From Gloeobacter violaceus PCC 7421 (GTDB lineage Bacteria > Cyanobacteriota > Cyanobacteriia > Gloeobacterales > Gloeobacteraceae), in the NCBI RefSeq assembly GCF_000011385.1, contig NC_005125.1, positions 3,720,001 to 3,784,000 of the forward strand: 64,000 nucleotides of DNA, in the 5' to 3' direction. Positions 1-64,000 of the stretch are shown here, piece by piece. How positions within the stretch are numbered: the first letter of the stretch is position 1; each line of letters opens with the position of its first letter. Both the position numbers and the translations under genes were made by a program. Under the pieces are notes generated by a model, which saw only the letters and a program-made list of their open reading frames with translations, was not told where the DNA came from and searched no databases.

Positions 1-115
1 GGTCCAGGCGAAGACTATGTTCCTGACCGTACTGGTCGAGCAACACACTTTCGAGCGTCGTCCCACCGGTTTTGGGGATATGTAGAAAAACCAGGGAGTG
101 TTCAGGCCGGGACAT
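1..115 (-). CDS. Sulfotransferase family protein, N-terminal part (runs off the left edge)
   Basis: Reading the minus strand from the ATG at 113-115 gives 38 residues beginning MSRPEHSLVFLHIPKTGGTT. The hydrophobic strand followed by HIPKTGGTT is the 5'-phosphosulfate-binding loop that opens the Sulfotransfer_2/heparan-sulfate-type sulfotransferase family, whose members move sulfate from PAPS to sugars or other acceptors. Only the start is present; the acceptor is unknown. It is divergent from the amidohydrolase at 256, so 116-255 is a shared upstream region. The motif identification is strong; the full extent cannot be judged. Confidence 0.75.
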   Translation of the reverse strand, partial: MSRPEHSLVFLHIPKTGGTTLESVLLDQYGQEHSLRLD

Positions 116-255
116 ACTCTTTACGCCTTATCGAACTGATGATCCGAAGATCAGTTTAGGATAGTGTCTGACAATTCGCCATCCCCGATCGAGTGGAACC
201 GCTGCCGGAGTGTATAGTGTCCGAAGTTTATGGCCGTGTCCAGGGCGAGGTTCGG

Positions 256-1581
256 GTGCACAGATGGCGATGGCTGGGGGGTCTGGCGGCGGGGATGGGC
301 CTTGCTGTGGCGGTCGGGGCGGCGGAGCCTGCGGCCGAAGCAGTGGTCGCGGTGCGGGCCGGTGCGCTGGTGGATACGGTGGCAGGCCGGGTGCTGAGCG
401 ATCAGATCATCCTCATCGAGGGCGAGCGCGTGCGGGCGGTGGGGCCGAGCGGGACGGTGAGTATCCCGGCTGGAGCCCAGAGGATTGACCTCGGCCGCGC
501 CACGGTGCTGCCGGGGCTAATCGAAGCGCACGCGCATCTGACGAGCGACCCGTTTCGGGCCGGCTACCAGGGGCTTGGGGTCTCGGCGATTCGCGAGGCG
601 CTCTACGGGGCGAAGGCGGCGCGCGACACGCTGGAGGCGGGTTTCACCACTGTGCGCAACGTCGGTGCGGGGGCTTACGGCGATGTCGCCCTGCGCGACG
701 CCATCAACGACGGGGACATTCCGGGGCCGCGCCTGCTGGTTTCAGGTCCGGCCTTGGGCATCAAAGGCGGCCACTGCGACAACAATTTGCTCGCCCCCGA
801 TTTCAACTACACCGCCGAGGGGGTGGCCGACGGCCCCTGGGCGGCCCGCGCCAAAGTGCGCGAGGTGGTCAAGTACGGGGCGGATGTGATCAAGCTCTGC
901 GCCACCGGTGGGGTGCTCTCCAAGAACACCGACCCGGGCGTGCAGCAGTACACCTTCGAGGAGATGCAGGCCATCGTCGAAGAAGCCCACAAATTGGGCC
1001 GCAAAGTCGCCGCCCACGCCCACGGCGCCGAGGGTATCAAGCAGGCTATCCGGGCAGGCGTCGATTCGATCGAGCACGCGAGCCTGATCGATGCGGAGGG
1101 CATGCGCCTGGCCCGCCAAAAAGGCACCGCCCTGGTCATGGATATTTATGTCGACGAATTTATTCTTGCCGAAGGCGAGCGGGCGGGCATCCTGCCCGAG
1201 TCGCTCGAAAAGGAGCGCAAAGTCGGTCAACTGCAGCGCGACAACTTCCGGCGCGCCCTCGCCGCGGGCGACCGCATCGTCTTTGGCACCGACGCCGGGG
1301 TCTATCCCCACGGCACCAACGCCAAACAGTTCGCCTACATGGTCCAGTACGGCATGACGCCGATGCAGGCGATCCAGGCGGCCACGGTGAACGCCGCCGA
1401 GTTGTTGGGCTGGCAGGACAAAGTCGGCTCGCTCACCCCGGGCAAGTACGCCGATCTGATCGCCGTGGAGGCCGATCCGCTCAAGGACGTGAGCGCCCTC
1501 ACCCGGGTCAGTTTTGTAATGAAGGGCGGCCGGGTCGTCAAATCCGCCGCGCCGTCCGCGACGGTCGGGCAGGCGCGCTGA
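256..1581 (+). CDS. Secreted metal-dependent amidohydrolase (imidazolonepropionase/Xaa-Pro dipeptidase-like)
   Basis: Amidohydrolase-superfamily enzyme of 441 residues. I chose the GTG at 256 because it puts a signal peptide right at the N-terminus (HRWRW, then a hydrophobic stretch ending near VGAAEPA); an in-frame GTG at 193 would add 21 residues with no export logic. Metal site: HAH (His92, His94), the IKLCATGG segment, AHAHG, SIEHAS and the terminal FGTDAG aspartate. The C-terminal KVGSLTPGKYADLIAV motif is typical of the family. Substrate is probably a cyclic amide or dipeptide but cannot be assigned. A second amidohydrolase begins 11 bases after the stop, so the two are likely co-transcribed. 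Confidence 0.85.
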   Translation: MHRWRWLGGLAAGMGLAVAVGAAEPAAEAVVAVRAGALVDTVAGRVLSDQIILIEGERVRAVGPSGTVSIPAGAQRIDLGRATVLPGLIEAHAHLTSDPFRAGYQGLGVSAIREALYGAKAARDTLEAGFTTVRNVGAGAYGDVALRDAINDGDIPGPRLLVSGPALGIKGGHCDNNLLAPDFNYTAEGVADGPWAARAKVREVVKYGADVIKLCATGGVLSKNTDPGVQQYTFEEMQAIVEEAHKLGRKVAAHAHGAEGIKQAIRAGVDSIEHASLIDAEGMRLARQKGTALVMDIYVDEFILAEGERAGILPESLEKERKVGQLQRDNFRRALAAGDRIVFGTDAGVYPHGTNAKQFAYMVQYGMTPMQAIQAATVNAAELLGWQDKVGSLTPGKYADLIAVEADPLKDVSALTRVSFVMKGGRVVKSAAPSATVGQAR

Positions 1582-1591
1582 GGGTGGATTC

Positions 1592-2719
1592 GTGGATCTA
1601 TGCATCGAGAATCTGCGCACCGCAGCGGGCACCGGTGCGCTCGCGATTGCCGGGATGGAGGTAAGCGACCTCGGCGCGGTGCGCCGCCACCGGCTGCACA
1701 TAGATGGGGCCGGCTGCTGGCTGGTGCCGGGGCTCATCAACGCCCACGACCACCTGGGCCTCGATCTGTTGCCGCCCCTGGGCGAGCCGCCCTACCCCAA
1801 CAGCGCCGCCTGGGGCGAAGCCGTCTTCCGTCCGGATCGTTCTCCTCTGCGCGAGGTGCTGCGATTGCGCTACAGCGAGCGGCTCTGGTGGGGCGCCTAC
1901 CGCAACTTGCTGGCCGGGGTGACCACTGTGCAGCACCACGACCGCGGCCACTGGTGCTTGAGGTACCTGCCGGTGCGCGTCCCCCCCTATCGCTGGCAAC
2001 ACCGCCCCGACAGCCACCTGGGCGGCAGCTACGGCCGGGGCGGGCGGCTGTTTGTGCACGCCGCCGAGGGCACCGACGCCCAAAGCCATGCCGAGATCCG
2101 CAGGCTCGACGAACTCGGACTATTGGGGCCTGCCAGTACCGTCATCCACGCGATTGCCCTGGACGAGGCGGATATCGCCCGGCTCGCCGCCACCGGCACC
2201 GGCGTGGTGCTCTGCCCGACGAGCAACCGCTTTTTGTACGGCCGCACCGCTCCGGTGCTCGCCCTCAAGGCCGCCGGGGTGCCGCTCGCCATCGGTACCG
2301 ACTCGACGGCGAGCGGTAGCCCGGATTTGCTCGCCGAACTGCGCGGCGCCAGGGATTGGTTCGGGGAGGCCGAATTGCTGGATCTGGTCACCGCCGCCGC
2401 TGCCCGCCTGCTGGGGGTGCCGCAGTTGGGGCGGCTGGTTGCGGGCGCCCCGGCGGATCTGGTGCTGGTCGAGAACCCGCGCGCCCGGACTGTCGCCGAG
2501 GCGGTGCTCACCGCCCGTCCCGGGCAGATCCGGCTGGTACTGGTGGGCGGCGAAGCGCGCCTGGTGCGCGCTCCTTTTGAGCGGCTGCGCGGCCGATTGC
2601 AACCGGTCGGTGTGGATGGTGAGACGACGTGGCTGGCCGGACCCATCCGCCGGCTGCTCGGCCGCGCCCGGACGCTACTCGGCGAGCAGCTCCACTTCGG
2701 CCGCCGATTCGAGGTCTAG
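1592..2719 (+). CDS. Amidohydrolase family protein (cytosine deaminase/Atz-Trz-like)
   Basis: 375 residues from a GTG start, cytosolic (no signal peptide). The chain shows LVPGLINAHDHLG (HDH metal pair), VTTVQHHDRG, LFVHAAEG, VIHAIAL and AIGTDSTASG, the order of metal and catalytic residues in the chlorohydrolase/deaminase branch of the amidohydrolases. It follows the secreted amidohydrolase by 11 bases, suggesting one operon, although the two proteins are only distant relatives. Its 3' end overlaps the tail of the convergent lipid kinase gene by 45 bases. Substrate unknown. Confidence 0.8.
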   Translation: MDLCIENLRTAAGTGALAIAGMEVSDLGAVRRHRLHIDGAGCWLVPGLINAHDHLGLDLLPPLGEPPYPNSAAWGEAVFRPDRSPLREVLRLRYSERLWWGAYRNLLAGVTTVQHHDRGHWCLRYLPVRVPPYRWQHRPDSHLGGSYGRGGRLFVHAAEGTDAQSHAEIRRLDELGLLGPASTVIHAIALDEADIARLAATGTGVVLCPTSNRFLYGRTAPVLALKAAGVPLAIGTDSTASGSPDLLAELRGARDWFGEAELLDLVTAAAARLLGVPQLGRLVAGAPADLVLVENPRARTVAEAVLTARPGQIRLVLVGGEARLVRAPFERLRGRLQPVGVDGETTWLAGPIRRLLGRARTLLGEQLHFGRRFEV

Positions 2720-3673
2720 GTACTCCACCGCCAGACGCGGTTCGAGCAAATCGTCGACGGGCACGATCACCCGGAGCCCCCCCGGCACGCAGACCACTTC
2801 TAGGGGCGTCCGGGCCACCACTTCGCCGTCGATGGCCACCGCCTGGGGCGGATCGGTGACGACGCGCACCCAGGGAGCGAGCAGGTGACCGACGTCGGGG
2901 CGGTCGAGTGCCGCGGCGCGCACCGCCGAGGAGAACAGGTCGAAGGCGGCGGCGAGGGCTTCCATGGCGCTGTTGGGGGCGACCACCGTGATGTCGAGCA
3001 GGCCGTCGTCGAAGACGCAGGCGCCGCAGCCCTGGGCGAGCACCGAGGTGGGCGGTGCGGCGTTGGCGATCGTGATGGCGGTGGCGGTGGTTTGGATGCG
3101 CAGATCCGGCGTTTCGATGGCCACCTGAAACGACTGCATCTCGCCCAACTGCTGCAACCCCGACCAGACGTAGGCGAGGGTGCCGAACCAGTTTTTGGCC
3201 TCCCGGCTGGTGCGCGCCACCGCCTCCGCCTCGAAGCCGATACCCGCAAGCAGCACCATCGGCAGCCCGTTGCAGGTGGCCACGTCCACTGCCCGCGTCG
3301 CCCCGTCGATAATCGCCTCGCAGGCCAGTTCGAGGGTGAGCGGCAGGCCGAGGGCGTTGGCGAAGGCGTTGGCCGTGCCGCGCGAGATCACCCCGAAGGG
3401 GATGCCCGTTCCGACCAGGGCCTCGGCCGCCGCCGAGAGGGTACCGTCGCCCCCCGAGGCGATCACCAACTGCGCACCCCGCTCCATTGCCGCCCGGGCC
3501 AGGGCGTTCGCCCCGACCTCGGGGGTGGTAAGGCGAATGTCCAGGTCAAAGACCGGGTCGAGAAACGAGCGAATCAGCCACAGATCGGCCTCCGCGTCGC
3601 CCTGGCCGGCCACGGGGTTATAGATCAAGCAGGCTGAGCGCCTGCAGGGGTCGGGAGTGACAGATTCGCGCAT
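2675..3673 (-). CDS. YegS/DgkA-type lipid kinase (diacylglycerol kinase catalytic domain)
   Basis: Phosphorylates a lipid such as diacylglycerol with ATP at the membrane. The start at 3673 (MRESVTPDPCRR) places the conserved IYNPVAGQG strand-loop near residue 20, as in the family; an upstream in-frame ATG at 3736 adds an unlikely tail. Motifs: VIASGGDGTLS (the GGDGT nucleotide loop), PFGVISRGTANAFA, and the C-terminal beta-rich half with VAIDGEV. Length (332 aa) is normal. The gene converges on, and overlaps, the amidohydrolase at 1592. Exact lipid substrate is not predictable. Confidence 0.85.
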   Translation of the reverse strand: MRESVTPDPCRRSACLIYNPVAGQGDAEADLWLIRSFLDPVFDLDIRLTTPEVGANALARAAMERGAQLVIASGGDGTLSAAAEALVGTGIPFGVISRGTANAFANALGLPLTLELACEAIIDGATRAVDVATCNGLPMVLLAGIGFEAEAVARTSREAKNWFGTLAYVWSGLQQLGEMQSFQVAIETPDLRIQTTATAITIANAAPPTSVLAQGCGACVFDDGLLDITVVAPNSAMEALAAAFDLFSSAVRAAALDRPDVGHLLAPWVRVVTDPPQAVAIDGEVVARTPLEVVCVPGGLRVIVPVDDLLEPRLAVEYLDLESAAEVELLAE

Positions 3674-3744
3674 ACATTGGCGGGGTATTGTGGCCGACGG
3701 CGACATCAAGCCCATTGTGACGTGCAAGCCACCCAACCGGGATC

Positions 3745-4218
3745 TTACTTACAGCCGAAAGCACGCACGGTGTAGCTCTTGCCGATGGAGAGCGCTCCGC
3801 CAAATTCGACATTCACCTGGTAAGGCACGATCGTCTTCGATTGGGGTTTGCCGGTGAATTCGAGCGTTTTGCCCTGGCCCAGGGAGATGCCTTTTTGTTC
3901 ATAGATGTTTTGGGCCTTGTCGTTGGGATACTTCAGAGACGAAACCACGTCGTACTGCCCGTCGCTGTCGGTGGTGATCGTCACCCGGTAGCTTTCGAAC
4001 TTCTCGGTGCCGGGTACGGCAAAGTCGGTATTCCAGTTGCTCGCGGTGACGCCGAGGGCCGCCGGCGAGATCGATTTTTTGACGCCAGGGCCGCCCTCGG
4101 TGCTTCCGACCGGCTGCAAAGCCACGCACTCGGCAGCCAGGGCGATCCCCCCGAAGTTGCCGCTCAAACCAAGCAGCAGGACACCGGACAGGAGTATGCC
4201 AGGGGAAAGGGAATGCAT
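3745..4218 (-). CDS. Secreted protein of unknown function
   Basis: 157 residues with a clear signal peptide: short N-terminus, hydrophobic ILLSGVLLLGLSG stretch and probable cleavage after IALAA. The mature part is polar, beta-rich in appearance, with two cysteines (after AAE and at the penultimate position) that could pair in the periplasm. I recognise no family. It lies alone between the lipid kinase and the IS-split hepT, so context gives no function. Confidence 0.7.
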   Translation of the reverse strand: MHSLSPGILLSGVLLLGLSGNFGGIALAAECVALQPVGSTEGGPGVKKSISPAALGVTASNWNTDFAVPGTEKFESYRVTITTDSDGQYDVVSSLKYPNDKAQNIYEQKGISLGQGKTLEFTGKPQSKTIVPYQVNVEFGGALSIGKSYTVRAFGCK

Positions 4219-4506
4219 AAATCAGTCCTCTCAAACAACGTCGTCGATCCGGGACGGGAAGCACTGCTGCTTCCAGACCCCCACCGACATTCTCCCGCTG
4301 TCGGGGCATAACGCCTCTCCACCTGGGGTAGAAACGTGCCAAAAGCTACCACTGCTATGGACAAGAAACGGCACATGGGGTGTTGCTTGACCTACAGTCC
4401 GAAAGATCCCTGCCTGAAAGCTACGCGATGAAATCGGCCAGCATCCGCTCAACATTTTGCTTCAAGACGGGCAAATCGTTGGATACAACATCCATAACGA
4501 TGTCGA

Positions 4507-4514
4507 AGTCGACT
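4507..4514. repeat. Target-site duplication, left copy (AGTCGACT)
   Basis: Direct 8-bp repeat next to the left IS end; the partner is at 5735-5742. Because the octamer is palindromic it also makes the inverted repeats look longer than they are. Confidence 0.85.
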
Positions 4515-4548
4515 GGGTGCATCTCACTTATTAGATGAGTAGAAATAC

Positions 4549-5325
4549 TCAGTTTGTGAGTAGGCCATTCAAGTAAGCCGTCCGATGGGCCAACACCCGT
4601 GGCACATTCTCCACCTTCCACTGAGCACCCGATATTTTCAGCCGCCGGTCTATCTGCTTGACCGCCGACTCCACTGCCCCCGAACCTACCGAACAGACTT
4701 GTTCTGCTTGTAAATACCCGTAGTTCACAATCCGTGCTTTGTGCTTGCTCAGGTACTGGCAAAACCTTTTTACCTGCTCCGCCTTCCATCCCTCAAATCG
4801 GCCCATCGCCTCCTCCGCCTTTCCTCGCCACAAATCAGACTCCGCGCGCTTCAGTCGATTCAACGACCCGCCCACTTTGTACAGATTCTCCTTCAGGTGA
4901 TACCAGTCGAGAATCTCCCGCCGACTCTCACAACGGCTGATGCGCTCGACGATGTTCCAGATGCCGTCGTGACCGTCACCGAGGCAAGTGACGGGGAGCG
5001 CCAGGTTCTGGCGGTTCACCCACTCCACAAGGCCGTCGTTGTCGCGATACATCGCGGCGGTAGCGATGCCGTGCAGCCGCACCGCCTTGTAGTCGCGCCA
5101 CTCGCAGGCTTGGCCCGGCTCGGTGCGCAGGCGCACCTTGCCGCCATCGACCGACAATTCCTCGACGAGTTCAGGCTCTTTTGCGACGGGCAACTCAAAA
5201 TGCTGTCTTTGGACCAGACGTTGCTGCGTGGCATGGCTGACACGAAGACCCGTCAAGGTCTCGATATCCCGCTCGGCGTGCTGGTAGGAGACGTTGGCAC
5301 TCACAAGCAAGCAACACTTTTCCAT
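4549..5325 (-). CDS. ISKra4-family transposase, catalytic part (second frame)
   Basis: 258 residues from the ATG at 5325. The DDE triad is visible as D60 (ELSVDGGKVRLR), D117 (CLGDGHDGIWNI) and E219 (GSGAVESAVKQIDRR). The same frame stays open upstream of this ATG and continues the conserved sequence LQLKPGTRLSPHMEKCC. The true product is therefore probably a fusion to the upstream frame by a -1 shift, not a protein starting here. The stop codon overlaps the subterminal hairpin of the left IS end. Confidence 0.85.
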   Translation of the reverse strand: MEKCCLLVSANVSYQHAERDIETLTGLRVSHATQQRLVQRQHFELPVAKEPELVEELSVDGGKVRLRTEPGQACEWRDYKAVRLHGIATAAMYRDNDGLVEWVNRQNLALPVTCLGDGHDGIWNIVERISRCESRREILDWYHLKENLYKVGGSLNRLKRAESDLWRGKAEEAMGRFEGWKAEQVKRFCQYLSKHKARIVNYGYLQAEQVCSVGSGAVESAVKQIDRRLKISGAQWKVENVPRVLAHRTAYLNGLLTN

Positions 5326-5333
5326 GTGCGGAC

Positions 5334-5630
5334 TTAGTCGGGTGCCGGGCTTGAGCTGGAGGATTTGCGCTTGTTTTTGGGTGATTTGGACGGGGCCGAT
5401 GCCGGTGGTGATGTGGCGGGCATAGCCAGCAACCGTGCCTGTAATTGTCTGGACAAAAAAAGGGCAAGCTGGGGTCCGACGGCTTGGTTGATGTGTTGGC
5501 GGACGGCGAGTTCGATGCCTTCGAGAGTGGTCAACTGCTCGGGCGGGGTGTTCTGGTAGAGGATAGCTGCGACAGCATCGAGATGCTCCTTGACGGCCAG
5601 TTGCTGTTGTGGCGTGAGGTCCATAGTCAT
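5334..5630 (-). CDS. ISKra4-family transposase, N-terminal part (first frame)
   Basis: 98 residues beginning MTMDLTPQQQLAVKEHLDAV, the N-terminal helical region of ISKra4-family transposases, ending in a serine/lysine-rich low-complexity tail and a TAA. The catalytic part follows in the -1 frame. On the coding strand CCCAAAAACAAG (T-run at 5374-5378 on the plus strand) is a plausible slip site, because the -1 frame after it reads QAQILQLKPGTR straight into the catalytic domain. Programmed frameshifting is an inference; a simple disabling mutation gives the same picture. Confidence 0.7.
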   Translation of the reverse strand: MTMDLTPQQQLAVKEHLDAVAAILYQNTPPEQLTTLEGIELAVRQHINQAVGPQLALFLSRQLQARLLAMPATSPPASAPSKSPKNKRKSSSSSPAPD

Positions 5631-5734
5631 GTGCGGGCAGAGAATACCCGATTTTCGCCCATCAGTGACCGGTGCGTCAGGACAGCCAAAAGGGGACTAA
5701 GCATTTATGCTTATCAAATAAGTGAGATGCACCC

Positions 5735-5742
5735 AGTCGACT
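5735..5742. repeat. Target-site duplication, right copy (AGTCGACT)
   Basis: Second copy of the 8-bp duplication flanking the insertion. Keeping one copy and deleting the rest restores the hepT frame exactly, which supports this boundary. Confidence 0.85.
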
Positions 5743-5977
5743 TTGAAATATTCGTGCGCGACTTGGTTGCAAAATCCAATGATTTGCGACCAAGGCACAT
5801 TGTCATAGCGCAATTTTAAGTTCTGCGAAAGTGATCTGGCCGCTTCACCAATAATTTGCAAATGAAACAGCACCCAAACCTGCAACATTTCATCCGTTGC
5901 AAATTGTTCAAGATCCATTTTTTCTTCAATTCTTCGGATGGCTTGCGCTATATCCTCCAGTCGAGAGACATCGCTTC

Positions 5978-6286
5978 TCATAAAGAAATAGCGTCCCGTA
6001 GCGCCCGAACGCGCACCTGCGACTTGAGGTTCTTTTCTGTAACGACATCGACTCGGTAGCCCAGGAGGATTTCCAAATCTGCAATCAAACCCATCGGAAA
6101 CCAGGGTGTACGACGGCTGCGGTCATAGTCAACCAAAAAGTCCACATCGCTTTGGGCGTCTGACTCTCCCCGCGCAACCGAACCAAACACGCGCAGGTTA
6201 TACGCGCCATGGCGGGCTGCAACCTGGAGGATTTGCTCTCTCCGTCGGCGCAATTCTTCAAGGGAAGGTGCTCTACCGGTATCCAT
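5978..6286 (-). CDS. mntA: MNT-type nucleotidyltransferase antitoxin of the MntA-HepT pair
   Basis: 102 residues. It carries the minimal nucleotidyltransferase signature G35-S36-x10-D47-x-D49 (GSVARGESDAQSDVDF). MntA antitoxins use this fold to AMPylate or otherwise neutralise HepT. I used the ATG at 6286; the longer frame to 6412 adds an unrelated tail that would run into nadK. The end overlaps the hepT start by 4 bases, the usual antitoxin-first coupling. With hepT interrupted by the IS, this antitoxin is now an orphan, although its own frame looks intact. Confidence 0.85.
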   Translation of the reverse strand: MDTGRAPSLEELRRRREQILQVAARHGAYNLRVFGSVARGESDAQSDVDFLVDYDRSRRTPWFPMGLIADLEILLGYRVDVVTEKNLKSQVRVRALRDAISL

Positions 6287-6338
6287 CGCTGCTTGCCGCT
6301 GCCTATCACGAGTGTACGCAGGCAAGCTGTGCTGTGCG

Positions 6339-7268
6339 TCAGGGCAGTTCAACCGAGAGGGGTTTGGCGATGTGCGGCAAGCCCCAGCCGAGCTTCTCGC
6401 GCAGCAGCGCAAAAAATTCGGGCGGCTGCAGACGGATTAGCCGGGTGCGGTAGCGGGCGCGGCGGATGCGCACCTGATCGCCCGGCCAGATATAGCAGCC
6501 GGAGTTGCCGTCGAGCGAAAGAATCAGGTGCTGGTGGTTGGTGGGGGGATGGACCACCAGCGATTCGGTGTCGGCAAAAACCAGCCCCCGCGCGGCGAGG
6601 GAGTGGGGACAGATGGGGATGAGCTGCAGTACCTGCACGTCGGGGGTGATCACCGGTCCCCCGGCGGAGAGGGCGTAGGCGGTGGAGCCGGTGGGGGTGG
6701 CGACGATCACCCCGTCAGCGGCGATATCGACGATGTTGTGGCGGCCAATCGCCACTTCGAAGTGGCAGATCCCCGAGAGCGGTTCTTTGTGCAGCACCGC
6801 CTCGTTGAGGGCGAGCGCTTCCCAGATGAGCCGCTCGTCGCGAAAGACGCGCACCTCGATCATCGAACGGTCTTCGAGGGCGTACTGGCCGGCGAGCAGC
6901 GTATCGATGGCCGGGTGGATTTGATTGAGGTAACCCTCGGTGAGAAAGCCCATGTGGCCAGTGTTGATGGTCAGCAAGGGAATATCGAAGGGGGCCACCT
7001 GGCGGGCGGCGGCCAGCACCGTGCCGTCGCCCCCCAGCACGATGGCGAAGGGCATCGCCTCGTCGAAACCCTCGGCCGCGAGCCGGTCGATGGGGGTATG
7101 GCAGACGGGGCTGTCCGGGCGAGGGAAACCCAGGATGCCTCCCCAGCCGGTGGTCTGATAGACGCGGTAGCCCGCGTCCTGGAATTTTTCGGTTAATTCC
7201 GCCGCCGCCCGGGCGGCGGCCGGTTTGATGTCGTTGAAGATGATCCCGGCTTTGGGGAGGGCCATCAT
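6339..7268 (-). CDS. nadK: NAD kinase
   Basis: Phosphorylates NAD to NADP with ATP in the cytosol. 309 residues; GGDGT at 79-83 ([14 protein letters not shown]), [11 protein letters not shown], and [16 protein letters not shown] are the three diagnostic NAD kinase motifs. Two adjacent ATGs (7268 and 7265) lie just after the lipA stop at 7270, so translation is probably coupled to lipA. The longer possible frame to 7367 would overlap lipA deeply and is rejected. Confidence 0.93.
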
Positions 7269-7269
7269 G

Positions 7270-8130
7270 CTATTCAGGCTCGCCGGCGTGGTAGGAACTG
7301 CGCACCAGCGGTCCGGAGCGCACGTGGGCAAAGCCCAAATCGCGGGCGACGGCGCCCAGTTCGGCAAATTCGGCCGGGGTCCAGTACTTGTGCACCGGCA
7401 GGTGGTCTTTGGAAGGCTGGAGGTACTGGCCGAGGGTGACCCGGTCGCAACCCACCTTGCGCAGGTCGAGCAACGTCTCGAGCACTTCTTCGCGCGTCTC
7501 GCCGTGGCCCAGCATCAGCCCCGACTTGGTGAAGATCTCCGCATCCAGACGCTTGACGGCGGCAAGGACCGCCAGACTGCGCGCGTAGGTGGCGGCGCGG
7601 CGGGCGTAGCTTTGCAGGCGCCGCACCGTCTCGATGTTGTGATTAAAGCAAACGGGTCGCGCGGCGACCACGGTGGCGATGCACGCCTCTTCGCCGCGAA
7701 AATCCGGGGTGAGTACTTCGATCTCGACCGCGCAGTTGCGCGCGCGAATAGATTCCATCGTGCGCACAAACCAGCCCGCCCCCTGATCCGGCAGGTCGTC
7801 GCGGGCCACCGAAGTGAGCACCACGTACTTGAGTCCCAACAGCGCCACCGCCTCGGCGACTTTTTCAGGCTCCTGCGGGTCGAGGGGAAGAGCCTTGCCG
7901 CCGGCAACCTGGCAGAAGCCGCAGGCGCGGGTGCACACCGGTCCCATCAACAAAAACGTCGCTGTCTTCTGGGCGTAGCACTCCGCCCGGTTCGGGCAGC
8001 GCCCCTCCTCGCAGATGGTGTGCAGCGAGCGCTGCTTGACGATCTTCTCGACCGTCGAGACTTGCGAGGCAGTGCCGATGGTGCGGCGCGCCCACTCGGG
8101 CAGGCGGGAGCTGGCAGTCTGGTGGGACAT
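7270..8130 (-). CDS. lipA: Lipoyl synthase
   Basis: Radical-SAM enzyme that inserts two sulfurs into protein-bound octanoyl groups. It has the auxiliary cluster cysteines C40-x4-C45-x5-C51 ([12 protein letters not shown]) and the radical-SAM C66-x3-C70-x2-C73 (CTRACGFC). The C-terminal RSSYHA carries the serine that ligates the auxiliary cluster. The start at 8130 ([13 protein letters not shown]) gives the usual length of 286; an in-frame ATG at 8187 would add 19 residues. It is followed within 2 bases by nadK. A natural client, the glycine-cleavage H protein, is encoded at 10724. Confidence 0.94.
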
Positions 8131-8240
8131 GGCGAGCACGGACGGATCGCCTTTCAGGATAGCTTGACACGCACGAAAGGGTTTCAAGCCCTGTCTTTAA
8201 ACAAAAAACAGGATCGAATCTGTCCACAACCTCGAAGTCC

Positions 8241-8276
8241 TAGAATGCAACGTGTTAGTCTGAATACAACGTATTC
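8241..8276 (+). promoter_or_regulatory. Probable promoter/operator of the ParD/ParE module
   Basis: A -10-like TAGAAT lies at 8241-8246. Over and just downstream sit two related boxes 19 bases apart: GAATGCAACGTGTTA (8243-8257) and the perfect palindrome GAATACAACGTATTC (8262-8276, 6-bp arms around AAC). Ribbon-helix-helix antitoxins usually repress their own operon by binding such paired palindromes, so this is the likely autoregulatory operator. The start codon is 14 bases further on. Confidence 0.5.
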
Positions 8277-8290
8277 CAAGAGATCCGCCA

Positions 8291-8533
8291 ATGGCCCGGG
8301 AAACAATTACGATCCGGCTCGAAAGCGAGAAAAAAGAGGCATTGGACGAACTTGCCCGCCTGCTCGATCGCGATCGGACCTACCTCATCAACGAAGCCAT
8401 CGACCGGTATCTCGAAGTGCAGCACTGGCACCTGGAGCATATCGACAAAGCCATTGCCCAAGCGGATAGCGGGGAATTTGCCACAGAAGCGGAAGTAAGC
8501 GAAGCATTTGAACGTCTACGCGAACTTCCGTGA
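8291..8533 (+). CDS. Ribbon-helix-helix antitoxin (CopG/ParD-like)
   Basis: 80 residues. The N-terminal strand ETITIRLESEKKEALDEL followed by helix and the RTYLINEAIDRYLE helix is the ribbon-helix-helix DNA-binding fold. The acidic C-terminal tail would wrap the toxin. Its stop overlaps the GTG start of the RelE/ParE-type toxin (GTGA), typical of a coupled antitoxin-toxin pair. Divergent from lipA. Confidence 0.88.
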   Translation: MARETITIRLESEKKEALDELARLLDRDRTYLINEAIDRYLEVQHWHLEHIDKAIAQADSGEFATEAEVSEAFERLRELP

Positions 8534-8802
8534 AAATTTTTTGGTCAAAGCAGGCGATTAGCGACCTTGCTGCTGTGCGCGATTATCTTGAAGCGCACTA
8601 CCCCATCGGTGCGAAGATCGTGGTAGCCCGTATCGAGGGGGCGATCGAGCGGCTCGGCGTTTATCCGGCTATGGGGCGCACTGGGCGCCGGGAAGGCACC
8701 CGCGAGCTGGTCGTCACCCAAACTCCATTTGTCGTAGTCTACCGACCCCATGAGGGATACATCGAAATTTTGTCGCTCCTCCATGGAGCGCAAGCCTGGT
8801 AA
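8530..8802 (+). CDS. RelE/ParE-family toxin
   Basis: 90 residues from a GTG overlapping the antitoxin stop. The pattern WSKQAISDLAAVRDYLE, a central ARIEGAIERL helix, PAMGRTGRREGTREL and the closing VVVYRPHEGYIEILSLLHGAQ is characteristic of the ParE/RelE fold. ParE toxins hit gyrase and RelE toxins cleave mRNA; the sequence alone does not decide which. Appears complete and intact. Confidence 0.88.
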   Translation: MKIFWSKQAISDLAAVRDYLEAHYPIGAKIVVARIEGAIERLGVYPAMGRTGRREGTRELVVTQTPFVVVYRPHEGYIEILSLLHGAQAW

Positions 8803-9159
8803 CGGTTGGAGCGGGCCGGTCGGGCTGAAATCTTATCAACAAATCCGAGCTCCGGGTAACAAGCCGCGATGTTTTTGAACCGCCCGACCGGCCGCACGAT
8901 TGATTAACCAGACAGTTTCGCAAATATTCTTCCCGTAGCAAGCCAACCGTGTCACCGGGTTGGCACAGCCCTCAAAGCCTGCTGGGGAGAGGGCGTTGCC
9001 GTGTTGCAGGTTAATATTTGTTGAAAGCTATTTTCGGAATAGAGGCCGCGTGGTAGCGTCGTAGCTAACGAAGGTGTTGCTTCAGGGCCAGTTCTCTCAA
9101 CCCCCTACACTGGCCCCTTTTTATTGGCATTTTCACCGACGCATACGCGGGTATCGACC
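8803..9159. other. Intergenic region with a long inverted repeat and an intrinsic terminator
   Basis: No gene is seen. Bases 8811-8825 (GCGGGCCGGTCGGGC) pair with 8881-8894 across a 55-base loop. A terminator follows at 9085-9122. The 180 bases before the terminator have no credible reading frame and could encode a small RNA or be a long 3' untranslated tail of the toxin operon. Confidence 0.4.
9085..9122 (+). terminator. Intrinsic terminator
   Basis: GGGCCAGT (9085-9092) pairs with ACTGGCCC (9109-9116), followed by C and five T. It would end transcripts coming from the ParD/ParE module or from a small RNA in 8900-9120. Confidence 0.6.
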
Positions 9160-9193
9160 CTACCGCCGCAAGAAGCGTTCCGGCGGTAGGGTC
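9156..9193 (-). repeat. 13-bp perfect hairpin across the 3' end of the membrane protein gene
   Basis: GACCCTACCGCCG (9156-9168) and CGGCGGTAGGGTC (9181-9193) form a perfect stem with a 12-base loop. The stop codon (9160-9162) lies inside the stem. There is no T-run after it on the minus strand, so it may stabilise the mRNA end or be a repeat element rather than a simple terminator. Confidence 0.6.
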
Positions 9194-9495
9194 AACACTT
9201 TGGAGATGAACTGGATCCAGATGGCCGTGGCCACGGCGCTGCCGACGGCGAAGGCGAATGGGTAGGTGATCGAGCCCGGGACACTGAAGATCAGCGGCAG
9301 GCTGCCGATACCGATGGCGGCGGCGACCAGCAGGCCGATATAGGGCAAAAGCAGCAACCGGGCGTCGCGCCTGAACACCGGTTGGGCAAGCAGGCCCAGC
9401 AGGGTGCGCCGTAGCGCGAGACCGCAGCTCAAGGAGGCCAAAGCCGCCGCCAAGATCAAAAACAGCGGACCGGGATCGATGGCGGACTCGGGCAC
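9160..9495 (-). CDS. Small membrane protein of unknown function
   Basis: 111 residues with about three hydrophobic segments: FLILAAALASLSCGLAL, LLLLPYIGLLVAAAIGIGSL, and ITYPFAFAVGSAVATAIWI. The C-terminus is basic (PPERFLRR). No family is recognised. A 13-bp perfect hairpin (9156-9193) spans its stop codon. It is divergent from gcvT. Confidence 0.6.
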   Translation of the reverse strand: MPESAIDPGPLFLILAAALASLSCGLALRRTLLGLLAQPVFRRDARLLLLPYIGLLVAAAIGIGSLPLIFSVPGSITYPFAFAVGSAVATAIWIQFISKVLTLPPERFLRR

Positions 9496-9606
9496 AGCGC
9501 GGCAGCCTCGCGGCAGTGATAAACAGAAGCCAGTGTACCAGCAGCCGTACTCGCGCCCGCGTCCGCCCGCGTACTAGGATGCATGGTGGCCCGTAGTCTG
9601 GGTTTG

Positions 9607-10686
9607 ATGAGCGACCTCAAGCGTACCCCTCTTTGCGCGCAGCACCTGCAACTTGGTGCGCGCCTCGTTCCCTTCGGCGGCTGGGAGATGCCCCTGCAGT
9701 ACAGCACCCTCACCCGCGAACACCGGGCCGTGCGCACCGCTGTGGGTCTTTTCGACATCTCCCACATGGGCAAGTACACCCTCTCGGGGCCGGACGTGCT
9801 GGCCCAGATCCAGAGGCTGGTGCCCTCGGATCTGGCTCGATTGCAACCCGGGCAAGCCCAGTACACCGTCCTGCTCAATGAGCAAGCCGGGATCATCGAC
9901 GATCTCATTTTTTACTGCCGCAGCCCAGAGCATTGGGTGGTGATCGTCAACGGCGCCACCAACGACAAAGACCGCCGCTGGCTCGCAGAACACCTGCAGG
10001 GCGTTCACTTCGACGACCTGACCGGCACCCACACGCTGCTGGCGCTGCAGGGACCGGCGGCGGTCGAGACGCTGCAACCGCTGGTGGACATAGACCTTGC
10101 CCGGTTGGGCCGCTTTGAGCACGCCCAGGTCTCGCTGGCGGGCAAACCGGCTTTTCTGGCCAGGACCGGCTATACCGGCGAGGACGGTTTTGAGATCATG
10201 AGTCTCGAGCCCGAAGGCATCGCGCTGTGGCAATCCCTCACCGCAGCCGGTGTGCCGCCCTGCGGCCTCGGTGCCCGCGATACCTTGCGCCTCGAGGCGG
10301 CGATGCACCTGTACGGCCAGGATATGGACGAATCGACCACGCCGCTCGAGGCGTCCCTGGGTTGGGTGATCGATTGGGACAAGCCCGATTACTTCGGCCG
10401 GGAGATTTTGCTGGCCCAAAAGGCCCAGGGCACCGAGCGGCGGCTGGTCGGGCTCACCGTCGAAGGCCGGCAGATTGCCCGCCATGGCTACGGCCTTTTT
10501 GACGGTGAGCAGCAGGTGGGGGTTGTCACCAGCGGCACCCTCACCCCGACGGTCGACCGGCCCATTGCGCTTGCCTACGTGGGCAAACCTTTTGCCCCCA
10601 TCGGTTCTAGGCTCGAAGTCGACATTCGCGGCCGCCGGGCCATGGCCACCGTCGTCAAGCGTCCCTTCTACCGCCGCGCGCTGTAA
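9607..10686 (+). CDS. gcvT: Aminomethyltransferase (glycine cleavage T protein)
   Basis: Transfers the methylene group from the H-protein-bound aminomethyl to tetrahydrofolate, releasing ammonia. Start at 9607 ([13 protein letters not shown]) aligns with the family; an ATG at 9583 would add 8 residues. Conserved [38 protein letters not shown] and [14 protein letters not shown] are all present. 359 residues, normal. gcvH follows 37 bases downstream, so the two likely form an operon; the P protein is not in this window. Confidence 0.94.
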
Positions 10687-10723
10687 GATCCCTGTGTGAC
10701 AAAAATGCAGAGGTAGACGAACC

Positions 10724-11113
10724 ATGGCCCTGGAATACCCGGAGGAACTAAAATATCTCGACTCCCACGAGTACCTGCGCGTCGAGGGAGACACCGTGGT
10801 GGTGGGCGTCACGTCCTATGCCGTCGATCAACTCGGCGACATCGTCTTTGTCTCGCTTCCGGAGGAAGGCGATCGCATCAACCGCGGCGACAGCTTCGGT
10901 TCGATCGAATCGGTCAAGGCGGTCGAAGAACTGTACGCCCCGCTCTCCGGCACGGTTTTGTCGGTCAACACCGTCGCAGTCGAAGATCCGGCGCTTATCG
11001 GTAGCGATCCCTATGGCGACGGTTGGCTCATCAAGGTCCGTCTCGCCGACCCTGCCGACGAGTTGGGCGAAACGATGACTGCCGAGGAATACCGCGAGCG
11101 CGTCGAAGGCTGA
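10724..11113 (+). CDS. gcvH: Glycine cleavage system H protein
   Basis: 129-residue lipoyl carrier. Lys65 in SIESVKAVEELYAP is the lipoylated lysine, sitting in the usual beta-hairpin. The start ATG follows AGAGGTAGACGAACC, a fair ribosome site. Directly downstream of gcvT. It shuttles the aminomethyl intermediate between P and T proteins and depends on lipoyl synthase, whose gene lies at 7270-8130. Confidence 0.95.
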   Translation: MALEYPEELKYLDSHEYLRVEGDTVVVGVTSYAVDQLGDIVFVSLPEEGDRINRGDSFGSIESVKAVEELYAPLSGTVLSVNTVAVEDPALIGSDPYGDGWLIKVRLADPADELGETMTAEEYRERVEG

Positions 11114-11118
11114 GCAAA

Positions 11119-11490
11119 ATGCTGCGCACATCGTACAGTTGCAAGAAACGCTCGATCCTGGTCGCCTCGACCTTGCTGCTTGTGGCGGGCTGCGGCAACA
11201 GCCCAAAGCTGGAGGGCCGGGTGAACAAAGTCACGGCCTTGAAGGCCGATTTTGGAGCAGCCTGGCCCTTCACCATCGCCGAAGGGGAACTGGCTTGCGT
11301 GAACGGCACGCAGTTGGTCTTTGTCGCGAACGGCCACGTCTACGCCCTCAATGAGGTCGCCGCCAGACGCTACGAGCCCATCGACGCCATTCACGCCCCA
11401 GATCCGGATCCCCAGAAGCGGCAGCAAGGGATTAAGCTGCCGCTCGCACCGTTTTTGGAGAAGGGTCGTCAACTATGCACACAGCGCTGA
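11119..11490 (+). CDS. Lipoprotein with a DUF2511-like domain
   Basis: 123 residues from the ATG at 11119. A type II signal peptide is clear: KKRSILVASTLLLVAGC, lipobox LVAGC, then a mature part. WPFTIAEGELACVNGTQLVFVANGHVYALN resembles the DUF2511 core (WPFTv..G.L.C and a small beta unit). Two further cysteines in the mature domain could pair. Starts 5 bases after gcvH but is unlikely to be functionally linked. Converges with the gene at 11500. Confidence 0.7.
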   Translation: MLRTSYSCKKRSILVASTLLLVAGCGNSPKLEGRVNKVTALKADFGAAWPFTIAEGELACVNGTQLVFVANGHVYALNEVAARRYEPIDAIHAPDPDPQKRQQGIKLPLAPFLEKGRQLCTQR

Positions 11491-11499
11491 ATCTGTGTC

Positions 11500-11802
11500 T
11501 CAAGTTTGTCTGCCCAGCGCGTTGCGCAGCATCTTGACGTCTTCGCCCGCCACCCGCGTGGCGGCCGACTCTCGGCGCACCCAACGGTCGGCGCGCACGT
11601 AGCGAAATTCAGAAGTGATCAGATCCTCGCAGTAGGCGGTGGTGACCTGGCGGGCGCAATCGGCGTACACCCCTTCAAGCCGCTCGGTGCTGAGTTGGGA
11701 GGCCCGCTGGACTTGCGCCGGCAACTCGTAGTCGGTGGCAAAGGCCCCCTGGGTGCCCACAATCAGCAAAACCGCTGCGAAAGAATAAATAAATTGCTTC
11801 AT
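11500..11802 (-). CDS. Small secreted protein of unknown function
   Basis: 100 residues from the ATG at 11802 (MKQFIYSFAAVLLIVG), with a signal peptide probably cleaved after GAFA. The mature part has two cysteines (ADCARQVTTAYCEDL) spaced to form a disulfide in a helical hairpin, and a basic RYVRADRWVRRES stretch. No family recognised. Confidence 0.65.
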   Translation of the reverse strand: MKQFIYSFAAVLLIVGTQGAFATDYELPAQVQRASQLSTERLEGVYADCARQVTTAYCEDLITSEFRYVRADRWVRRESAATRVAGEDVKMLRNALGRQT

Positions 11803-11999
11803 GATTCCAGGCCGCAATCGACCCTTTCTTTACAACGCTTACCTACAGTTAAGTAGATTGGAGCGCTTTTGCCATGGCCCCTGGGGCATAGGCTGAGAGA
11901 GGGAAATACAGACCCGTCTTATCCGGAAATGGAGCCACCGAAAAGATAGCGGGGTGGGTCGGCCGCTCGCAAAGCTCAGTCCTGCGATACACTCGCGGA

Positions 12000-12076
12000 T
12001 CGCCCGGGGCGGGCGATACTACGGGGAGTTCTCCTTATATACTCATCCCCGCCCCAGCCTCGGCTGGGGTTTGTTT
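12000..12076 (+). ncRNA. Candidate small RNA with two hairpins
   Basis: A -10-like TACACT is at 11988-11993. Downstream, CGGGGAGT (12022-12029) can pair with ACTC..CCCCG (12041-12051), exposing a CU-rich loop (TCTCCTTATAT). A strong terminator hairpin follows: CCCCAGCC, TCG loop, GGCTGGGG (12052-12070), then TTTGTTT. This two-hairpin, exposed-pyrimidine layout resembles Yfr1-type RNAs in outline, but the Yfr1 core is not clearly present, so I do not name it. Confidence 0.4.
12052..12076 (+). terminator. Intrinsic terminator of the candidate small RNA
   Basis: Eight-base perfect stem CCCCAGCC/GGCTGGGG with a TCG loop, followed by TTTGTTT. No protein gene on the plus strand ends nearby (nearest is 11490), which is the main argument for a separate short transcript. 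Confidence 0.65.
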
Positions 12077-12382
12077 ATGTGCGCCGCCAAGAACCACCGG
12101 GAGGCCGGTGGACGGCCAGGCCGAGTCAGGCCTAGCAGCCCGATGCGTTGAGGGTAATTTTTTGGCGCACCGCCTCCCAGGCTGCGGCATCGGCGCGGGC
12201 CTTGTCGCCCGATGCCTCGCACTCGGCATTGTCGATAAAGTAGAAAACTTATTCGGCGCGCGAATCTGCCCGGCGGCTGACCCAACCGCGCAATCCATTC
12301 ACTGTGCACCCAAATGCGGTAAAGTCCCTAACTGCGGACGTGGTGTGTGCCTGCTACAGTAGGGGTCGCCGCTCACTTTATA

Positions 12383-13081
12383 ATGGTCGACTCGACCGTG
12401 GCCACCTCGACCACCATCGTCCTCGGCATGAGCGCCGACGGCAAAATCGCTCCGGCCGACCCCCTCGCCCCGAGGCGCTCGGACCCGGTCGACCACGCCC
12501 ATCTCGAATATCAAACGTCTCTAGCGGATTTGATCCTCATCGGCGCAGGCACCATCCGCATCGAGGGGCAAACCTATACCGTGAGCGACCCACAGTGGAT
12601 TGCTGCCCGCCAGGCGCGCGGCCAGCCGCCGCAGCCCATCACCTGTGTGGTCAGCCGCTCGCTCGATCTGCCGCCGGATCTGCCGTTTTTTGCGCAGCCC
12701 ATCGAGCGCTGGATCTTGACGACTGAGCAGGCCGTAGCCCGCAGCCCGCACCCGCGCCTTGCCGAACTGGCGACCCTGGTGGCGGCGGGTGAGAACGAAC
12801 TCGATTGGGAGCGCGCCTACGCCTTTTTTGCCGAGCGGGGTATTGGGCGGGTGGCGGCCCTGGGCGGCGGCGATCTGGTCGCAGCGCTGCTTGCGGCGGG
12901 ACGCATCGATGATCTGTGGCTCACGGTCTGGCCGGTTATCTTCGGCGGGCGCGAGGCCACCACACCCGTCGAAGGCGCCGGTTTTGAACCGCTCAAGGCT
13001 CCGGCCCTCGAACTGGTTGAATTGCGCCAGACGGCCGGTGACTTGTTTTTGCACTACCGGGTGATCAAGCCATGCAGGTAA
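12383..13081 (+). CDS. RibD C-terminal-domain reductase
   Basis: 232 residues from the ATG at 12383. It is a stand-alone RibD_C/dihydrofolate-reductase-like domain: TTIVLGMSADGKIA at the start, LILIGAGTIRIEG (NADPH-binding turn), VAALGGGDLVAALLAAG, and WPVIFGGREATTPVEG. Such proteins reduce pyrimidine intermediates in riboflavin biosynthesis or related substrates. No deaminase domain is attached. Its end overlaps the next gene by 10 bases, implying an operon. Confidence 0.82.
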   Translation: MVDSTVATSTTIVLGMSADGKIAPADPLAPRRSDPVDHAHLEYQTSLADLILIGAGTIRIEGQTYTVSDPQWIAARQARGQPPQPITCVVSRSLDLPPDLPFFAQPIERWILTTEQAVARSPHPRLAELATLVAAGENELDWERAYAFFAERGIGRVAALGGGDLVAALLAAGRIDDLWLTVWPVIFGGREATTPVEGAGFEPLKAPALELVELRQTAGDLFLHYRVIKPCR

Positions 13082-13581
13082 AAATCATCCGCAGCCACCG
13101 GCGCACCCGCAGCGTCAGCGCCCGGGCCGAGGGGGACGTGTTTGTCGTGCGCGCCCCCGTCCAGATGGACGACGCCGAGTTGCAGCGGATCGTCGAGCGC
13201 CTCAAAAGCCGCTGGCTGAAGCGCGCCCACTGCCCACTGCTCGACGACGACGAACTGGAGCGCCGCGCCCGCCAACTCAACCGCCACTATTTCGAAGGGT
13301 GTCTGGAGTGGCAATCGATTCGCTGGGTGACCAATCAGGAGGCGCGCTGGGGCAGTTGCACCCCGACTTTGGGCACCATTCGCCTCTCCCACCGCCTCGC
13401 AGCCCTGCCGGCTTTTGTGCGCGACTACGTGCTGGTGCACGAGCTGGCGCATCTGGTCGAACCCAACCACGGTCCGCGCTTCTGGGCGCTGGTCAACCGC
13501 TTCGAAAAAGCCGAGCGCGCCCGCGGCTACCTGATGGCCCTGGGGCTGGGAGACATCGATCCGGCGGAACCCGAAGCCTGA
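13072..13581 (+). CDS. YgjP/DUF45-type metal-dependent hydrolase
   Basis: 169 residues. It carries the zincin motif HELAH in YVLVHELAHLVEPNHGPRFW and the preceding RWGSCTPTLGTIRLSHRL, both hallmarks of the YgjP-like (DUF45) family, which includes the SprT-like/WLM clan. Overlaps the RibD_C gene by 10 bases. Substrate unknown. Confidence 0.88.
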   Translation: MQVKIIRSHRRTRSVSARAEGDVFVVRAPVQMDDAELQRIVERLKSRWLKRAHCPLLDDDELERRARQLNRHYFEGCLEWQSIRWVTNQEARWGSCTPTLGTIRLSHRLAALPAFVRDYVLVHELAHLVEPNHGPRFWALVNRFEKAERARGYLMALGLGDIDPAEPEA

Positions 13582-13621
13582 GGGACTTAAAATAGCGGGT
13601 GTCGCACCCAACGTGTGCCCT

Positions 13622-16141
13622 ATGCCGCCCATCGCCCTCGACCAGATTCTCAGTGCCGATATCCAGACGCCTGCCCGCTACCTGGGCAACGAACTGGGCG
13701 CTTTTCACAAAGATTGGGAAGCCGCAAGCGTGCGCTGGGTGCTTACCTATCCGGAGATCTACGAAGTCGGGGCTTCCAACCTCGGGCACATCATTCTCTA
13801 CAACATCCTGAACACTCAGCCCCGGCAGCTTTGTGACCGCACCTACCTACCGGGGACGGATCTGGCCGCTCGGTTGCGCGAGACCGGCACACCGTTATTT
13901 GCGGTCGAGTCGCGCTGCGCTCTGGCGGAATTTGACCTGGTGGGCTTTTCGCTTGCCTACGAACTGGGGGTGACCAACGCCCTGGAGATGCTCGCCCTGG
14001 CGGGCCTGCCCCTGCGCGCCGGAGATCGTGACCACACCCATCCCCTTATCTTCGCGGGCGGACCGACCGCCAGTTCCAACCCGGAGCCCTATACCGACTT
14101 TTTCGACTTTTTTGTCTTCGGCGACGGCGAAGAAGTTCTGCCTGAAATCGGCCTGGTGATCGAGGAGGGCAAAGCGGCGGGCCTCGGCCGTGGGGCGCAG
14201 CTGTTGGATCTGGCCCAGGTGCCGGGGGTCTACGTGCCTTGTTTCTACGCGCCGGCAGCGGGGGTGCCCACCCCGACGGCCGATGTGCCCGCGCGGGTGG
14301 TGCGCCGTGTGGCCACCCCGATGCCCAAATATTCGGTGGGGTTGGTCCCCCTGATCGAGACGGTCCACGACCGGCTCGCCATCGAAGTGCGCCGCGGCTG
14401 CACCCGCGGCTGTCGGTTCTGTCAGCCCGGCATGCTCACCCGCCCGGCCCGCGATGTCGCCCCGGAGGCGGTGGTCGAGGGCATCGTCGCGGGACTCAAG
14501 GCCACCGGCTACAACGAATTTTCGCTCCTGTCGCTGAGCTGCTCCGACTACCTGTCGCTGCCGGCGGTGGGTGCCCGGCTGCAAAATACCCTGCGCGACG
14601 ATCTCGTTTCGCTGTCGCTGCCTTCGCAGCGGGTCGACCGCTTCGACGAGCAACTGGCGGGGATCATCGGCGGGGCGCGCAAGCCGGGGCTCACCTTCGC
14701 TCCCGAGGCCGGCACCCAGCGCCTGCGCGATGTGATCAACAAAGGCCTCACCAACGCAGATCTGCTGCGGGGGGTGAAGACCGCCTACGAGCAGGGCTGG
14801 GATCTGGTGAAGCTCTACTTTATGATTGGGCTGCCCACCGAGACCGACCAGGACGTGCTCGGGATCGCCGAAACGATCGGCTGGCTGCAGCGCGAGTGCC
14901 GCCTGCCCAACCGCCGCCGCCTGGAGGTGAACGTCACCCTTTCCAACTTCACCCCGAAGCCGTTTACACCTTTCCAGTGGCACTCGGTCACCGCCGAGGA
15001 GCTGCGCCACAAACAGGCGCTGTTGCAGGCGGCCTTGCGCCGGCTCAAAGGGGTCAAGGCCAACTTCACCGACATCCGCGTCTCGGCGCTCGAGGACGTG
15101 CTCACCCGCGCCGGCCGCGACATGAACAGTGCTATCCACCGCGCCTGGGAACTGGGTGTGGCTCGCCACGATCCCTGGTTTGCCCCGGATGCCTTTTTTG
15201 GCATCTGGGATCGGGTGCTGGCGGAATTCGGCTACAGCTGGGATGTGGTGGGACCACCCGTCGAAGCGCCGCTGCCGTGGGATTTTATCGATACCGGCAT
15301 CGACAAGCGCTGGCTGGCGGAGGACTATCGGCGGGCCTTAGAAGAGGCGGTTGTGCCCGACTGCTCCTTCGATTCGTGCTCCCACTGCGGGGTGTGCGGC
15401 GAAGATTTCGGCACCAACGTGGTTATCGCCCCACCCCCGGTACCCGGGCGGGTCGCCTCCGTCACCCCGCCACCCCCGGCCGCCCAGCGATTGCGGGTGG
15501 TCTTCGCCAAATTGGCAGAATCGCGCTTTATCGGTCATCTCGACCTGCAGCGGCTCTGGGAGCGGGCCTGCCGCCGCGGCGAGATCGCCCTGGCCCACTC
15601 TGGCGGTTTCCACCCGCTGCCGCGCATCGTGGCGGCCACCGCCCTGGCCCTCGGGGCTGAAAGCAGCGGCGAAATCGTCGATTTTGAATTGGTCGCTCCC
15701 CTCGAGCCCGAGGAATTTCGGGCACGGCTACAGGCCCAATTGCCCGCAGGCGTCGAGATGGTGAGCGTCGAGTCCGTTCCCCTCAAAAGCCCCGCCGCCG
15801 CCACTGAGCTGGTAGCGGCCGAATATCGCCTGCTGGTGCACACCCCCGCCCCGGCGGACTGGGTGGAGGTCGTGGCGGCGATCAACGCCGGCGAGCAACT
15901 CCCGGTCGAGCGCACCAGCAAAAAATCGGGCAACCGCTATACCATCGACGCCCGTCTATGGCTGTTTGAACTGGAACTGGCGGCCGTGCGGCCGGAGGCC
16001 ATCGAGATCCGCTACGTGGGGGCCTGCCGCAACGACGGCACGGTCTTGCGCCCCGACGACGTCGTTCAACTGCTCCAGCGTTCAAGCGGCCTGGAACTGG
16101 CGCTGACCCGTATCCACCGCCTCGGTTTGCGTTTGGGCTGA
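13622..16141 (+). CDS. Radical SAM protein fused to a DUF2344 domain (TIGR03960 + TIGR03936)
   Basis: 839 residues from the ATG at 13622 (a GTG at 13613 is also possible). The N-terminal ~240 residues form a B12-binding-like segment (FSLAYELGVTNALEML, FGDGEEVLPEIG). The radical-SAM cluster follows: C260-x3-C264-x2-C267 in RRGCTRGCRFCQPGM. A cysteine-rich linker (CSFDSCSHCGVCGEDFG) then leads to a C-terminal DUF2344 domain (VVFAKLAESRFIGHLDLQRL). This fusion is common in cyanobacteria; in other bacteria the two halves can be adjacent genes next to rplU/rne. Function undetermined, possibly an RNA or protein modification. Confidence 0.88.
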   Translation: MPPIALDQILSADIQTPARYLGNELGAFHKDWEAASVRWVLTYPEIYEVGASNLGHIILYNILNTQPRQLCDRTYLPGTDLAARLRETGTPLFAVESRCALAEFDLVGFSLAYELGVTNALEMLALAGLPLRAGDRDHTHPLIFAGGPTASSNPEPYTDFFDFFVFGDGEEVLPEIGLVIEEGKAAGLGRGAQLLDLAQVPGVYVPCFYAPAAGVPTPTADVPARVVRRVATPMPKYSVGLVPLIETVHDRLAIEVRRGCTRGCRFCQPGMLTRPARDVAPEAVVEGIVAGLKATGYNEFSLLSLSCSDYLSLPAVGARLQNTLRDDLVSLSLPSQRVDRFDEQLAGIIGGARKPGLTFAPEAGTQRLRDVINKGLTNADLLRGVKTAYEQGWDLVKLYFMIGLPTETDQDVLGIAETIGWLQRECRLPNRRRLEVNVTLSNFTPKPFTPFQWHSVTAEELRHKQALLQAALRRLKGVKANFTDIRVSALEDVLTRAGRDMNSAIHRAWELGVARHDPWFAPDAFFGIWDRVLAEFGYSWDVVGPPVEAPLPWDFIDTGIDKRWLAEDYRRALEEAVVPDCSFDSCSHCGVCGEDFGTNVVIAPPPVPGRVASVTPPPPAAQRLRVVFAKLAESRFIGHLDLQRLWERACRRGEIALAHSGGFHPLPRIVAATALALGAESSGEIVDFELVAPLEPEEFRARLQAQLPAGVEMVSVESVPLKSPAAATELVAAEYRLLVHTPAPADWVEVVAAINAGEQLPVERTSKKSGNRYTIDARLWLFELELAAVRPEAIEIRYVGACRNDGTVLRPDDVVQLLQRSSGLELALTRIHRLGLRLG

Positions 16142-16143
16142 AA

Positions 16144-16986
16144 TCACCCCAGCCAGAACACCGCCAGCCAGGTGGGCACGCCGATGCCTTCGATGAGCCA
16201 GCGAAAGAGCCGATCGTCTTCTACGCGGTAGCTGAGTGCCAAAAGGGCAATATAAAGTCCGAGCAGTCCCAGACCCGGCTGCTCCAGCAGCACCGCACAA
16301 AGCCCCACCAGGCTCCCCGAGATCGCCGAGAAGAGTCGGGCGGGACCGTCGCCCAACAGTACAGGCAGGGTGAGCGTACCCGCGATACGGTCCCCCCGCA
16401 GGTCGCGCAAATCGTTGAGGTTGACCAGGGCAGCCGCGGCAAAGAAAATGAGGCTTCCCACCAGTGCCGCGCGCCCGTTCCAGGCAGTACCGGCCGCTGC
16501 CGCCGGTACTGCGACGGTGAGCACCGCCCACAGGAGGGCGACATACGGAACTTTAGTGACCGGCAGTTGGCGCACCGCCCGACCTCCCGGCAGCACACGG
16601 CTGCTGTACACCAGGGCAAAACCGATTCCCGCCCCGATCGGCGCCAGGGCCATCGGCCGCAAACACAGCAGCATCGCGGCCACCAGGGCGGCGCCGCCAG
16701 TAAAGCGTGCGAGCGATTTTCGGTGGCGGTCCACCCAGCGGGTGCGTTCGGCAGTGTTGCTGCGATCGGCGGGGCTGTCGGCGTCCGCCAGCCGGTCGCG
16801 GTTGTAGGTCACCAGCGTCAGGGCAAAGACAAGCGCCAGCACAGCCGGGTCTTGGGGAATATTCAGCAGCTTCTGGGTGCAGGCGCTCCAGAGCACGGCC
16901 GTGAGCGCCAGTACGACATTCGGGTAGAGCAGCCAGCGCTCCAGGATGCCGACCACCCCGCCAAGCGGCGCCAAAAACCGTTTCAC
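16144..16986 (-). CDS. UbiA-like prenyltransferase family membrane protein
   Basis: 280 residues, about eight membrane helices. Two Asp-rich sites typical of UbiA-superfamily prenyltransferases are recognisable: TYNRDRLADADSPADRSN after the second helix, and NLNDLRDLRGDRIAG later in the chain. It converges with the radical-SAM gene (2-base gap). The substrate could be a quinone, chlorophyll or other acceptor; the first motif is atypical, so I do not name it. Confidence 0.7.
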   Translation of the reverse strand: MKRFLAPLGGVVGILERWLLYPNVVLALTAVLWSACTQKLLNIPQDPAVLALVFALTLVTYNRDRLADADSPADRSNTAERTRWVDRHRKSLARFTGGAALVAAMLLCLRPMALAPIGAGIGFALVYSSRVLPGGRAVRQLPVTKVPYVALLWAVLTVAVPAAAAGTAWNGRAALVGSLIFFAAAALVNLNDLRDLRGDRIAGTLTLPVLLGDGPARLFSAISGSLVGLCAVLLEQPGLGLLGLYIALLALSYRVEDDRLFRWLIEGIGVPTWLAVFWLG

Positions 16987-17024
16987 CCCCAGCCTCTATC
17001 TCGAGCGTCTTCTTCGAGGGTACG

Positions 17025-17705
17025 TCACGCCGTCTTACCAAGGGCGTGCTGTTCGCGCAGGATCTCGACCCCCCGACCGGTGCCCAGGCGGTTTGCCCCG
17101 GCAGCCAGCAGTTCGAGGGCCTGGTTCAGGGTGTGGATACCGCCCGCCACTTTGATCCCCAACTGGTTGCGCAGAATGCGCCGCAGACCCAAAATATCTT
17201 CGGGCCGCACCGGACCCGACCAACCGGCGGAGGTCTTCAGGGCAGTGACTCCGACATCGAGACACACCTCGGCGACGTGCCGGCGCTCGGTTGCATCCAG
17301 CAAGTTCAACTCCAGAATCGCCCGCACCTCACAGCCGACCGCATCGACGATCTGACCGAGTTCTTCGTAGATGGCGTTGTAGTGGCCGGATTTGATCGCC
17401 CCCAGGTTGACCATCACCTCCAGGCCCGTCACCCCCCTCGCCGCCGCCTCCTGCGCTTCGAAAAGCTTGCAGGGGGCGGTGGCCAGTCCCAGCGGAAAAC
17501 CGACGACCGTGAAGACCTGGGGTTTTTGCTTGTGCAGCAATTCGACGGCCAAAGGCGCGTACACCGGTGCTACGCAGACTGCGGCAAAGCGGTACCGCTG
17601 CGCCTCCCAACACATCTGGCGAACATCGTCTGCGGTGGCGGTCGGTTTGAGGCAAGTCTGCTCGATAAATCCGGCCAGTTCGATTTCGGGATGGCTGCTA
17701 ATCAT
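17025..17705 (-). CDS. deoC: Deoxyribose-phosphate aldolase
   Basis: 226 residues from the ATG at 17705 (MISSHPEIELAGFIEQTCLKP). Class I aldolase splitting 2-deoxyribose-5-phosphate. Markers: VCVAPVYAPLA, VVGFPLGLA, EVMVNLGAIKSG, and ALKTSAGWSG with the Schiff-base lysine. The long frame back to 18074 is an artefact overlapping the divergent gene. Length is typical. Confidence 0.92.
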   Translation of the reverse strand: MISSHPEIELAGFIEQTCLKPTATADDVRQMCWEAQRYRFAAVCVAPVYAPLAVELLHKQKPQVFTVVGFPLGLATAPCKLFEAQEAAARGVTGLEVMVNLGAIKSGHYNAIYEELGQIVDAVGCEVRAILELNLLDATERRHVAEVCLDVGVTALKTSAGWSGPVRPEDILGLRRILRNQLGIKVAGGIHTLNQALELLAAGANRLGTGRGVEILREQHALGKTA

Positions 17706-17796
17706 CGTTCGCGGTCCAAATTTCTCCACAGAATACCCCCAGTTTCTCCGAATGGTACACAGCGCTATTCTGTAGACAGCTATCAAAGGTGCGGCG

Positions 17797-18108
17797 ATGG
17801 CGCAAAACCCAAGAGACGACCAGGACGCCTTTCTGGACGGATTGGTGGTAGGAGCGGTGATCGGTTCGGTGGTGGGGGGGCTGGTCGCCAGCCTGGTCGC
17901 CCCGCGCCTGCGGCGCAACGCCGAAATCGAAGCGCCCCATCGCTCCCCCGAACCGCCCGTCTCCCCAGGGGTCGATCCAGGCACACTCGAAGACGCCCGG
18001 CGCGTGCTCGACGAAAAAATTGCCGAACTCAACCAGGCTATTGAGCAGACCCGCAGCCGTCTGTGGTCGAGCACCCAGCCGTCCCCTCCCCCAGAGATGC
18101 CATCGTGA
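17797..18108 (+). CDS. Small glycine-zipper membrane protein (YtxH-like)
   Basis: 103 residues. One hydrophobic glycine-rich segment, FLDGLVVGAVIGSVVGGLVASLVAP, is followed by a basic PRLRR and a C-terminal helix (LDEKIAELNQAIEQTRSRL) that may form a coiled coil. This layout resembles YtxH-like and other conserved cyanobacterial small proteins. Divergent from deoC, 25 bases upstream of YggT. Confidence 0.65.
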   Translation: MAQNPRDDQDAFLDGLVVGAVIGSVVGGLVASLVAPRLRRNAEIEAPHRSPEPPVSPGVDPGTLEDARRVLDEKIAELNQAIEQTRSRLWSSTQPSPPPEMPS

Positions 18109-18133
18109 ACTACCCTGGAATAAGAAACATACG

Positions 18134-18421
18134 GTGACAGTGGAGATGATCGCTCAGACTTTGGCCCCGGCGCTCAGCAACTTCATCCAGATCTACGTGG
18201 TTCTCCTGTTTGTGCGGGTTCTGCTTAGCTGGTTTCCCAATATCGATTGGTCGAGCAATCCCTGGGCTATCCTCAGCCAGCTGACCGATCCCTACCTCAA
18301 CCTTTTTCGCTCGATCATCCCGCCCTTGGGCGGCATCGACCTCTCGCCCATCCTGGCGTTTCTGGCGCTGCAGGTCGTAGGCGGTCTGCTGGTGAGCGGT
18401 CTGGCGAGCTTGCCGGTCTAG
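18134..18421 (+). CDS. YggT family membrane protein
   Basis: About 95 residues with two membrane helices and the YggT signature RVLLSWFPNIDW, NPWAILSQLTDPYLNLFRSIIPP, and SPILAFLALQVV. YggT proteins act in envelope organisation or osmotic response and, in plants and cyanobacteria, in thylakoid or nucleoid distribution. Three in-frame starts are close together (GTG 18134, GTG 18140, ATG 18146); none has a clear ribosome site, so the start is uncertain. Confidence 0.85.
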   Translation: MTVEMIAQTLAPALSNFIQIYVVLLFVRVLLSWFPNIDWSSNPWAILSQLTDPYLNLFRSIIPPLGGIDLSPILAFLALQVVGGLLVSGLASLPV

Positions 18422-18452
18422 AATAGTCGCGCATCCGCACCGAGGGGCGCCT

Positions 18453-20189
18453 ATGGCTGCTGCGATCCGCTACCGGGTGAGCATGGAAAAAGCCCATGCC
18501 CACCTTTTTGATGTCGAGATGACGATCGAGGGCTGGAGCGATTCGGCCCTGACCCTCAAGCTGCCGGTCTGGACGCCGGGATCGTACCTGGTGCGCGAGT
18601 ACAGCCGCCACCTGCAGGATTTCGAGGCCGTGGGCGCCACCGGACCGCTGCGGTGGCAGAAACTGGCCAAGCAGACCTGGCGGATGGAAGTGCCCGCAGA
18701 CGGGCAGGTGCAGGTACGCTACCGCGTCTACGCCAACGAACTGACCGTGCGCACCAGCCACCTGGATATCACCCACGCCTTCTTCAACGGGGCCTGCCTT
18801 TTTTTCTATGTGCCGGGTTGCGAATCGTCCCCGTGCGAAGTGAGCGTGGCGCCGCTCAACCCAGACTGGCGCGTCAGCACCGCCCTTGCCGCTGTGCCGG
18901 GCCGGCAGAACACCTTCCAGGCGGCCAGTTATGACGAACTGGTGGACAGTCCCTTCGAGGTGGGCACCCACCGCATCGTCCCTTTTACCGTCCAAGGCAA
19001 ACCCCACACCCTGGCTGTCTGGGGCAAGAGCAACCTCGATTACAACCGCTTCCTGCCGGATCTGGAGAGCCTCATCACCACCGAGGCAAAACTCTTCGGC
19101 AGCCTCCCCTACGAGCACTATTTGTTTCTGGTGCACTTTGCCGACGGCTACGGCGGTTTGGAGCACCGCAATTCGACGACGCTGCTCTACCCACGCTTCG
19201 AGCTAAGGGGTGACGAAAAGTATTTCAAGTTTTTGAATCTGGTCGCCCACGAATTTTTCCACCTCTGGAACGTCAAGCGCATCCGGCCTTCGACCCTCGA
19301 TCGCTTCGACTACGCCCACGAAAATTACACCCGTTCGTTGTGGTTCATGGAAGGAGCCACCAGCTACTATGACGAGCTGATCCCACTGCGTGCCGGTATC
19401 TATGACGCCACCCACTACCTCAAGCAACTGGGAACCCATATCACCCGCCTGCTCACCACCCCCGGCCGCGCGGTCCAATCGCTGGCCGAATCGAGCTTCG
19501 ACACCTGGATCAAGCTCTACCGGCCCAACGAGAACTCTCTGAATTCCCAGGTGTCCTACTACCTTAAAGGGCAACTGGTCTGCCTGCTGCTCGATCTCGA
19601 AATTCGTCTGCGCACCGACGGCGAACGCTCCCTCGACGACGCGATGCGCCATCTCTGGCAGCGCTACGGTGCGGTGGACACCAGTTTCCCAGAGGCAGAA
19701 CTCGAACCTATCATCGAGCGGGCGGTGGGCCTGGATCTAAAACTCTTTTTTGATCACGCCCTACGTTCGACCGGCGAACTGGACTTCGAGGGCCACTTCG
19801 GTCCCTTCGGCCTCCAGCTGGTGCCGACCGGCACCGACGGTGCGCCGCCCTATCTGGGATTGCGCACCCAGGAGCAAAACGGCCGCACCACGGTCCAGAA
19901 CGTCGAAGCAGGCTCTCCCGCCCAACTGGCCGGTATGGCAACCGGCGACGAGTTGGTGGCCCTGGCAGGTTGGAAGGTGACCCACGGCACGCTCAAGGAC
20001 CGTCTAGCCGACTGGCGGCCTGGGGACCGCCTCGAAGTGACATACTTTCGCCGCGAGGAGTTGCGCACCACCACCGCTCGCCTCACCGAGGCGCGTCCCG
20101 CCGCCTACACCGTCGAGCGGCGCGCCGAGGCGACCGCCCAAGAGCGCGACCGCCTCATAGCCTGGCTTGGGGAGAGAGGCCCCGCCTAG
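18453..20189 (+). CDS. M61 family peptidase with C-terminal PDZ domain
   Basis: 578 residues. A glycyl-aminopeptidase-type zinc metallopeptidase: HEFFH (His266 and His270, in VAHEFFHLWNVKRIRP), with FMEGATSYYDEL supplying the third ligand. An N-terminal beta-sandwich (MEKAHAHLFDVEMTIEGW) precedes it, and a PDZ domain follows near the end (VEAGSPAQLAGMATGDELV). No signal peptide is evident, so it is probably cytosolic. Start chosen for the GAGGGG site just upstream. Converges with the TPR gene (4-base overlap). Confidence 0.9.
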   Translation: MAAAIRYRVSMEKAHAHLFDVEMTIEGWSDSALTLKLPVWTPGSYLVREYSRHLQDFEAVGATGPLRWQKLAKQTWRMEVPADGQVQVRYRVYANELTVRTSHLDITHAFFNGACLFFYVPGCESSPCEVSVAPLNPDWRVSTALAAVPGRQNTFQAASYDELVDSPFEVGTHRIVPFTVQGKPHTLAVWGKSNLDYNRFLPDLESLITTEAKLFGSLPYEHYLFLVHFADGYGGLEHRNSTTLLYPRFELRGDEKYFKFLNLVAHEFFHLWNVKRIRPSTLDRFDYAHENYTRSLWFMEGATSYYDELIPLRAGIYDATHYLKQLGTHITRLLTTPGRAVQSLAESSFDTWIKLYRPNENSLNSQVSYYLKGQLVCLLLDLEIRLRTDGERSLDDAMRHLWQRYGAVDTSFPEAELEPIIERAVGLDLKLFFDHALRSTGELDFEGHFGPFGLQLVPTGTDGAPPYLGLRTQEQNGRTTVQNVEAGSPAQLAGMATGDELVALAGWKVTHGTLKDRLADWRPGDRLEVTYFRREELRTTTARLTEARPAAYTVERRAEATAQERDRLIAWLGERGPA

Positions 20190-21496
20190 CCTATCGCCGC
20201 GGCGATTTTTTTGAGTTCCGCCTGCAGCTTCTGGACCTGGGCGGTGTTGCCCTGGCCGGAGTAGAGGTCGATTGCCTTTTTGAGATCGGCGATTGCTTTG
20301 TCCTTTTCGCCCCGAACGGCGAGTGCCAGAGCGCGCAAACGGAAGGCCGCAGGGGACGGCTGCAACGCGATGGCCCGCTCGTAATCGGCAAGGGCTTGAC
20401 CGCTGTCGCGCAGGCGCAGGTGCAACTGGCCGCGGGTGAGGTAGGCGGCCGCTTCCCGGGGGTTCAAATCGACCTCGCGGTTGAGATCTTCGAGGGCACC
20501 TTTGAGATCACCCATCGCAAAGCGGGCGAAGCCCCGGTAGTGATAGCCGTTGCCCCGCGGGTCGAGGCGGATCGCCACGTCGTAGTCTTCGATCGCCCCC
20601 GGGCGATCTCCCAGGAAAAATCGCAACTCGCCGCGCCCGATGTGCACATCGGCGTTCGGCCCCAGGGCAAGGGCGGCGTCGAAATCGGCGAGCGCTCCTT
20701 TTTTGTCCCCGGCGGCCCGGCGGGCGTTGGCGCGGGCAACCCACGCCGAGCGCTCCTTGGAAGCGACCGCCACCGCCCGATCGGCGTCGGCGAGAGCTCC
20801 CGGCTTGTCGCCAGCAAACAAACGCACCTCGACGCGCTCGATGAGGGCGTGCAGGTGGCTGGGCTCAAGGCGCAAGACCTCGGCGTAGTCGGCCAGGGCC
20901 AACTGCACCTTGCCGCTCTGGCGGTAGAGCTTGGCGCGGTTCTGATAGCCGGCCGGGTCGCTGGGATCCAGGCGGATCATCTGGGTGTAATCGGCAATCG
21001 CCCCTGCGATGTCCCCCAGGGAGCGGCGCACACCCGCCCGGTTTTCGTAAGCCGAGGCGTCCTTCGGATCGAGGTGGATGAGCACGGTGTAATCGTCCGC
21101 GGCGGCCTCTAGCTTGCCCACCTCCACGTGCAGATCGCCGCGGCTGTCGTAGGCGAAACGGTTGTCGGGCTCCAGCCGGATGGCTTCGGTGTAATCGGCC
21201 GCCGCTCCTTCGAGATCCCCCAGGTCGTGGCGCACACCCGCCCGGGCCAGATAGGCCGATGCGCGGGTCGGATCGCGGCGAATGGCTTCACCGTAGAATT
21301 CGGCGGCACCGCGCAGATCGCCCGCCGCGTAGCGCTGCTGGCCATCCTGAAACGCTTGAAAGAAGCTGCCCGGGCGAATGTCCGCCAGAAGCAAAGCAGG
21401 GGCGGGTGAAGGCTCCGCATGCACAGCAGCCGACACCGACACCAGCAGTAGCAGGGCTGTACCGAGACCGAGAGAATGGCGAGTCGAGAGCATCAT
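20186..21496 (-). CDS. Secreted TPR-repeat protein
   Basis: 436 residues from the ATG at 21496 (MMLSTRHSLGLG), with a signal peptide ending near AAVHA. The rest is roughly eleven 34-residue tetratricopeptide repeats with the motif A..DY..AIRLDP..A....R, built from many near-identical units. It is likely a periplasmic scaffold for protein-protein contacts; no partner is indicated. A shorter relative is at 40566. A palindrome 50 bases upstream (21547-21560) may be regulatory. Confidence 0.85.
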   Translation of the reverse strand: MMLSTRHSLGLGTALLLLVSVSAAVHAEPSPAPALLLADIRPGSFFQAFQDGQQRYAAGDLRGAAEFYGEAIRRDPTRASAYLARAGVRHDLGDLEGAAADYTEAIRLEPDNRFAYDSRGDLHVEVGKLEAAADDYTVLIHLDPKDASAYENRAGVRRSLGDIAGAIADYTQMIRLDPSDPAGYQNRAKLYRQSGKVQLALADYAEVLRLEPSHLHALIERVEVRLFAGDKPGALADADRAVAVASKERSAWVARANARRAAGDKKGALADFDAALALGPNADVHIGRGELRFFLGDRPGAIEDYDVAIRLDPRGNGYHYRGFARFAMGDLKGALEDLNREVDLNPREAAAYLTRGQLHLRLRDSGQALADYERAIALQPSPAAFRLRALALAVRGEKDKAIADLKKAIDLYSGQGNTAQVQKLQAELKKIAAAIG

Positions 21497-21546
21497 TGTA
21501 TTAAAAACGGTGAACGACAGACGGCAAGGATGTAAAGCAATCGAAA

Positions 21547-21560
21547 CAATCAAATGATTG
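21547..21560 (-). promoter_or_regulatory. Palindrome upstream of the TPR gene
   Basis: CAATCAAATGATTG, two 6-base arms around AA, lies 51 bases before the TPR start at 21496. A position close to a promoter suggests an operator, but no known regulator is matched. Confidence 0.25.
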
Positions 21561-21743
21561 AATACTCACACAATAAATTGCGGTTGTTTTGAGGTCTTGT
21601 ATCTCAAGGCACATATAGAGAGAATTCCATTCTTGAGGCGTTTGCCCGCCCGTTTGCCCTAGGGGAACCCTGGGTGAGTCGCAACCCGACTGAATATTAC
21701 CCTAAAGTTCTCGATGGTTTGATGAATTGGCCATAGAAAACAT

Positions 21744-22898
21744 CTATAGCTCGACTAGGCTGGCGGCATCCGCCGGCTTTTCGCGCATCAGATCGACGAA
21801 TTGGGCAAACAGGTAATCGGCGTCGTGGGGGCCGGGGCTGGCCTCGGGATGGTACTGCACCGAGAAGACCGGCAGTTCGCGGTGGCGTAGGCCCTCTACG
21901 GTCCGATCGTTGAGGTTGAGGTGGGTGATTTCGATATTTGCCCCGGCCAGCGAGGCGTCATCTACCGCGAAACCGTGGTTCTGGCTGGTGATTTCGACGC
22001 GGTTGTTGAAGCTGGCCGGCTGGTTGAGGCCGCGGTGTCCGAACTTGAGTTTGTAGGTCTCGCCGCCCAGGGCCAGGGCCAGAATTTGGTGGCCCAGACA
22101 GATGCCGAACATCGGCTTGCGGCTTTTGAGCAATCCCTGGACGGTCTCGATGCCGTAGCGCACCGCCGCCGGGTCGCCCGGGCCATTGGAAAGAAAAATG
22201 CCGTCCGGTCGATAGGCGAGGATCGCCTCGACACCGGTATCGGCCGGTACGACGATCACTTCGCAGCCGTAGCTGGCCAGACGGCGCAGGATGTTGTGCT
22301 TGATGCCGAAGTCGATGGCCACCACCCGCAGGGGCCGTTCCCCTGCGGCGGCCCGCGTGGCAAGCCAGTCGGCGGCGGTACTTTCCGACCATGTGTAGGG
22401 AGCGGCGGTGGTCACCCGGGGCACCAGATCGAGCCCCTGCATCGCGGGAGCCTCCTGCAGGCGGGCGAGCAACGCCTCGGTGGAGAGTTCTGTGGAGATG
22501 GCGCCGTTCATTGCCCCGCGGCTGCGCAGGTGACGGGTGAGGGCGCGGGTGTCGATGCTGGCGATGGCGACGATGGCGTGGTCCTTCAGGTAATCCCCAA
22601 GACTCTGGGTAGCACGCCAGGAACTGGGCCGCCCAGCGACGTTGTGGGCGATCACCCCGCGCACCTGGGGCCGGTCCGATTCGGCATCTTCAAGGTTGAC
22701 GCCGGTGTTGCCCAGTTCGGGGTACGTGAAGGCAACGATCTGCCCGCAGTAGCTGGGATCGGTCAGCACTTCCTGATAGCCGGTCATGCCGGTATTGAAG
22801 ACCACCTCGCCCACACTGGTACCCGGCGCCCCGAACGACCAGCCCTCAAAAGCCGTGCCGTCCTCCAGCACCAGTCGCGCCACCGTTCGCTGCGCCAT
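21744..22898 (-). CDS. carA: Carbamoyl-phosphate synthase small subunit
   Basis: 384 residues from the ATG at 22898 ([14 protein letters not shown]). It is the glutaminase subunit feeding ammonia to CarB for arginine and pyrimidine synthesis. Class I amidotransferase residues: GICLGHQ with the nucleophile cysteine, and [14 protein letters not shown] with His and Glu. The N-terminal CPSase domain has [17 protein letters not shown]. carB is not in the window. Confidence 0.95.
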
Positions 22899-22955
22899 CG
22901 CCCTGCCCCGCTGCCCAAAAATCTTTCCCAAGCTAGCAAATCGGCAGGCGAAGCA

Positions 22956-23192
22956 CTACGAAGTGCTCTCAGCGGCGGCACCGCTCTCGGCAAGCTGGTC
23001 CTGGCGCAGCCAGACGGGCGGCGTCGGCACCGCACCGAACTTGATCAGTGCGTAGTCCCCGCGCATATCGAGCACCTCTCCGTCGGTCTCAAACAGATAG
23101 GACGGCCAGCGGGTGTCGTTGGCGAGCGCCTCCAGGCTGTTGTCGAGTTTGTCGCGCACGGCGCGCACGAGTGAACCTTTTTTGATCGGCAT
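22956..23192 (-). CDS. ndhO: NAD(P)H-quinone oxidoreductase subunit O
   Basis: 78 residues. [41 protein letters not shown] closely follows the NdhO pattern; NdhO is a peripheral subunit of the cyanobacterial/chloroplast NDH-1 complex. Its presence is one of the best phylum markers in the window. It stands 57 bases upstream of carA on the same strand. Confidence 0.9.
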
Positions 23193-23252
23193 CGTTATAC
23201 GTAATCAGGTAATAATTTCAAACTAGCAGCAACAGGTAGATTGTCGGGCGGC

Positions 23253-23570
23253 TCACGCCTCGGGCGGGTGCGGCAGGACGCGCAGCCGCTCGCGCAGTGC
23301 CTGGGCAGGGGAGAAGACGGCGTTCCAGGCGGCAGGAACCAGCACCGGCTGGCCGGTGCGCGGGTGGATGTTGGTGCGGGCGGGGCGGCGGCGCACTTGA
23401 AAACTGCCGAACCCGGACAGCTTGACGGTGCGGCCCTGGGCAAGGGCGTCGGCGATCACCTCGAGGGCCGCATCGAGGGCGGCGCCGGCGGTCTTCTGGG
23501 TCAACCCGTCGACCCGTGAGGCCATCTGCTGGAGCAGTTGCTGCCGGTTGAGCGGTTCTAGATAGTTCAT
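23253..23570 (-). CDS. HU/IHF family DNA-binding protein
   Basis: 105 residues from the ATG at 23570 (MNYLEPLNRQQLLQQMA). The HU fold is marked by KTAGAALDAALEVIADAL, VKLSGFGSFQVRRRPARTNIHPRTGQP (the DNA-binding arm) and AAWNAVFSPAQALRE. Nucleoid-associated protein. An in-frame extension upstream to 23747 is rejected because it crosses a strong hairpin with a T-run (23584-23614) located in the leader. Confidence 0.88.
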   Translation of the reverse strand: MNYLEPLNRQQLLQQMASRVDGLTQKTAGAALDAALEVIADALAQGRTVKLSGFGSFQVRRRPARTNIHPRTGQPVLVPAAWNAVFSPAQALRERLRVLPHPPEA

Positions 23571-23583
23571 GGGTGGTAGAAAC

Positions 23584-23614
23584 AAAAAAGTGGCCTGGTG
23601 TAAACCGGACCACT
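23584..23614 (-). terminator. Terminator-like hairpin in the leader of the HU gene
   Basis: On the minus strand, AGTGGTCCGG pairs with CCAGGCCACT around TTTACA (one mismatch and a wobble), followed at once by TTTTTT. It lies 14-44 bases before the HU start codon, so it may attenuate HU expression, or stop antisense reading from rpe upstream. Confidence 0.55.
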
Positions 23615-23685
23615 CATTATTAGCTTGGGTGGGGAGGCGCATGGACCCAATGCAGGCATAGTGCAAGATCTCGCCAACGGGTTCT

Positions 23686-24540
23686 GTGTTGCAGACTACC
23701 GCCGCGTTAGGCTGGAAGCACGAACGGATCGCAGCTGGAGCGCACACCCTGGTTTATACCTTTGTCGAGCGAACCCAAAATTGGGACGACGCCAGTATCT
23801 ATAGTCGCACGGCCGGCAATGGCCCGCCGGTGTTGCTTGTGCACAGCCTTGGGGGCACCTCCGAGCATTGGCGCTTTACAATGCCGTTTCTGGCGCAGCG
23901 AGGCTTTGGAGCGACTGCCCTCGATCTGCCGGGCCACGGCGCCTCGGGGATGCCCGCAGGAGAACTCAGCCCCCGCTGGCTGGGGGCTGCCCTCGCGAGG
24001 TCTTTACAGCAGCCGACTCTGCTGGTGGGCAACAGCCTCGGGGGTTGGGTGGCTCTGCGCGCCTACCTCGAACGCCCGCAAATGGTGCTTGGAATTTGTC
24101 TGGTGGCGGCTGCCGGTCTGGAGGGCATGCCCACCCGCCCAGAAAAGCTGACCCTTGGCCCCAGCGGCGTGGACCTGCTGGGTGGTCTGCTCGCCACCGC
24201 CTTCTATCGGCCCGAGGCTCTTTCTGAAGAGGTGCGCGGCAGTTTCTGGCGCGGCGTCATCGCCCCCGCCCTGCTGCGGCTCAGCCCCCAGGGAACGCTC
24301 GACAGCGCGGCCCTCGCCCGGGTGCGCTGCCCGGTGCTCGTTGTCTGGGGCAAAGAGGACCGCATTTTGCCGGTCAGTTGGGCAGAAAAGTTCGCCCGCG
24401 CCCTGCCGCTGCACAAGCTCGCCGTTCTCCCCGACTGCGGACACCTGCCCCAACTGGAGTGCCCGGACGCTTTTCACCACGAATTGCTCGCCTTTGCGGA
24501 GGTGTTTCGCCCCAGAATGGGTGGCAGTGGGAGGGTTTGA
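23686..24540 (+). CDS. Alpha/beta hydrolase
   Basis: 284 residues from a TTG. The core is complete: [15 protein letters not shown] (oxyanion region), [11 protein letters not shown] with the nucleophile serine, [16 protein letters not shown] with the acidic residue, and [15 protein letters not shown] with the histidine. The first ~37 residues precede the family core and no better start is evident. Stops one base before ispF begins, so the two are probably co-expressed. Substrate unknown. Confidence 0.8.
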
Positions 24541-24541
24541 A

Positions 24542-25012
24542 ATGCGCATCGGCAACGGCTACGACTTTCACCGCCTGGTCGAAGGGCGGCGCTTGATCTT
24601 GGGGGGTGTCGAGATTCCCTACCGCCTGGGCCTGCTCGGTCACAGCGACGCAGATCTGCTCACCCACGCGATCACCGACGCCCTTTTGGGGGCCGCCTGC
24701 CTGGGCGATATCGGCCGACACTTCCCGCCGGGCGATCCCCAGTGGCAGGACGTCTCGAGTCTGCTGCTGCTTTCGAAGGTGCTCGAACTGGTGCGCGGGC
24801 GCGGTCTGCGGCTTTCGAACGTCGATGCGGTGGTGGTGGCGGAGCGGCCGAAGCTCGCTCCCCATATCCCGGCCATCCGCCAGAGTCTGGCGGGCGCATT
24901 GGGTTTACCCCTCGACCGATTGAGCGTCAAGGCCACGACCAACGAGGGCCTCGGCCCCGTGGGCGAAGGCCTTGCTATGGCCTGTCACGCGGTGGTGCTC
25001 CTCGAAGAATAG
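24542..25012 (+). CDS. ispF: 2-C-methyl-D-erythritol 2,4-cyclodiphosphate synthase
   Basis: 156 residues. Converts CDP-ME-phosphate to MEcPP in the MEP isoprenoid pathway. Metal-binding [11 protein letters not shown] (DxH) and [18 protein letters not shown], then [12 protein letters not shown] at the C-terminus. The ATG follows the hydrolase stop immediately. Converges with rpe. Confidence 0.95.
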
Positions 25013-25019
25013 GCAGGCG

Positions 25020-25721
25020 CTACACCTGGGCGGCCACTTCCACCGCCGGGCGGTGGCTGGCGCGCACCCCTTCGATCGCCTCGGCGTAGCGGGCCGGGCC
25101 GACCCCAAACACTCCCGAGCCCGAGACGATGGCGTTGGCACCCACCTCGAGCACCTGCCAGGTGTTGGAAGGCTTCAGGCCGCCGTCCACTTCGATCCAC
25201 GGGTCGAGGCCGCGCTCCTCGCACATCGACTTGAGCCGGGCAATCTTGGGCAGCACCTGCGGAATGAAGCTTTGGCCGCCGAAGCCGGGGTTGACGCTCA
25301 TGACGAGTACCAAGTCGCACAGGTCGAGGACGTACTCGATGAGGCTCAAAGGTGTGGACGGATTGAGCGACACACCCGCCTGTTTGCCCAGTTCTTTGAT
25401 CTGCGAGAGCGCCCGGTGCAGGTGCACCGTCGAGTTGTGTTCGCAATGGACGGTGATGATGTCGGCACCCGCCTTGGCAAAATCGGCGATGTACTTCTCG
25501 GGCTCGACAATCATCAGGTGCACATCGAGCACTTTCTGGGTCACCGGCCGGATCGCCTTGACGATGAGCGGTCCAATCGTGATGTTGGGCACAAAGCGCC
25601 CGTCCATGACATCGACGTGGATCCAGTCTGCTCCGGCTTCATCAATGGCATGAATCTCCTCGCCGAGGCGGGCAAAGTCGGCCGACAAAATCGACGGGGC
25701 GACAACAACGGGCTTGGCCAT
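25020..25721 (-). CDS. rpe: Ribulose-phosphate 3-epimerase
   Basis: 233 residues. Interconverts ribulose-5-phosphate and xylulose-5-phosphate in the Calvin and pentose-phosphate cycles. Motifs: [56 protein letters not shown] and [11 protein letters not shown]. The start is preceded by an AGGAGGTT-type site. Converges with ispF. Confidence 0.96.
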
Positions 25722-25832
25722 GGGTCGAGAACCTCCTGGTGCGTCTGCCCCCCAGTTTACTACTTTTAATTAAGGGGACCGGTTCAGCCGTCAGGTTATG
25801 GCGAAGTAAACAATCAGCTAACATATTGCAAT

Positions 25833-26186
25833 ATGAATCTGTTGCCGACCCAGATTTACCGCGCCGATACCGCCCAGTGTGTGGCTGAGGTGATGGTTCC
25901 TCCCACGCAGCAGCCCGGCAGTTTTGTTGAGGTCGAAGGGGCAATCTACGCGGTGCTCGAACGCCGCCACCGCTACAGCCTGCGCTGCGGGCGCTACCGC
26001 CTCGACCGCATCGTGCTCTATGTGCAACCGGCCCAGGGCACCCTGGGCGAGCGCAAACTCCACCAGGGCCACTGGGTAATCGGCGATCCGACTTGCCGCT
26101 TCAACGCGCGCTCGGCGCTGATTCGCTGCGCCCAAAACCCGAGCGGCCCCTGCGACGGTTGCCGCTACTACGAAATGGCGGAATAG
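25833..26186 (+). CDS. DUF6464 family protein (conserved in cyanobacteria)
   Basis: 117 residues. YAVLERRHRYSLRCGRYRLDRIVLYVQ and the C-terminal CRFNARSALIRCAQNPSGPCDGCRYYE with five cysteines match a family found in nearly all cyanobacteria. The cysteine cluster suggests a metal site. Function unknown. Divergent from rpe. Confidence 0.82.
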   Translation: MNLLPTQIYRADTAQCVAEVMVPPTQQPGSFVEVEGAIYAVLERRHRYSLRCGRYRLDRIVLYVQPAQGTLGERKLHQGHWVIGDPTCRFNARSALIRCAQNPSGPCDGCRYYEMAE

Positions 26187-26192
26187 CGGGCT

Positions 26193-26618
26193 TTAGGAGC
26201 GCACGACGTACACCGAGCAGGGGGCGTCGGCCACCACCTGGGAGCTGACCGAGCCCTGGATGATGCGGGTGAGACCCTTCAGGCCGCGCGAGCCGATCAA
26301 AATCAATTCGCAGCGATGGATCCCCGCGAGGCGCACGATCTCCTCGGCGGCATCGCCGGTGACGATCTCCTGGGCGGTGGGATAGTCGATCTCCACACTC
26401 AGCGTGTCGAGCCAGCTTTCGGCCTCGACGGCCATCGGCACCCCTTCTTGCTGGGTGTGGGGCACGTCGGCCTCGACAAAATCTTCCGAAGTCGGCGGCG
26501 GCACGATGTGGGCGAGCACCACCAGGCAGTTGGGCGCCAGGTGCAGGTGCGAGAGCGCCTCGATCACCCGCCAGGCGAACTCGGAGCTGTCCACCGCGAC
26601 CAGGACGTTTTTCAGCAT
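26193..26618 (-). CDS. Universal stress protein (UspA family)
   Basis: 141 residues from the ATG at 26618, preceded by AGGAAACTTCT, a good ribosome site; the longer frame to 26765 is rejected. NVLVAVDSSEFAWRVIE at the start and LILIGSRGLKGLTRIIQGSVSSQVV near the end carry the ATP-binding G-2x-G-9x-G-S/T pattern. Cytosolic stress protein. Confidence 0.88.
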   Translation of the reverse strand: MLKNVLVAVDSSEFAWRVIEALSHLHLAPNCLVVLAHIVPPPTSEDFVEADVPHTQQEGVPMAVEAESWLDTLSVEIDYPTAQEIVTGDAAEEIVRLAGIHRCELILIGSRGLKGLTRIIQGSVSSQVVADAPCSVYVVRS

Positions 26619-26811
26619 AGAAGTTTCCTGTTCCCGTCCGAGGAGGGGAGCGCTCTGCTCGATGGTTTTCGGGTCGGAACTGCGCAGCCTGCGCCTTGTA
26701 AACATAGTCCACTCCAATGCTCGCCCGGCACGCCTGGGCTTTGAAATCTTAGCAAGACCGCTCAAATAACGATCACCTCAGCAATCATCGTTCAAATCTG
26801 AGCCAACCCGC

Positions 26812-27900
<1,089 letters not shown>

Positions 27901-27961
27901 CGCTCTGACCCTTTGCTGCTTAACGGGAGCAAGCCATCATCGCCCACCTGCAATCGGCGAG

Positions 27962-28303
27962 TCAATCTTCGTCGCGACCATGCACCTGGGCAGGGGGATA
28001 GGTTGCTTCGACGGCGCTGAACGCTTCGAGGATCTTGTAGGTATGATCCGAGCCTTTGGGTACTACCCACGAATCGCCCGCTTCGAGGAGCACCATCTGC
28101 CCTTCGATGTGCAACTCCGCCCGGCCTGCAATCACGTAGCCCACCGTCTCGTAGGCACGGCTGGTGGCGGGTTTGGCTTCGGCGGGCGGCTCGTTCTCCC
28201 AAAGGCGCATCGAGACGTGAATACCCGAGGCCAGGTACTTCTGGCCCTGCTTGCCTTTGGGGGAAGCCTGGGAACTAATCTTGGTCACGGAAGTATCCGC
28301 CAT
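27962..28303 (-). CDS. Cupin domain protein
   Basis: 113 residues with a single cupin barrel: VSMRLWENEPP, ETVGYVIAGRAELHIEGQ (motif 1), VLLEAGDSWVVPKGSDHTYKI (motif 2 with PKGSDH), then a C-terminal strand. Probably a metal-binding small-molecule or sensor cupin. 15 bases downstream of the small gene at 28319, so likely co-transcribed. Confidence 0.85.
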   Translation of the reverse strand: MADTSVTKISSQASPKGKQGQKYLASGIHVSMRLWENEPPAEAKPATSRAYETVGYVIAGRAELHIEGQMVLLEAGDSWVVPKGSDHTYKILEAFSAVEATYPPAQVHGRDED

Positions 28304-28318
28304 CGTTCTTCTCGGTAG

Positions 28319-28573
28319 TTACAGCTCGTCCTGGGATTCGGGGGCCACCACAGCTCCCTCAATAGCGGGGTTCGCGCCGCTGTCGGAGGCCAGTTGGTCG
28401 AAGCTCGTCAGGTCGATGCCGATGGCGCCGCAGGCTTTGCGCAATTCGCTCAAAAAAAGTGCCTCGTCCCGCCCGTAGCCGCTGCGCGTACAGGCGACGG
28501 CCATCCCCAATCCGGCGTTGGCTTTGGCGCAATCGATCAGTTCGCTGCCTCTGAGCGGTGCCGGTGCAGCCAC
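28319..28573 (-). CDS. Small conserved-looking protein of unknown function
   Basis: 84 residues, largely helical (ELIDCAKANAGLGMAVACTRSGYG, LFLSELRKACGAIGIDL), acidic C-terminus, three cysteines. No family recognised. It precedes the cupin gene on the same strand with a 15-base gap. Confidence 0.55.
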   Translation of the reverse strand: MAAPAPLRGSELIDCAKANAGLGMAVACTRSGYGRDEALFLSELRKACGAIGIDLTSFDQLASDSGANPAIEGAVVAPESQDEL

Positions 28574-28705
28574 AGTAGGTATCCAGTCGTTGCCACCCGC
28601 AGTCTAGGTCTTTGCTGGGGCCGGCCCCTCTACCCAGCGGCGGAGGGAGACACTTGCAGATGGGGGCGCTCGGTTACCCTGGAGAGAACCCATTCGGTCA
28701 GGCCC

Positions 28706-29572
28706 ATGTCCAGAAAGCATTTCAGCGGTCTCCATCCCGACAGCTTCCGCCATCCCCTCGACACCCAGGCGACCCGGTCGCTCGCCGCGTTGCCGGGTCT
28801 CGACTGGCTCATCCGCTACGGCCTGGCCCCGGCGGCGGGACGGTTGTTCTATCTGGAGAACATCTCCTCGAGCATCCGGGTGGGCGAAAAACAGCTTCCC
28901 CACCTGCACGCGCTGCTGCGCGAAGCCTGCGCGGTGCTCGACATCGCCGAGCCGCAACTTTACGTCAAGCAGCATCCGGTCCCGAACGCCTACACTTTTG
29001 CTGTGCCCGACGAGCGCGCCTTCGTGGTCGTGCACACTTCGCTGTTGGAACTGCTCACCGACGCCGAAATTCAGGCGGTGATCGCCCACGAACTGGGCCA
29101 TCTCAAGTGCGACCACGGCGTGTACCTGACTTTGGCCAATTTGTTCGTGCTCGCCACCGCCCAGATCCCCCAGTACGGTCCCCTGCTTGCCCAGCCTCTG
29201 CGTCAGGCGATGCTGGGCTGGTTGAGGTCGGCGGAATTCAGCTGCGATCGGGCCGCCCTGCTGGTCACCCAGGATGTGAAAGTGCTGGTGTCGCTGATGA
29301 TGAAGCTGTGCGGCGGTTCGCCCTCGCTGGTGCACAAACTGGATGCCGAAGCCTTCCTGGAACAGGCCCGCGCCTACGAGGCGGTGGACGAGGACGAATT
29401 GAGCCTGGCGCTCAAAATCGCCGCCAACGCCGAAAAATCCCACCCGGTACCGGTGCTGCGGGCTAAGGAGATCGACCGCTGGACGCGCTCGGAGAACTAC
29501 CGCCGCCTGATGGGAGGCGAGCACTATCGCCCGCTGGAGCGCGAGAGCGCCCGCCCCGTCGCTGCTGGCTGA
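28706..29572 (+). CDS. M48 family zinc metallopeptidase
   Basis: 288 residues from the ATG at 28706 (MSRKHFSGLHPDSFRHPLD). HELGH in VIAHELGHLKCDHG and the downstream AEFSCDRAALL (third ligand) define the M48/Ste24-like family; a hydrophobic segment LTLANLFVLATAQI sits between them. In cyanobacteria such proteins are usually membrane-associated. The long upstream frame to 28394 overlaps the divergent gene and is rejected. Confidence 0.88.
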   Translation: MSRKHFSGLHPDSFRHPLDTQATRSLAALPGLDWLIRYGLAPAAGRLFYLENISSSIRVGEKQLPHLHALLREACAVLDIAEPQLYVKQHPVPNAYTFAVPDERAFVVVHTSLLELLTDAEIQAVIAHELGHLKCDHGVYLTLANLFVLATAQIPQYGPLLAQPLRQAMLGWLRSAEFSCDRAALLVTQDVKVLVSLMMKLCGGSPSLVHKLDAEAFLEQARAYEAVDEDELSLALKIAANAEKSHPVPVLRAKEIDRWTRSENYRRLMGGEHYRPLERESARPVAAG

Positions 29573-29589
29573 AGACCGCTGAGGCCGCC

Positions 29590-29595
29590 TATAAT
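29590..29595 (+). promoter_or_regulatory. -10 box of the tRNA-Leu gene
   Basis: A consensus TATAAT lies 15 bases before the tRNA 5' end. No strong -35 is seen 17 bases upstream. Confidence 0.6.
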
Positions 29596-29609
29596 AGGTC
29601 GGCACACCC

Positions 29610-29690
29610 GCCGGTGTGGCGAAATGGTAGACGCAAACGACTCAAAATCGTTCGCCGAAAGGCATGTCAGTTCGACTCTGACCACCGGCA
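29610..29690 (+). tRNA. trnL: tRNA-Leu (anticodon CAA)
   Basis: Acceptor arms GCCGGTG and CACCGGC plus discriminator A pair perfectly. The anticodon stem AACGA/TCGTT encloses the loop CTCAAAA, anticodon CAA. A long variable arm (CGCCGAAAGGC region), a class II feature, and a T arm with GTTCGACTC are present. CCA is not encoded. Confidence 0.93.
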
Positions 29691-29783
29691 TTGTACTTGC
29701 AAATCGCGAACGGAGACTGAAAAGGTGTGGCAGTGGCTTGCTGCACAGGCCAAGTTCGTGCTCGTACTCCGCAGCCGCAACCT

Positions 29784-30170
29784 TTACCAAACGCGCTGTA
29801 GATCATACTTTTCGAATACCGAATCGGCAGAAGCGACAACCAACCTTTCCTCCAGAGCTTGGGCGATGATCAGCCGGTCGAACGGGTCTCGATGGTGAAA
29901 TGCCAGACCGGAGACACGGACAATATGGCGAAAATCGATGTCCAAGGTTTGAAAACCGTTGATGAGCAGCTGTTCGGGAATAAAATTTTCGAGCGCACTG
30001 GGTAGCTTGAGCTTGCCGAGGCTGGCCTTGATGGCCATCTCCCAACAACTGGCCAGGCTCAGCAAGCAGACATTTTGCGGGTCTGCAACGGCAGTACGGG
30101 CAGATACCGACAACTGTGGCGCGTCCTCGACCCACCAGAGAAACACGTGGGTATCGAGCAGCAGGCGCAT
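29784..30170 (-). CDS. PIN-domain (VapC-type) toxin
   Basis: 128 residues. A PIN-fold ribonuclease: D6 (LLLDTHVFLWW), E44 (SCWEMAIK), D95/D98 (HHRDPFDRLIIAQAL) and D116 (ASAD) form the acidic metal site. The ATG at 30170 overlaps the antitoxin stop by one base (TGATG); a TTG just upstream is less likely. Intact toxin partner of the Phd-type antitoxin next door. Confidence 0.92.
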   Translation of the reverse strand: MRLLLDTHVFLWWVEDAPQLSVSARTAVADPQNVCLLSLASCWEMAIKASLGKLKLPSALENFIPEQLLINGFQTLDIDFRHIVRVSGLAFHHRDPFDRLIIAQALEERLVVASADSVFEKYDLQRVW

Positions 30171-30409
30171 CAAACGTAATCCTCGAAATCCTCCGGCGTT
30201 CGGTCAAAATCTGGTGCCATCCAAATTTGCCCTTTAGCCGAGCCGGGCTTGCGTGGGGCGTTGGCCTGCTCGATGGGCACCAGCTTGAGCAGTGGTTTGT
30301 GATCTCTGGCAATGATCACCTCCTCACCAAGCATGGCCCTCTGCACCAACTCGGAAAAATGCGCTTTGGCTTCAGCAATATTGAACTGGGGCACGGCGGT
30401 GTTGGTCAT
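30170..30409 (-). CDS. Phd/YefM-type antitoxin
   Basis: 79 residues. FNIAEAKAHFSELVQRAMLGEEVIIARDHKPLLKLVPI is the Phd/YefM N-terminal DNA-binding fold; the C-terminal half (APDFDRTPEDFEDYV) is acidic and toxin-binding. Paired with a PIN toxin, a common mixed arrangement. It is the first gene of the two-gene operon and probably self-represses. Confidence 0.9.
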   Translation of the reverse strand: MTNTAVPQFNIAEAKAHFSELVQRAMLGEEVIIARDHKPLLKLVPIEQANAPRKPGSAKGQIWMAPDFDRTPEDFEDYV

Positions 30410-30489
30410 TTAGAGTGACTACAATCGTAACCTTGTCTCCCTTGCCAAGACCAGAAGAAAAAAGCATGGGCGGTTGGCAGCTGCCGCGC

Positions 30490-31155
30490 CTACGGCTCAG
30501 CCTTGCCGGAGTTGTCCGCCCGGCTGCGCAGCCGCCACACCCAGAGCACTCCGCCTAGAAGCGCCAGGCCAAAGGCGAAAGTGAGGGGCGTCTGGGCCAC
30601 CAGCGGGTAGTGCACCCCGGTACCGAGCGTATGTAACACGATCAAAAACGCGGCAAAGAAAACCCCTTGGTGCAGACCCTTCCAGGCGCCTTTTAACGTG
30701 CGCACCGCCCAATCGGTACTGGTGAGCGCCAGGGGCAGCATCGCCAGCAGCGCAAAGATGCCCAGCTCGACCCCAAATTGCATGTCCCGCGGCAAAAAGA
30801 ACATCCCGTCCAGGCTGCCGCCCAATACGTGCTCGATTTGCGACCAGGTGTGCAACACCGAGAAAGCGAAGGTGAGCAGCCCCAAATAGCGCCGCTCCTG
30901 CAACAGCCCCGGCAAAAAGCGGTTCAACGGCCGCGCGGTGAGGGTGAGCGCAAGACCCACCAATGCCAGATGCCCTTCTACCTCGCTGAGCCGTTGCTGG
31001 ATAAGGTGATCGCTCGCCTGAAAAAAACTGGCCCCGATGCACACCAAAAACGCCCCCGCAAGCAGCCATGTGACCTTGCGGCCGTCGGTGGGGCCGCGGC
31101 TTTCGGCGCTGGGAGCCTGTTGATCCTGGGTGGGCGGGCTGGGTCGATCCGGCAT
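30490..31155 (-). CDS. Ferric-reductase-like transmembrane protein
   Basis: 221 residues with about six membrane helices. RRYLGLLTFAFSVLHTWSQIEH and GLHQGVFFAAFLIVLHTLGTG carry histidines placed to hold haem, as in ferric reductase/MsrQ-type transmembrane domains. A proline-rich cytosolic N-terminus precedes the first helix. No reductase domain is attached. Partner unknown. Confidence 0.72.
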   Translation of the reverse strand: MPDRPSPPTQDQQAPSAESRGPTDGRKVTWLLAGAFLVCIGASFFQASDHLIQQRLSEVEGHLALVGLALTLTARPLNRFLPGLLQERRYLGLLTFAFSVLHTWSQIEHVLGGSLDGMFFLPRDMQFGVELGIFALLAMLPLALTSTDWAVRTLKGAWKGLHQGVFFAAFLIVLHTLGTGVHYPLVAQTPLTFAFGLALLGGVLWVWRLRSRADNSGKAEP

Positions 31156-31255
31156 AGCTGGCCTGGGCTTTCCTACACGCTATAGCCCCTGGGCCGCTTT
31201 CGGCCATTTCTTAAGGCGCGTTTTTGCCGACACCGCCGGCAAACCCATAGGCCAC

Positions 31256-31284
31256 TTGACACCCATCCACTCAATCGTTACACT
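31256..31284 (+). promoter_or_regulatory. Strong sigma-70-type promoter of the first Zn-ribbon paralogue
   Basis: TTGACA at 31256-31261, a 17-base spacer, and TACACT at 31279-31284. Just downstream, the palindrome GTTAATTAAC (31295-31304) lies near the expected transcript start and could be an operator. The start codon is at 31325. Confidence 0.6.
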
Positions 31285-31324
31285 TGTTTGCAGAGTTAAT
31301 TAACAAAACTTCATGGAGTGGGTT

Positions 31325-31678
31325 ATGTTCACGGCGAACGCAACGCCCAGGGTGCAGGAGAACGGCCAGGTCGAACTCGACCTTGAATTCAAGGCTTTCT
31401 TCGTCAACCTGGTGGAACGGAGTCACCGCGAGGGCCTTTCTCTGCCACGCATCAAAGAGGACATCGCCACCGTGCGCCGCGAATTGGATGTGCCCGGCGT
31501 CGAGGAGTGGCCCCTGGAGCAGTGGGCCGAAGAGGCGATCTTCGCCCTCAAGCGCCGCGGGAATCAGCCTTTGCGGGCGGTCGAGCCGAAGTCCAACCTG
31601 GTAGTCTGCCAGCTGTGCGGCAAGGTCGGCCCCTACCGCGAGACCAACTGCGCCTCTTTCTGTCCCTACGGCGTCTAA
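31325..31678 (+). CDS. Zn-ribbon-tailed protein, paralogue 1
   Basis: 117 residues from the ATG at 31325, with GGAG 6 bases upstream. An N-terminal helical domain (VELDLEFKAFFVNLVERSHREGL) leads to a C-terminal cysteine cluster CQLCGKVGPYRETNCASFCP, spacing C-x2-C-x10-C-x3-C, probably one zinc site. Paralogous to the gene at 32059 over its whole length. No named family recognised. It has its own strong promoter. Confidence 0.75.
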   Translation: MFTANATPRVQENGQVELDLEFKAFFVNLVERSHREGLSLPRIKEDIATVRRELDVPGVEEWPLEQWAEEAIFALKRRGNQPLRAVEPKSNLVVCQLCGKVGPYRETNCASFCPYGV

Positions 31679-32058
31679 GTTCGCCAACGGACGGCCAGGT
31701 TCAACAAGTTGATCTCAAAGGGCAGGGTGCACGGGCGCTCTGCCTTTTTGTTTCATCGGCTTCGAGTAATCAATCATCGCTTCAAATTGGGCTTCAGAAG
31801 GCTACGAACCTTGCCGGGCAAGCCCCGATGGTTGTGTTGCCTTTTGTGCCGCGATTGAAGGTTGTTTTTCTTTACGACCGGCAATCTGGCGGTGGGCTTC
31901 AGATTGCTGTCCATGAAGAATTGAAGCAATTGGCGTGGGTTGGTCAAATTGGCTGCCCGCTATCGATAGCATGTGGTGCAAATGGCCGTTTCAAGCTTCC
32001 TGTGCATCACCGGAAGGCGGCCTTGTCTTTCAAAGCACCCACCTAATAGAGAGGGCCT
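31679..32058. other. 380-base spacer between the two paralogues
   Basis: No gene is supported. A weak terminator is possible near 31715-31755 (GGCAG paired with CTGCC followed by TTTTTG). A short Shine-Dalgarno (GAGAGGGCCT) precedes the second paralogue. No remnant of a third copy is visible. Confidence 0.4.
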
Positions 32059-32406
32059 ATGCAAGGTTTTGTCCTGTCCCAGCAGACGGAGCAACAGCGC
32101 GACCGGGTCGAACTCGACCTGGAATTTAAATCGTTTTTTATCGAACTGGTCGAGCGCAGCCATGCTCAGGGCTTGCCCCTGGAGCGAATCATCGACGATA
32201 TCCGCACCGCCTGTTGCGATTTGGGTGTGCTCGGTCTCGACGAATTGACCATGGTGCAGTGGGCCAAAGAGGTGGTCGCCTCACTCGAGCGGCCCGCTTT
32301 TGAGGCCACCCCCGGGCAGGCCGGACTGGTGGTCTGCCACCTGTGCGGCAAGATCAATCCCGCCTTCGAAACCAACTGCGCAAGCTTTTGCCCCCACAGC
32401 GCCTAG
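32059..32406 (+). CDS. Zn-ribbon-tailed protein, paralogue 2
   Basis: 115 residues. RVELDLEFKSFFIELVERSHAQGL and the tail CHLCGKINPAFETNCASFCP match the paralogue at 31325 almost position for position, including all four cysteines; the middle third has diverged. GAGAGG sits just before the ATG. Tandem duplication with retained frame argues for real proteins under selection. Function unknown. Confidence 0.75.
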   Translation: MQGFVLSQQTEQQRDRVELDLEFKSFFIELVERSHAQGLPLERIIDDIRTACCDLGVLGLDELTMVQWAKEVVASLERPAFEATPGQAGLVVCHLCGKINPAFETNCASFCPHSA

Positions 32407-32500
32407 GGCGCGCCCGGCGGGAGCACCCTACTGCCAGCGCGCCGCCGGCCCGGTGGCTGGGTGCCGGTGCCGCTGCTAGGCTGGGCGCATCGGCATTACT

Positions 32501-33376
32501 GTGCAATCGCTTGTGTTCGAGCCCGCGCCGAAGCTGGAAAATCCGCTGCGCCTGGAGGTGCGCTCTTTGCGAAGAGCGCACCTGGCTGGGGCGCGGCTCA
32601 AAAACGCCGGCATCAACAGCTGCGATCTCACCGCTGCGGATCTGACGGGGGCGGACTTGCGCGGCGCCAAAGTCGGGGTCGCCTGGCAGCGGCTTTTGTT
32701 TGTCGTCTTTGCGGCGGCGGCCGGGGCGCAGGTGGGCGTCGCCCTCGCCCAGCAGGCCGGGCTGTGGTCGGCGGCGGTTCTGGGGGCGCTGGTGGGATTC
32801 GACATCTTCTGGGCGGGGGGGCTATCCGACGATTTACCCGAGCGGGTTTTTGCGCCGGGCGACGAGCGGCGCTACCGCTGCGAAGAACCGGACGGCCCGG
32901 CAGGACTCGGCCTCAGGGTGCCGCTGGTGCTGGCCGGGGTGGCGCTGTTGCAGGTGGCGCTGCTGTTGGGATGGGCTCCGGCGGACCAGAGCGTGCCGAG
33001 AGTCGCCGCCCTGGCGGCCGGGGTGGCGGCCGTCGCTTTGCTGGCCTTTGCCTACCGGCGCTGCTGGATCTTCAAGACGGTCCTCAAGAACGCCGATTTT
33101 TCAGACGCCGACTTGAGCGGTGCACGTCTTGCCCATATCGACCTGCGCGGTGCCCGGCTGGTGCGCGCTTTCGCCCGTGAAGCGAATCTGCAGGGGGCGG
33201 ATCTGCGCGGAGCGGACCTCGAACTGGCCGACCTGGTCGGGGCGGATCTGCGCGATGCGAAGCTTGAGGGCACCAATCTGGAGGGGGCGTGGATGCCCGA
33301 CGGCCGCACTTTCAGCGGCAGTTTGGCCGATCATGTCCTCTATCCCGAGCAGGCGGATAAGCCGGATAGCGACTGA
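32501..33376 (+). CDS. Pentapeptide-repeat protein interrupted by membrane helices
   Basis: 291 residues from a GTG. A short A(D/N)LxG run (CDLTAADLTGADLRGAKVG) is followed by a hydrophobic block of about four helices (residues ~62-195). A longer run of pentapeptide repeats then starts (NADFSDADLSGARLAHIDLRG ... ADLVGADLRDAKLEG). Repeats normally form one continuous quadrilateral helix; here it is split by membrane segments. Role unknown. Confidence 0.8.
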   Translation: MQSLVFEPAPKLENPLRLEVRSLRRAHLAGARLKNAGINSCDLTAADLTGADLRGAKVGVAWQRLLFVVFAAAAGAQVGVALAQQAGLWSAAVLGALVGFDIFWAGGLSDDLPERVFAPGDERRYRCEEPDGPAGLGLRVPLVLAGVALLQVALLLGWAPADQSVPRVAALAAGVAAVALLAFAYRRCWIFKTVLKNADFSDADLSGARLAHIDLRGARLVRAFAREANLQGADLRGADLELADLVGADLRDAKLEGTNLEGAWMPDGRTFSGSLADHVLYPEQADKPDSD

Positions 33377-33517
33377 AGGCTGTTTGCAAACTATCGCCCT
33401 GCCGAGACTTTCTGAGCCTTGGCAGGCGCACTGTAGGTTGTACCGGCCTCGGTCGATTCAAGCCTCCAGAGTGATCGAGGCCCTTCGATATTTGCCTGGA
33501 AGCAGGGTTGGATTTCG

Positions 33518-33546
33518 TTGGCAGACGGGAATGAATCTGGCATAAT
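33518..33546 (+). promoter_or_regulatory. Promoter of the tRNA gene
   Basis: TTGGCA (33518-33523), 17-base spacer, CATAAT (33541-33546), 20 bases before the tRNA 5' end. Confidence 0.6.
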
Positions 33547-33566
33547 TAGAGATTGCGTCCTCTCTC

Positions 33567-33638
33567 GGCACAGTAGCTCAGCGGTAGAGCTAGCGGTTCA
33601 TACCCGCTCGGTCGCGTGTTCAAATCACGCCTGTGCCA
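33567..33638 (+). tRNA. tRNA with anticodon CAT (elongator Met or Ile2)
   Basis: 72 nt. Acceptor GGCACAG/CTGTGCC with discriminator A, D arm GCTCAGCGGTAGAGC, anticodon stem AGCGG/CCGCT around TTCATAC, T arm GCGTG..CACGC with TTCAAAT. Lacking the three G:C pairs of initiators in the anticodon stem, it is not fMet. Sequence alone does not separate elongator Met from lysidine-modified Ile. CCA not encoded. Confidence 0.9.
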
Positions 33639-33801
33639 TGTATACAAAAATCAGAACCTCGACACTTTCGCTGAAGCTAAACTCAAAGCTCTACAGGAAG
33701 GTGCCCGGTGGTACGCCTGCCGCAGAGAGCAGCGCGGGCCTCGGCGAAGATGTTCAGGCATGGTAGTCCTCCGGCCGCAATAATTGCGAGGCCAGCTATC
33801 T

Positions 33802-34236
33802 TCAAGAATTGCCGGCTCTGGCCATTGCGACCTCTTCTGCAGTCTGCGGCGATGCACTTTTCTGGATGAGTTCGATCTTGTAGCCGTCGGGATCTTCCAG
33901 AAATGCAATCACCGTGCTGCCGTGCTGCATCGGGCCGGGTTGGCGCACGACTTTGCCGCCCCGGGCGGTCAGTTCGCTGCAGGTCCGGTAAATGTCCTCG
34001 ACACCGAGGGCGATGTGGCCGAAGGCGTCGCCCAGGTCGTAATGGTCGCGCTCCCAGTTGTGGGTCAGTTCGATCACCGCGCTGTCCGCCTCGCTGCCGT
34101 AGCCCACGAAGGCGAGGGTAAATTTGCCGTCGGGGTAGTCTTTTTGGCGCAGCAGTTTCATGCCCAATACATCGCAGTAGAAAGCCTTGGAAGCCTCCAG
34201 ATCGCGCACCCGCAGCATCGTGTGAAGAATCCGCAC
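33802..34236 (-). CDS. gloA: Lactoylglutathione lyase (glyoxalase I)
   Basis: 144 residues from a GTG at 34236 that sits behind an excellent AAGGAGGA site; the longer frame to 34323 is rejected. RILHTMLRVRDLEASKAFYCDVLGMKLLR, YPDGKFTLAFVGYG, AVIELTHNWER, FGHIALGVEDIY and FLEDPDGYKIELIQ carry the metal ligands of Ni/Zn glyoxalase I. Detoxifies methylglyoxal. A C-terminal tail of ~15 residues is variable. Confidence 0.93.
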   Translation of the reverse strand: MRILHTMLRVRDLEASKAFYCDVLGMKLLRQKDYPDGKFTLAFVGYGSEADSAVIELTHNWERDHYDLGDAFGHIALGVEDIYRTCSELTARGGKVVRQPGPMQHGSTVIAFLEDPDGYKIELIQKSASPQTAEEVAMARAGNS

Positions 34237-34570
34237 GGTCGTTCCTCCTTCAAAGGCCCCTCCAGTGTACCTTCCGGCCCCAAGCGGGCAGGCGCTCAAG
34301 GCAACCTGCGCCTCCGGAAGCACAGGGTATTTTCTTGGCCCCAGCGACCCGCTGTTTCAAGACGGATCCCGCCAACCGGGTGCAGTACACTGGCAGCAAG
34401 GCTTCTGGCGATCGGCACAGGCTTTCATCATTGCAAACTTTTCGAGCATCGCCTTTACTTGATGATTAACCCCGCTGTCTGTTACCGAGCGTTCATCTCC
34501 TCACAGTTACGACGCGACCTTGGCTATGGCCTGGGTAGGGTAAAGCTTTAGCAACGGGAGGAACGCAGCT
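34237..34570. other. 334-base upstream region of the hybrid kinase gene
   Basis: Divergent control region between gloA and the CheB-CheR kinase. An AGGAGGA site serves gloA on the left; GGGAGG serves the kinase on the right. A weak inverted pair TCATCA..TGATGA lies near 34426-34465. No gene or known riboswitch is seen. Confidence 0.4.
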
Positions 34571-37500
34571 GTGGACGTGGGCCGAGAACCTGAGCAACAG
34601 CAGCCTGGCGACCTTGATCTGTTTGCGGTGGTCGGGATCGGTGCGTCTGCCGGGGGATTGGAAGCTTTCACCCAGTTGCTGAGCCACCTGCCAAACCATA
34701 CGGGCATGGCGTTTGTGCTGGTTCAGCACCTGGATCCGAGCCATCGCAGCCTGCTTGCTGAATTGCTGTCGAGGACGACCCAGCTGCCGGTGGTCGAGGT
34801 GCACGATGGGATGACCCTGGAAGCGGATCGCGTCTATGTGATTCCGCCCAATACCCAGATGACCCTGGCGCGCGGGGCGCTGCAACTGGCACCCCGCGAG
34901 AAGGTCCAGGGCCGGTACATGCCGATCGACGCTTTTTTCCGTTCGCTGGCACAGGAGCGGGGCAGCCGGGCGATCGGTGTTGTGCTCTCAGGAAGCGATG
35001 GCGACGGTGCCCTGGGATTGGAGGCGATCAAGGCGGCCGGCGGGATTACCTTTGCCCAGTGCGAGGCATCGGCACAGTTCAGCGACATGCCCCACAGGGC
35101 TGCGGCGACCGGTGTCGACTTCATCCTGCCCCCGCAGGCGATTGCCGAGGAACTGGTCAAAATCAGCGCTCATCCTTACGTGATCCCGGCCCGATCAAAC
35201 ATGCCGGCGGACGAGGAGGCGCTGCCCTCCGTCTTCGCGCTGCTGCAGGCCGCCACGGGAGCCGACTTTACGTACTACAAGCGCACCACTTTGCTGCGGC
35301 GGCTGCGGCGGCGGATGGTTCTGCACAAGCTGGAGCGCCTGGTGGACTACGTTCGTCACCTGCAGGACAACCCCGGCGAGGTGCAGACGCTGTACGAGGA
35401 GATCCTGATTTCGGTCACCAGTTTCTTTCGAGATCCCGATGTCTTCGCAGCGCTGCAGGAAAAAGTCTTTGCGGGCATCTGCCAGGGCAAGGCGGCCGGT
35501 TCGCCCATCCGGGTCTGGGTGCCAGGCTGTGCCACTGGTGAAGAAGTCTATTCGATCGCCATCACCTTGCTGGAATGGCTGGGACCGCAAGCGCACGAGA
35601 CCCCCATCCAGATCTTCGGCACCGACATCAGCGAAGCTGCCGTCGAAAAGGCCCGACTCGGTATCTACAAAGAAGAGGCGGTCGCGAATGTCTCACCTGG
35701 CCGCCTTCGACAATTCTTTGTGCAGGTGGCGGCCGGCTATCAGATCGGCAAGTCGGTGCGCGAGCTGTGCGTCTTCGCGAGACAAAACCTGAGCAGCGAT
35801 CCACCCTTCTCCAACATGGATCTGATCAGCTGCCGCAACGTGCTGATTTATTTGGAACCGACTCTGCAAAAGCGGGTGCTGCCGATTTTTCACTACAGCC
35901 TCAAGCCCACGGGCTTCCTGGTGCTGGGTAGCTCGGAGAGCACAGGAGAATTCACAGACCTGTTTGCCGTGGTGGACAAAAAGCACAAGATCTACACCAG
36001 AACGGCGGCTCCCAGCCGCTTGAGCTTTGACTTCGTCACCGGCGACTATCGCCTCGCCCGGGCGAGGCGCGGTGGGCTGACCGGCGAGGCCACCTGGGCC
36101 GGTTTGAATATCCAGCAACAAGCCGACCGGATCGTCTTGAACCGCTATGCCCCGGCCGGGGTGCTGACGAACGACCGGCTCGAAATCCTGCAATTTCGCG
36201 GAGAGACCGGTGCCTACTTGCGCCCCGCCCCGGGCGAGCCGAGTTTCAACTTGCTGAAGATGGCCCGGCCCGGCTTGCTGCCGGAACTGCACACGGCCAT
36301 CTACCAGGCGAAAAGCCAGGAAGGTGCGGTCGAGAAAGCGGGTTTACGGGTCGAAGGCAACGACGGACCGAGGCACATTCGTATCGTAGTGATCGCTTTT
36401 AAGGTTCCCCCGGCCGACGAGCGCTATTTTCTGGTGCTGTTCGAAACGATGGACCCGGTCATGCCTGCCGCACCGGAAGCCCGCCATCGGCACGACAGTG
36501 ACCAGAGGATCGATCCGGAGCCTGAAATCAGCCGGCTCCGGCAGGAGCTGACGATCGTCAGGCAGGAGTTGGTCCACACCCAGGCCTATCTGCAATCGAT
36601 CATCGAAGAACAGGAGGCCACCAACCAGTCCCTGACGACGGCCAACGAGGAGATCCTTTCGAGCAACGAGGAGTTGCAGAGCACCAACGAGGAACTGCAA
36701 ACCGCCAAAGAAGAGATCCAGTCGGCCAACGAAGAATTGCGCACGACCAACGAGGAACTGCAAAGCCGCAATCTCGAAGCCCGTCAAGTCAACAACGACC
36801 TGCTGAATCTGCTCAGCAACGTCAACATTCCGATTTTGATGCTGACCAACGACCTGCGCATCCGTCGCTTCACCCCGGCGGCCCAGAGACTTTTCAACTT
36901 GATCGCGACCGACGTCGGGCGATCGCTCAGCGACATCCGGCTCAACTTCCACGCCCCCGATCTGGAGGAGTCGCTGCTGGAGGTGATCGACACCCTCAGC
37001 CCCAAAGAACGGGAGGTTCAGGATCTCGAAGGGTACTGGTATCTTTTGCGCATCCGGCCCTACCGGACGGTCGACCATCAGATCGATGGGGTGGTGCTGG
37101 CGCTGGTGGATATTGACGCCCTCAAAAACAGCGCGCAGTTGCTCGAAGCGGCCCGGATTTACGCCGAGAGCATCGTCGAGACGGTGCGGGGACCGCTGTT
37201 GGTGCTCGATTCCGACCTGCGGGTAAGAACGGCGAACCGGGCTTTTTATCAAACTTTCCAGACAGTACCGGCGCAGACGGAGGGGCAACGGCTCTTTGAG
37301 CTGGCGGGTGGTCAGTGGGACATCCCGCGGCTGCGCCTGATGCTCGAGAACCTGCTGCTCCACAATGCCCAACTCCTCGATTACGAGGTGGAGCATGACT
37401 TTGAGAACGTCGGCCGTCGGGTCATGCTGCTCAATGCCCAGGAGATTTTGGCGCCTGAGCAGGACCGCTTGATCTTGTTGGCCCTCGAAGACATCACCGA

Positions 37501-38248
37501 GCAAAAGCGGACGCAGCAGAGTCAACAGATGGCCCTGCAGAAGGAGTACGAACTCAACGAACTAAAATCGCGCTTGATTGCGATGACTTCCCACGAATTT
37601 CGCACGCCCCTCAGCACGATCATCCTCTCGACCCAACTGCTTTCCAGTGACAGTCCCCACCAATCTGCCCAGAAGCGGCTCAAGCAACAGCAGCGCATCG
37701 AGCGGGCCATCGAGCAGATGACCGACCTGCTGGACGGCATCTTGAGTATCGGCCAGGCCGAAATCGACCAAGTGCAGATCCGGCGGGTGCCGCTCGATCT
37801 CGAAAGTTTCTGCCGTCAACTCGTCGAGGAAATGCAGGCGGCGCCGGGCGGCGCCCACCGGCCCGCTTTTGAGAGCGCCGGACAGTGCCGGGGCGCCAAC
37901 CTGGATGCCGTCATGCTCCGACAGATCCTCAGCAACCTGCTCACCAACGCGCTCAAGTATTCCGCACCGGACAGCACAGTCCGTCTGCAGCTCGCCTGCC
38001 GGGATGGGCAGGCCGTCTTCACGGTCGTCGATGAGGGCATCGGCATCGCTGTCGAGGATCAAGAACGGCTGTTCGAGCCCTTCTACCGGGGGCGCAATGT
38101 CGCCAACATTCCCGGCTCCGGCCTCGGTCTTGCCATCGTCAGGAGGCTGGTCGAGCTGTTAAAGGGGCGGCTCGCCTTCGAAAGCCGTCCCCAGCAAGGA
38201 ACCACGTTCACCGTTGCCCTGCCCCTCGAGGAGCCGGCCGATGACTGA
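34571..38248 (+). CDS. CheB-CheR-PAS hybrid histidine kinase
   Basis: 1225 residues from a GTG with GGGAGG upstream. Order: CheB methylesterase (~18-200; Ser26 in GASAGG, His53 in QHLDPSH, aspartate in SGSDGDGALG). CheR methyltransferase follows (~215-475; TSFFRDPDVF, WVPGCATGEEVYSIA, FGTDISEAAVEKAR, DLISCRNVLIYLE). Then a long coiled coil (~650-740, many NEELQ/NEEL heptads) and two PAS-like domains (~745-985). The C-terminus has HisKA with His1008 in TSHEFRTP and HATPase (NLLTNALKYS, DEGIGI, GSGLGLAI). No receiver of its own. The response regulator gene overlaps its end by 8 bases, so they form one two-component pair. Presumably cytoplasmic; no membrane helices. Confidence 0.92.
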   Translation: MDVGREPEQQQPGDLDLFAVVGIGASAGGLEAFTQLLSHLPNHTGMAFVLVQHLDPSHRSLLAELLSRTTQLPVVEVHDGMTLEADRVYVIPPNTQMTLARGALQLAPREKVQGRYMPIDAFFRSLAQERGSRAIGVVLSGSDGDGALGLEAIKAAGGITFAQCEASAQFSDMPHRAAATGVDFILPPQAIAEELVKISAHPYVIPARSNMPADEEALPSVFALLQAATGADFTYYKRTTLLRRLRRRMVLHKLERLVDYVRHLQDNPGEVQTLYEEILISVTSFFRDPDVFAALQEKVFAGICQGKAAGSPIRVWVPGCATGEEVYSIAITLLEWLGPQAHETPIQIFGTDISEAAVEKARLGIYKEEAVANVSPGRLRQFFVQVAAGYQIGKSVRELCVFARQNLSSDPPFSNMDLISCRNVLIYLEPTLQKRVLPIFHYSLKPTGFLVLGSSESTGEFTDLFAVVDKKHKIYTRTAAPSRLSFDFVTGDYRLARARRGGLTGEATWAGLNIQQQADRIVLNRYAPAGVLTNDRLEILQFRGETGAYLRPAPGEPSFNLLKMARPGLLPELHTAIYQAKSQEGAVEKAGLRVEGNDGPRHIRIVVIAFKVPPADERYFLVLFETMDPVMPAAPEARHRHDSDQRIDPEPEISRLRQELTIVRQELVHTQAYLQSIIEEQEATNQSLTTANEEILSSNEELQSTNEELQTAKEEIQSANEELRTTNEELQSRNLEARQVNNDLLNLLSNVNIPILMLTNDLRIRRFTPAAQRLFNLIATDVGRSLSDIRLNFHAPDLEESLLEVIDTLSPKEREVQDLEGYWYLLRIRPYRTVDHQIDGVVLALVDIDALKNSAQLLEAARIYAESIVETVRGPLLVLDSDLRVRTANRAFYQTFQTVPAQTEGQRLFELAGGQWDIPRLRLMLENLLLHNAQLLDYEVEHDFENVGRRVMLLNAQEILAPEQDRLILLALEDITEQKRTQQSQQMALQKEYELNELKSRLIAMTSHEFRTPLSTIILSTQLLSSDSPHQSAQKRLKQQQRIERAIEQMTDLLDGILSIGQAEIDQVQIRRVPLDLESFCRQLVEEMQAAPGGAHRPAFESAGQCRGANLDAVMLRQILSNLLTNALKYSAPDSTVRLQLACRDGQAVFTVVDEGIGIAVEDQERLFEPFYRGRNVANIPGSGLGLAIVRRLVELLKGRLAFESRPQQGTTFTVALPLEEPADD

Positions 38249-39215
38249 CATTCTCGTGATCGAAGATGATGCCCTCGTCCGGGAGAGCGTCCTGGAAGTG
38301 CTCGAAGCCCAGGGCTTTCGGGCCATCGGCGCCCAGAACGGACAGGTGGGCCTTCGCCTCGCCGAGGAGCACCTGCCGGACTTGATCCTCTGCGATATCC
38401 TGATGCCCGGCCTCGACGGCTACGCGGTGCTGGCCGCGCTGTCGGACAATCCGCTCACCCAGGGGATTCCCTTTGTTTTTCTGACGGCGAGGGTGGCGAA
38501 GCTGAATTGGCGGCAGGCGATGGCCATGGGTGCCGACGATTATCTGCCCAAGCCCTTTACTGCCGAGGAGTTGCTGGAGACTGTCGCCATCCGGCTCAAA
38601 AAGCACGCGCTGCTTCGCTCCCTCCCAGATACTTTCAACACAAAAAAACCGGCGGCCCCACCGCAGCATTCCATCTCCCATTTTGCTCCCAACCAGGGCA
38701 TTCCCCTGCACCCGGACAGTTTCTGGCAGGTACACCACGGCCTGGTGAAGCTCAGCGCCGCCCTCGTCGAGGGTGAGCCGGTGGTGGTGGGCTGGGCCGT
38801 TGCGCCGATGCTCTTCGGGACCGATGCGGTCGAATCGGAGGTGTATTACCAGGCCTCAGCCGTGGGCCGGGTCGAACTTGCAAAATTCTCGGCCCAGGAG
38901 GTGGCCGCATCGCCCCATATGGCCCAAGCCCTGCTCTCCCGCCTGTATCAGAGCAATGCCTTGCTGGCTGTCTGTGGCCAACGGCGGGCCGATGACCGGC
39001 TGCGGGGGTTGTTGCTGCTGCTCAAACGGGAGGTGGGGGAGCCCTGCAGGGGGGGCACGCGGCTGCGGGTCCGCTTCACCCACCAGGACCTGGCCAATAC
39101 GATCGGAACGGCCCGCGCCACGGTCACCTTATTGCTGAACCGGTTCAAACAATGCGGCTGGATTGCCGTCGAGAGCGATCGCCGCCTGTGCATCTCGGAT
39201 GCGCTCCCGCACTGA
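38241..39215 (+). CDS. Response regulator with REC and CRP-type effector domains
   Basis: 324 residues. N-terminal receiver: acidic pocket IEDD, phosphoacceptor Asp52 in LILCDILMPGLDG, conserved Lys in DDYLPKPF. A linker and a sensor-like mid domain follow (~150-250). The C-terminal Crp-family helix-turn-helix is VRFTHQDLANTIGTARATVTLLLNRFKQCGWI. So it is a phosphorylation-controlled transcription factor built on a CRP/FNR chassis. It overlaps the kinase gene by 8 bases and is surely its cognate partner. Targets unknown. Confidence 0.9.
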   Translation: MTDILVIEDDALVRESVLEVLEAQGFRAIGAQNGQVGLRLAEEHLPDLILCDILMPGLDGYAVLAALSDNPLTQGIPFVFLTARVAKLNWRQAMAMGADDYLPKPFTAEELLETVAIRLKKHALLRSLPDTFNTKKPAAPPQHSISHFAPNQGIPLHPDSFWQVHHGLVKLSAALVEGEPVVVGWAVAPMLFGTDAVESEVYYQASAVGRVELAKFSAQEVAASPHMAQALLSRLYQSNALLAVCGQRRADDRLRGLLLLLKREVGEPCRGGTRLRVRFTHQDLANTIGTARATVTLLLNRFKQCGWIAVESDRRLCISDALPH

Positions 39216-39447
39216 GCGGTGCGCCATGTTGCCCAGCAACCTCCTGAATTCTGCCGTCGCGTTAGTTGACGACAACCTGCCAATAACAACTTTTGTATCA
39301 TCTGGACAGGCTTCTGGGAGCTTCCCCCTTCCATTGTCCCTACAGGCGTTCCTACTGAGGGCGTAGTCCACAGTTCAGTTCATTGTTAGAAAATTTTACA
39401 CACTCGCCCTGGCTCCTTTTTTCCTCAAAGAAGGCGCGGTGTATTGT

Positions 39448-39472
39448 GCATCACCCCTGCTTTGAGTGATGC
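39448..39472 (+). promoter_or_regulatory. 5'-leader hairpin before the 39510 gene
   Basis: GCATCAC (39448-39454) and GTGATGC (39466-39472) form a perfect 7-bp stem with an 11-base loop, about 40 bases before the start codon. It has no T-run. It could be an operator palindrome or an RNA structure. Confidence 0.3.
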
Positions 39473-39509
39473 GGACTGTTGACAGGCGTTCACAGAGGAA
39501 ATATCAACC

Positions 39510-39737
39510 ATGGGATCCATGAAGTACAGAGGTTGGACCATCGCCACCAGCAAGGCGAGCGAGGGTTTCGTGGCGTTGCTTACCGATCCCGACGGTAAAC
39601 GATTTGACGAACCGCTCGTTTTCTTGGCGAGTCCGGAGCTGGCCGAACTTTATGCCCGAAATTTCATCAACTGGTACATCGATCTTGAGGAGGAGCGTCG
39701 GATGACAGAAGGTTCGATGCGCACATCTATGATCTAG
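39510..39737 (+). CDS. Small protein of unknown function
   Basis: 75 residues with a good GAGGAAA site 9 bases before the ATG. YRGWTIATSKASEGFVALLTDPDGKRF followed by an acidic helix (FLASPELAELYARNFINWYIDLEEERR) resembles many small cyanobacterial proteins with a beta-hairpin plus helix. No name can be assigned. Confidence 0.65.
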   Translation: MGSMKYRGWTIATSKASEGFVALLTDPDGKRFDEPLVFLASPELAELYARNFINWYIDLEEERRMTEGSMRTSMI

Positions 39738-39838
39738 CGCCGGGCCTCTCCAAACGGCCGGCTCCACGCCCCCGCATCAATCCATTGGAGCCTACAAATC
39801 GGCTTCAGATGTTTACAAACAATTGTTGGAGTTTAACC

Positions 39839-40153
39839 ATGTACGGACAGACAAGCAATACGTCGGACGCCCGGGATGGCGATTGGTGGTTGGAAGTGAC
39901 CACAGACGAGCCCTTCTTGTACGCATTCGGTCCCTTTGACAGTCCGGAAGAAGCTGCGCAATCCGTCGGCAGGTACGTCCCCGACCTTACGTCCGAGGGG
40001 TGGCAGGTGGTGCGCCAGAAGGTGCTCCGGCAAGAACATCTCTCCGACCAGTTGCCTCCCAGATTCAAGGGTGTACTGCTTCAGGCGGCCCTTTTCAGAG
40101 GCTGGAAATGCCGTGGCGCAAGAAGACGACAAGCGACACGAGGTTTAAAATAA
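39839..40153 (+). CDS. DUF1816-like protein
   Basis: 104 residues from the ATG at 39839 with GGAG upstream. WWLEVTTDEPFLYAFGPFDSPEEAAQSVGRYVPDLTSEGW matches the short DUF1816-type domain common in cyanobacteria; the C-terminal ~35 residues are basic and unusual. The previous gene ends 101 bases upstream on the same strand. Confidence 0.68.
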   Translation: MYGQTSNTSDARDGDWWLEVTTDEPFLYAFGPFDSPEEAAQSVGRYVPDLTSEGWQVVRQKVLRQEHLSDQLPPRFKGVLLQAALFRGWKCRGARRRQATRGLK

Positions 40154-40169
40154 GCCAATCAGGGTGGAA

Positions 40170-40437
40170 GTTGTGGTTTCGCGATATCGAGGGCACCCTG
40201 GCCGGCTTCTGAACGCCGCCCTTTGCGGCGGGGATCAACGTACCCGGCTACCACCTGCACTTTATCAGCGCCGATCGCAAACTCGGCGGCCACTTGCTTG
40301 AGTGCACGATCGGGCAGGTGACCGTGCAGGTGCACCACACCCCCGAGCGGCACCTGGCGGTGCCGCGCTCACCGGAATTTCAGCGGGCCGACTTGGCTGC
40401 GGACACCGGCGCGGAACTGGACCGGGCCGAGAAATAG
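40170..40437 (+). pseudogene. 3' remnant of alpha-acetolactate decarboxylase (budA-like)
   Basis: The plus-strand frame reads FRDIEGTLAGF, stop, TPPFAAGINVPGYHLHFISADRKLGGHLLECTIGQ, and on to a TAG at 40435. The segment GYHLHFISADR-x3-GGH contains the three zinc histidines of acetolactate decarboxylase. The in-frame TGA at 40210-40212 stands where the family has tryptophan, and everything upstream of about residue 150 is missing. So this is a decayed C-terminal third. Base composition resembles its surroundings. Confidence 0.78.
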
Positions 40438-40565
40438 TTCCCCCATCGCCGAAAATTTCCCAATTTATGTAACACAACACACAAAAAGCGTGGACAGCCT
40501 GTGGATGCTCTCCTAGGTTGGAAATTGTTCGCTCAGAACGGTTTCTTTTTGGAGGTGCATTGGCC

Positions 40566-41276
40566 ATGGTTACGAACGTTGTGCGGGCGCTGAGGCAGGG
40601 TGCTTGGATCGCCGGTTTCGTTGCCGTTGGGCAGTTGGCGTCGATGGCTGCCGTTTCTGCCGATCCGGTTCAACTGCGGTTGCAGCCGCAGCGGCCGACG
40701 GCGGCGGTCAACCCGATCGATTTCGGAGCCAACCGCTATATCCTGACCGACGAGGCATTCGCTCAGGCAGTAAGCGAGTATCTGCAGGGCCGGCCCGATC
40801 GGGCAGTGGTGCAATTTGGCGAAGCGGTGCGGCTCGATCCGAAGGACGGACCGGCCTTCAACAACCGGGCCAACGCCCGCACGGCCCTGGGCGATTCCCA
40901 GGGGGCGCTCGCCGACTACGACCGGGCGGTGGAACTGGACCCAGGCTACGCATTTATCTACTTCAACCGGGGAATCACGAAGAGCGGTCTTGGAGATCGG
41001 CAGGGGGCGCTCGCCGACTACGATCAGGCCCTCGAGATCGATCCGCTCAACGTGTTTGCCTACAACAACCGGGGCATTCTCCGCTATAAACTCGGCGACC
41101 GCGCCGGGTCGCTCACCGACTTCGACCGGGCGCTCAGGCTCGATCCCACCTACGCTTTTGCCTACCACAACCGCGGTATCGTGCGCTCCAAGTTGGGCGA
41201 CAGTCGCGGGGCGGAGGCCGATTCACAAAAGGCGGCGGAACTCATGGGCAAGTCGCCGCGCCGGCGGTCGGCCTGA
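40566..41276 (+). CDS. Secreted TPR-repeat protein (short)
   Basis: 236 residues from the ATG at 40566, preceded by a GGAGG site. Signal peptide (VVRALRQGAWIAGFVAVGQLASMAAVSA), then a linker and about four to five TPR units of the A.ADYD.A..LDP.YA...NRG type. A shorter relative of the protein at 20186. Probably a periplasmic adaptor. Confidence 0.82.
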   Translation: MVTNVVRALRQGAWIAGFVAVGQLASMAAVSADPVQLRLQPQRPTAAVNPIDFGANRYILTDEAFAQAVSEYLQGRPDRAVVQFGEAVRLDPKDGPAFNNRANARTALGDSQGALADYDRAVELDPGYAFIYFNRGITKSGLGDRQGALADYDQALEIDPLNVFAYNNRGILRYKLGDRAGSLTDFDRALRLDPTYAFAYHNRGIVRSKLGDSRGAEADSQKAAELMGKSPRRRSA

Positions 41277-41421
41277 AGGTCTCCTAGGCGTCGCAACGGC
41301 CAGCTCTGTGGCCAAAGTTTGTTCGATTTGTCGAGTGCTAAACCGGATATTCGACGCCTCGTTTCGTGGCCTACCTTACAGTAGAGTGGGAACTGTGGTA
41401 GCCGCGTCGAAGCACAAAAAA

Positions 41422-41868
41422 ATGGCGGCGGTTGATCCCATCAGGATCGCCGCCACCACATCCTCCCTACTTGGCTATGTGTATGGAATTAAATTGTACA
41501 GCATTCCTGGAGAATTACGGGAGTTTATTTTGAATCATTTGGCGAGTCCTACCACCCGGTACGCTACGGTAGGAAAGATCTACGTCCCGCCAGGGTCGGG
41601 CGCCCGTTCACCGAGAGGAGCGATTGTGGAGGAGGAGTTTCGTTACCAAACCGAAGACTGCGTCGTCGTTTGCCCGGAGTGCCAGGCGAGCAGCGCCGGA
41701 GATTTGCAGCCGACCCTCAAGAGGCTCGCCGGTTGTCAGAACTGCAAGCAGGACATCGACGAGGACGGCGAATTGAGCGGCGTCGGCGATGCCATTCTCA
41801 GTGCCCTGTCGCGTCGGTACGGCTCCGCGGTGGTCTGGCAGGAGTGGAAAGCGATCTCCAAACTTTGA
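41422..41868 (+). CDS. Protein with a C-terminal two-CxxC Zn ribbon, unknown function
   Basis: 148 residues from the ATG at 41422; GTGs at 41386 and 41398 are alternatives. A helical N-terminal half (IRIAATTSSLLGYVYGIKLYSIPGELREFILNHL) precedes CPECQASSAGD ... CQNCKQDIDEDGEL, a CxxC pair set that should hold zinc. No family recognised. Convergent with the zf-TFIIB gene. Confidence 0.6.
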   Translation: MAAVDPIRIAATTSSLLGYVYGIKLYSIPGELREFILNHLASPTTRYATVGKIYVPPGSGARSPRGAIVEEEFRYQTEDCVVVCPECQASSAGDLQPTLKRLAGCQNCKQDIDEDGELSGVGDAILSALSRRYGSAVVWQEWKAISKL

Positions 41869-41883
41869 TCCGGGGCATCCGGC

Positions 41884-42261
41884 TCAATCCGGCAGGATGT
41901 AGGTCACAAAAAAGTTCTTGAGGTTGGCAAGCAAGCCCTTTTCGCGCAGACGGTCGAGTTCGCCGCCGTCGAGCCAGCGCCCGCCGCAGGTGGGGCAGAC
42001 GTCCATCTGTACGTCCGCCGCCTTCACGTCGTTGACCATGTCCAACAGGGTGCCGTCGCGTGGGCAATTGAGCGGCACGATCGTCCGCCTGCCGCCCGGT
42101 CTGCCGCTGAGCTTGATCCCCTCCAGGTTTTGTTTTGCTACCAGGGCGGTCATTTCGCTCACATCGAACCAGATACCGAGGCAGTTGGGGCACTGATCGA
42201 CTTCGATGTCGTCGGATTTGACCGTCTTCAGTTCATTGTCAGTGCAGCGGGGACATTTCAT
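41884..42261 (-). CDS. zf-TFIIB domain protein
   Basis: 125 residues from the ATG at 42261. Two copies of the small zinc-ribbon (MKCPRCTDNELKTV..DDIEVDQCPNCLGIWFDVSEM and LNCPRDGTLLDMV..ADVQMDVCPTCGGRWLDGGEL) define zf-TFIIB, which appears in many bacterial genomes with unknown roles, often DNA-related. The start lies within the end of truA (23-base overlap), so it is translated with that operon. Confidence 0.88.
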   Translation of the reverse strand: MKCPRCTDNELKTVKSDDIEVDQCPNCLGIWFDVSEMTALVAKQNLEGIKLSGRPGGRRTIVPLNCPRDGTLLDMVNDVKAADVQMDVCPTCGGRWLDGGELDRLREKGLLANLKNFFVTYILPD

Positions 42262-43153
42262 GGGGCGGTCGCTCCTCTCGAGATTCCAAATCGCCATTTC
42301 CCAGTCTAGCTTCTGGCTTTTCCTGCCCAGTATGACATCGGGCAAAACCGATTCCGTTCGTCTTGAACGGATCGTCCGGGTAGCCCACCCCCACCAGACA
42401 CAGTCCCTGGGGTGGGGCGGCGTACTTGACTTGTTCGCGGTTGCCGGCCTGCCACAGACCGGCGAAGCGCTCCACACTCCAGCGCCCCGACCCCACCTCG
42501 GCCAGTGCTCCAATCAACAGGCGCATCATCCCGTACAGAAAACTGTTGGCCCGCACCCGAATCGCGATTTGCTCCCCCTCGCGGGTACACTCGGCTGTAT
42601 AGACATGGACCAGGGAGTGGGGGCGGCTGGAGCCGGCGCGGCGAAACGCCCGAAAATCGTGGTGGCCCGGCAAAGTGGCCAGGGCTGCCGCCACCGCTTC
42701 GCTGTCGAGGGGGCAATAGGGGTAGTACCAGCTCTGGGCGCGCACGAATAGGTCGGGCACGGTGCTGTTGTGGATGCAGTAGCGGTACTCACGCCACAGC
42801 GCGGTGAAGCGCGCGTGCCAGTGGTCGCTCACGTAGGCCGCCGCGCGCACGGCGATGTCGTCGGGAAGCAAGCTGTTGAGACCGCGCACCCAGGTCTCGG
42901 GGGCCAGCTTTTTGTGGGTATCAAAGTGGACGACCTGGCCGCTCGCGTGCACACCGGTGTCGGTGCGCCCCGCCGCGTGGTAGCGCACCGGATGGCGGGC
43001 GATGCGCTCGGTCGCTTCCTCCAAACACTGCTGCACTGTGCGCTGACCCGGCTGCCATTGCCAGCCAAAAAAATGTCCCCCCAGGTACTGCACCCGGAGG
43101 GCAAGGCGCGCCGGTGCGCCTTCTACGGCGCCGCCCACCGCATCCACGGACAT
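42239..43153 (-). CDS. truA: tRNA pseudouridine(38-40) synthase
   Basis: 304 residues. The catalytic aspartate lies in the AAGRTDTGVHASGQ loop; YLGGHFFGWQWQPGQRTVQQCLEEA and FLYGMMRLLIGALAEVGSGR are further TruA signatures. The start overlaps the rplQ stop by one base (TGATG), so translation is coupled to the ribosomal operon. A C-terminal extension of ~30 residues is unremarkable. Confidence 0.94.
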   Translation of the reverse strand: MSVDAVGGAVEGAPARLALRVQYLGGHFFGWQWQPGQRTVQQCLEEATERIARHPVRYHAAGRTDTGVHASGQVVHFDTHKKLAPETWVRGLNSLLPDDIAVRAAAYVSDHWHARFTALWREYRYCIHNSTVPDLFVRAQSWYYPYCPLDSEAVAAALATLPGHHDFRAFRRAGSSRPHSLVHVYTAECTREGEQIAIRVRANSFLYGMMRLLIGALAEVGSGRWSVERFAGLWQAGNREQVKYAAPPQGLCLVGVGYPDDPFKTNGIGFARCHTGQEKPEARLGNGDLESREERPPHEMSPLH

Positions 43154-43503
43154 CAGACCAGTTCGATAATCGCCATCGGGGAGTTGTCGCCGCGGCGGGC
43201 CACCGTGCGCAGGATGCGGGTGTAACCGCCGCGGCGGCTACCGTAGCGCTCCTGGGCGGCGGCGAAGACCGATTGGACCAGTTCAGGGTCGTACAAAAAT
43301 CCGCTCGCCTGGCGGCGGGCGGCCAGGGAGCCGTCCTTGGCGAGGGTGATCATCCGATCGGCCTCGGAGCGGATGACCTTGGCGCGCGCCAGGGTAGTGC
43401 TGATGCGACCGTGGCGCAGCAGTTCGGTGGTGAGGGTGCGGATAAGGGCGTCGCGCTGGTCGGCGGGGCGACCCAGTTTCGGTACGCGGCAGCGGTGTCT
43501 CAT
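43153..43503 (-). CDS. rplQ: 50S ribosomal protein L17
   Basis: 116 residues beginning [29 protein letters not shown], the universal L17 start, and ending with the [23 protein letters not shown] tail. Follows rpoA with a 2-base gap. Confidence 0.97.
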
Positions 43504-43505
43504 GG

Positions 43506-44450
43506 CTAACTCCTGGCCGGTTTGTCTTTGGGAAGGCTGAGGCCCATCTTATCCTGCAGGGCTTCGATCACCTCTTCGGCGGACTTCTGGCCGAAGTTTT
43601 TGATCTCAAGCAGGTCTTCTTCGGTGTATTCGAGCAAGTCGGCAACCGTATTGATTTGGGCGCGCTTCAGGCAATTGTAGGCACGCACCGACAGCTGCAA
43701 CTCCTCGATAGGCACCTGGCCCACGGTGTTCGGGGCGCTGCGCTGCGGTTCGGCCGGGGGCTCGAAGGTAATCTCCTGCAGGGGCCGAAGCTGGTCGACC
43801 AAGATCTTGGCTGCCTGGGAGAGCGCTTCTTGGGGAGAGAGCGAGCCGCTGGTCCAGATTTCGAGGGTGAGGCGGTCCTGCTCGACATTGGCGGCGGAGC
43901 GCTCACTCTCGACCGTCCAGTTCACCTTGCGCACGGGCATGAAGATCGCGTCGATCGACAGGTAGTCGATGGCGGCCCCGTCCTCGCTGCCGCGCTCGAT
44001 GGCGCGGTAACCCTTGCCCCGCTCGATCTGAAACTCCATCTCCAACTGGCCGTCTTCGGCGAGGGTGGCGATGTAGTGGCGCGGGTGCACCACCTGCACC
44101 TCGGTGGGCAGTTCAAGATCGGCAGCGGTGACGCGCTTGGGACCCTGCACCGCCAGTCGGCCGATCTGGATGTCGCTGGTGTAGGAGCGCAGCACCAGTT
44201 CCTTCATGTTGAGCAGGATATCGAGGACATCTTCGCGGATGCCCTTCATAGTGGCAAATTCGTGGTTGACCCCGGTGATGCGCACGGCCGTCACCGCCGT
44301 GCCTTCGAGGTTCGACAGCAGCACACGCCGGAGGGCGTTGCCCAGGGTGGTGCCCTGGCCCCGCTCGAGCGGTTCGAGCACAAATTTGCCGTACTGGCCG
44401 TTGTCGGCCTCGGTCCGCGTTTCTACGCACTCAATGGTGTATTGCGCCAT
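43506..44450 (-). CDS. rpoA: DNA-directed RNA polymerase alpha subunit
   Basis: 314 residues. N-terminal dimerisation domain ([29 protein letters not shown], the universal signature) and C-terminal domain with [48 protein letters not shown], which binds UP elements and activators. Sits between rpsD and rplQ as in the classical alpha operon. Confidence 0.97.
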
Positions 44451-44467
44451 AGCCTCTCTCCTCGCCG

Positions 44468-45088
44468 CTAGCGGGAGTAAAACTCAACAATCAACAGTTC
44501 CTGGACCGGCGTATCGATGTCCTCGCGCTCGGGAAGGGCCTTCACCGTGGCAGCGAGGGTCTCGCGGTTGGCTTCGAGCCACTTGGGAGCCTGGGGCAGG
44601 CTGGCCGCTTCGAGGGCCTCTTTGACAAAGGCGGCCGAATTGGGCATGACGGTAATCGCATCCCCCGGACGAACCCGGTAGCTCGGGATCGAGACGCGCC
44701 GGCCGTTGACGGCAAAGTGGCCGTGGTTGACCCACTGACGCGCCTGGGCGCGGGAGGTGGCAAAACCGAGGCGGTAGACGACGTTGTCAAGACGTCTCTC
44801 GAGCAATTCCAGAAACTTGGCGCCGGTGTTGCCCGTGGCGCGGCTGGCATCGGAGAAGGTGCGGCGAAATTGCTTTTCGAGCACGCCGTAGCTCCAGCGC
44901 GCTTTTTGCTTTTCTTTGAGGCGGATGGCGTATTCGCTGAGTTTTTGGCGCGCCTGGCCGTGCACGCCGGGGCGGAAATTGCGCCGTTCGATGGCGCACT
45001 TGGGCGAGGAGCAGCGAATGCCCTTGAGGTAGAGCTTCATGCCGACGGCGCGGCAAAGCTTGCAGACGGGACCGGTGTAGCGAGCCAT
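44468..45088 (-). CDS. rpsD: 30S ribosomal protein S4, zinc-binding (C+) type
   Basis: 206 residues from the ATG at 45088. Cys9, Cys12, Cys26 and Cys31 ([18 protein letters not shown] and SSPKC) form a complete zinc site, as in the Thermus/Bacillus-type S4. The S4 RNA-binding fold follows ([28 protein letters not shown]). In most cyanobacteria and plastids, to my knowledge, S4 lacks these cysteines and its gene stands alone. Here it is the C+ form embedded between rpsK and rpoA, as in the classical bacterial alpha operon. Confidence 0.95.
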
Positions 45089-45119
45089 GTTCTTTAAATA
45101 CTCGAGAACGGATGGTGGT

Positions 45120-45512
45120 TTAGACGCGGCGGCGCTTGGGCGGGCGGCAGCCGTTGTGGGGAATCGGAGTGACGTCGCGGATGAGGGTAATCTCAAGCCC
45201 CACCGCCTGCAAAGCCCGGATGGCCGTCTCCCGGCCGGCGCCGGGGCCGCTGACCATCACCTCGCACTGGCGCATGCCCGAGTCGATGGCCCGGCGGCCG
45301 GCCGATTCGGCCGCCTGCTGAGCGGCGAAGGGGGTGCCTTTTTTGGCGCCTTTGAAGCCGCTGGAGCCGGCAGACGCCCAGGAAATCACATCGCCGACGG
45401 TATCGGCAATAGTGACGATCGTGTTGTTGAACGTGGATTGAATGTGGGCCACACCACTCGGCACATTGCGCCGAACTTTCTTTTTCTGCCCGCCACGGGT
45501 TGGTTTCGCCAT
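45120..45512 (-). CDS. rpsK: 30S ribosomal protein S11
   Basis: 130 residues. [37 protein letters not shown] and the C-terminal [16 protein letters not shown] are universal S11 signatures. 31 bases before rpsD. Confidence 0.97.
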
Positions 45513-45534
45513 TGAATCGATCCTGGTTGGGGTA

Positions 45535-45918
45535 TTACTTCTTGGCGGCGGCTTTTTTCTTGCCGGCCACGGTCTTGCGCCCGCCTCGACGGGTACGGGC
45601 GTTGGTGCGGGTGCGCTGACCGCGCACGGGCAGGCCGAGGCGGTGGCGACGGCCGCGCAGGCAGCCGATATCCATCAGGCGCTTGATATTGATGTTCTCG
45701 AAGCGCCGCAGATCGCCTTCGACCTGATACTTCTGTTCGATTTCCTCGCGCAGGAGGCTGACCTGGACGTCGGTCAACTCGCGCACGCGCAGGTTGGGAT
45801 TGATGCCGGTGGACAGTAGAATTTGGGTGGCTCTGGAGGGGCCGATACCAAAGATGTAGGTGAGGGCAATTTCGACCCGTTTTTCCCGGGGAATGTCTAC
45901 GCCTGCAATACGCGCCAT
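45535..45918 (-). CDS. rpsM: 30S ribosomal protein S13
   Basis: 127 residues. [56 protein letters not shown]. The basic lysine-rich tail (KKKAAAKK) is usual. Between rpmJ and rpsK. Confidence 0.97.
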
Positions 45919-45955
45919 GGATGGATGGTTTCCTCTGGTTTGCTGATGGTGCCGC

Positions 45956-46069
45956 CTAGCCCTGCCGCTGCTTGTGCTTGGGGTTCTCGCAAATGACCAT
46001 GACCCGCCCCTTGCGGCGGATCACCCGGCACTTCTCACATATCGGTTTGACGGACGCACGGACTTTCAT
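45956..46069 (-). CDS. rpmJ: 50S ribosomal protein L36
   Basis: 37 residues: [20 protein letters not shown], then [17 protein letters not shown]. Cys11, Cys14, Cys27 and His32 form the zinc site. This is the first ribosomal gene of the visible operon, 37 bases before rpsM. Too short to be picked by length filters, but unmistakable. Confidence 0.96.
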
Positions 46070-46133
46070 AGCTGGCCGCAAATTGTGCAGATCCTAGCTT
46101 AGTGATCGACTGCGGGTACTGTCAAGGGTCGTC

Positions 46134-47630
46134 TCAACGCAGGCTGCGCAGCACGACGATCCAGCCTTCGACCGCCCGGCCTCGCTCGGTGCGCAAAATG
46201 GCCCGCTCGGTGCTCACCGCCACCAGAGCGGCGGCGGCGGCCTCCTTGTGCACATAATCGAGGGCATGGGCGTAGCGGCCGTTGGGGAGCAGGGTGTAGC
46301 CCGCTTCGCCCGCTTCGACCGAGCAAGCGAGCACGCCCCCCGGCACCAGGGTGAGGGCCGCGGCGGCGAACACGGCGGCCAGGTCGCCCACGTAGGTGAA
46401 CACATCCGCCGCGACGATCAGGTCAAAGGCGTCGTGGTGCCGCCCCAGCCACTCGGTCATCTCGCCCACCGCCAGATCGTCGTAGACGCCGCGCGCGCGC
46501 GCTTTGCCGATCATCTTGGCCGAGAGATCCATCCCCACCAACCGCTGGGCCAAAGGCCGCAAAAGCGGGCCGCAAAGCCCGGTGCCGCAGCCGAGATCGA
46601 GGACGTTCAAGAGTCCCTCGGTGTGGGGAGTGGCGGCTTGGACGGCCCCCACGAGCAGTTCGGGCGCCCGGTAGGCCAGTTCCCCGGTCAGGTGCCGGTC
46701 GAAGCGCTCGGCGTATTCATCAAAAAGAGCCGCCACGTAATCCGGGTCGGTCATGGCCGGAGTGGGAGCGCCGCCCACCGCCGCCAGGTAGTGGCGGGCC
46801 TCGGCGTAATCGGGTTTGAGGCGCAGTGCTTCGGCGTAGCACTCGGCGGCTTCGGCCAGTCGGCCCGCGTCGCGCAGGGCGTTACCCAGTCCGCAGTGGG
46901 CTTCAGCCAGAGCCGGTGCCAGTTCAACCGCCCGGCGGTGCTCCTCGATGGCCGCGTCGCCCTGGCCGCTTGCCTGCAGGGCGTGGGCCAGGTTGACGCG
47001 CGCCTCCACCAGGTCGCCTTTGATAATTAGGGCGGTGCGGTAGACAGAGATTGCCTCGGCGAGTTTTTGCTGGGAGTGCAGGAGCAGACCGAGGTTGTAG
47101 TAAGCCTCGGCAAAATCGGGTTGCAGCTGAAAAGCCCGCTTAAAACAAAGGGCGGCTTCTTCTAATTGGCCGCGCTCGCGCAGGACCACCCCGAGATTGT
47201 TGTGGGCTTCGAGGTAATCCGGTTCGAGGGCCAACGCCCGCCGGTAGGAGGCGATCGCATCATCTAGATTCCCCAGTTCGCGCTGGACCGCCCCGAGATT
47301 GTTGTGGGCTTTGACGTACTCGGGTTCGATGGCGAGGGTGCGCTGGTAGCAACCGAGCGCCCCTTCGAAGTCCCGCTGCTCCTGCAGGGCGGTCCCCAGG
47401 GCAAAGTGGGCGTCGGTATAGTAACTACGCAGCTCGATGGCGCGCTGAAAATGGTGAATGGCTTCTTCGCCCTCGCCGCGCGCCTGCAGGGCAAGCCCCA
47501 GGGCAAAGTGGGCCTCGACATAATCGGCCTGAAAGTCGAGCGCCTGGCCGTAGCGGACAATCGCTTCGGCCAGGCGTCCCTGCCGGTGCAGAACCAACCC
47601 CAGATCGAGCAGCTCCGCAGCCTGGGCCAT
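46134..47630 (-). CDS. TPR-repeat protein fused to a methyltransferase
   Basis: About 498 residues from the ATG at 47630 (ATG at 47684 is an alternative). Around nine TPR units (A.A...Y.RAL.L.PDY.EAH.NLG..L...G) fill the first ~300 residues. A class I SAM methyltransferase follows (VLDLGCGTGLCGPLLRPLAQRLVGMDLSAKMI). This TPR-methyltransferase layout is found in several bacteria; the substrate is unknown. It lies downstream of clpB on the same strand. Confidence 0.88.
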   Translation of the reverse strand: MAQAAELLDLGLVLHRQGRLAEAIVRYGQALDFQADYVEAHFALGLALQARGEGEEAIHHFQRAIELRSYYTDAHFALGTALQEQRDFEGALGCYQRTLAIEPEYVKAHNNLGAVQRELGNLDDAIASYRRALALEPDYLEAHNNLGVVLRERGQLEEAALCFKRAFQLQPDFAEAYYNLGLLLHSQQKLAEAISVYRTALIIKGDLVEARVNLAHALQASGQGDAAIEEHRRAVELAPALAEAHCGLGNALRDAGRLAEAAECYAEALRLKPDYAEARHYLAAVGGAPTPAMTDPDYVAALFDEYAERFDRHLTGELAYRAPELLVGAVQAATPHTEGLLNVLDLGCGTGLCGPLLRPLAQRLVGMDLSAKMIGKARARGVYDDLAVGEMTEWLGRHHDAFDLIVAADVFTYVGDLAAVFAAAALTLVPGGVLACSVEAGEAGYTLLPNGRYAHALDYVHKEAAAAALVAVSTERAILRTERGRAVEGWIVVLRSLR

Positions 47631-47722
47631 GGCCGTGGACGGTCGATTGTCACGGCGGGGGGGTTTGCCAAAACCTCGGGGCATTGGTGTAGACGGTGGG
47701 TACGCCGCTCTCATGGTACACA

Positions 47723-47763
47723 AGGTGTCAGGTGTCAGGTGTCAGGTAAGTTCCACCTGACAC

Positions 47764-47765
<2 letters not shown>
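47723..47765 (-). repeat. Heptamer tandem repeat folding into the clpB 3' hairpin
   Basis: AGGTGTC is repeated three times and started a fourth (47723-47747). The last 11 bases, AGGTGTCAGGT (47737-47747), pair perfectly with ACCTGACACCT (47755-47765) around AAGTTCC. The clpB stop (47764-47766) overlaps the far arm. The hairpin has no T-run, so it may act as an mRNA-end structure. The tandem copies let alternative registers of the same stem form. Confidence 0.75.
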
Positions 47766-50382
<2,617 letters not shown>

Positions 50383-50565
50383 AGGGGCTTCCTGTGCGAT
50401 GACTTGTGGGGTCTAGGGTCATTGTAGGCAGTCGCCTGCCCCCCCGGCAGCCGGTTATCCGCCCGGCCGGGTGGGTATTTCCGCCCGGCCGCAGGGGGCA
50501 CGGCGAATCTGAAGATTTTGCTGAGCAGTTACGATAGGCGCAAGCAATGCAACTGTGCGGGGTCG

Positions 50566-51052
50566 ATGGATACCGGTTTGCAACCCCAACACCAGCGAAA
50601 GTGTTCGTACCGGAGCGATTTTCACGCCTGGACCGTCGAGCAGGCCGCCGCGCTGAAGGCCCGGCAGTGGGATCGGTTGGATATCGAAAATCTGGCGGAG
50701 GAGATCGAAGCTTTGGGCAGGGCGGAGCGCCGCGAACTGGAAAGTCGCCTGGCGGTCTTGATCGCTCATCTGCTCAAATGGCAGTTCCAGAGCGAGCGGC
50801 GCAGCAATTCCTGGCAGGCGACCATCGACGAGCAACGCGACCAAATTGCGCGGCTGCTCACCAGTCAACCGAGCCTGCAATCTTAATCTGGACGAAGCGT
50901 TTGGTGGAGCCTGGCGCTCCGGGGTGAGACTGGCGGTCCGGGACACGGATTTGCCCTACCACTACTTCCCGGTCGACTGCCCGTATACGTCGGCAGAAGT
51001 GTTGAGTCTGGAGTTTTTCCCGGAAGGCCCGAGGAAAACCGGCGGCAGCTAG
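50566..51052 (+). pseudogene. DUF29 family protein, frameshifted
   Basis: The first 105 codons (DFHAWTVEQAAALKARQWD, LDIENLAEEIEALGR, HLLKWQFQSERRSNSW) are DUF29 but stop at TAA 50884-50886. The next frame continues the family: LDEAFGGAWRSGVRLAV and LPYHYFPVDCPYTSAEVLSLEFFPE. Removing one of the two A at 50885-50886 joins the parts as QSYLDEAF into 161 residues, the normal family length. So a single-base insertion broke the gene. A sequencing error is possible. Confidence 0.75.
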
Positions 51053-51104
51053 CCCTGGTCGGTACCGTGTATCCTGATACAAGAGGTATCGAATTGTTGC
51101 GACT

Positions 51105-51935
51105 ATGGGTTGCCTGATTGTGCGCCGTGCCCGCTTCAGTGCGGCTCATCGCTACTGGTTATCGGAACTAAGCGAAGCGGAAAACCGTTCGCGCTTCGGC
51201 CCCACCACCCGCATCCACGGGCACAACTACGTGCTGTTCGTCTCGATGCTGGGTCCGGTGGACGAGTACGGCATGGTGCTTAACCTAAGCGACGTCAAGC
51301 ACGTGATTAAGCGCGAAGTGACCGCCCAGCTCGACACGAATTTGCTCAACGAAGCCTGGCCGGAACTTGCCGAGACTTTGCCCACCACCGAGCACCTCGC
51401 GCGCGTCATCTTTCACCGGCTTGTGCCCCACCTGCCCGTGGTGCGGGTGCAGTTATTCGAATCGGACGACCTTTGGGCTGAGTATCAGGGAGAAGGCATG
51501 CAAGCGTATCTGACCATTTCCGACCACTTCGCCGCCGCCCACCGGCTGGCCCTCGATTCGCTCTCGCTTGAAGAAAACACCGAGATTTACGGCCTGTGCG
51601 CCCGCCCGAACGGCCACGGCCACAACTACCACGTCGAAATTACCGTCAAGGGCGAAGTGGACGGACGCACCGGCATGCTGGTGGATCTGGCGGCATTACA
51701 GCAGATTCTCAAAGACAAGGTCCTGCTGCCCTTCGACCACACCTTCCTCAATAAGGACGTGCCCTACTTCGCCGGGGTGGTGCCCACTGCCGAAAATATC
51801 GCCCTCCATATCCGTGACCTGCTCGAAGAGCCGGTGCGGGCTTTGGGGGCGAGGCTCCACAAAGTGCGACTCATCGAGAGCCCGAACAACTCGGTCGAGG
51901 TCCATACCGAAAGCTACGCCCCGCTGGTGGGCTGA
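51105..51935 (+). CDS. Two-domain 6-pyruvoyl-tetrahydropterin synthase-like protein
   Basis: 276 residues made of two tandem PTPS/QueD domains. Domain 1 has metal histidines H15 (FSAAHRYW), H38 and H40 (IHGHNY) but lacks a cysteine before the HGH. Domain 2 has FAAAHRLALDS, then LCARPNGHGHNYHVEI with the catalytic-type cysteine, and a glutamate near the end. The second domain therefore looks catalytically complete; the first may be structural or altered. A decayed copy of its linker region sits at 52091-52174. Confidence 0.85.
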   Translation: MGCLIVRRARFSAAHRYWLSELSEAENRSRFGPTTRIHGHNYVLFVSMLGPVDEYGMVLNLSDVKHVIKREVTAQLDTNLLNEAWPELAETLPTTEHLARVIFHRLVPHLPVVRVQLFESDDLWAEYQGEGMQAYLTISDHFAAAHRLALDSLSLEENTEIYGLCARPNGHGHNYHVEITVKGEVDGRTGMLVDLAALQQILKDKVLLPFDHTFLNKDVPYFAGVVPTAENIALHIRDLLEEPVRALGARLHKVRLIESPNNSVEVHTESYAPLVG

Positions 51936-51952
51936 CAAAAAAGCCTAGGCAG

Positions 51953-52090
51953 ATGAACCGCACTCCCTGGTATCCAGCAGTTGTGCTGCTTGGCGCAAGT
52001 CTGTGGCAACTGGCACCTCCTTCGCAGATCACGTCAACAATCGAAGCAGCTGCGCGAGCTAACTTTGAGAGGTTCACGAAGCTTGAATGA
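51953..52090 (+). CDS. Possible small or truncated secreted peptide
   Basis: 45 residues: MNRTPWYPAVVLLGASLWQL and a helical tail (ITSTIEAAARANFERFTKLE). The hydrophobic start looks like a signal peptide, but the chain ends early and runs straight into the PTPS remnant. It may be the 5' part of a broken gene. AGG is 5 bases before the ATG. Confidence 0.3.
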   Translation: MNRTPWYPAVVLLGASLWQLAPPSQITSTIEAAARANFERFTKLE

Positions 52091-52174
52091 GTATTCGGGC
52101 AGAATCATCTCTGGGCCAAGTACCTGGGAGAGGGCATGCAAGCGCATCTGATCGTTTACGACCACCACTTCTAA
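52091..52174 (+). pseudogene. Decayed partial copy of the PTPS-like gene
   Basis: Reads QNHLWAKYLGEGMQAHLIVYDHHF and stops. This matches ESDDLWAEYQGEGMQAYLTISDHF of the intact gene (about 51469-51540), with clear nucleotide similarity such as the shared GGCATGCAAGCG. It is a 28-codon fragment with no start. It suggests a past duplication and decay of the neighbouring gene. Confidence 0.75.
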
Positions 52175-52250
52175 AAAAATATTCAACATATAGATAATCG
52201 AAACGACTTTTTTTGTCGCTGTTCTACTCAATAGTATTGACGAAGTCTAA

Positions 52251-52442
52251 GAACAGCAGGGCAAGCTAGCCAGAGCAAGGGGATCTTTGCGGCTTGCTGG
52301 AGAAACTGATCCCAAAAACGGCATCGCCGCCGACAACTTTATTCGTGTCGGTCACCTGCTTGCCCAGGAGATTCTTATCGAGAACCAGCAGGAGGCTGGC
52401 CGCTACTACGAAGTAGGTCTACCTACAGCCTCAGCCAAATAG
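52251..52442 (+). pseudogene. Start-less reading frame, unidentified remnant
   Basis: Sixty-three codons after a TAA, ending in TAG: GSLRLAGETDPKNGIAADNF, then IRVGHLLAQEILIENQQEAGRYYEVGL. Codon use and composition look coding, and the helical A.G..Y pattern could be the end of a TPR-type protein. No start codon other than a TTG is present. Identity unresolved. Confidence 0.35.
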
Positions 52443-52454
52443 ACTTTCAACGGG

Positions 52455-53750
52455 CTACCGGCTACGGACAGCCGTATCGAGCAGGTACGCCGGCAAAGGC
52501 GACGGCTCCCGCCGGACAGGTTCGGAGGCGGGACGAGCGGCGGGCGCCACTGGGCGGGGCGGTGGCGCGGCGGGGCGGCGGCGCACGAAGCGCACCGCCG
52601 GGGCAAGGTTCATCTCGCAGGCGGCACGGATAAGCAGAGCGCAGCACAATAAGCTCGCAATCAAACCGCTGCCACCGTAGCTCATCAGCGGCAGCGGCAT
52701 GCCCTTGGGCGGTACGGCACCGGTGACCACAGCGATGTGGAAGAATGCCTGGGTAACCAACAGCAGCGTCGCACCGGCGGCTATTAATCGGCGCGTAGGT
52801 TCGGCGCAGCGCACCGCCACCCGCAAGCCCACGACCAAAAAGAGCAACAAAAAGAGCACAAAGGCGGCGGCACCGACCAGGCCGAACTCCTCGCAAAAGA
52901 CCGCGAAGATGAAATCGGAATAGGGGTAGGGCAAGAACGCCGATTTTTGGGCCGACAGGCCGAACCCGGTGCCTTGCAGGCCGCCGGAGCCGACGGCAAG
53001 CAGACTCTGCACCAACTGGTAACCTTCGCCCCGGGCTACCTCCCACGGATCGAGAAAAGCGGTCACCCGGCCCATCTGATAGGCGGTGGTGCTTACCTTC
53101 CAGGCAGCGACCGCGCCCCCGGCCGCCAGCACCGCAAATAAGCCGCCCAGGGGCAGACCCCCCGCAAAGCCCATCAGCCAGAGGGTGACACCAATCAGCG
53201 CAGCAGTACCCAGGTCAGGCTGGAGCAGCACGCCGCCCACCGTCAGGCCCGCAGCCACCAGACCGAGCAGGCGCGTAAAATTCGGCAGCCTTCGCCAGTT
53301 GGCGATCAGCGGGGCCGCCAGCAAAATGACGCAGGGCTTGATCAGTTCAGAAGGCTGCAGCGAGAAAGGCCCCAGCTGGAGCCAGCGGCGCGCGCCGTTC
53401 AGCTCGACGCCGATACCCGGAATTTTGACCAAAAACACCATCGCCAGCAGCACCCCGAACACCGGCAAAGCCACGGCAAACAGGCGGTCGATGCGCGTTC
53501 GGCACAGCCAGAACATCAGCAGCAACCCCACCGCCGCCGTGAGCGCCTGGCGCGTAAAAAATCGCAACCCGTCGTCGTACTGCAGCTCACCCACCGGCAA
53601 AGAAGCCGAAAAGAGCACCAGCAGGCCGAGGGCGAGCCAGCAGAGGATGAGCACGACCAGCAGGCGCGCCTCCGGCACCCATGCGTTCGGGCTGGTTTCG
53701 CCGGTGCGCTCCCGCAAAGGAGCCTGCAATCTTTCGAGAAGCGTAGGCAT
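52455..53750 (-). CDS. ftsW: SEDS-family peptidoglycan polymerase (FtsW/RodA)
   Basis: 431 residues, about ten membrane helices. GARRWLQLGPFSLQPSELIK, the LLQPDLGTA turn and FGLVGAAAFVLFLLLF are FtsW/RodA signatures. The C-terminus carries an arginine/proline-rich tail (RRRPAAPPPRPVAPAARPASEP). Glycan-strand polymerase for division or elongation; FtsW is the better guess. Confidence 0.85.
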   Translation of the reverse strand: MPTLLERLQAPLRERTGETSPNAWVPEARLLVVLILCWLALGLLVLFSASLPVGELQYDDGLRFFTRQALTAAVGLLLMFWLCRTRIDRLFAVALPVFGVLLAMVFLVKIPGIGVELNGARRWLQLGPFSLQPSELIKPCVILLAAPLIANWRRLPNFTRLLGLVAAGLTVGGVLLQPDLGTAALIGVTLWLMGFAGGLPLGGLFAVLAAGGAVAAWKVSTTAYQMGRVTAFLDPWEVARGEGYQLVQSLLAVGSGGLQGTGFGLSAQKSAFLPYPYSDFIFAVFCEEFGLVGAAAFVLFLLLFLVVGLRVAVRCAEPTRRLIAAGATLLLVTQAFFHIAVVTGAVPPKGMPLPLMSYGGSGLIASLLCCALLIRAACEMNLAPAVRFVRRRPAAPPPRPVAPAARPASEPVRREPSPLPAYLLDTAVRSR

Positions 53751-53814
53751 GGCGGCAAGAAGAATTTTGCCGTCAGTTTACCTGAAAGACGGGACGAAGT
53801 TGGCATATATGGGG

Positions 53815-55521
53815 TCAATTTCCCTCGCAGACACCAGGTTTTGAGTATCTGAGCTTCGAGCGCGGCGGGATGTCGTAGAGCCTGTAGATACCGGACGTGA
53901 AAATAATCGGAAAATCATCGAGGATCATCCAGTGTTCGCACAGGCGACCCTCGGTGGTCACCAGCAGCATGCGCCGGTCCTGGGCCATCTGGTAGCGCAC
54001 CTCCGGGCTTTTTTGATAGACGGGGATGCGGTTGATGCCCGAGTAGAAATTGAGGCTGGGGGCGTAGACCCCCAAGGCGGCGGTCAAATCGCCCGGGCGC
54101 GCTTCGGTGCGCAGCCGGTCGGCCATAGCCAGCAAGGGCCTGTGCACCTGCGGTTCGAGCACGGGCATCAGGCCGCCAATCAAAGCTGGAAAGATGAGAC
54201 TGTAGGCGAGCAGACAGGCAGCCCACGCCCAATCGGGCCGGGGCCTGAAGGCGGCAATCGCGACGGCGGCGGCGGCAATCAGGGCAATGGCGGCTAGGAG
54301 CCAGGGCAGGCCGGTCGCTTCGATGCTCGAACGCAACTCGGGCAGGGACGGGTCTTCGATGAAGTTGAGCGCAAAGGCAAAAGCCCCCGCAAGTAGCAGC
54401 ATTCCAAGGGCTACCCCCCCCAGGCCGAAGCGCACCAGGAACTTCGGAGCGCCCGTGCGCTCCTCCCAAACCAGCGCACACAGCAAGGCCAGAGCCGGCA
54501 GGCCGGGCAGGATGTAGTGCGGCAGCTTCGTGGAGGCGGCACTCACAAATACCAGCACCACCGCGAACCAGAGGGCCAGAAACAACGGCAACTGCTCGCG
54601 GGGTGAGCGCGCAGCCCAGAAGCTTCGTCGCCACCAGTCAAAGTGCACCAGCCGGGGCAGGGTGGCCGGCAACAGCATAATCCACGGGAAAAAGCCCGCC
54701 GGGGTGACCAGCAGGTAGTAGTACCAAGGACCGGGCTGGTTGTCGACGACATTCAAAAAGCGGTTGACGTTGTGGTGGAAGAAAAACGTCTGCAAAAACT
54801 GGACGCCGTTGGCCTGGGTGACCAGAATGTACCAGGGTAAGGTCAACACGGCAAAAATCGCCACGGCGCTCACCCAGGGGATCTCCCCCAGCCGACGCCA
54901 CTGGCCGGTCCACAGCAAAAACCCCAGCACGATGAGTCCAGGAAGCAGCAGGCCGATGGGACCCTTGATGAGCACCGCCCCGGCCACCGCCGCAAAGCCC
55001 AGCCGGTAACCCCAGGGGTGTTTGCCGCTGTAGGACCAGTACCAACCGAACAAGGCCACCGCCACGAAGCTGGTGAGACCCATGTCGGTGACCCCGGTGC
55101 GCCCGAGGGCCAGAAATAACGGGTTGGCCGCCAGGATCGTACCGGCCAGAAGCGCCACGCGGGGACTATAGAGCCGCAGGGCAAAGGCGTAGGTGGCCAG
55201 CACCAGCACCGTGGCAAACAGGGCCGAGGGCAGGCGCACGGCCCATTCGCCAACCCCAAGGACGCCGAAGCCCATCGCCATCAGCCAGTACAGCAAGACC
55301 GGCTTGTCGAAGTAGCGGATGCCGTTGAATACCGGCGTCACCCAATCGCCGGTCACGAACATCTGCCGGGCCACCTCCGCCGTCTCCGTTTCGGTGCGAT
55401 CGAACAGGGTGTAGCCGTCCAGCCGCCAGAAGTAAAAGGCCAGGCACAACACCAAAAGACCCGCCACCGGAAAAACAATCGCACCGGCGACGGACTTGGG
55501 AGGAGATTCGGCGGCTGACAT
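53815..55521 (-). CDS. ArnT/GT39-like glycosyltransferase, multi-pass membrane protein
   Basis: 568 residues with ten or more helices. The N-terminal FDRTETETAEVARQMFVTGDWVTPVFNGIRYFDKPVLLYWL matches the periplasmic-loop acidic motif of ArnT/PMT-type transferases that use polyprenyl-phosphate sugars. PFFLALW and a C-terminal periplasmic domain follow. Probably modifies lipid A-like or other envelope glycans. 64 bases upstream of ftsW on the same strand. Confidence 0.82.
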   Translation of the reverse strand: MSAAESPPKSVAGAIVFPVAGLLVLCLAFYFWRLDGYTLFDRTETETAEVARQMFVTGDWVTPVFNGIRYFDKPVLLYWLMAMGFGVLGVGEWAVRLPSALFATVLVLATYAFALRLYSPRVALLAGTILAANPLFLALGRTGVTDMGLTSFVAVALFGWYWSYSGKHPWGYRLGFAAVAGAVLIKGPIGLLLPGLIVLGFLLWTGQWRRLGEIPWVSAVAIFAVLTLPWYILVTQANGVQFLQTFFFHHNVNRFLNVVDNQPGPWYYYLLVTPAGFFPWIMLLPATLPRLVHFDWWRRSFWAARSPREQLPLFLALWFAVVLVFVSAASTKLPHYILPGLPALALLCALVWEERTGAPKFLVRFGLGGVALGMLLLAGAFAFALNFIEDPSLPELRSSIEATGLPWLLAAIALIAAAAVAIAAFRPRPDWAWAACLLAYSLIFPALIGGLMPVLEPQVHRPLLAMADRLRTEARPGDLTAALGVYAPSLNFYSGINRIPVYQKSPEVRYQMAQDRRMLLVTTEGRLCEHWMILDDFPIIFTSGIYRLYDIPPRSKLRYSKPGVCEGN

Positions 55522-55709
55522 AGTTGGCTGGTGGTACCCATCGGGATCTGCGTGGCCACTTTAGCAGGATCGCCCTCCCGTCGGTAAGCATCCCTCCTTG
55601 GGCAAGGGCTTTTGGTATCGACGCTGGATTTTTGTATGCTCAAATACATAAACAAATATTCGCACTTCAGGTGAGGGGAAGGTGCTGGCAAACTCAGGGC
55701 TCATGGGGC

Positions 55710-56123
55710 ATGCTGGTAATGGAAATTTGCTCAGGCAAAAACATGCTCCCCATCGACCTTGCGCGCTTGACGCGACTTGCTCGCCGCATCAAAGGTTGTT
55801 TTTCTCTGGTGCGCTTTGCCCGCTGCCCCGAGAAAAAGGCATGTCTACTTTTCAACGGACGCTACCCGGTGCACGTGGTCAGCACCGAGGCGCAGTACCA
55901 GCACTGTGAACTGCACGGCATCCCAGTTTTGCGCGCACCCTTGCCCGAGAGCGACGACGCGCTGTTGCGGGAACTGGCCACTGCCCTGGCGGTCGTGCGC
56001 GAAAGTGGGCACCAGCCGGTCGGTTTTTCTGAAGACGATCTGCCCGATCAAAGCGGTTACGATCTAGCCCAGGAGCTGGCTGGCCGCATCGAAGGCCACA
56101 ACTGTCAGGGAAGCAACTGTTAG
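55710..56123 (+). CDS. Protein of unknown function
   Basis: 137 residues from the ATG at 55710; ATGs at 55719 and 55743 are alternatives. RLARRIKGCFSLVRFARCPEKKACLLFNGRYPVHVVSTEAQY appears globular; several cysteines. A TGTAT..ATACA inverted pair lies upstream (55633-55648). No family recognised. Confidence 0.55.
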   Translation: MLVMEICSGKNMLPIDLARLTRLARRIKGCFSLVRFARCPEKKACLLFNGRYPVHVVSTEAQYQHCELHGIPVLRAPLPESDDALLRELATALAVVRESGHQPVGFSEDDLPDQSGYDLAQELAGRIEGHNCQGSNC

Positions 56124-56187
56124 CGTCGCTGTGTGAACCTGTCTGTTCACCCGGGCGTCAATGGGTGTACAAAGCGAGAGAGGTTCG

Positions 56188-56751
56188 ATGCGTGTGGGCG
56201 TTGCTGTGACCCAGGTGAGCGACGAGCAACTGGTCTGGCGGGCGAGTCGCTCCGACGGCCAGGCGTTTCGGGAGCTTTACCGGCGCTATGTCTCGAAGGT
56301 GCGCGGCCTGCTCTATCAGATGATGAGCGACATCGAAAGCCTGGATGATCTCACCCAGGAAGTTTTCGTCAAGGTCTTCAAGGCGCTGCCGGGTTTTCGG
56401 GGGGATGCCCAGTTTTCGACGTGGTTGTTCCGCATCGCCGTCAACTGCTGCCAGGACGCCCGCCGCCGCCGCGCCCGCCGGCCGATGGCCGTGCCCATAG
56501 ACAATCTGCCGCTCGCCGCGCGCGGCGAGGATCCGCTCGGGCGCCTCGACCGCGAGCAGCTTGTGTCGCAGGCGCTCGCCACGCTCAAGGAAGAGCACCG
56601 CGATGTGGTGATTTTGCACGATCTGCACGATCGCCCGCAGGATGAAATTGCCAAACTGTTGAACGTGCCCGTCGGCACGGTCAAATCGCGGTTGTTCTAC
56701 GCGCGCCGCCAGTTGCGCGAATGGTTCTACGCCCGGGGGATCGAGCTATGA
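56188..56751 (+). CDS. ECF-type RNA polymerase sigma factor
   Basis: 187 residues from the ATG at 56188, with GAGAGG just upstream; an in-frame ATG at 56161 is less likely. Region 2: AFRELYRRYVSKVRGLLYQMM, DLTQEVFVKVFKALPGFRG, FSTWLFRIAVNCCQDARRRR. Region 4: LKEEHRDVVILHDLHDRPQDEIAKLLNVPVGTVKSRLFYARRQLR. The stop overlaps the next gene (ATGA), so it is the head of a three-gene operon. Confidence 0.93.
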   Translation: MRVGVAVTQVSDEQLVWRASRSDGQAFRELYRRYVSKVRGLLYQMMSDIESLDDLTQEVFVKVFKALPGFRGDAQFSTWLFRIAVNCCQDARRRRARRPMAVPIDNLPLAARGEDPLGRLDREQLVSQALATLKEEHRDVVILHDLHDRPQDEIAKLLNVPVGTVKSRLFYARRQLREWFYARGIEL

Positions 56752-57068
56752 GTGACCCGTTACAAGAATTTTTGCGCCGCAACGCTCCCGAGCCCCCCGC
56801 CCCGGCCAGGGATCTCGAGGAGCGCATTCTCGAAGCCACCCTGGCACCCACCCCGGCTCTGCCCCGGACGAGCCGCCGTCCACCGGCACTGGTAGCGGCG
56901 GCGAGTCTGACGCTGTTGCTTTTGGGCGGCCTCGGCCTCTGGCAGCAGCAGCAGTCGGGCGATCCCAAGGGCGAGCCGCCCTTCGAGACCGCCGGCTTGA
57001 ATATTCGCGAACCCGATACATTCTTTGCCATCGACCCCCAGACCGATCTCTACGATGTGCGCTTCTAG
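56748..57068 (+). CDS. Putative anti-sigma factor (single membrane span)
   Basis: 106 residues. A proline-rich cytoplasmic N-terminus (LQEFLRRNAPEPPAPARDLEERILEATL), a clear membrane helix (LVAAASLTLLLLGGLGLW) and a short outer part. It overlaps the ECF sigma gene by 4 bases, the usual place for its anti-sigma. No zinc-type HxxxCxxC motif is present, so the binding mode differs from ZAS proteins. Assignment rests on context. Confidence 0.65.
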   Translation: MSDPLQEFLRRNAPEPPAPARDLEERILEATLAPTPALPRTSRRPPALVAAASLTLLLLGGLGLWQQQQSGDPKGEPPFETAGLNIREPDTFFAIDPQTDLYDVRF

Positions 57069-57492
57069 AGTCCTGCCGCCGCTGTCCATCTTGCTGCTGG
57101 GTTTGTTGTTGGGAGCGGCGGGCACCCTCGCCGAGCCGGTCGCCGAATCGCTCGATCTGCGCGGGTTGGGGCTGAGTTCCGAGCAACGCAGCCGCATCCA
57201 GGATCTGCGCCGCGAAGACCAGCAGCAGGCGGCGCCTTTGCGCGACAACCTCAACAGCGAACAGCAGCAATTGCGCACGCTCTACACCAGCGACGCCCCC
57301 GACGATCAGTTGCGCTCCCAGTACGACCGCATGCAGGTCTACCGCCAAAGGCTCGATCGCCAGCGCTTCGAGAACCTACTGCGCATCCGCTCCGTCCTCA
57401 CCCCAGGCCAGCGCACCCAGTTGCGCGCCCGCTTCGTGGAGCGCGGCGGTCGCGGCGGCGGCCGCGGCGGCGGTCCCCTGGGCCAACCCTGA
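57055..57492 (+). CDS. Spy/CpxP/ZraP-like periplasmic protein
   Basis: 145 residues from the ATG at 57055, overlapping the anti-sigma end. Signal peptide (LPPLSILLLGLLLGAAGTLA), then a helical body: LGLSSEQRSRIQDLRREDQQQAAPLRDNL and VYRQRLDRQRFENLLRIRSVLTPGQRTQLRARF. This is the LTxxQR pattern of Spy/CpxP/ZraP-type chaperone-sensors. A glycine/arginine-rich tail ends it. With the ECF sigma and anti-sigma it resembles a metal or envelope-stress sensing unit. Confidence 0.8.
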   Translation: MCASRVLPPLSILLLGLLLGAAGTLAEPVAESLDLRGLGLSSEQRSRIQDLRREDQQQAAPLRDNLNSEQQQLRTLYTSDAPDDQLRSQYDRMQVYRQRLDRQRFENLLRIRSVLTPGQRTQLRARFVERGGRGGGRGGGPLGQP

Positions 57493-57518
57493 AGGCCGGG
57501 CGGGTTAAGATCCGTCCC

Positions 57519-58577
57519 ATGAACGCGCCCATTGATGAACGCGACTTTTTGACCGATAGCTACGACTACGCGCTGCCGGAGCGTTGCATCGCCCAGCAAC
57601 CCGCCGAGCCGCGCGACCATTCGCGGCTATTGGTGGTGGACGGGGAGGCCCACACCCACCGCTACTTTTACGACCTGCCGGGGTTGCTGCGGCCCGGAGA
57701 TCTGCTGGTACTCAACGACACCCGCGTGATCCCCGCCCGCTTGTTCGGCAGCAAGGCGAGCGGCGGTCGGGTGGAGGTGCTGCTGCTGGAGCCGCGCGCC
57801 CCCCGCGAATGGCTGTGCCTGGTCAAACCGGCCCGGCGGCTCGCCGTCGGCGCCCGGATCGACTTTGACGGGGTGCTTGCCGCCCGGGTCACGGAGCTGG
57901 ACGCCGAGACCGGCGGGCGCTGGTTGCGCTTCGAGGGCGAGGAAGACTTCGAGGCGGCCCTCGAGCGCGTCGGTCACACGCCCCTGCCGCCTTACCTCAA
58001 AACGGGCCGCACCCGCGACGAGCGCTATCAGACCCTCTGGGCGAGCCGGCCGGGGGCGGTGGCCGCCCCGACCGCGGGCTTGCACTTCAGCGGGGAGTTG
58101 CTCGCCCGTCTGGCCGAGCGGGGCATCGAGCGCGCGACCGTCACCCTGCACGTGGGCCTGGGCACCTTCCGCCCCGTACAGTCCGTTTCCGTCCATACCC
58201 ATCGGATGCACCGCGAGTGGTACGAGATTCCCGAGGCGACCGCCATCGCCATCGAGCGCACCCGGTCGCGGGGCGGCCGGGTGCTGGCCGTGGGCACCAC
58301 CAGTGCCCGTGCCCTCGAAAGTGCGGCGCAACCGAACGGTTTGCCGGCCACCGGCCCGGGCCGCTCGGAGTTGTTTGTCTACCCGGGCTACCGCTGGCGG
58401 GTGGTGGAGGGGCTGATCACCAACTTCCACCTGCCCAGGTCCAGTTTGCTGATGCTGGTCAGCAGCCTGGTGGGCCGGGAGCGGCTGCTGGCCCTTTACC
58501 GGGAGGCCGTCGACAAAGGTTATCGCTTCTATTCGTTCGGGGATGCGATGTTGATTTTGCCGGGCGCCGGGGCTTGA
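57519..58577 (+). CDS. queA: S-adenosylmethionine:tRNA ribosyltransferase-isomerase
   Basis: 352 residues. Adds the epoxycyclopentane part of queuosine to tRNA. SYDYALPERCIAQQPAEPRDHSRLLVV, VLNDTRVIPARLFGSK, AAPTAGLHFSGELLARL, VTLHVGLGTFRPV and FHLPRSSLLMLVSSLVGRERLLALYREAV are family signatures. 26 bases after the Spy-like gene. Confidence 0.95.
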   Translation: MNAPIDERDFLTDSYDYALPERCIAQQPAEPRDHSRLLVVDGEAHTHRYFYDLPGLLRPGDLLVLNDTRVIPARLFGSKASGGRVEVLLLEPRAPREWLCLVKPARRLAVGARIDFDGVLAARVTELDAETGGRWLRFEGEEDFEAALERVGHTPLPPYLKTGRTRDERYQTLWASRPGAVAAPTAGLHFSGELLARLAERGIERATVTLHVGLGTFRPVQSVSVHTHRMHREWYEIPEATAIAIERTRSRGGRVLAVGTTSARALESAAQPNGLPATGPGRSELFVYPGYRWRVVEGLITNFHLPRSSLLMLVSSLVGRERLLALYREAVDKGYRFYSFGDAMLILPGAGA

Positions 58578-58774
58578 GAGATTGACTTTCACCGACGGGC
58601 AAGAGCGCCCTGGTGAGCGGCAGCAGCGGCATCTGATATTTACTCGGCCGGAGAAGTTGTGACTTGCTCGACAGGTAAAGCGTGCATAACATTCTTGATC
58701 TCGATCTAGAAAAAGCAGGTAACTCGAAGCCTATCGGAATTTCATTGATCAGCCCCTCGATAAGTGGAGAAGAT

Positions 58775-60643
58775 ATGGACATATTAGAAGTTGGAGCCCA
58801 TCCTTTCGTAGGCGATGCCGGAGCATTGAAGGTGCGATTCGGCGTCTATTTGCCCAGCATTACCTTTGCGAAAGGATACGAAGTACTCGTCAGAATCATT
58901 CATAAAAGTGACCAATTCACCCCTGAGATTCCGCCGCAGGATTATTTTCTGACGTGCCGGGACGACCACCCCTACGATCTGTGGGAAGCTACCGTCGAGC
59001 TGACTTCTCAGCCGCATCCGGCGAACCACTTCGGTAAACCGGGAGTCTATCTCTACCGCTACCAGTTGCGGCGCCACGGAGAAATTGTGACGCTCTGGTT
59101 TACAGACCCGTTTGCCCGGGAGACGGGAGTGGGCGAGCTGGCGGCTTTTCACACTCCCGATACCGACCCACCCTTCGTCTGGAGCGACGCCGATTTCAGG
59201 GTGCCGCCTCTGGATGATCTGGTGGTTTACGAGCTGCAGGTGGACGAATTCAACAACGACTTTGCAGGGCTGATCGAGCAACTCGATTATCTCGAAGGAT
59301 TGGGAGTCAACTGCCTCGAACTGATGCCCATCACCAGCGTCCGCCAGGAGTTCGACTGGGGCTATGGTCCTCTGCATTTTTGGGCGCCGGAGGAGCGCTA
59401 CGGCGGCAAGCGGGGTTTCAAGCAACTGGTGAACGCCTGCCACGAGCGAGGCATCGCAGTGATTCTCGACTCGGTTTATGAACACGTCGAAGACAACTTT
59501 CCCTACGCGCGGGTCTACCGGGACAGCGGCGAACCCAACCCGATAATCGGTCCATTTGGGGAAGGCTTTTTTGGAACACAGATCGATTTTGCCCAGCCTT
59601 TCGCCCGCGAATACTTTCTGGAGTGCAACCGCTACTGGCTGCGGGAGCACCACGTCGACGGCTTTCGCTACGACTATGTGCCGGGGATGTACGACGGCCC
59701 GCTGGGCCAGGGTTACGCGAAACTGGTCTACGACACCTACGAGGACTCGCTCGCCGAGGCCCAACTGGCGGCCCGCTTCCAAGATCCCGCCGGGTTCAGC
59801 CGGATCATCCAGTGCGCCGAGCACCTGCCGGATCCGCGCGGCATCCTGCGGCAGACCTTCTCCAACTGCGCCTGGCAGAACGAGCTGCTGAACAAGGTCG
59901 AGAACATGGCCGGGCAGCGCTACGTGGACGACCGCTTCGCTCACTTGCTCGATACGCGCCTGATCGGGTACCCGGACACCCGCGACGCCGAGGGGCTCGC
60001 CATGCCCGTCGCCCCCTTCCAGTACTTCGAGACCCACGACCACAGCCGGCTTATCACCCGCTATGGTCTACTGCCGCCCCTCGGCGGTACAGGCGACATC
60101 CAGTACGGGGATCGCCGCAACTTCTTCAAGCTCCAGCCGTTTGCGATCGCCTTGTACACCTGCCAGGGGATCCCAATGTTGTGGCAGGGTCAGGAGTTTG
60201 CCGAAAATTACACGCTGCCGGGGGGCGGCAACCTGCGCATTTCCTTCCGGCGAGACATCCACTGGGAGTTCTTCTACGACGAACAGGGCCGCGCCCTGGT
60301 GCGCCTCTACCGCATCCTGGCAAAGCTCCGACGCCAGTGCCCGGCGCTACGCAGCCGCGAATCGTTCTATTTCAACGAACAGTCGCGCCCCGGCGACGGG
60401 GTAATCGCCTATCTGCGCCGGACACCGGAGGATGCCGACGCACAGGTGGCCGTCGTCTGCCTCAACTTCAGCGACAGCCCTCACCAGATCTGGTTACCCT
60501 TCCCTAGCACCGGCACCTACCGCGAGCAGATCGATGCGGCAAGCGCCAACCCGACCTACGACATCGACGTTGCCGTTGCCGGGGAATTTCACAAAGTGGA
60601 AATTCCTGCCAACTACGGCCGCATTTACCTCCACGGCGGGTGA
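58775..60643 (+). CDS. GH13 (alpha-amylase family) glycoside hydrolase
   Basis: 622 residues from the ATG at 58775 with GGAGAAG just upstream; a GTG at 58682 is possible. An N-terminal beta-sandwich (~1-135) leads to the catalytic barrel: nucleophile D300 (DGFRYDYVPGMYD), acid/base E349 (CAEHLPDP), and stabilising D422 in ETHDHSR. A C-terminal beta domain follows. No signal peptide. Likely acts on cytosolic alpha-glucans, similar in layout to trehalose/maltooligosyl-type GH13 enzymes; exact specificity unknown. Confidence 0.85.
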   Translation: MDILEVGAHPFVGDAGALKVRFGVYLPSITFAKGYEVLVRIIHKSDQFTPEIPPQDYFLTCRDDHPYDLWEATVELTSQPHPANHFGKPGVYLYRYQLRRHGEIVTLWFTDPFARETGVGELAAFHTPDTDPPFVWSDADFRVPPLDDLVVYELQVDEFNNDFAGLIEQLDYLEGLGVNCLELMPITSVRQEFDWGYGPLHFWAPEERYGGKRGFKQLVNACHERGIAVILDSVYEHVEDNFPYARVYRDSGEPNPIIGPFGEGFFGTQIDFAQPFAREYFLECNRYWLREHHVDGFRYDYVPGMYDGPLGQGYAKLVYDTYEDSLAEAQLAARFQDPAGFSRIIQCAEHLPDPRGILRQTFSNCAWQNELLNKVENMAGQRYVDDRFAHLLDTRLIGYPDTRDAEGLAMPVAPFQYFETHDHSRLITRYGLLPPLGGTGDIQYGDRRNFFKLQPFAIALYTCQGIPMLWQGQEFAENYTLPGGGNLRISFRRDIHWEFFYDEQGRALVRLYRILAKLRRQCPALRSRESFYFNEQSRPGDGVIAYLRRTPEDADAQVAVVCLNFSDSPHQIWLPFPSTGTYREQIDAASANPTYDIDVAVAGEFHKVEIPANYGRIYLHGG

Positions 60644-60658
60644 GGCGCTACTCTGTTC

Positions 60659-63634
60659 ATGCGGGTTGGGGGCGGCCCGGGTTTAGACATGCGGAACTCG
60701 TTGTCAATGCAAAAGCGAAAACAAGGGTGTGAGCAATCTGCGCAAGACGGCACCGGGCTGTGGAAATTTCGGGTGTGGGCAGCGGCGGTAGTCCTGCTCG
60801 GCCTGGGGCTGGGAATCGGTACGATCCCTTTCGTTCTACCGACCCGGATCCATGCGGCCGAGCAGCCGGAGGCGCTTGCGGAGGCAGAGCGGCTCGCGCA
60901 AAAAGCCAAAACCCTGCAGGAGGCGGGGCGATACACAGAAGCGCTTGAACCGGCAAAGGCAGCCCTTGCGCTGCGCGAGCAGACCCTCGGCCCGGAGCAC
61001 CCGGACGTTGCCGCAAGTCTGGACAGCCTGGGGAGCCTCAACAGGCAGCTGGGAAATTACCGACAGGCCGAACCGCTCTTCAGACAGGCTCTGGCGATGC
61101 GTGAAAAGTTGTTGGGGTCGGAACACCTCGACGTGGCCAATTCGGTCAATAACCTGGCAGTGATGTACATATCGCTGGGCAAATACACCCTTGCGGAGCC
61201 CCTTTTTCAGCGCTCCCTGGCCATTCGGGAGCAGCAGCTTGGTGCCGATCACGCCGTTGTAGGCGAGAGTCTGAACAACCTAGGGGTGCTCTACTGGAGG
61301 CAAGGTAAGTTTGTGCAGGCGGAGCCGAACTACCTGCGAGCTCTAACCATTGCCGAGAAGTCTCTGGGTCCCCGACACATCCAGACTGCGCAGCGCCTCG
61401 ACAATCTGGCGCTGCTGTACCGCAACCGGGGCGGTTTGCGTCAGGCGGAACCGCTGCACCAGCGTGCCCTGGCGATCTTCGAGCAATCGCTTGGTCCTGA
61501 GCATCCCACCGTCGCCACCAACCTCAACAACCAGGCAAGTTTGTACACCGTCAGCGGCGATTATCCGCGCGCGGAGCAGCTGCATCGCCGTGCCCTGGCC
61601 ATTCGTCTGAAGTCTTTTGGCGCGGAGCACCCGCTCGTCGCCTCCAGTCTCAACAATCTTGCTGAGCTGTACAAAAAACAAGGAGAACTCTCCAGGGCCG
61701 AACCGCTGTACCGGGATGCGCTGACGATCCGCGAGAAGATTTTCGGACCCGAACACCCCGATGTCGCCACCACTCTCACCTGGAACGCCGAACTGTTCAT
61801 GTACCAGGGTCGTTATGCCCCGGCGGAATCATTACTTCGCCGGGCTCTAGCCATTGAGGAGAAGATTCTCGGCTCAGAACACTACAATGTGGCCGACACG
61901 CTGTTCGTTCTCGCTCAACTGCACATGGCCCAGAACCGCCACGCAGAGGCACTTGCGATCCTGGCCCGCAGTATCCGTATTCAGGAGCGCAACTTTGCCC
62001 CGTTGATAAGCACCGGCTCAGAGCTCGAAAAGCAGGAATTTCTGGCTGGCATGAACGAGCTGAGTGATGGCGCGCTGTCGTTGCACCTGCAGGCGATGCC
62101 GGGGGATGCCGATGCTGCCCGCCTCGCCTTCGCGGTGATCCTGCAGCGCAAAGGGCGCATCCTCGATATCCTCAGCGAGGATCTTAGCGCCCTGCGCCGC
62201 CGCTTGAACCCGCAGGAGCAAGAGTTGCTCGATCGGTTGACGGAGGTGCGCTCGCAGCTTGCGGCCCTGGTTTTCAAAGGCGCCGACACCGACGCAGGCG
62301 AACCGTACAAAGAAGAAATCGCCCGCTTGCACAGGGAGGCGGAGCAGCTGGAGAAATCTCTCGCGCAGCGTAGTGCGGCTTACCGATTGCGCAGCGGCGC
62401 TGTGCATGTCGAGGCGGTGCAACGGCAAATTCCTGCCGAGGCCGCGCTCGTCGAAATCGTGCGCTATCGGCCGCTCAATTTCAAAGCCACGAGCCCCGCC
62501 GACGAGTGGGGGCAGCCTCGCTACGCCGCCTACGTGCTGCTTGCCCAGGGCGATCCGCAATGGGTCGATCTCGGTCCGGCCGACCCCCTCGACAAATTGG
62601 CAATGCTGTTCGGGGAATTGGTCGGCCGACAAAGCGCCGATTTGCCGTTGGTGCGCAAACTGGCGCGCACCATCGATGAACGGACGATGCGCCCCGTCCG
62701 CACCAGGCTCGGCGGCGTCAAACACCTGCTGCTCTCGCCGGACGGGCAACTGCATACTCTGCCTTTCGGCGTGCTGGTCGATGAACAGGGCCACTATCTC
62801 ATCGAAAAGTACACCCTGAGCTATCTCAATGCAGGGCGGGACTTGACCCGCCTGCAGGAGCGGGCTTCAGATCCCCGCGAAGCGCCTCTGGTGGTGGCCG
62901 GTCCCGATTACGGTCGCTCCCCTGCAGCTTTGCAGGCACCCTCGACCGCCCCCTCCACCCGTTCGGGGAGCCTGGGGCAGCTGCAGGTGGGACCTTTGCC
63001 GGGAAGCTTGCAGGAGGCGAAGGTGCTGGCGGCCCTGTTGCCGGGGGCGCGCACGCTCACCGGTCCCAAGGCGACCGAGAACACCCTCAAGCAGGTGCGC
63101 GGACCGGGTTTGCTGCACCTGGCCACCCACGGCTTTTTCTTGAGCGATACCGGGTTATTAGGCCGCAAGGGGACCAGCGAGGTACTCCAGGAAAATCCGC
63201 TCTTGCGCTCCGGTCTGGCGTTGGCCGGGTTCAATGCCCGCTCCAGCGGCAGTGAGGACGGGGTGCTCACGGCACTGGAGGCGGCGAGCCTCGACCTGCA
63301 GGGCACGCAACTGGTGGTGCTCTCGGCCTGCGACACCGGACTCGGGCAGATTTACAGCGGCGAGGGCGTCTACGGCCTCAGGCGCGCCTTCGCCGTCGCC
63401 GGTGCCCGCAGCCAGGTGCTCAGTTTGTGGCGCGTGGACGACCGGGGCACCCAGGAAATGATGGCGGGATTCTACCGCAACCTGCTTTCCGGCCAGGGCC
63501 GCAGTGAGGCGCTAAGGCAGGAGCAGTTGAAGATGCTGGGCAGTAAACGCTATCAACACCCGTACTATTGGGGTGCGTTCATCGCCTCCGGGGACTGGCG
63601 GCCTTTGAACAAAACGCTGCTTACCGGGCGTTAA
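60659..63634 (+). CDS. TPR-CHAT domain protein
   Basis: 991 residues from the ATG at 60659; ATGs at 60689 and 60707 are alternatives and give a more usual export signal (KFRVWAAAVVLLGLGLGIG). About nine kinesin-light-chain-type TPR units (LGPEHPDVA..L..LA.LY...G.Y..AEPL..RALAI.EK) fill residues ~70-450. After a helical linker, the C-terminal CHAT caspase-like domain has His824 (HLATHGFFLS) and Cys891 (LSACDTGLG). CHAT proteases cut partner proteins when the sensing domain is triggered. The nearest relatives are abundant cyanobacterial TPR-CHAT proteins; no partner gene is adjacent. Confidence 0.88.
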   Translation: MRVGGGPGLDMRNSLSMQKRKQGCEQSAQDGTGLWKFRVWAAAVVLLGLGLGIGTIPFVLPTRIHAAEQPEALAEAERLAQKAKTLQEAGRYTEALEPAKAALALREQTLGPEHPDVAASLDSLGSLNRQLGNYRQAEPLFRQALAMREKLLGSEHLDVANSVNNLAVMYISLGKYTLAEPLFQRSLAIREQQLGADHAVVGESLNNLGVLYWRQGKFVQAEPNYLRALTIAEKSLGPRHIQTAQRLDNLALLYRNRGGLRQAEPLHQRALAIFEQSLGPEHPTVATNLNNQASLYTVSGDYPRAEQLHRRALAIRLKSFGAEHPLVASSLNNLAELYKKQGELSRAEPLYRDALTIREKIFGPEHPDVATTLTWNAELFMYQGRYAPAESLLRRALAIEEKILGSEHYNVADTLFVLAQLHMAQNRHAEALAILARSIRIQERNFAPLISTGSELEKQEFLAGMNELSDGALSLHLQAMPGDADAARLAFAVILQRKGRILDILSEDLSALRRRLNPQEQELLDRLTEVRSQLAALVFKGADTDAGEPYKEEIARLHREAEQLEKSLAQRSAAYRLRSGAVHVEAVQRQIPAEAALVEIVRYRPLNFKATSPADEWGQPRYAAYVLLAQGDPQWVDLGPADPLDKLAMLFGELVGRQSADLPLVRKLARTIDERTMRPVRTRLGGVKHLLLSPDGQLHTLPFGVLVDEQGHYLIEKYTLSYLNAGRDLTRLQERASDPREAPLVVAGPDYGRSPAALQAPSTAPSTRSGSLGQLQVGPLPGSLQEAKVLAALLPGARTLTGPKATENTLKQVRGPGLLHLATHGFFLSDTGLLGRKGTSEVLQENPLLRSGLALAGFNARSSGSEDGVLTALEAASLDLQGTQLVVLSACDTGLGQIYSGEGVYGLRRAFAVAGARSQVLSLWRVDDRGTQEMMAGFYRNLLSGQGRSEALRQEQLKMLGSKRYQHPYYWGAFIASGDWRPLNKTLLTGR

Positions 63635-63845
63635 GGGCCAGGAACTTCCATCCGTCCGCTCCTGGCGAATATCGGGCCGGACGAAATGGATGATCCCTCA
63701 AAGGACGCCTTGAAGGGCGCGGGGAGGACAGTTCCCAGCGGATTGGCGGGCCTGTGGAGTGAGGGTAACAGTACCCACCCACCGCAGATGAGCTTCCCAC
63801 CTCTCAAGACTGAACAACAGTTTACTGCGTAGTACCTGTATTACG

Positions 63846-64000
63846 TCATTTCTCCGGGTCCGAGACCTCCCTTTGCAACTGCTCGATGGAATCGAGCACG
63901 TCGACGAATCGACGGCCGAAGTCGGTAAGGGTGTACTCCACGTGCGGCGGAATTTCTGGGTAGGAGCGCTTCTCAAGCAGGCCGTAACGCACAAACTCAC
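63846..64000 (-). CDS. HxlR-type MarR-like transcriptional regulator, C-terminal part (runs off the right edge)
   Basis: Reading leftward from the edge, the frame gives EFVRYGLLEKRSYPEIPPHVEY, then TLTDFGRRFVDVLDSIEQLQ and ends at TGA (63846-63848). The wing sequence YPEIPPHVEYTLTDFGR is the HxlR signature. The DNA-recognition half is outside the window. Its target is unknown. Confidence 0.85.
   Translation of the reverse strand, partial: EFVRYGLLEKRSYPEIPPHVEYTLTDFGRRFVDVLDSIEQLQREVSDPEK

Follow-up and report, generated by a model that had tools for sequence, protein, structure and literature searches.

A truncated acetolactate decarboxylase pseudogene beside a sensor-kinase block in Gloeobacter violaceus PCC 7421

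The remnant and its surroundings

The stretch of Gloeobacter violaceus PCC 7421 that was analyzed (64,000 nucleotides, hereafter the window; NC_005125.1, positions 3,720,001 to 3,784,000) carries the 3′ remnant of a gene of the acetolactate decarboxylase family (PF03306), 86 codons plus a stop, next to a block of genes that includes a sensor kinase (Table 1). The frame 40171–40437 (+) reads LWFRDIEGTLAGF, a stop, TPPFAAGINVPGYHLHFISADRKLGGHLLECTIGQVTVQVHHTPERHLAVPRSPEFQRADLAADTGAELDRAEK and the final stop. Likeness to an intact relative in another genome of the same genus (G003) begins at 40177, and the two codons before it (L and W) belong to the neighboring block; a preliminary description of this DNA, which placed the start at 40170, was right about the remnant itself and seven bases early on its start.

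Table 1 Features of the decarboxylase locus, in window coordinates
Feature	Position	Strand	Basis
Glyoxalase I (lactoylglutathione lyase), left neighbor	33802..34323	-	in G003 directly beside the intact decarboxylase gene
5,835-bp block in place of 634 bp in G003	34342..40176	.	junction alignment
CheB-CheR-PAS-HisKA-HATPase sensor kinase, 1225 aa	34571..38248	+	ORF, Pfam
Response regulator with CRP-type helix-turn-helix, ORF open from 38214	38250..39215	+	ORF, Pfam
Block ORF, 75 aa, no Pfam match	39510..39737	+	ORF list, Pfam
Block ORF, DUF1816, open from 39785	39839..40153	+	ORF, Pfam
3′ remnant of third acetolactate decarboxylase gene	40177..40437	+	PF03306, alignment to G003 and 4BT2
TPR protein, right neighbor	40566..41276	+	in G003 directly after the intact decarboxylase gene

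A Pfam profile search of the genome matches PF03306 to the remnant with 86.9 bits (E = 2.9e-24), above the curated cut-off of 25 bits and far outside what chance would give; the match covers only positions 138–218 of the 219-position profile and runs across one TGA (40210–40212), which replaces a Trp codon relative to the intact G003 orthologue. A functional member of the family would have one uninterrupted frame of at least about 230 residues; the locus offers 86 codons with this stop inside. In acetolactate decarboxylase, His194, His196 and His207 are the zinc ligands, and Thr58, Glu65 and Arg145 are active-site residues. Aligned to 4BT2, whose numbering is used here, the remnant corresponds to the C-terminal third of the AlsD/BudA enzymes (PF03306, TIGR01252; 4BT2–4BT7, 5XNE, 6INB) and retains the three histidines together with the C-terminal Glu253; unlike those enzymes, it has an internal stop and lacks the N-terminal two thirds, where Thr58, Glu65 and Arg145 lay. 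The earlier account of the 3′ third of a budA-type gene, with its zinc histidines intact and a tryptophan changed to a stop, is thus borne out by the profile score, the 4BT2 alignment and the G003 comparison.

The rest of the gene was not found elsewhere in the genome, a single contig of 4,659,019 bp. When a 904-bp stretch of G003 (L033 11537–12440) was used as a query, only its positions 635–904 matched, at the remnant locus, and the 5′ part was absent from the best 40 of 66 candidates scored; the Pfam search returned no N-terminal piece of PF03306 (5/5 candidates scored). No frame restores a whole gene among the three forward frames and the ORFs of 60 aa or more. The upstream part was therefore rightly described as missing, and the reading as a remnant stands. 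The possibility that an assembly error conceals the 5′ part was rejected as well, given the single-contig genome and the empty 5′ searches.

The intact orthologue and the history of the locus

The G003 comparison provides a clear picture of what has been lost, as that genome holds a complete orthologue of 288 codons (L033 11565–12431; PF03306 match G003:C1:369742–370392) at the same place, between the same glyoxalase I and TPR genes, and differs from the remnant in being whole. It is one of three PF03306 copies in G003, where two lie in tandem and this third one is single, and it keeps all seven active-site positions that were checked. DNA identity with the remnant is 96% over the shared 270 bp, which supports the view that a complete budA-type gene once stood here. 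G003 thus has the gene whole at this position, and the window has it truncated and with an in-frame stop. Around the gene, the window matches G003 at 97.2% over 33846–34341 and at 94.6% over 40177–47997, and the junctions are sharp to the base (34341/34342 and 40176/40177); between them, 634 bp in G003 (L033 11537–12170, with the region upstream of the gene and its first 202 codons) stand against the 5,835 bp of the block. On the other side of the comparison, G003 has about 1.6 kb of small ORFs (L033 9457–11041), toxin-antitoxin-like by eye, where the window has 154 bp, and from this extra segment the decarboxylase locus looks like an insertion hot spot.

The block appears to be a self-contained segment extraneous to the decarboxylase gene, since a genome of another genus in the same family (G005) carries it as a unit: window 34579–39277 is matched there at 77% and 39876–40043 at 76%, and the 3.97 kb of G005 that precede it show no match to the window's left flank. 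A further, weak match to G005 (50 bp, 78%, E = 0.001) ends at 40178, on the right junction. The kinase and its CRP-type response regulator (34571–39215) are conserved as a unit in the genus of G005. In G003, no match to the kinase is found among the matches listed (best 40 of 183 candidates scored). The idea that the block was carried by a transposon with terminal repeats finds no support, as no repeat of at least 20 nt joins its ends (33700–40800 searched).

A second genome of the same genus (G001) shows a third state of the locus. It retains a 48-bp match to the end of the gene (88%, E = 1.2e-8), with 39 of the 48 positions within the gene, stop included, and collinear scraps of the block, matching window 35690–35728 at 95% and 39952–40050 at 82% with one gap; a 24-bp piece of window 35672–35695 lies on another G001 contig. 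By eye, both contigs end in what appears to be a single insertion sequence, and an apparently single transposase gene, which we take to be IS630-like, is split between L034 11222–11342 and L050 (about 1–115) within the block scraps. From these scraps we infer that the block once stood at this locus in the line of G001 as well. With G002 as outgroup, 55 right-flank sites place G001 with G003 (vs 25 and 7); for the left flank, G001–G003 identity is 96.3% vs 93.1–93.2%. Because G001 groups with G003 on both flanks yet has scraps of the block, the history of the locus departs from a simple tree, for which recombination and an older block are both possible explanations. Synonymous divergence between the window and G003 is 0.083 for the glyoxalase gene and 0.126 for the remnant, vs 0.188 for the TPR gene and 0.172 for truA; the lower values (Fisher p = 0.039 on pooled, rounded counts) give a weak hint of local recombination at the glyoxalase gene and the remnant. 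The third gene is unmatched in G002 (best 40 of 63 candidates scored) and in G004 and G005 (all candidates scored).

It is conceivable, though less likely than not, that the ancestor carried the block and the whole gene in a row, and that the window lineage then deleted the 5′ part of the gene and G003 lost the block, in which case the block would not have taken the place of the 5′ part. Since G001 holds block scraps while grouping with G003 on both flanks, the block may predate the three-way split; however, this history needs two separate deletions, and G003 joins the glyoxalase gene to the decarboxylase gene, with the kinase unmatched there within the scope given above.

Tandem paralogues and acetoin synthesis

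A complete budA was sought elsewhere in the genome, and two intact ALDC-family genes were found in tandem at 3.02 Mb (3,020,123–3,021,821 of G000:C1; L001 and L002, here copies A and B), encoding proteins of 294 and 293 aa; in the Pfam search (5/5 candidates scored) no others turned up beyond these and the remnant. The remnant is not a decayed tandem copy, as it is identical to the G003 third copy at 82/85 positions and to the tandem proteins at only 28/73 and 23/79, and it groups with the G003 third copy at a support of 1.0. Both tandem proteins have a hydrophobic N-terminal stretch that looks by eye like an export signal, and they are probably exported. Tandem proteins of this kind, also noted at L035 10065–11971 and L011, lack Thr58 and the Glu253 tail and, except for copy A of G001, Arg145. 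The tandem copies of the window's genome are nearly identical to those of G003 (dS 0.05–0.07), while dS between G001 and G003 is 0.65–0.67, though G001 is otherwise close to G003; this contrast hints that transfer may have replaced the tandem copies.

The preliminary description concluded that the lineage had lost acetoin synthesis, and this is unsupported as stated. Against the NCBI acetolactate decarboxylase equivalog (cut-off 180.65), copy A passes with 193.8 bits and copy B falls about two bits short with 178.5. Values of ω are 0.16 (A) and 0.04 (B) between the window's genome and G003, and the G001–G003 comparison gives 0.30 for A and 0.13 for B, which argues that both copies are selected proteins under purifying selection. 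Loss of acetoin synthesis does not follow from the remnant, because two intact genes of the family remain under such selection, and a lost pathway is unproven.

Retention of the activity is itself not assured, because Thr58, Arg145 and the tail that bears Glu253 are missing from both remaining tandem proteins. In both copies Thr58 is replaced by Ala, Arg145 is Glu in copy A and Gln in copy B, and both chains stop short of Glu253, while the zinc histidines and Glu65 are kept. Judged by its G003 orthologue, the lost copy would have been the only one in this strain with the complete catalytic set, and it is possible that the activity went with it. Two other cyanobacterial proteins of the third-copy type keep all seven positions. 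Among the best 80 of 351 relatives, Thr58 is kept in 79, Glu65 in 79, Arg145 in 78, each histidine in 79 and Glu253 in 77, where the broken frame of L124 is counted as gaps and the Thr58 and Glu65 counts are biased by search patterns that included those two residues.

We weighed the proposal that, with the truncation, the strain was left with no acetolactate decarboxylase able to catalyze the reaction, the tandem paralogues doing something else, and regard it as a less likely alternative; under it, the earlier conclusion that acetoin formation from acetolactate was lost would be correct in effect. It draws on the three missing residues, which the G003 orthologue retains in a full set of 7/7 and which 77–79 of the 80 relatives each keep, and on the score of copy B below the cut-off. 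Weighing against it are the zinc histidines and Glu65 of the tandem copies, the Arg145 that copy A of G001 retains, the passing score of copy A, the purifying selection on both copies and the conservation counts that are partly built in by the search. The tandem copies also adjoin a zinc alcohol dehydrogenase: ADH_N and ADH_zinc_N score over their cut-offs, Glu_dehyd_C falls below its own (30.6 of 34.9 bits), and no NCBIfam dehydrogenase cut-off is reached. R-butanediol dehydrogenases have ADH_N and ADH_zinc_N, some with Glu_dehyd_C in addition, according to PMC10466699. The domain set is generic.

A more specific version, somewhat less probable still, is that the tandem proteins form a side branch of the zinc decarboxylase fold, in this analysis met solely in Gloeobacteraceae genomes, which would carry out another extracytoplasmic reaction without Thr58, Glu253 and mostly without Arg145, so that the truncation would have abolished true acetolactate decarboxylation in this strain. 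If true, the window strain and G003 would be a natural species pair without and with acetolactate decarboxylation.

Decay of the remnant and of the family in cyanobacteria

Taken as sequence, the stretch is best read as a dead gene, the 86 codons left at the 3′ end of a third acetolactate decarboxylase gene of the canonical type, a reading to which we give a probability of about 0.93. Its promoter, start and most catalytic residues would have been removed in one step or a few, and because these are gone the remnant would make nothing useful and would drift away. Relative to G003, and leaving the TGA aside, it has 3.5 nonsynonymous and 7.5 synonymous changes (ω = 0.15), while ω of the neighboring genes is 0.14–0.17; relaxed selection thus does not yet appear in the remnant, though the counts are small and most of the divergence may predate the truncation. 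Continued use, whether as a short peptide or as a 70-aa ORF fused from the block (GTG at 40000 to the TGA), is very improbable: the frame is indeed open from 40000 to the TGA and ω against the intact gene is low, but just 11 decarboxylase codons fall within the fused ORF, the first in-frame ATG, GTG or TTG past the TGA is by eye a TTG at 40294 that leaves 47 codons, and nearly all of the remnant stretch is gone in G001.

The family is patchy in cyanobacteria, as 22 of 386 genomes in a phylum sample were matched; a separate PF03306 search matched 6 of 39 genomes and 3 of 14 control genomes (the window's own genome is counted in the 386 and in the 39). Two genomes (G295 and G395) hold C-terminal pieces only, from profile positions 135–142 on (L153, L154, L156), like the remnant in extent and unlike it in lineage and context; traces in other frames, seen by eye, suggest decay by frameshift. 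In G215 the gene is split over two frames, again by eye, and its decay seems to have happened more than once within the phylum. A route from pyruvate to acetoin that includes ALDC is described for Black Sea Synechococcus in an excerpt of PMC6776005. The words 'acetolactate' and 'acetoin' are absent from the main text, as excerpted, of a paper on Gloeobacteraceae carbon metabolism (PMC13237429), and PMC12525769, likewise in excerpt, merely names the species. Literature searches on acetolactate decarboxylase together with Gloeobacter, and on the residue names, returned nothing related, and a search on the enzyme's structure listed no paper on its own structure.

A remnant alone is no proof of pathway loss where paralogues persist, as they do here. 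The feature is a genuine, ordinary pseudogene with ample documentation. Across three genomes the gene is found in three states, whole in G003, truncated in the window and almost gone in G001, which adds another documented gene loss to those in this early-branching genus of cyanobacteria.
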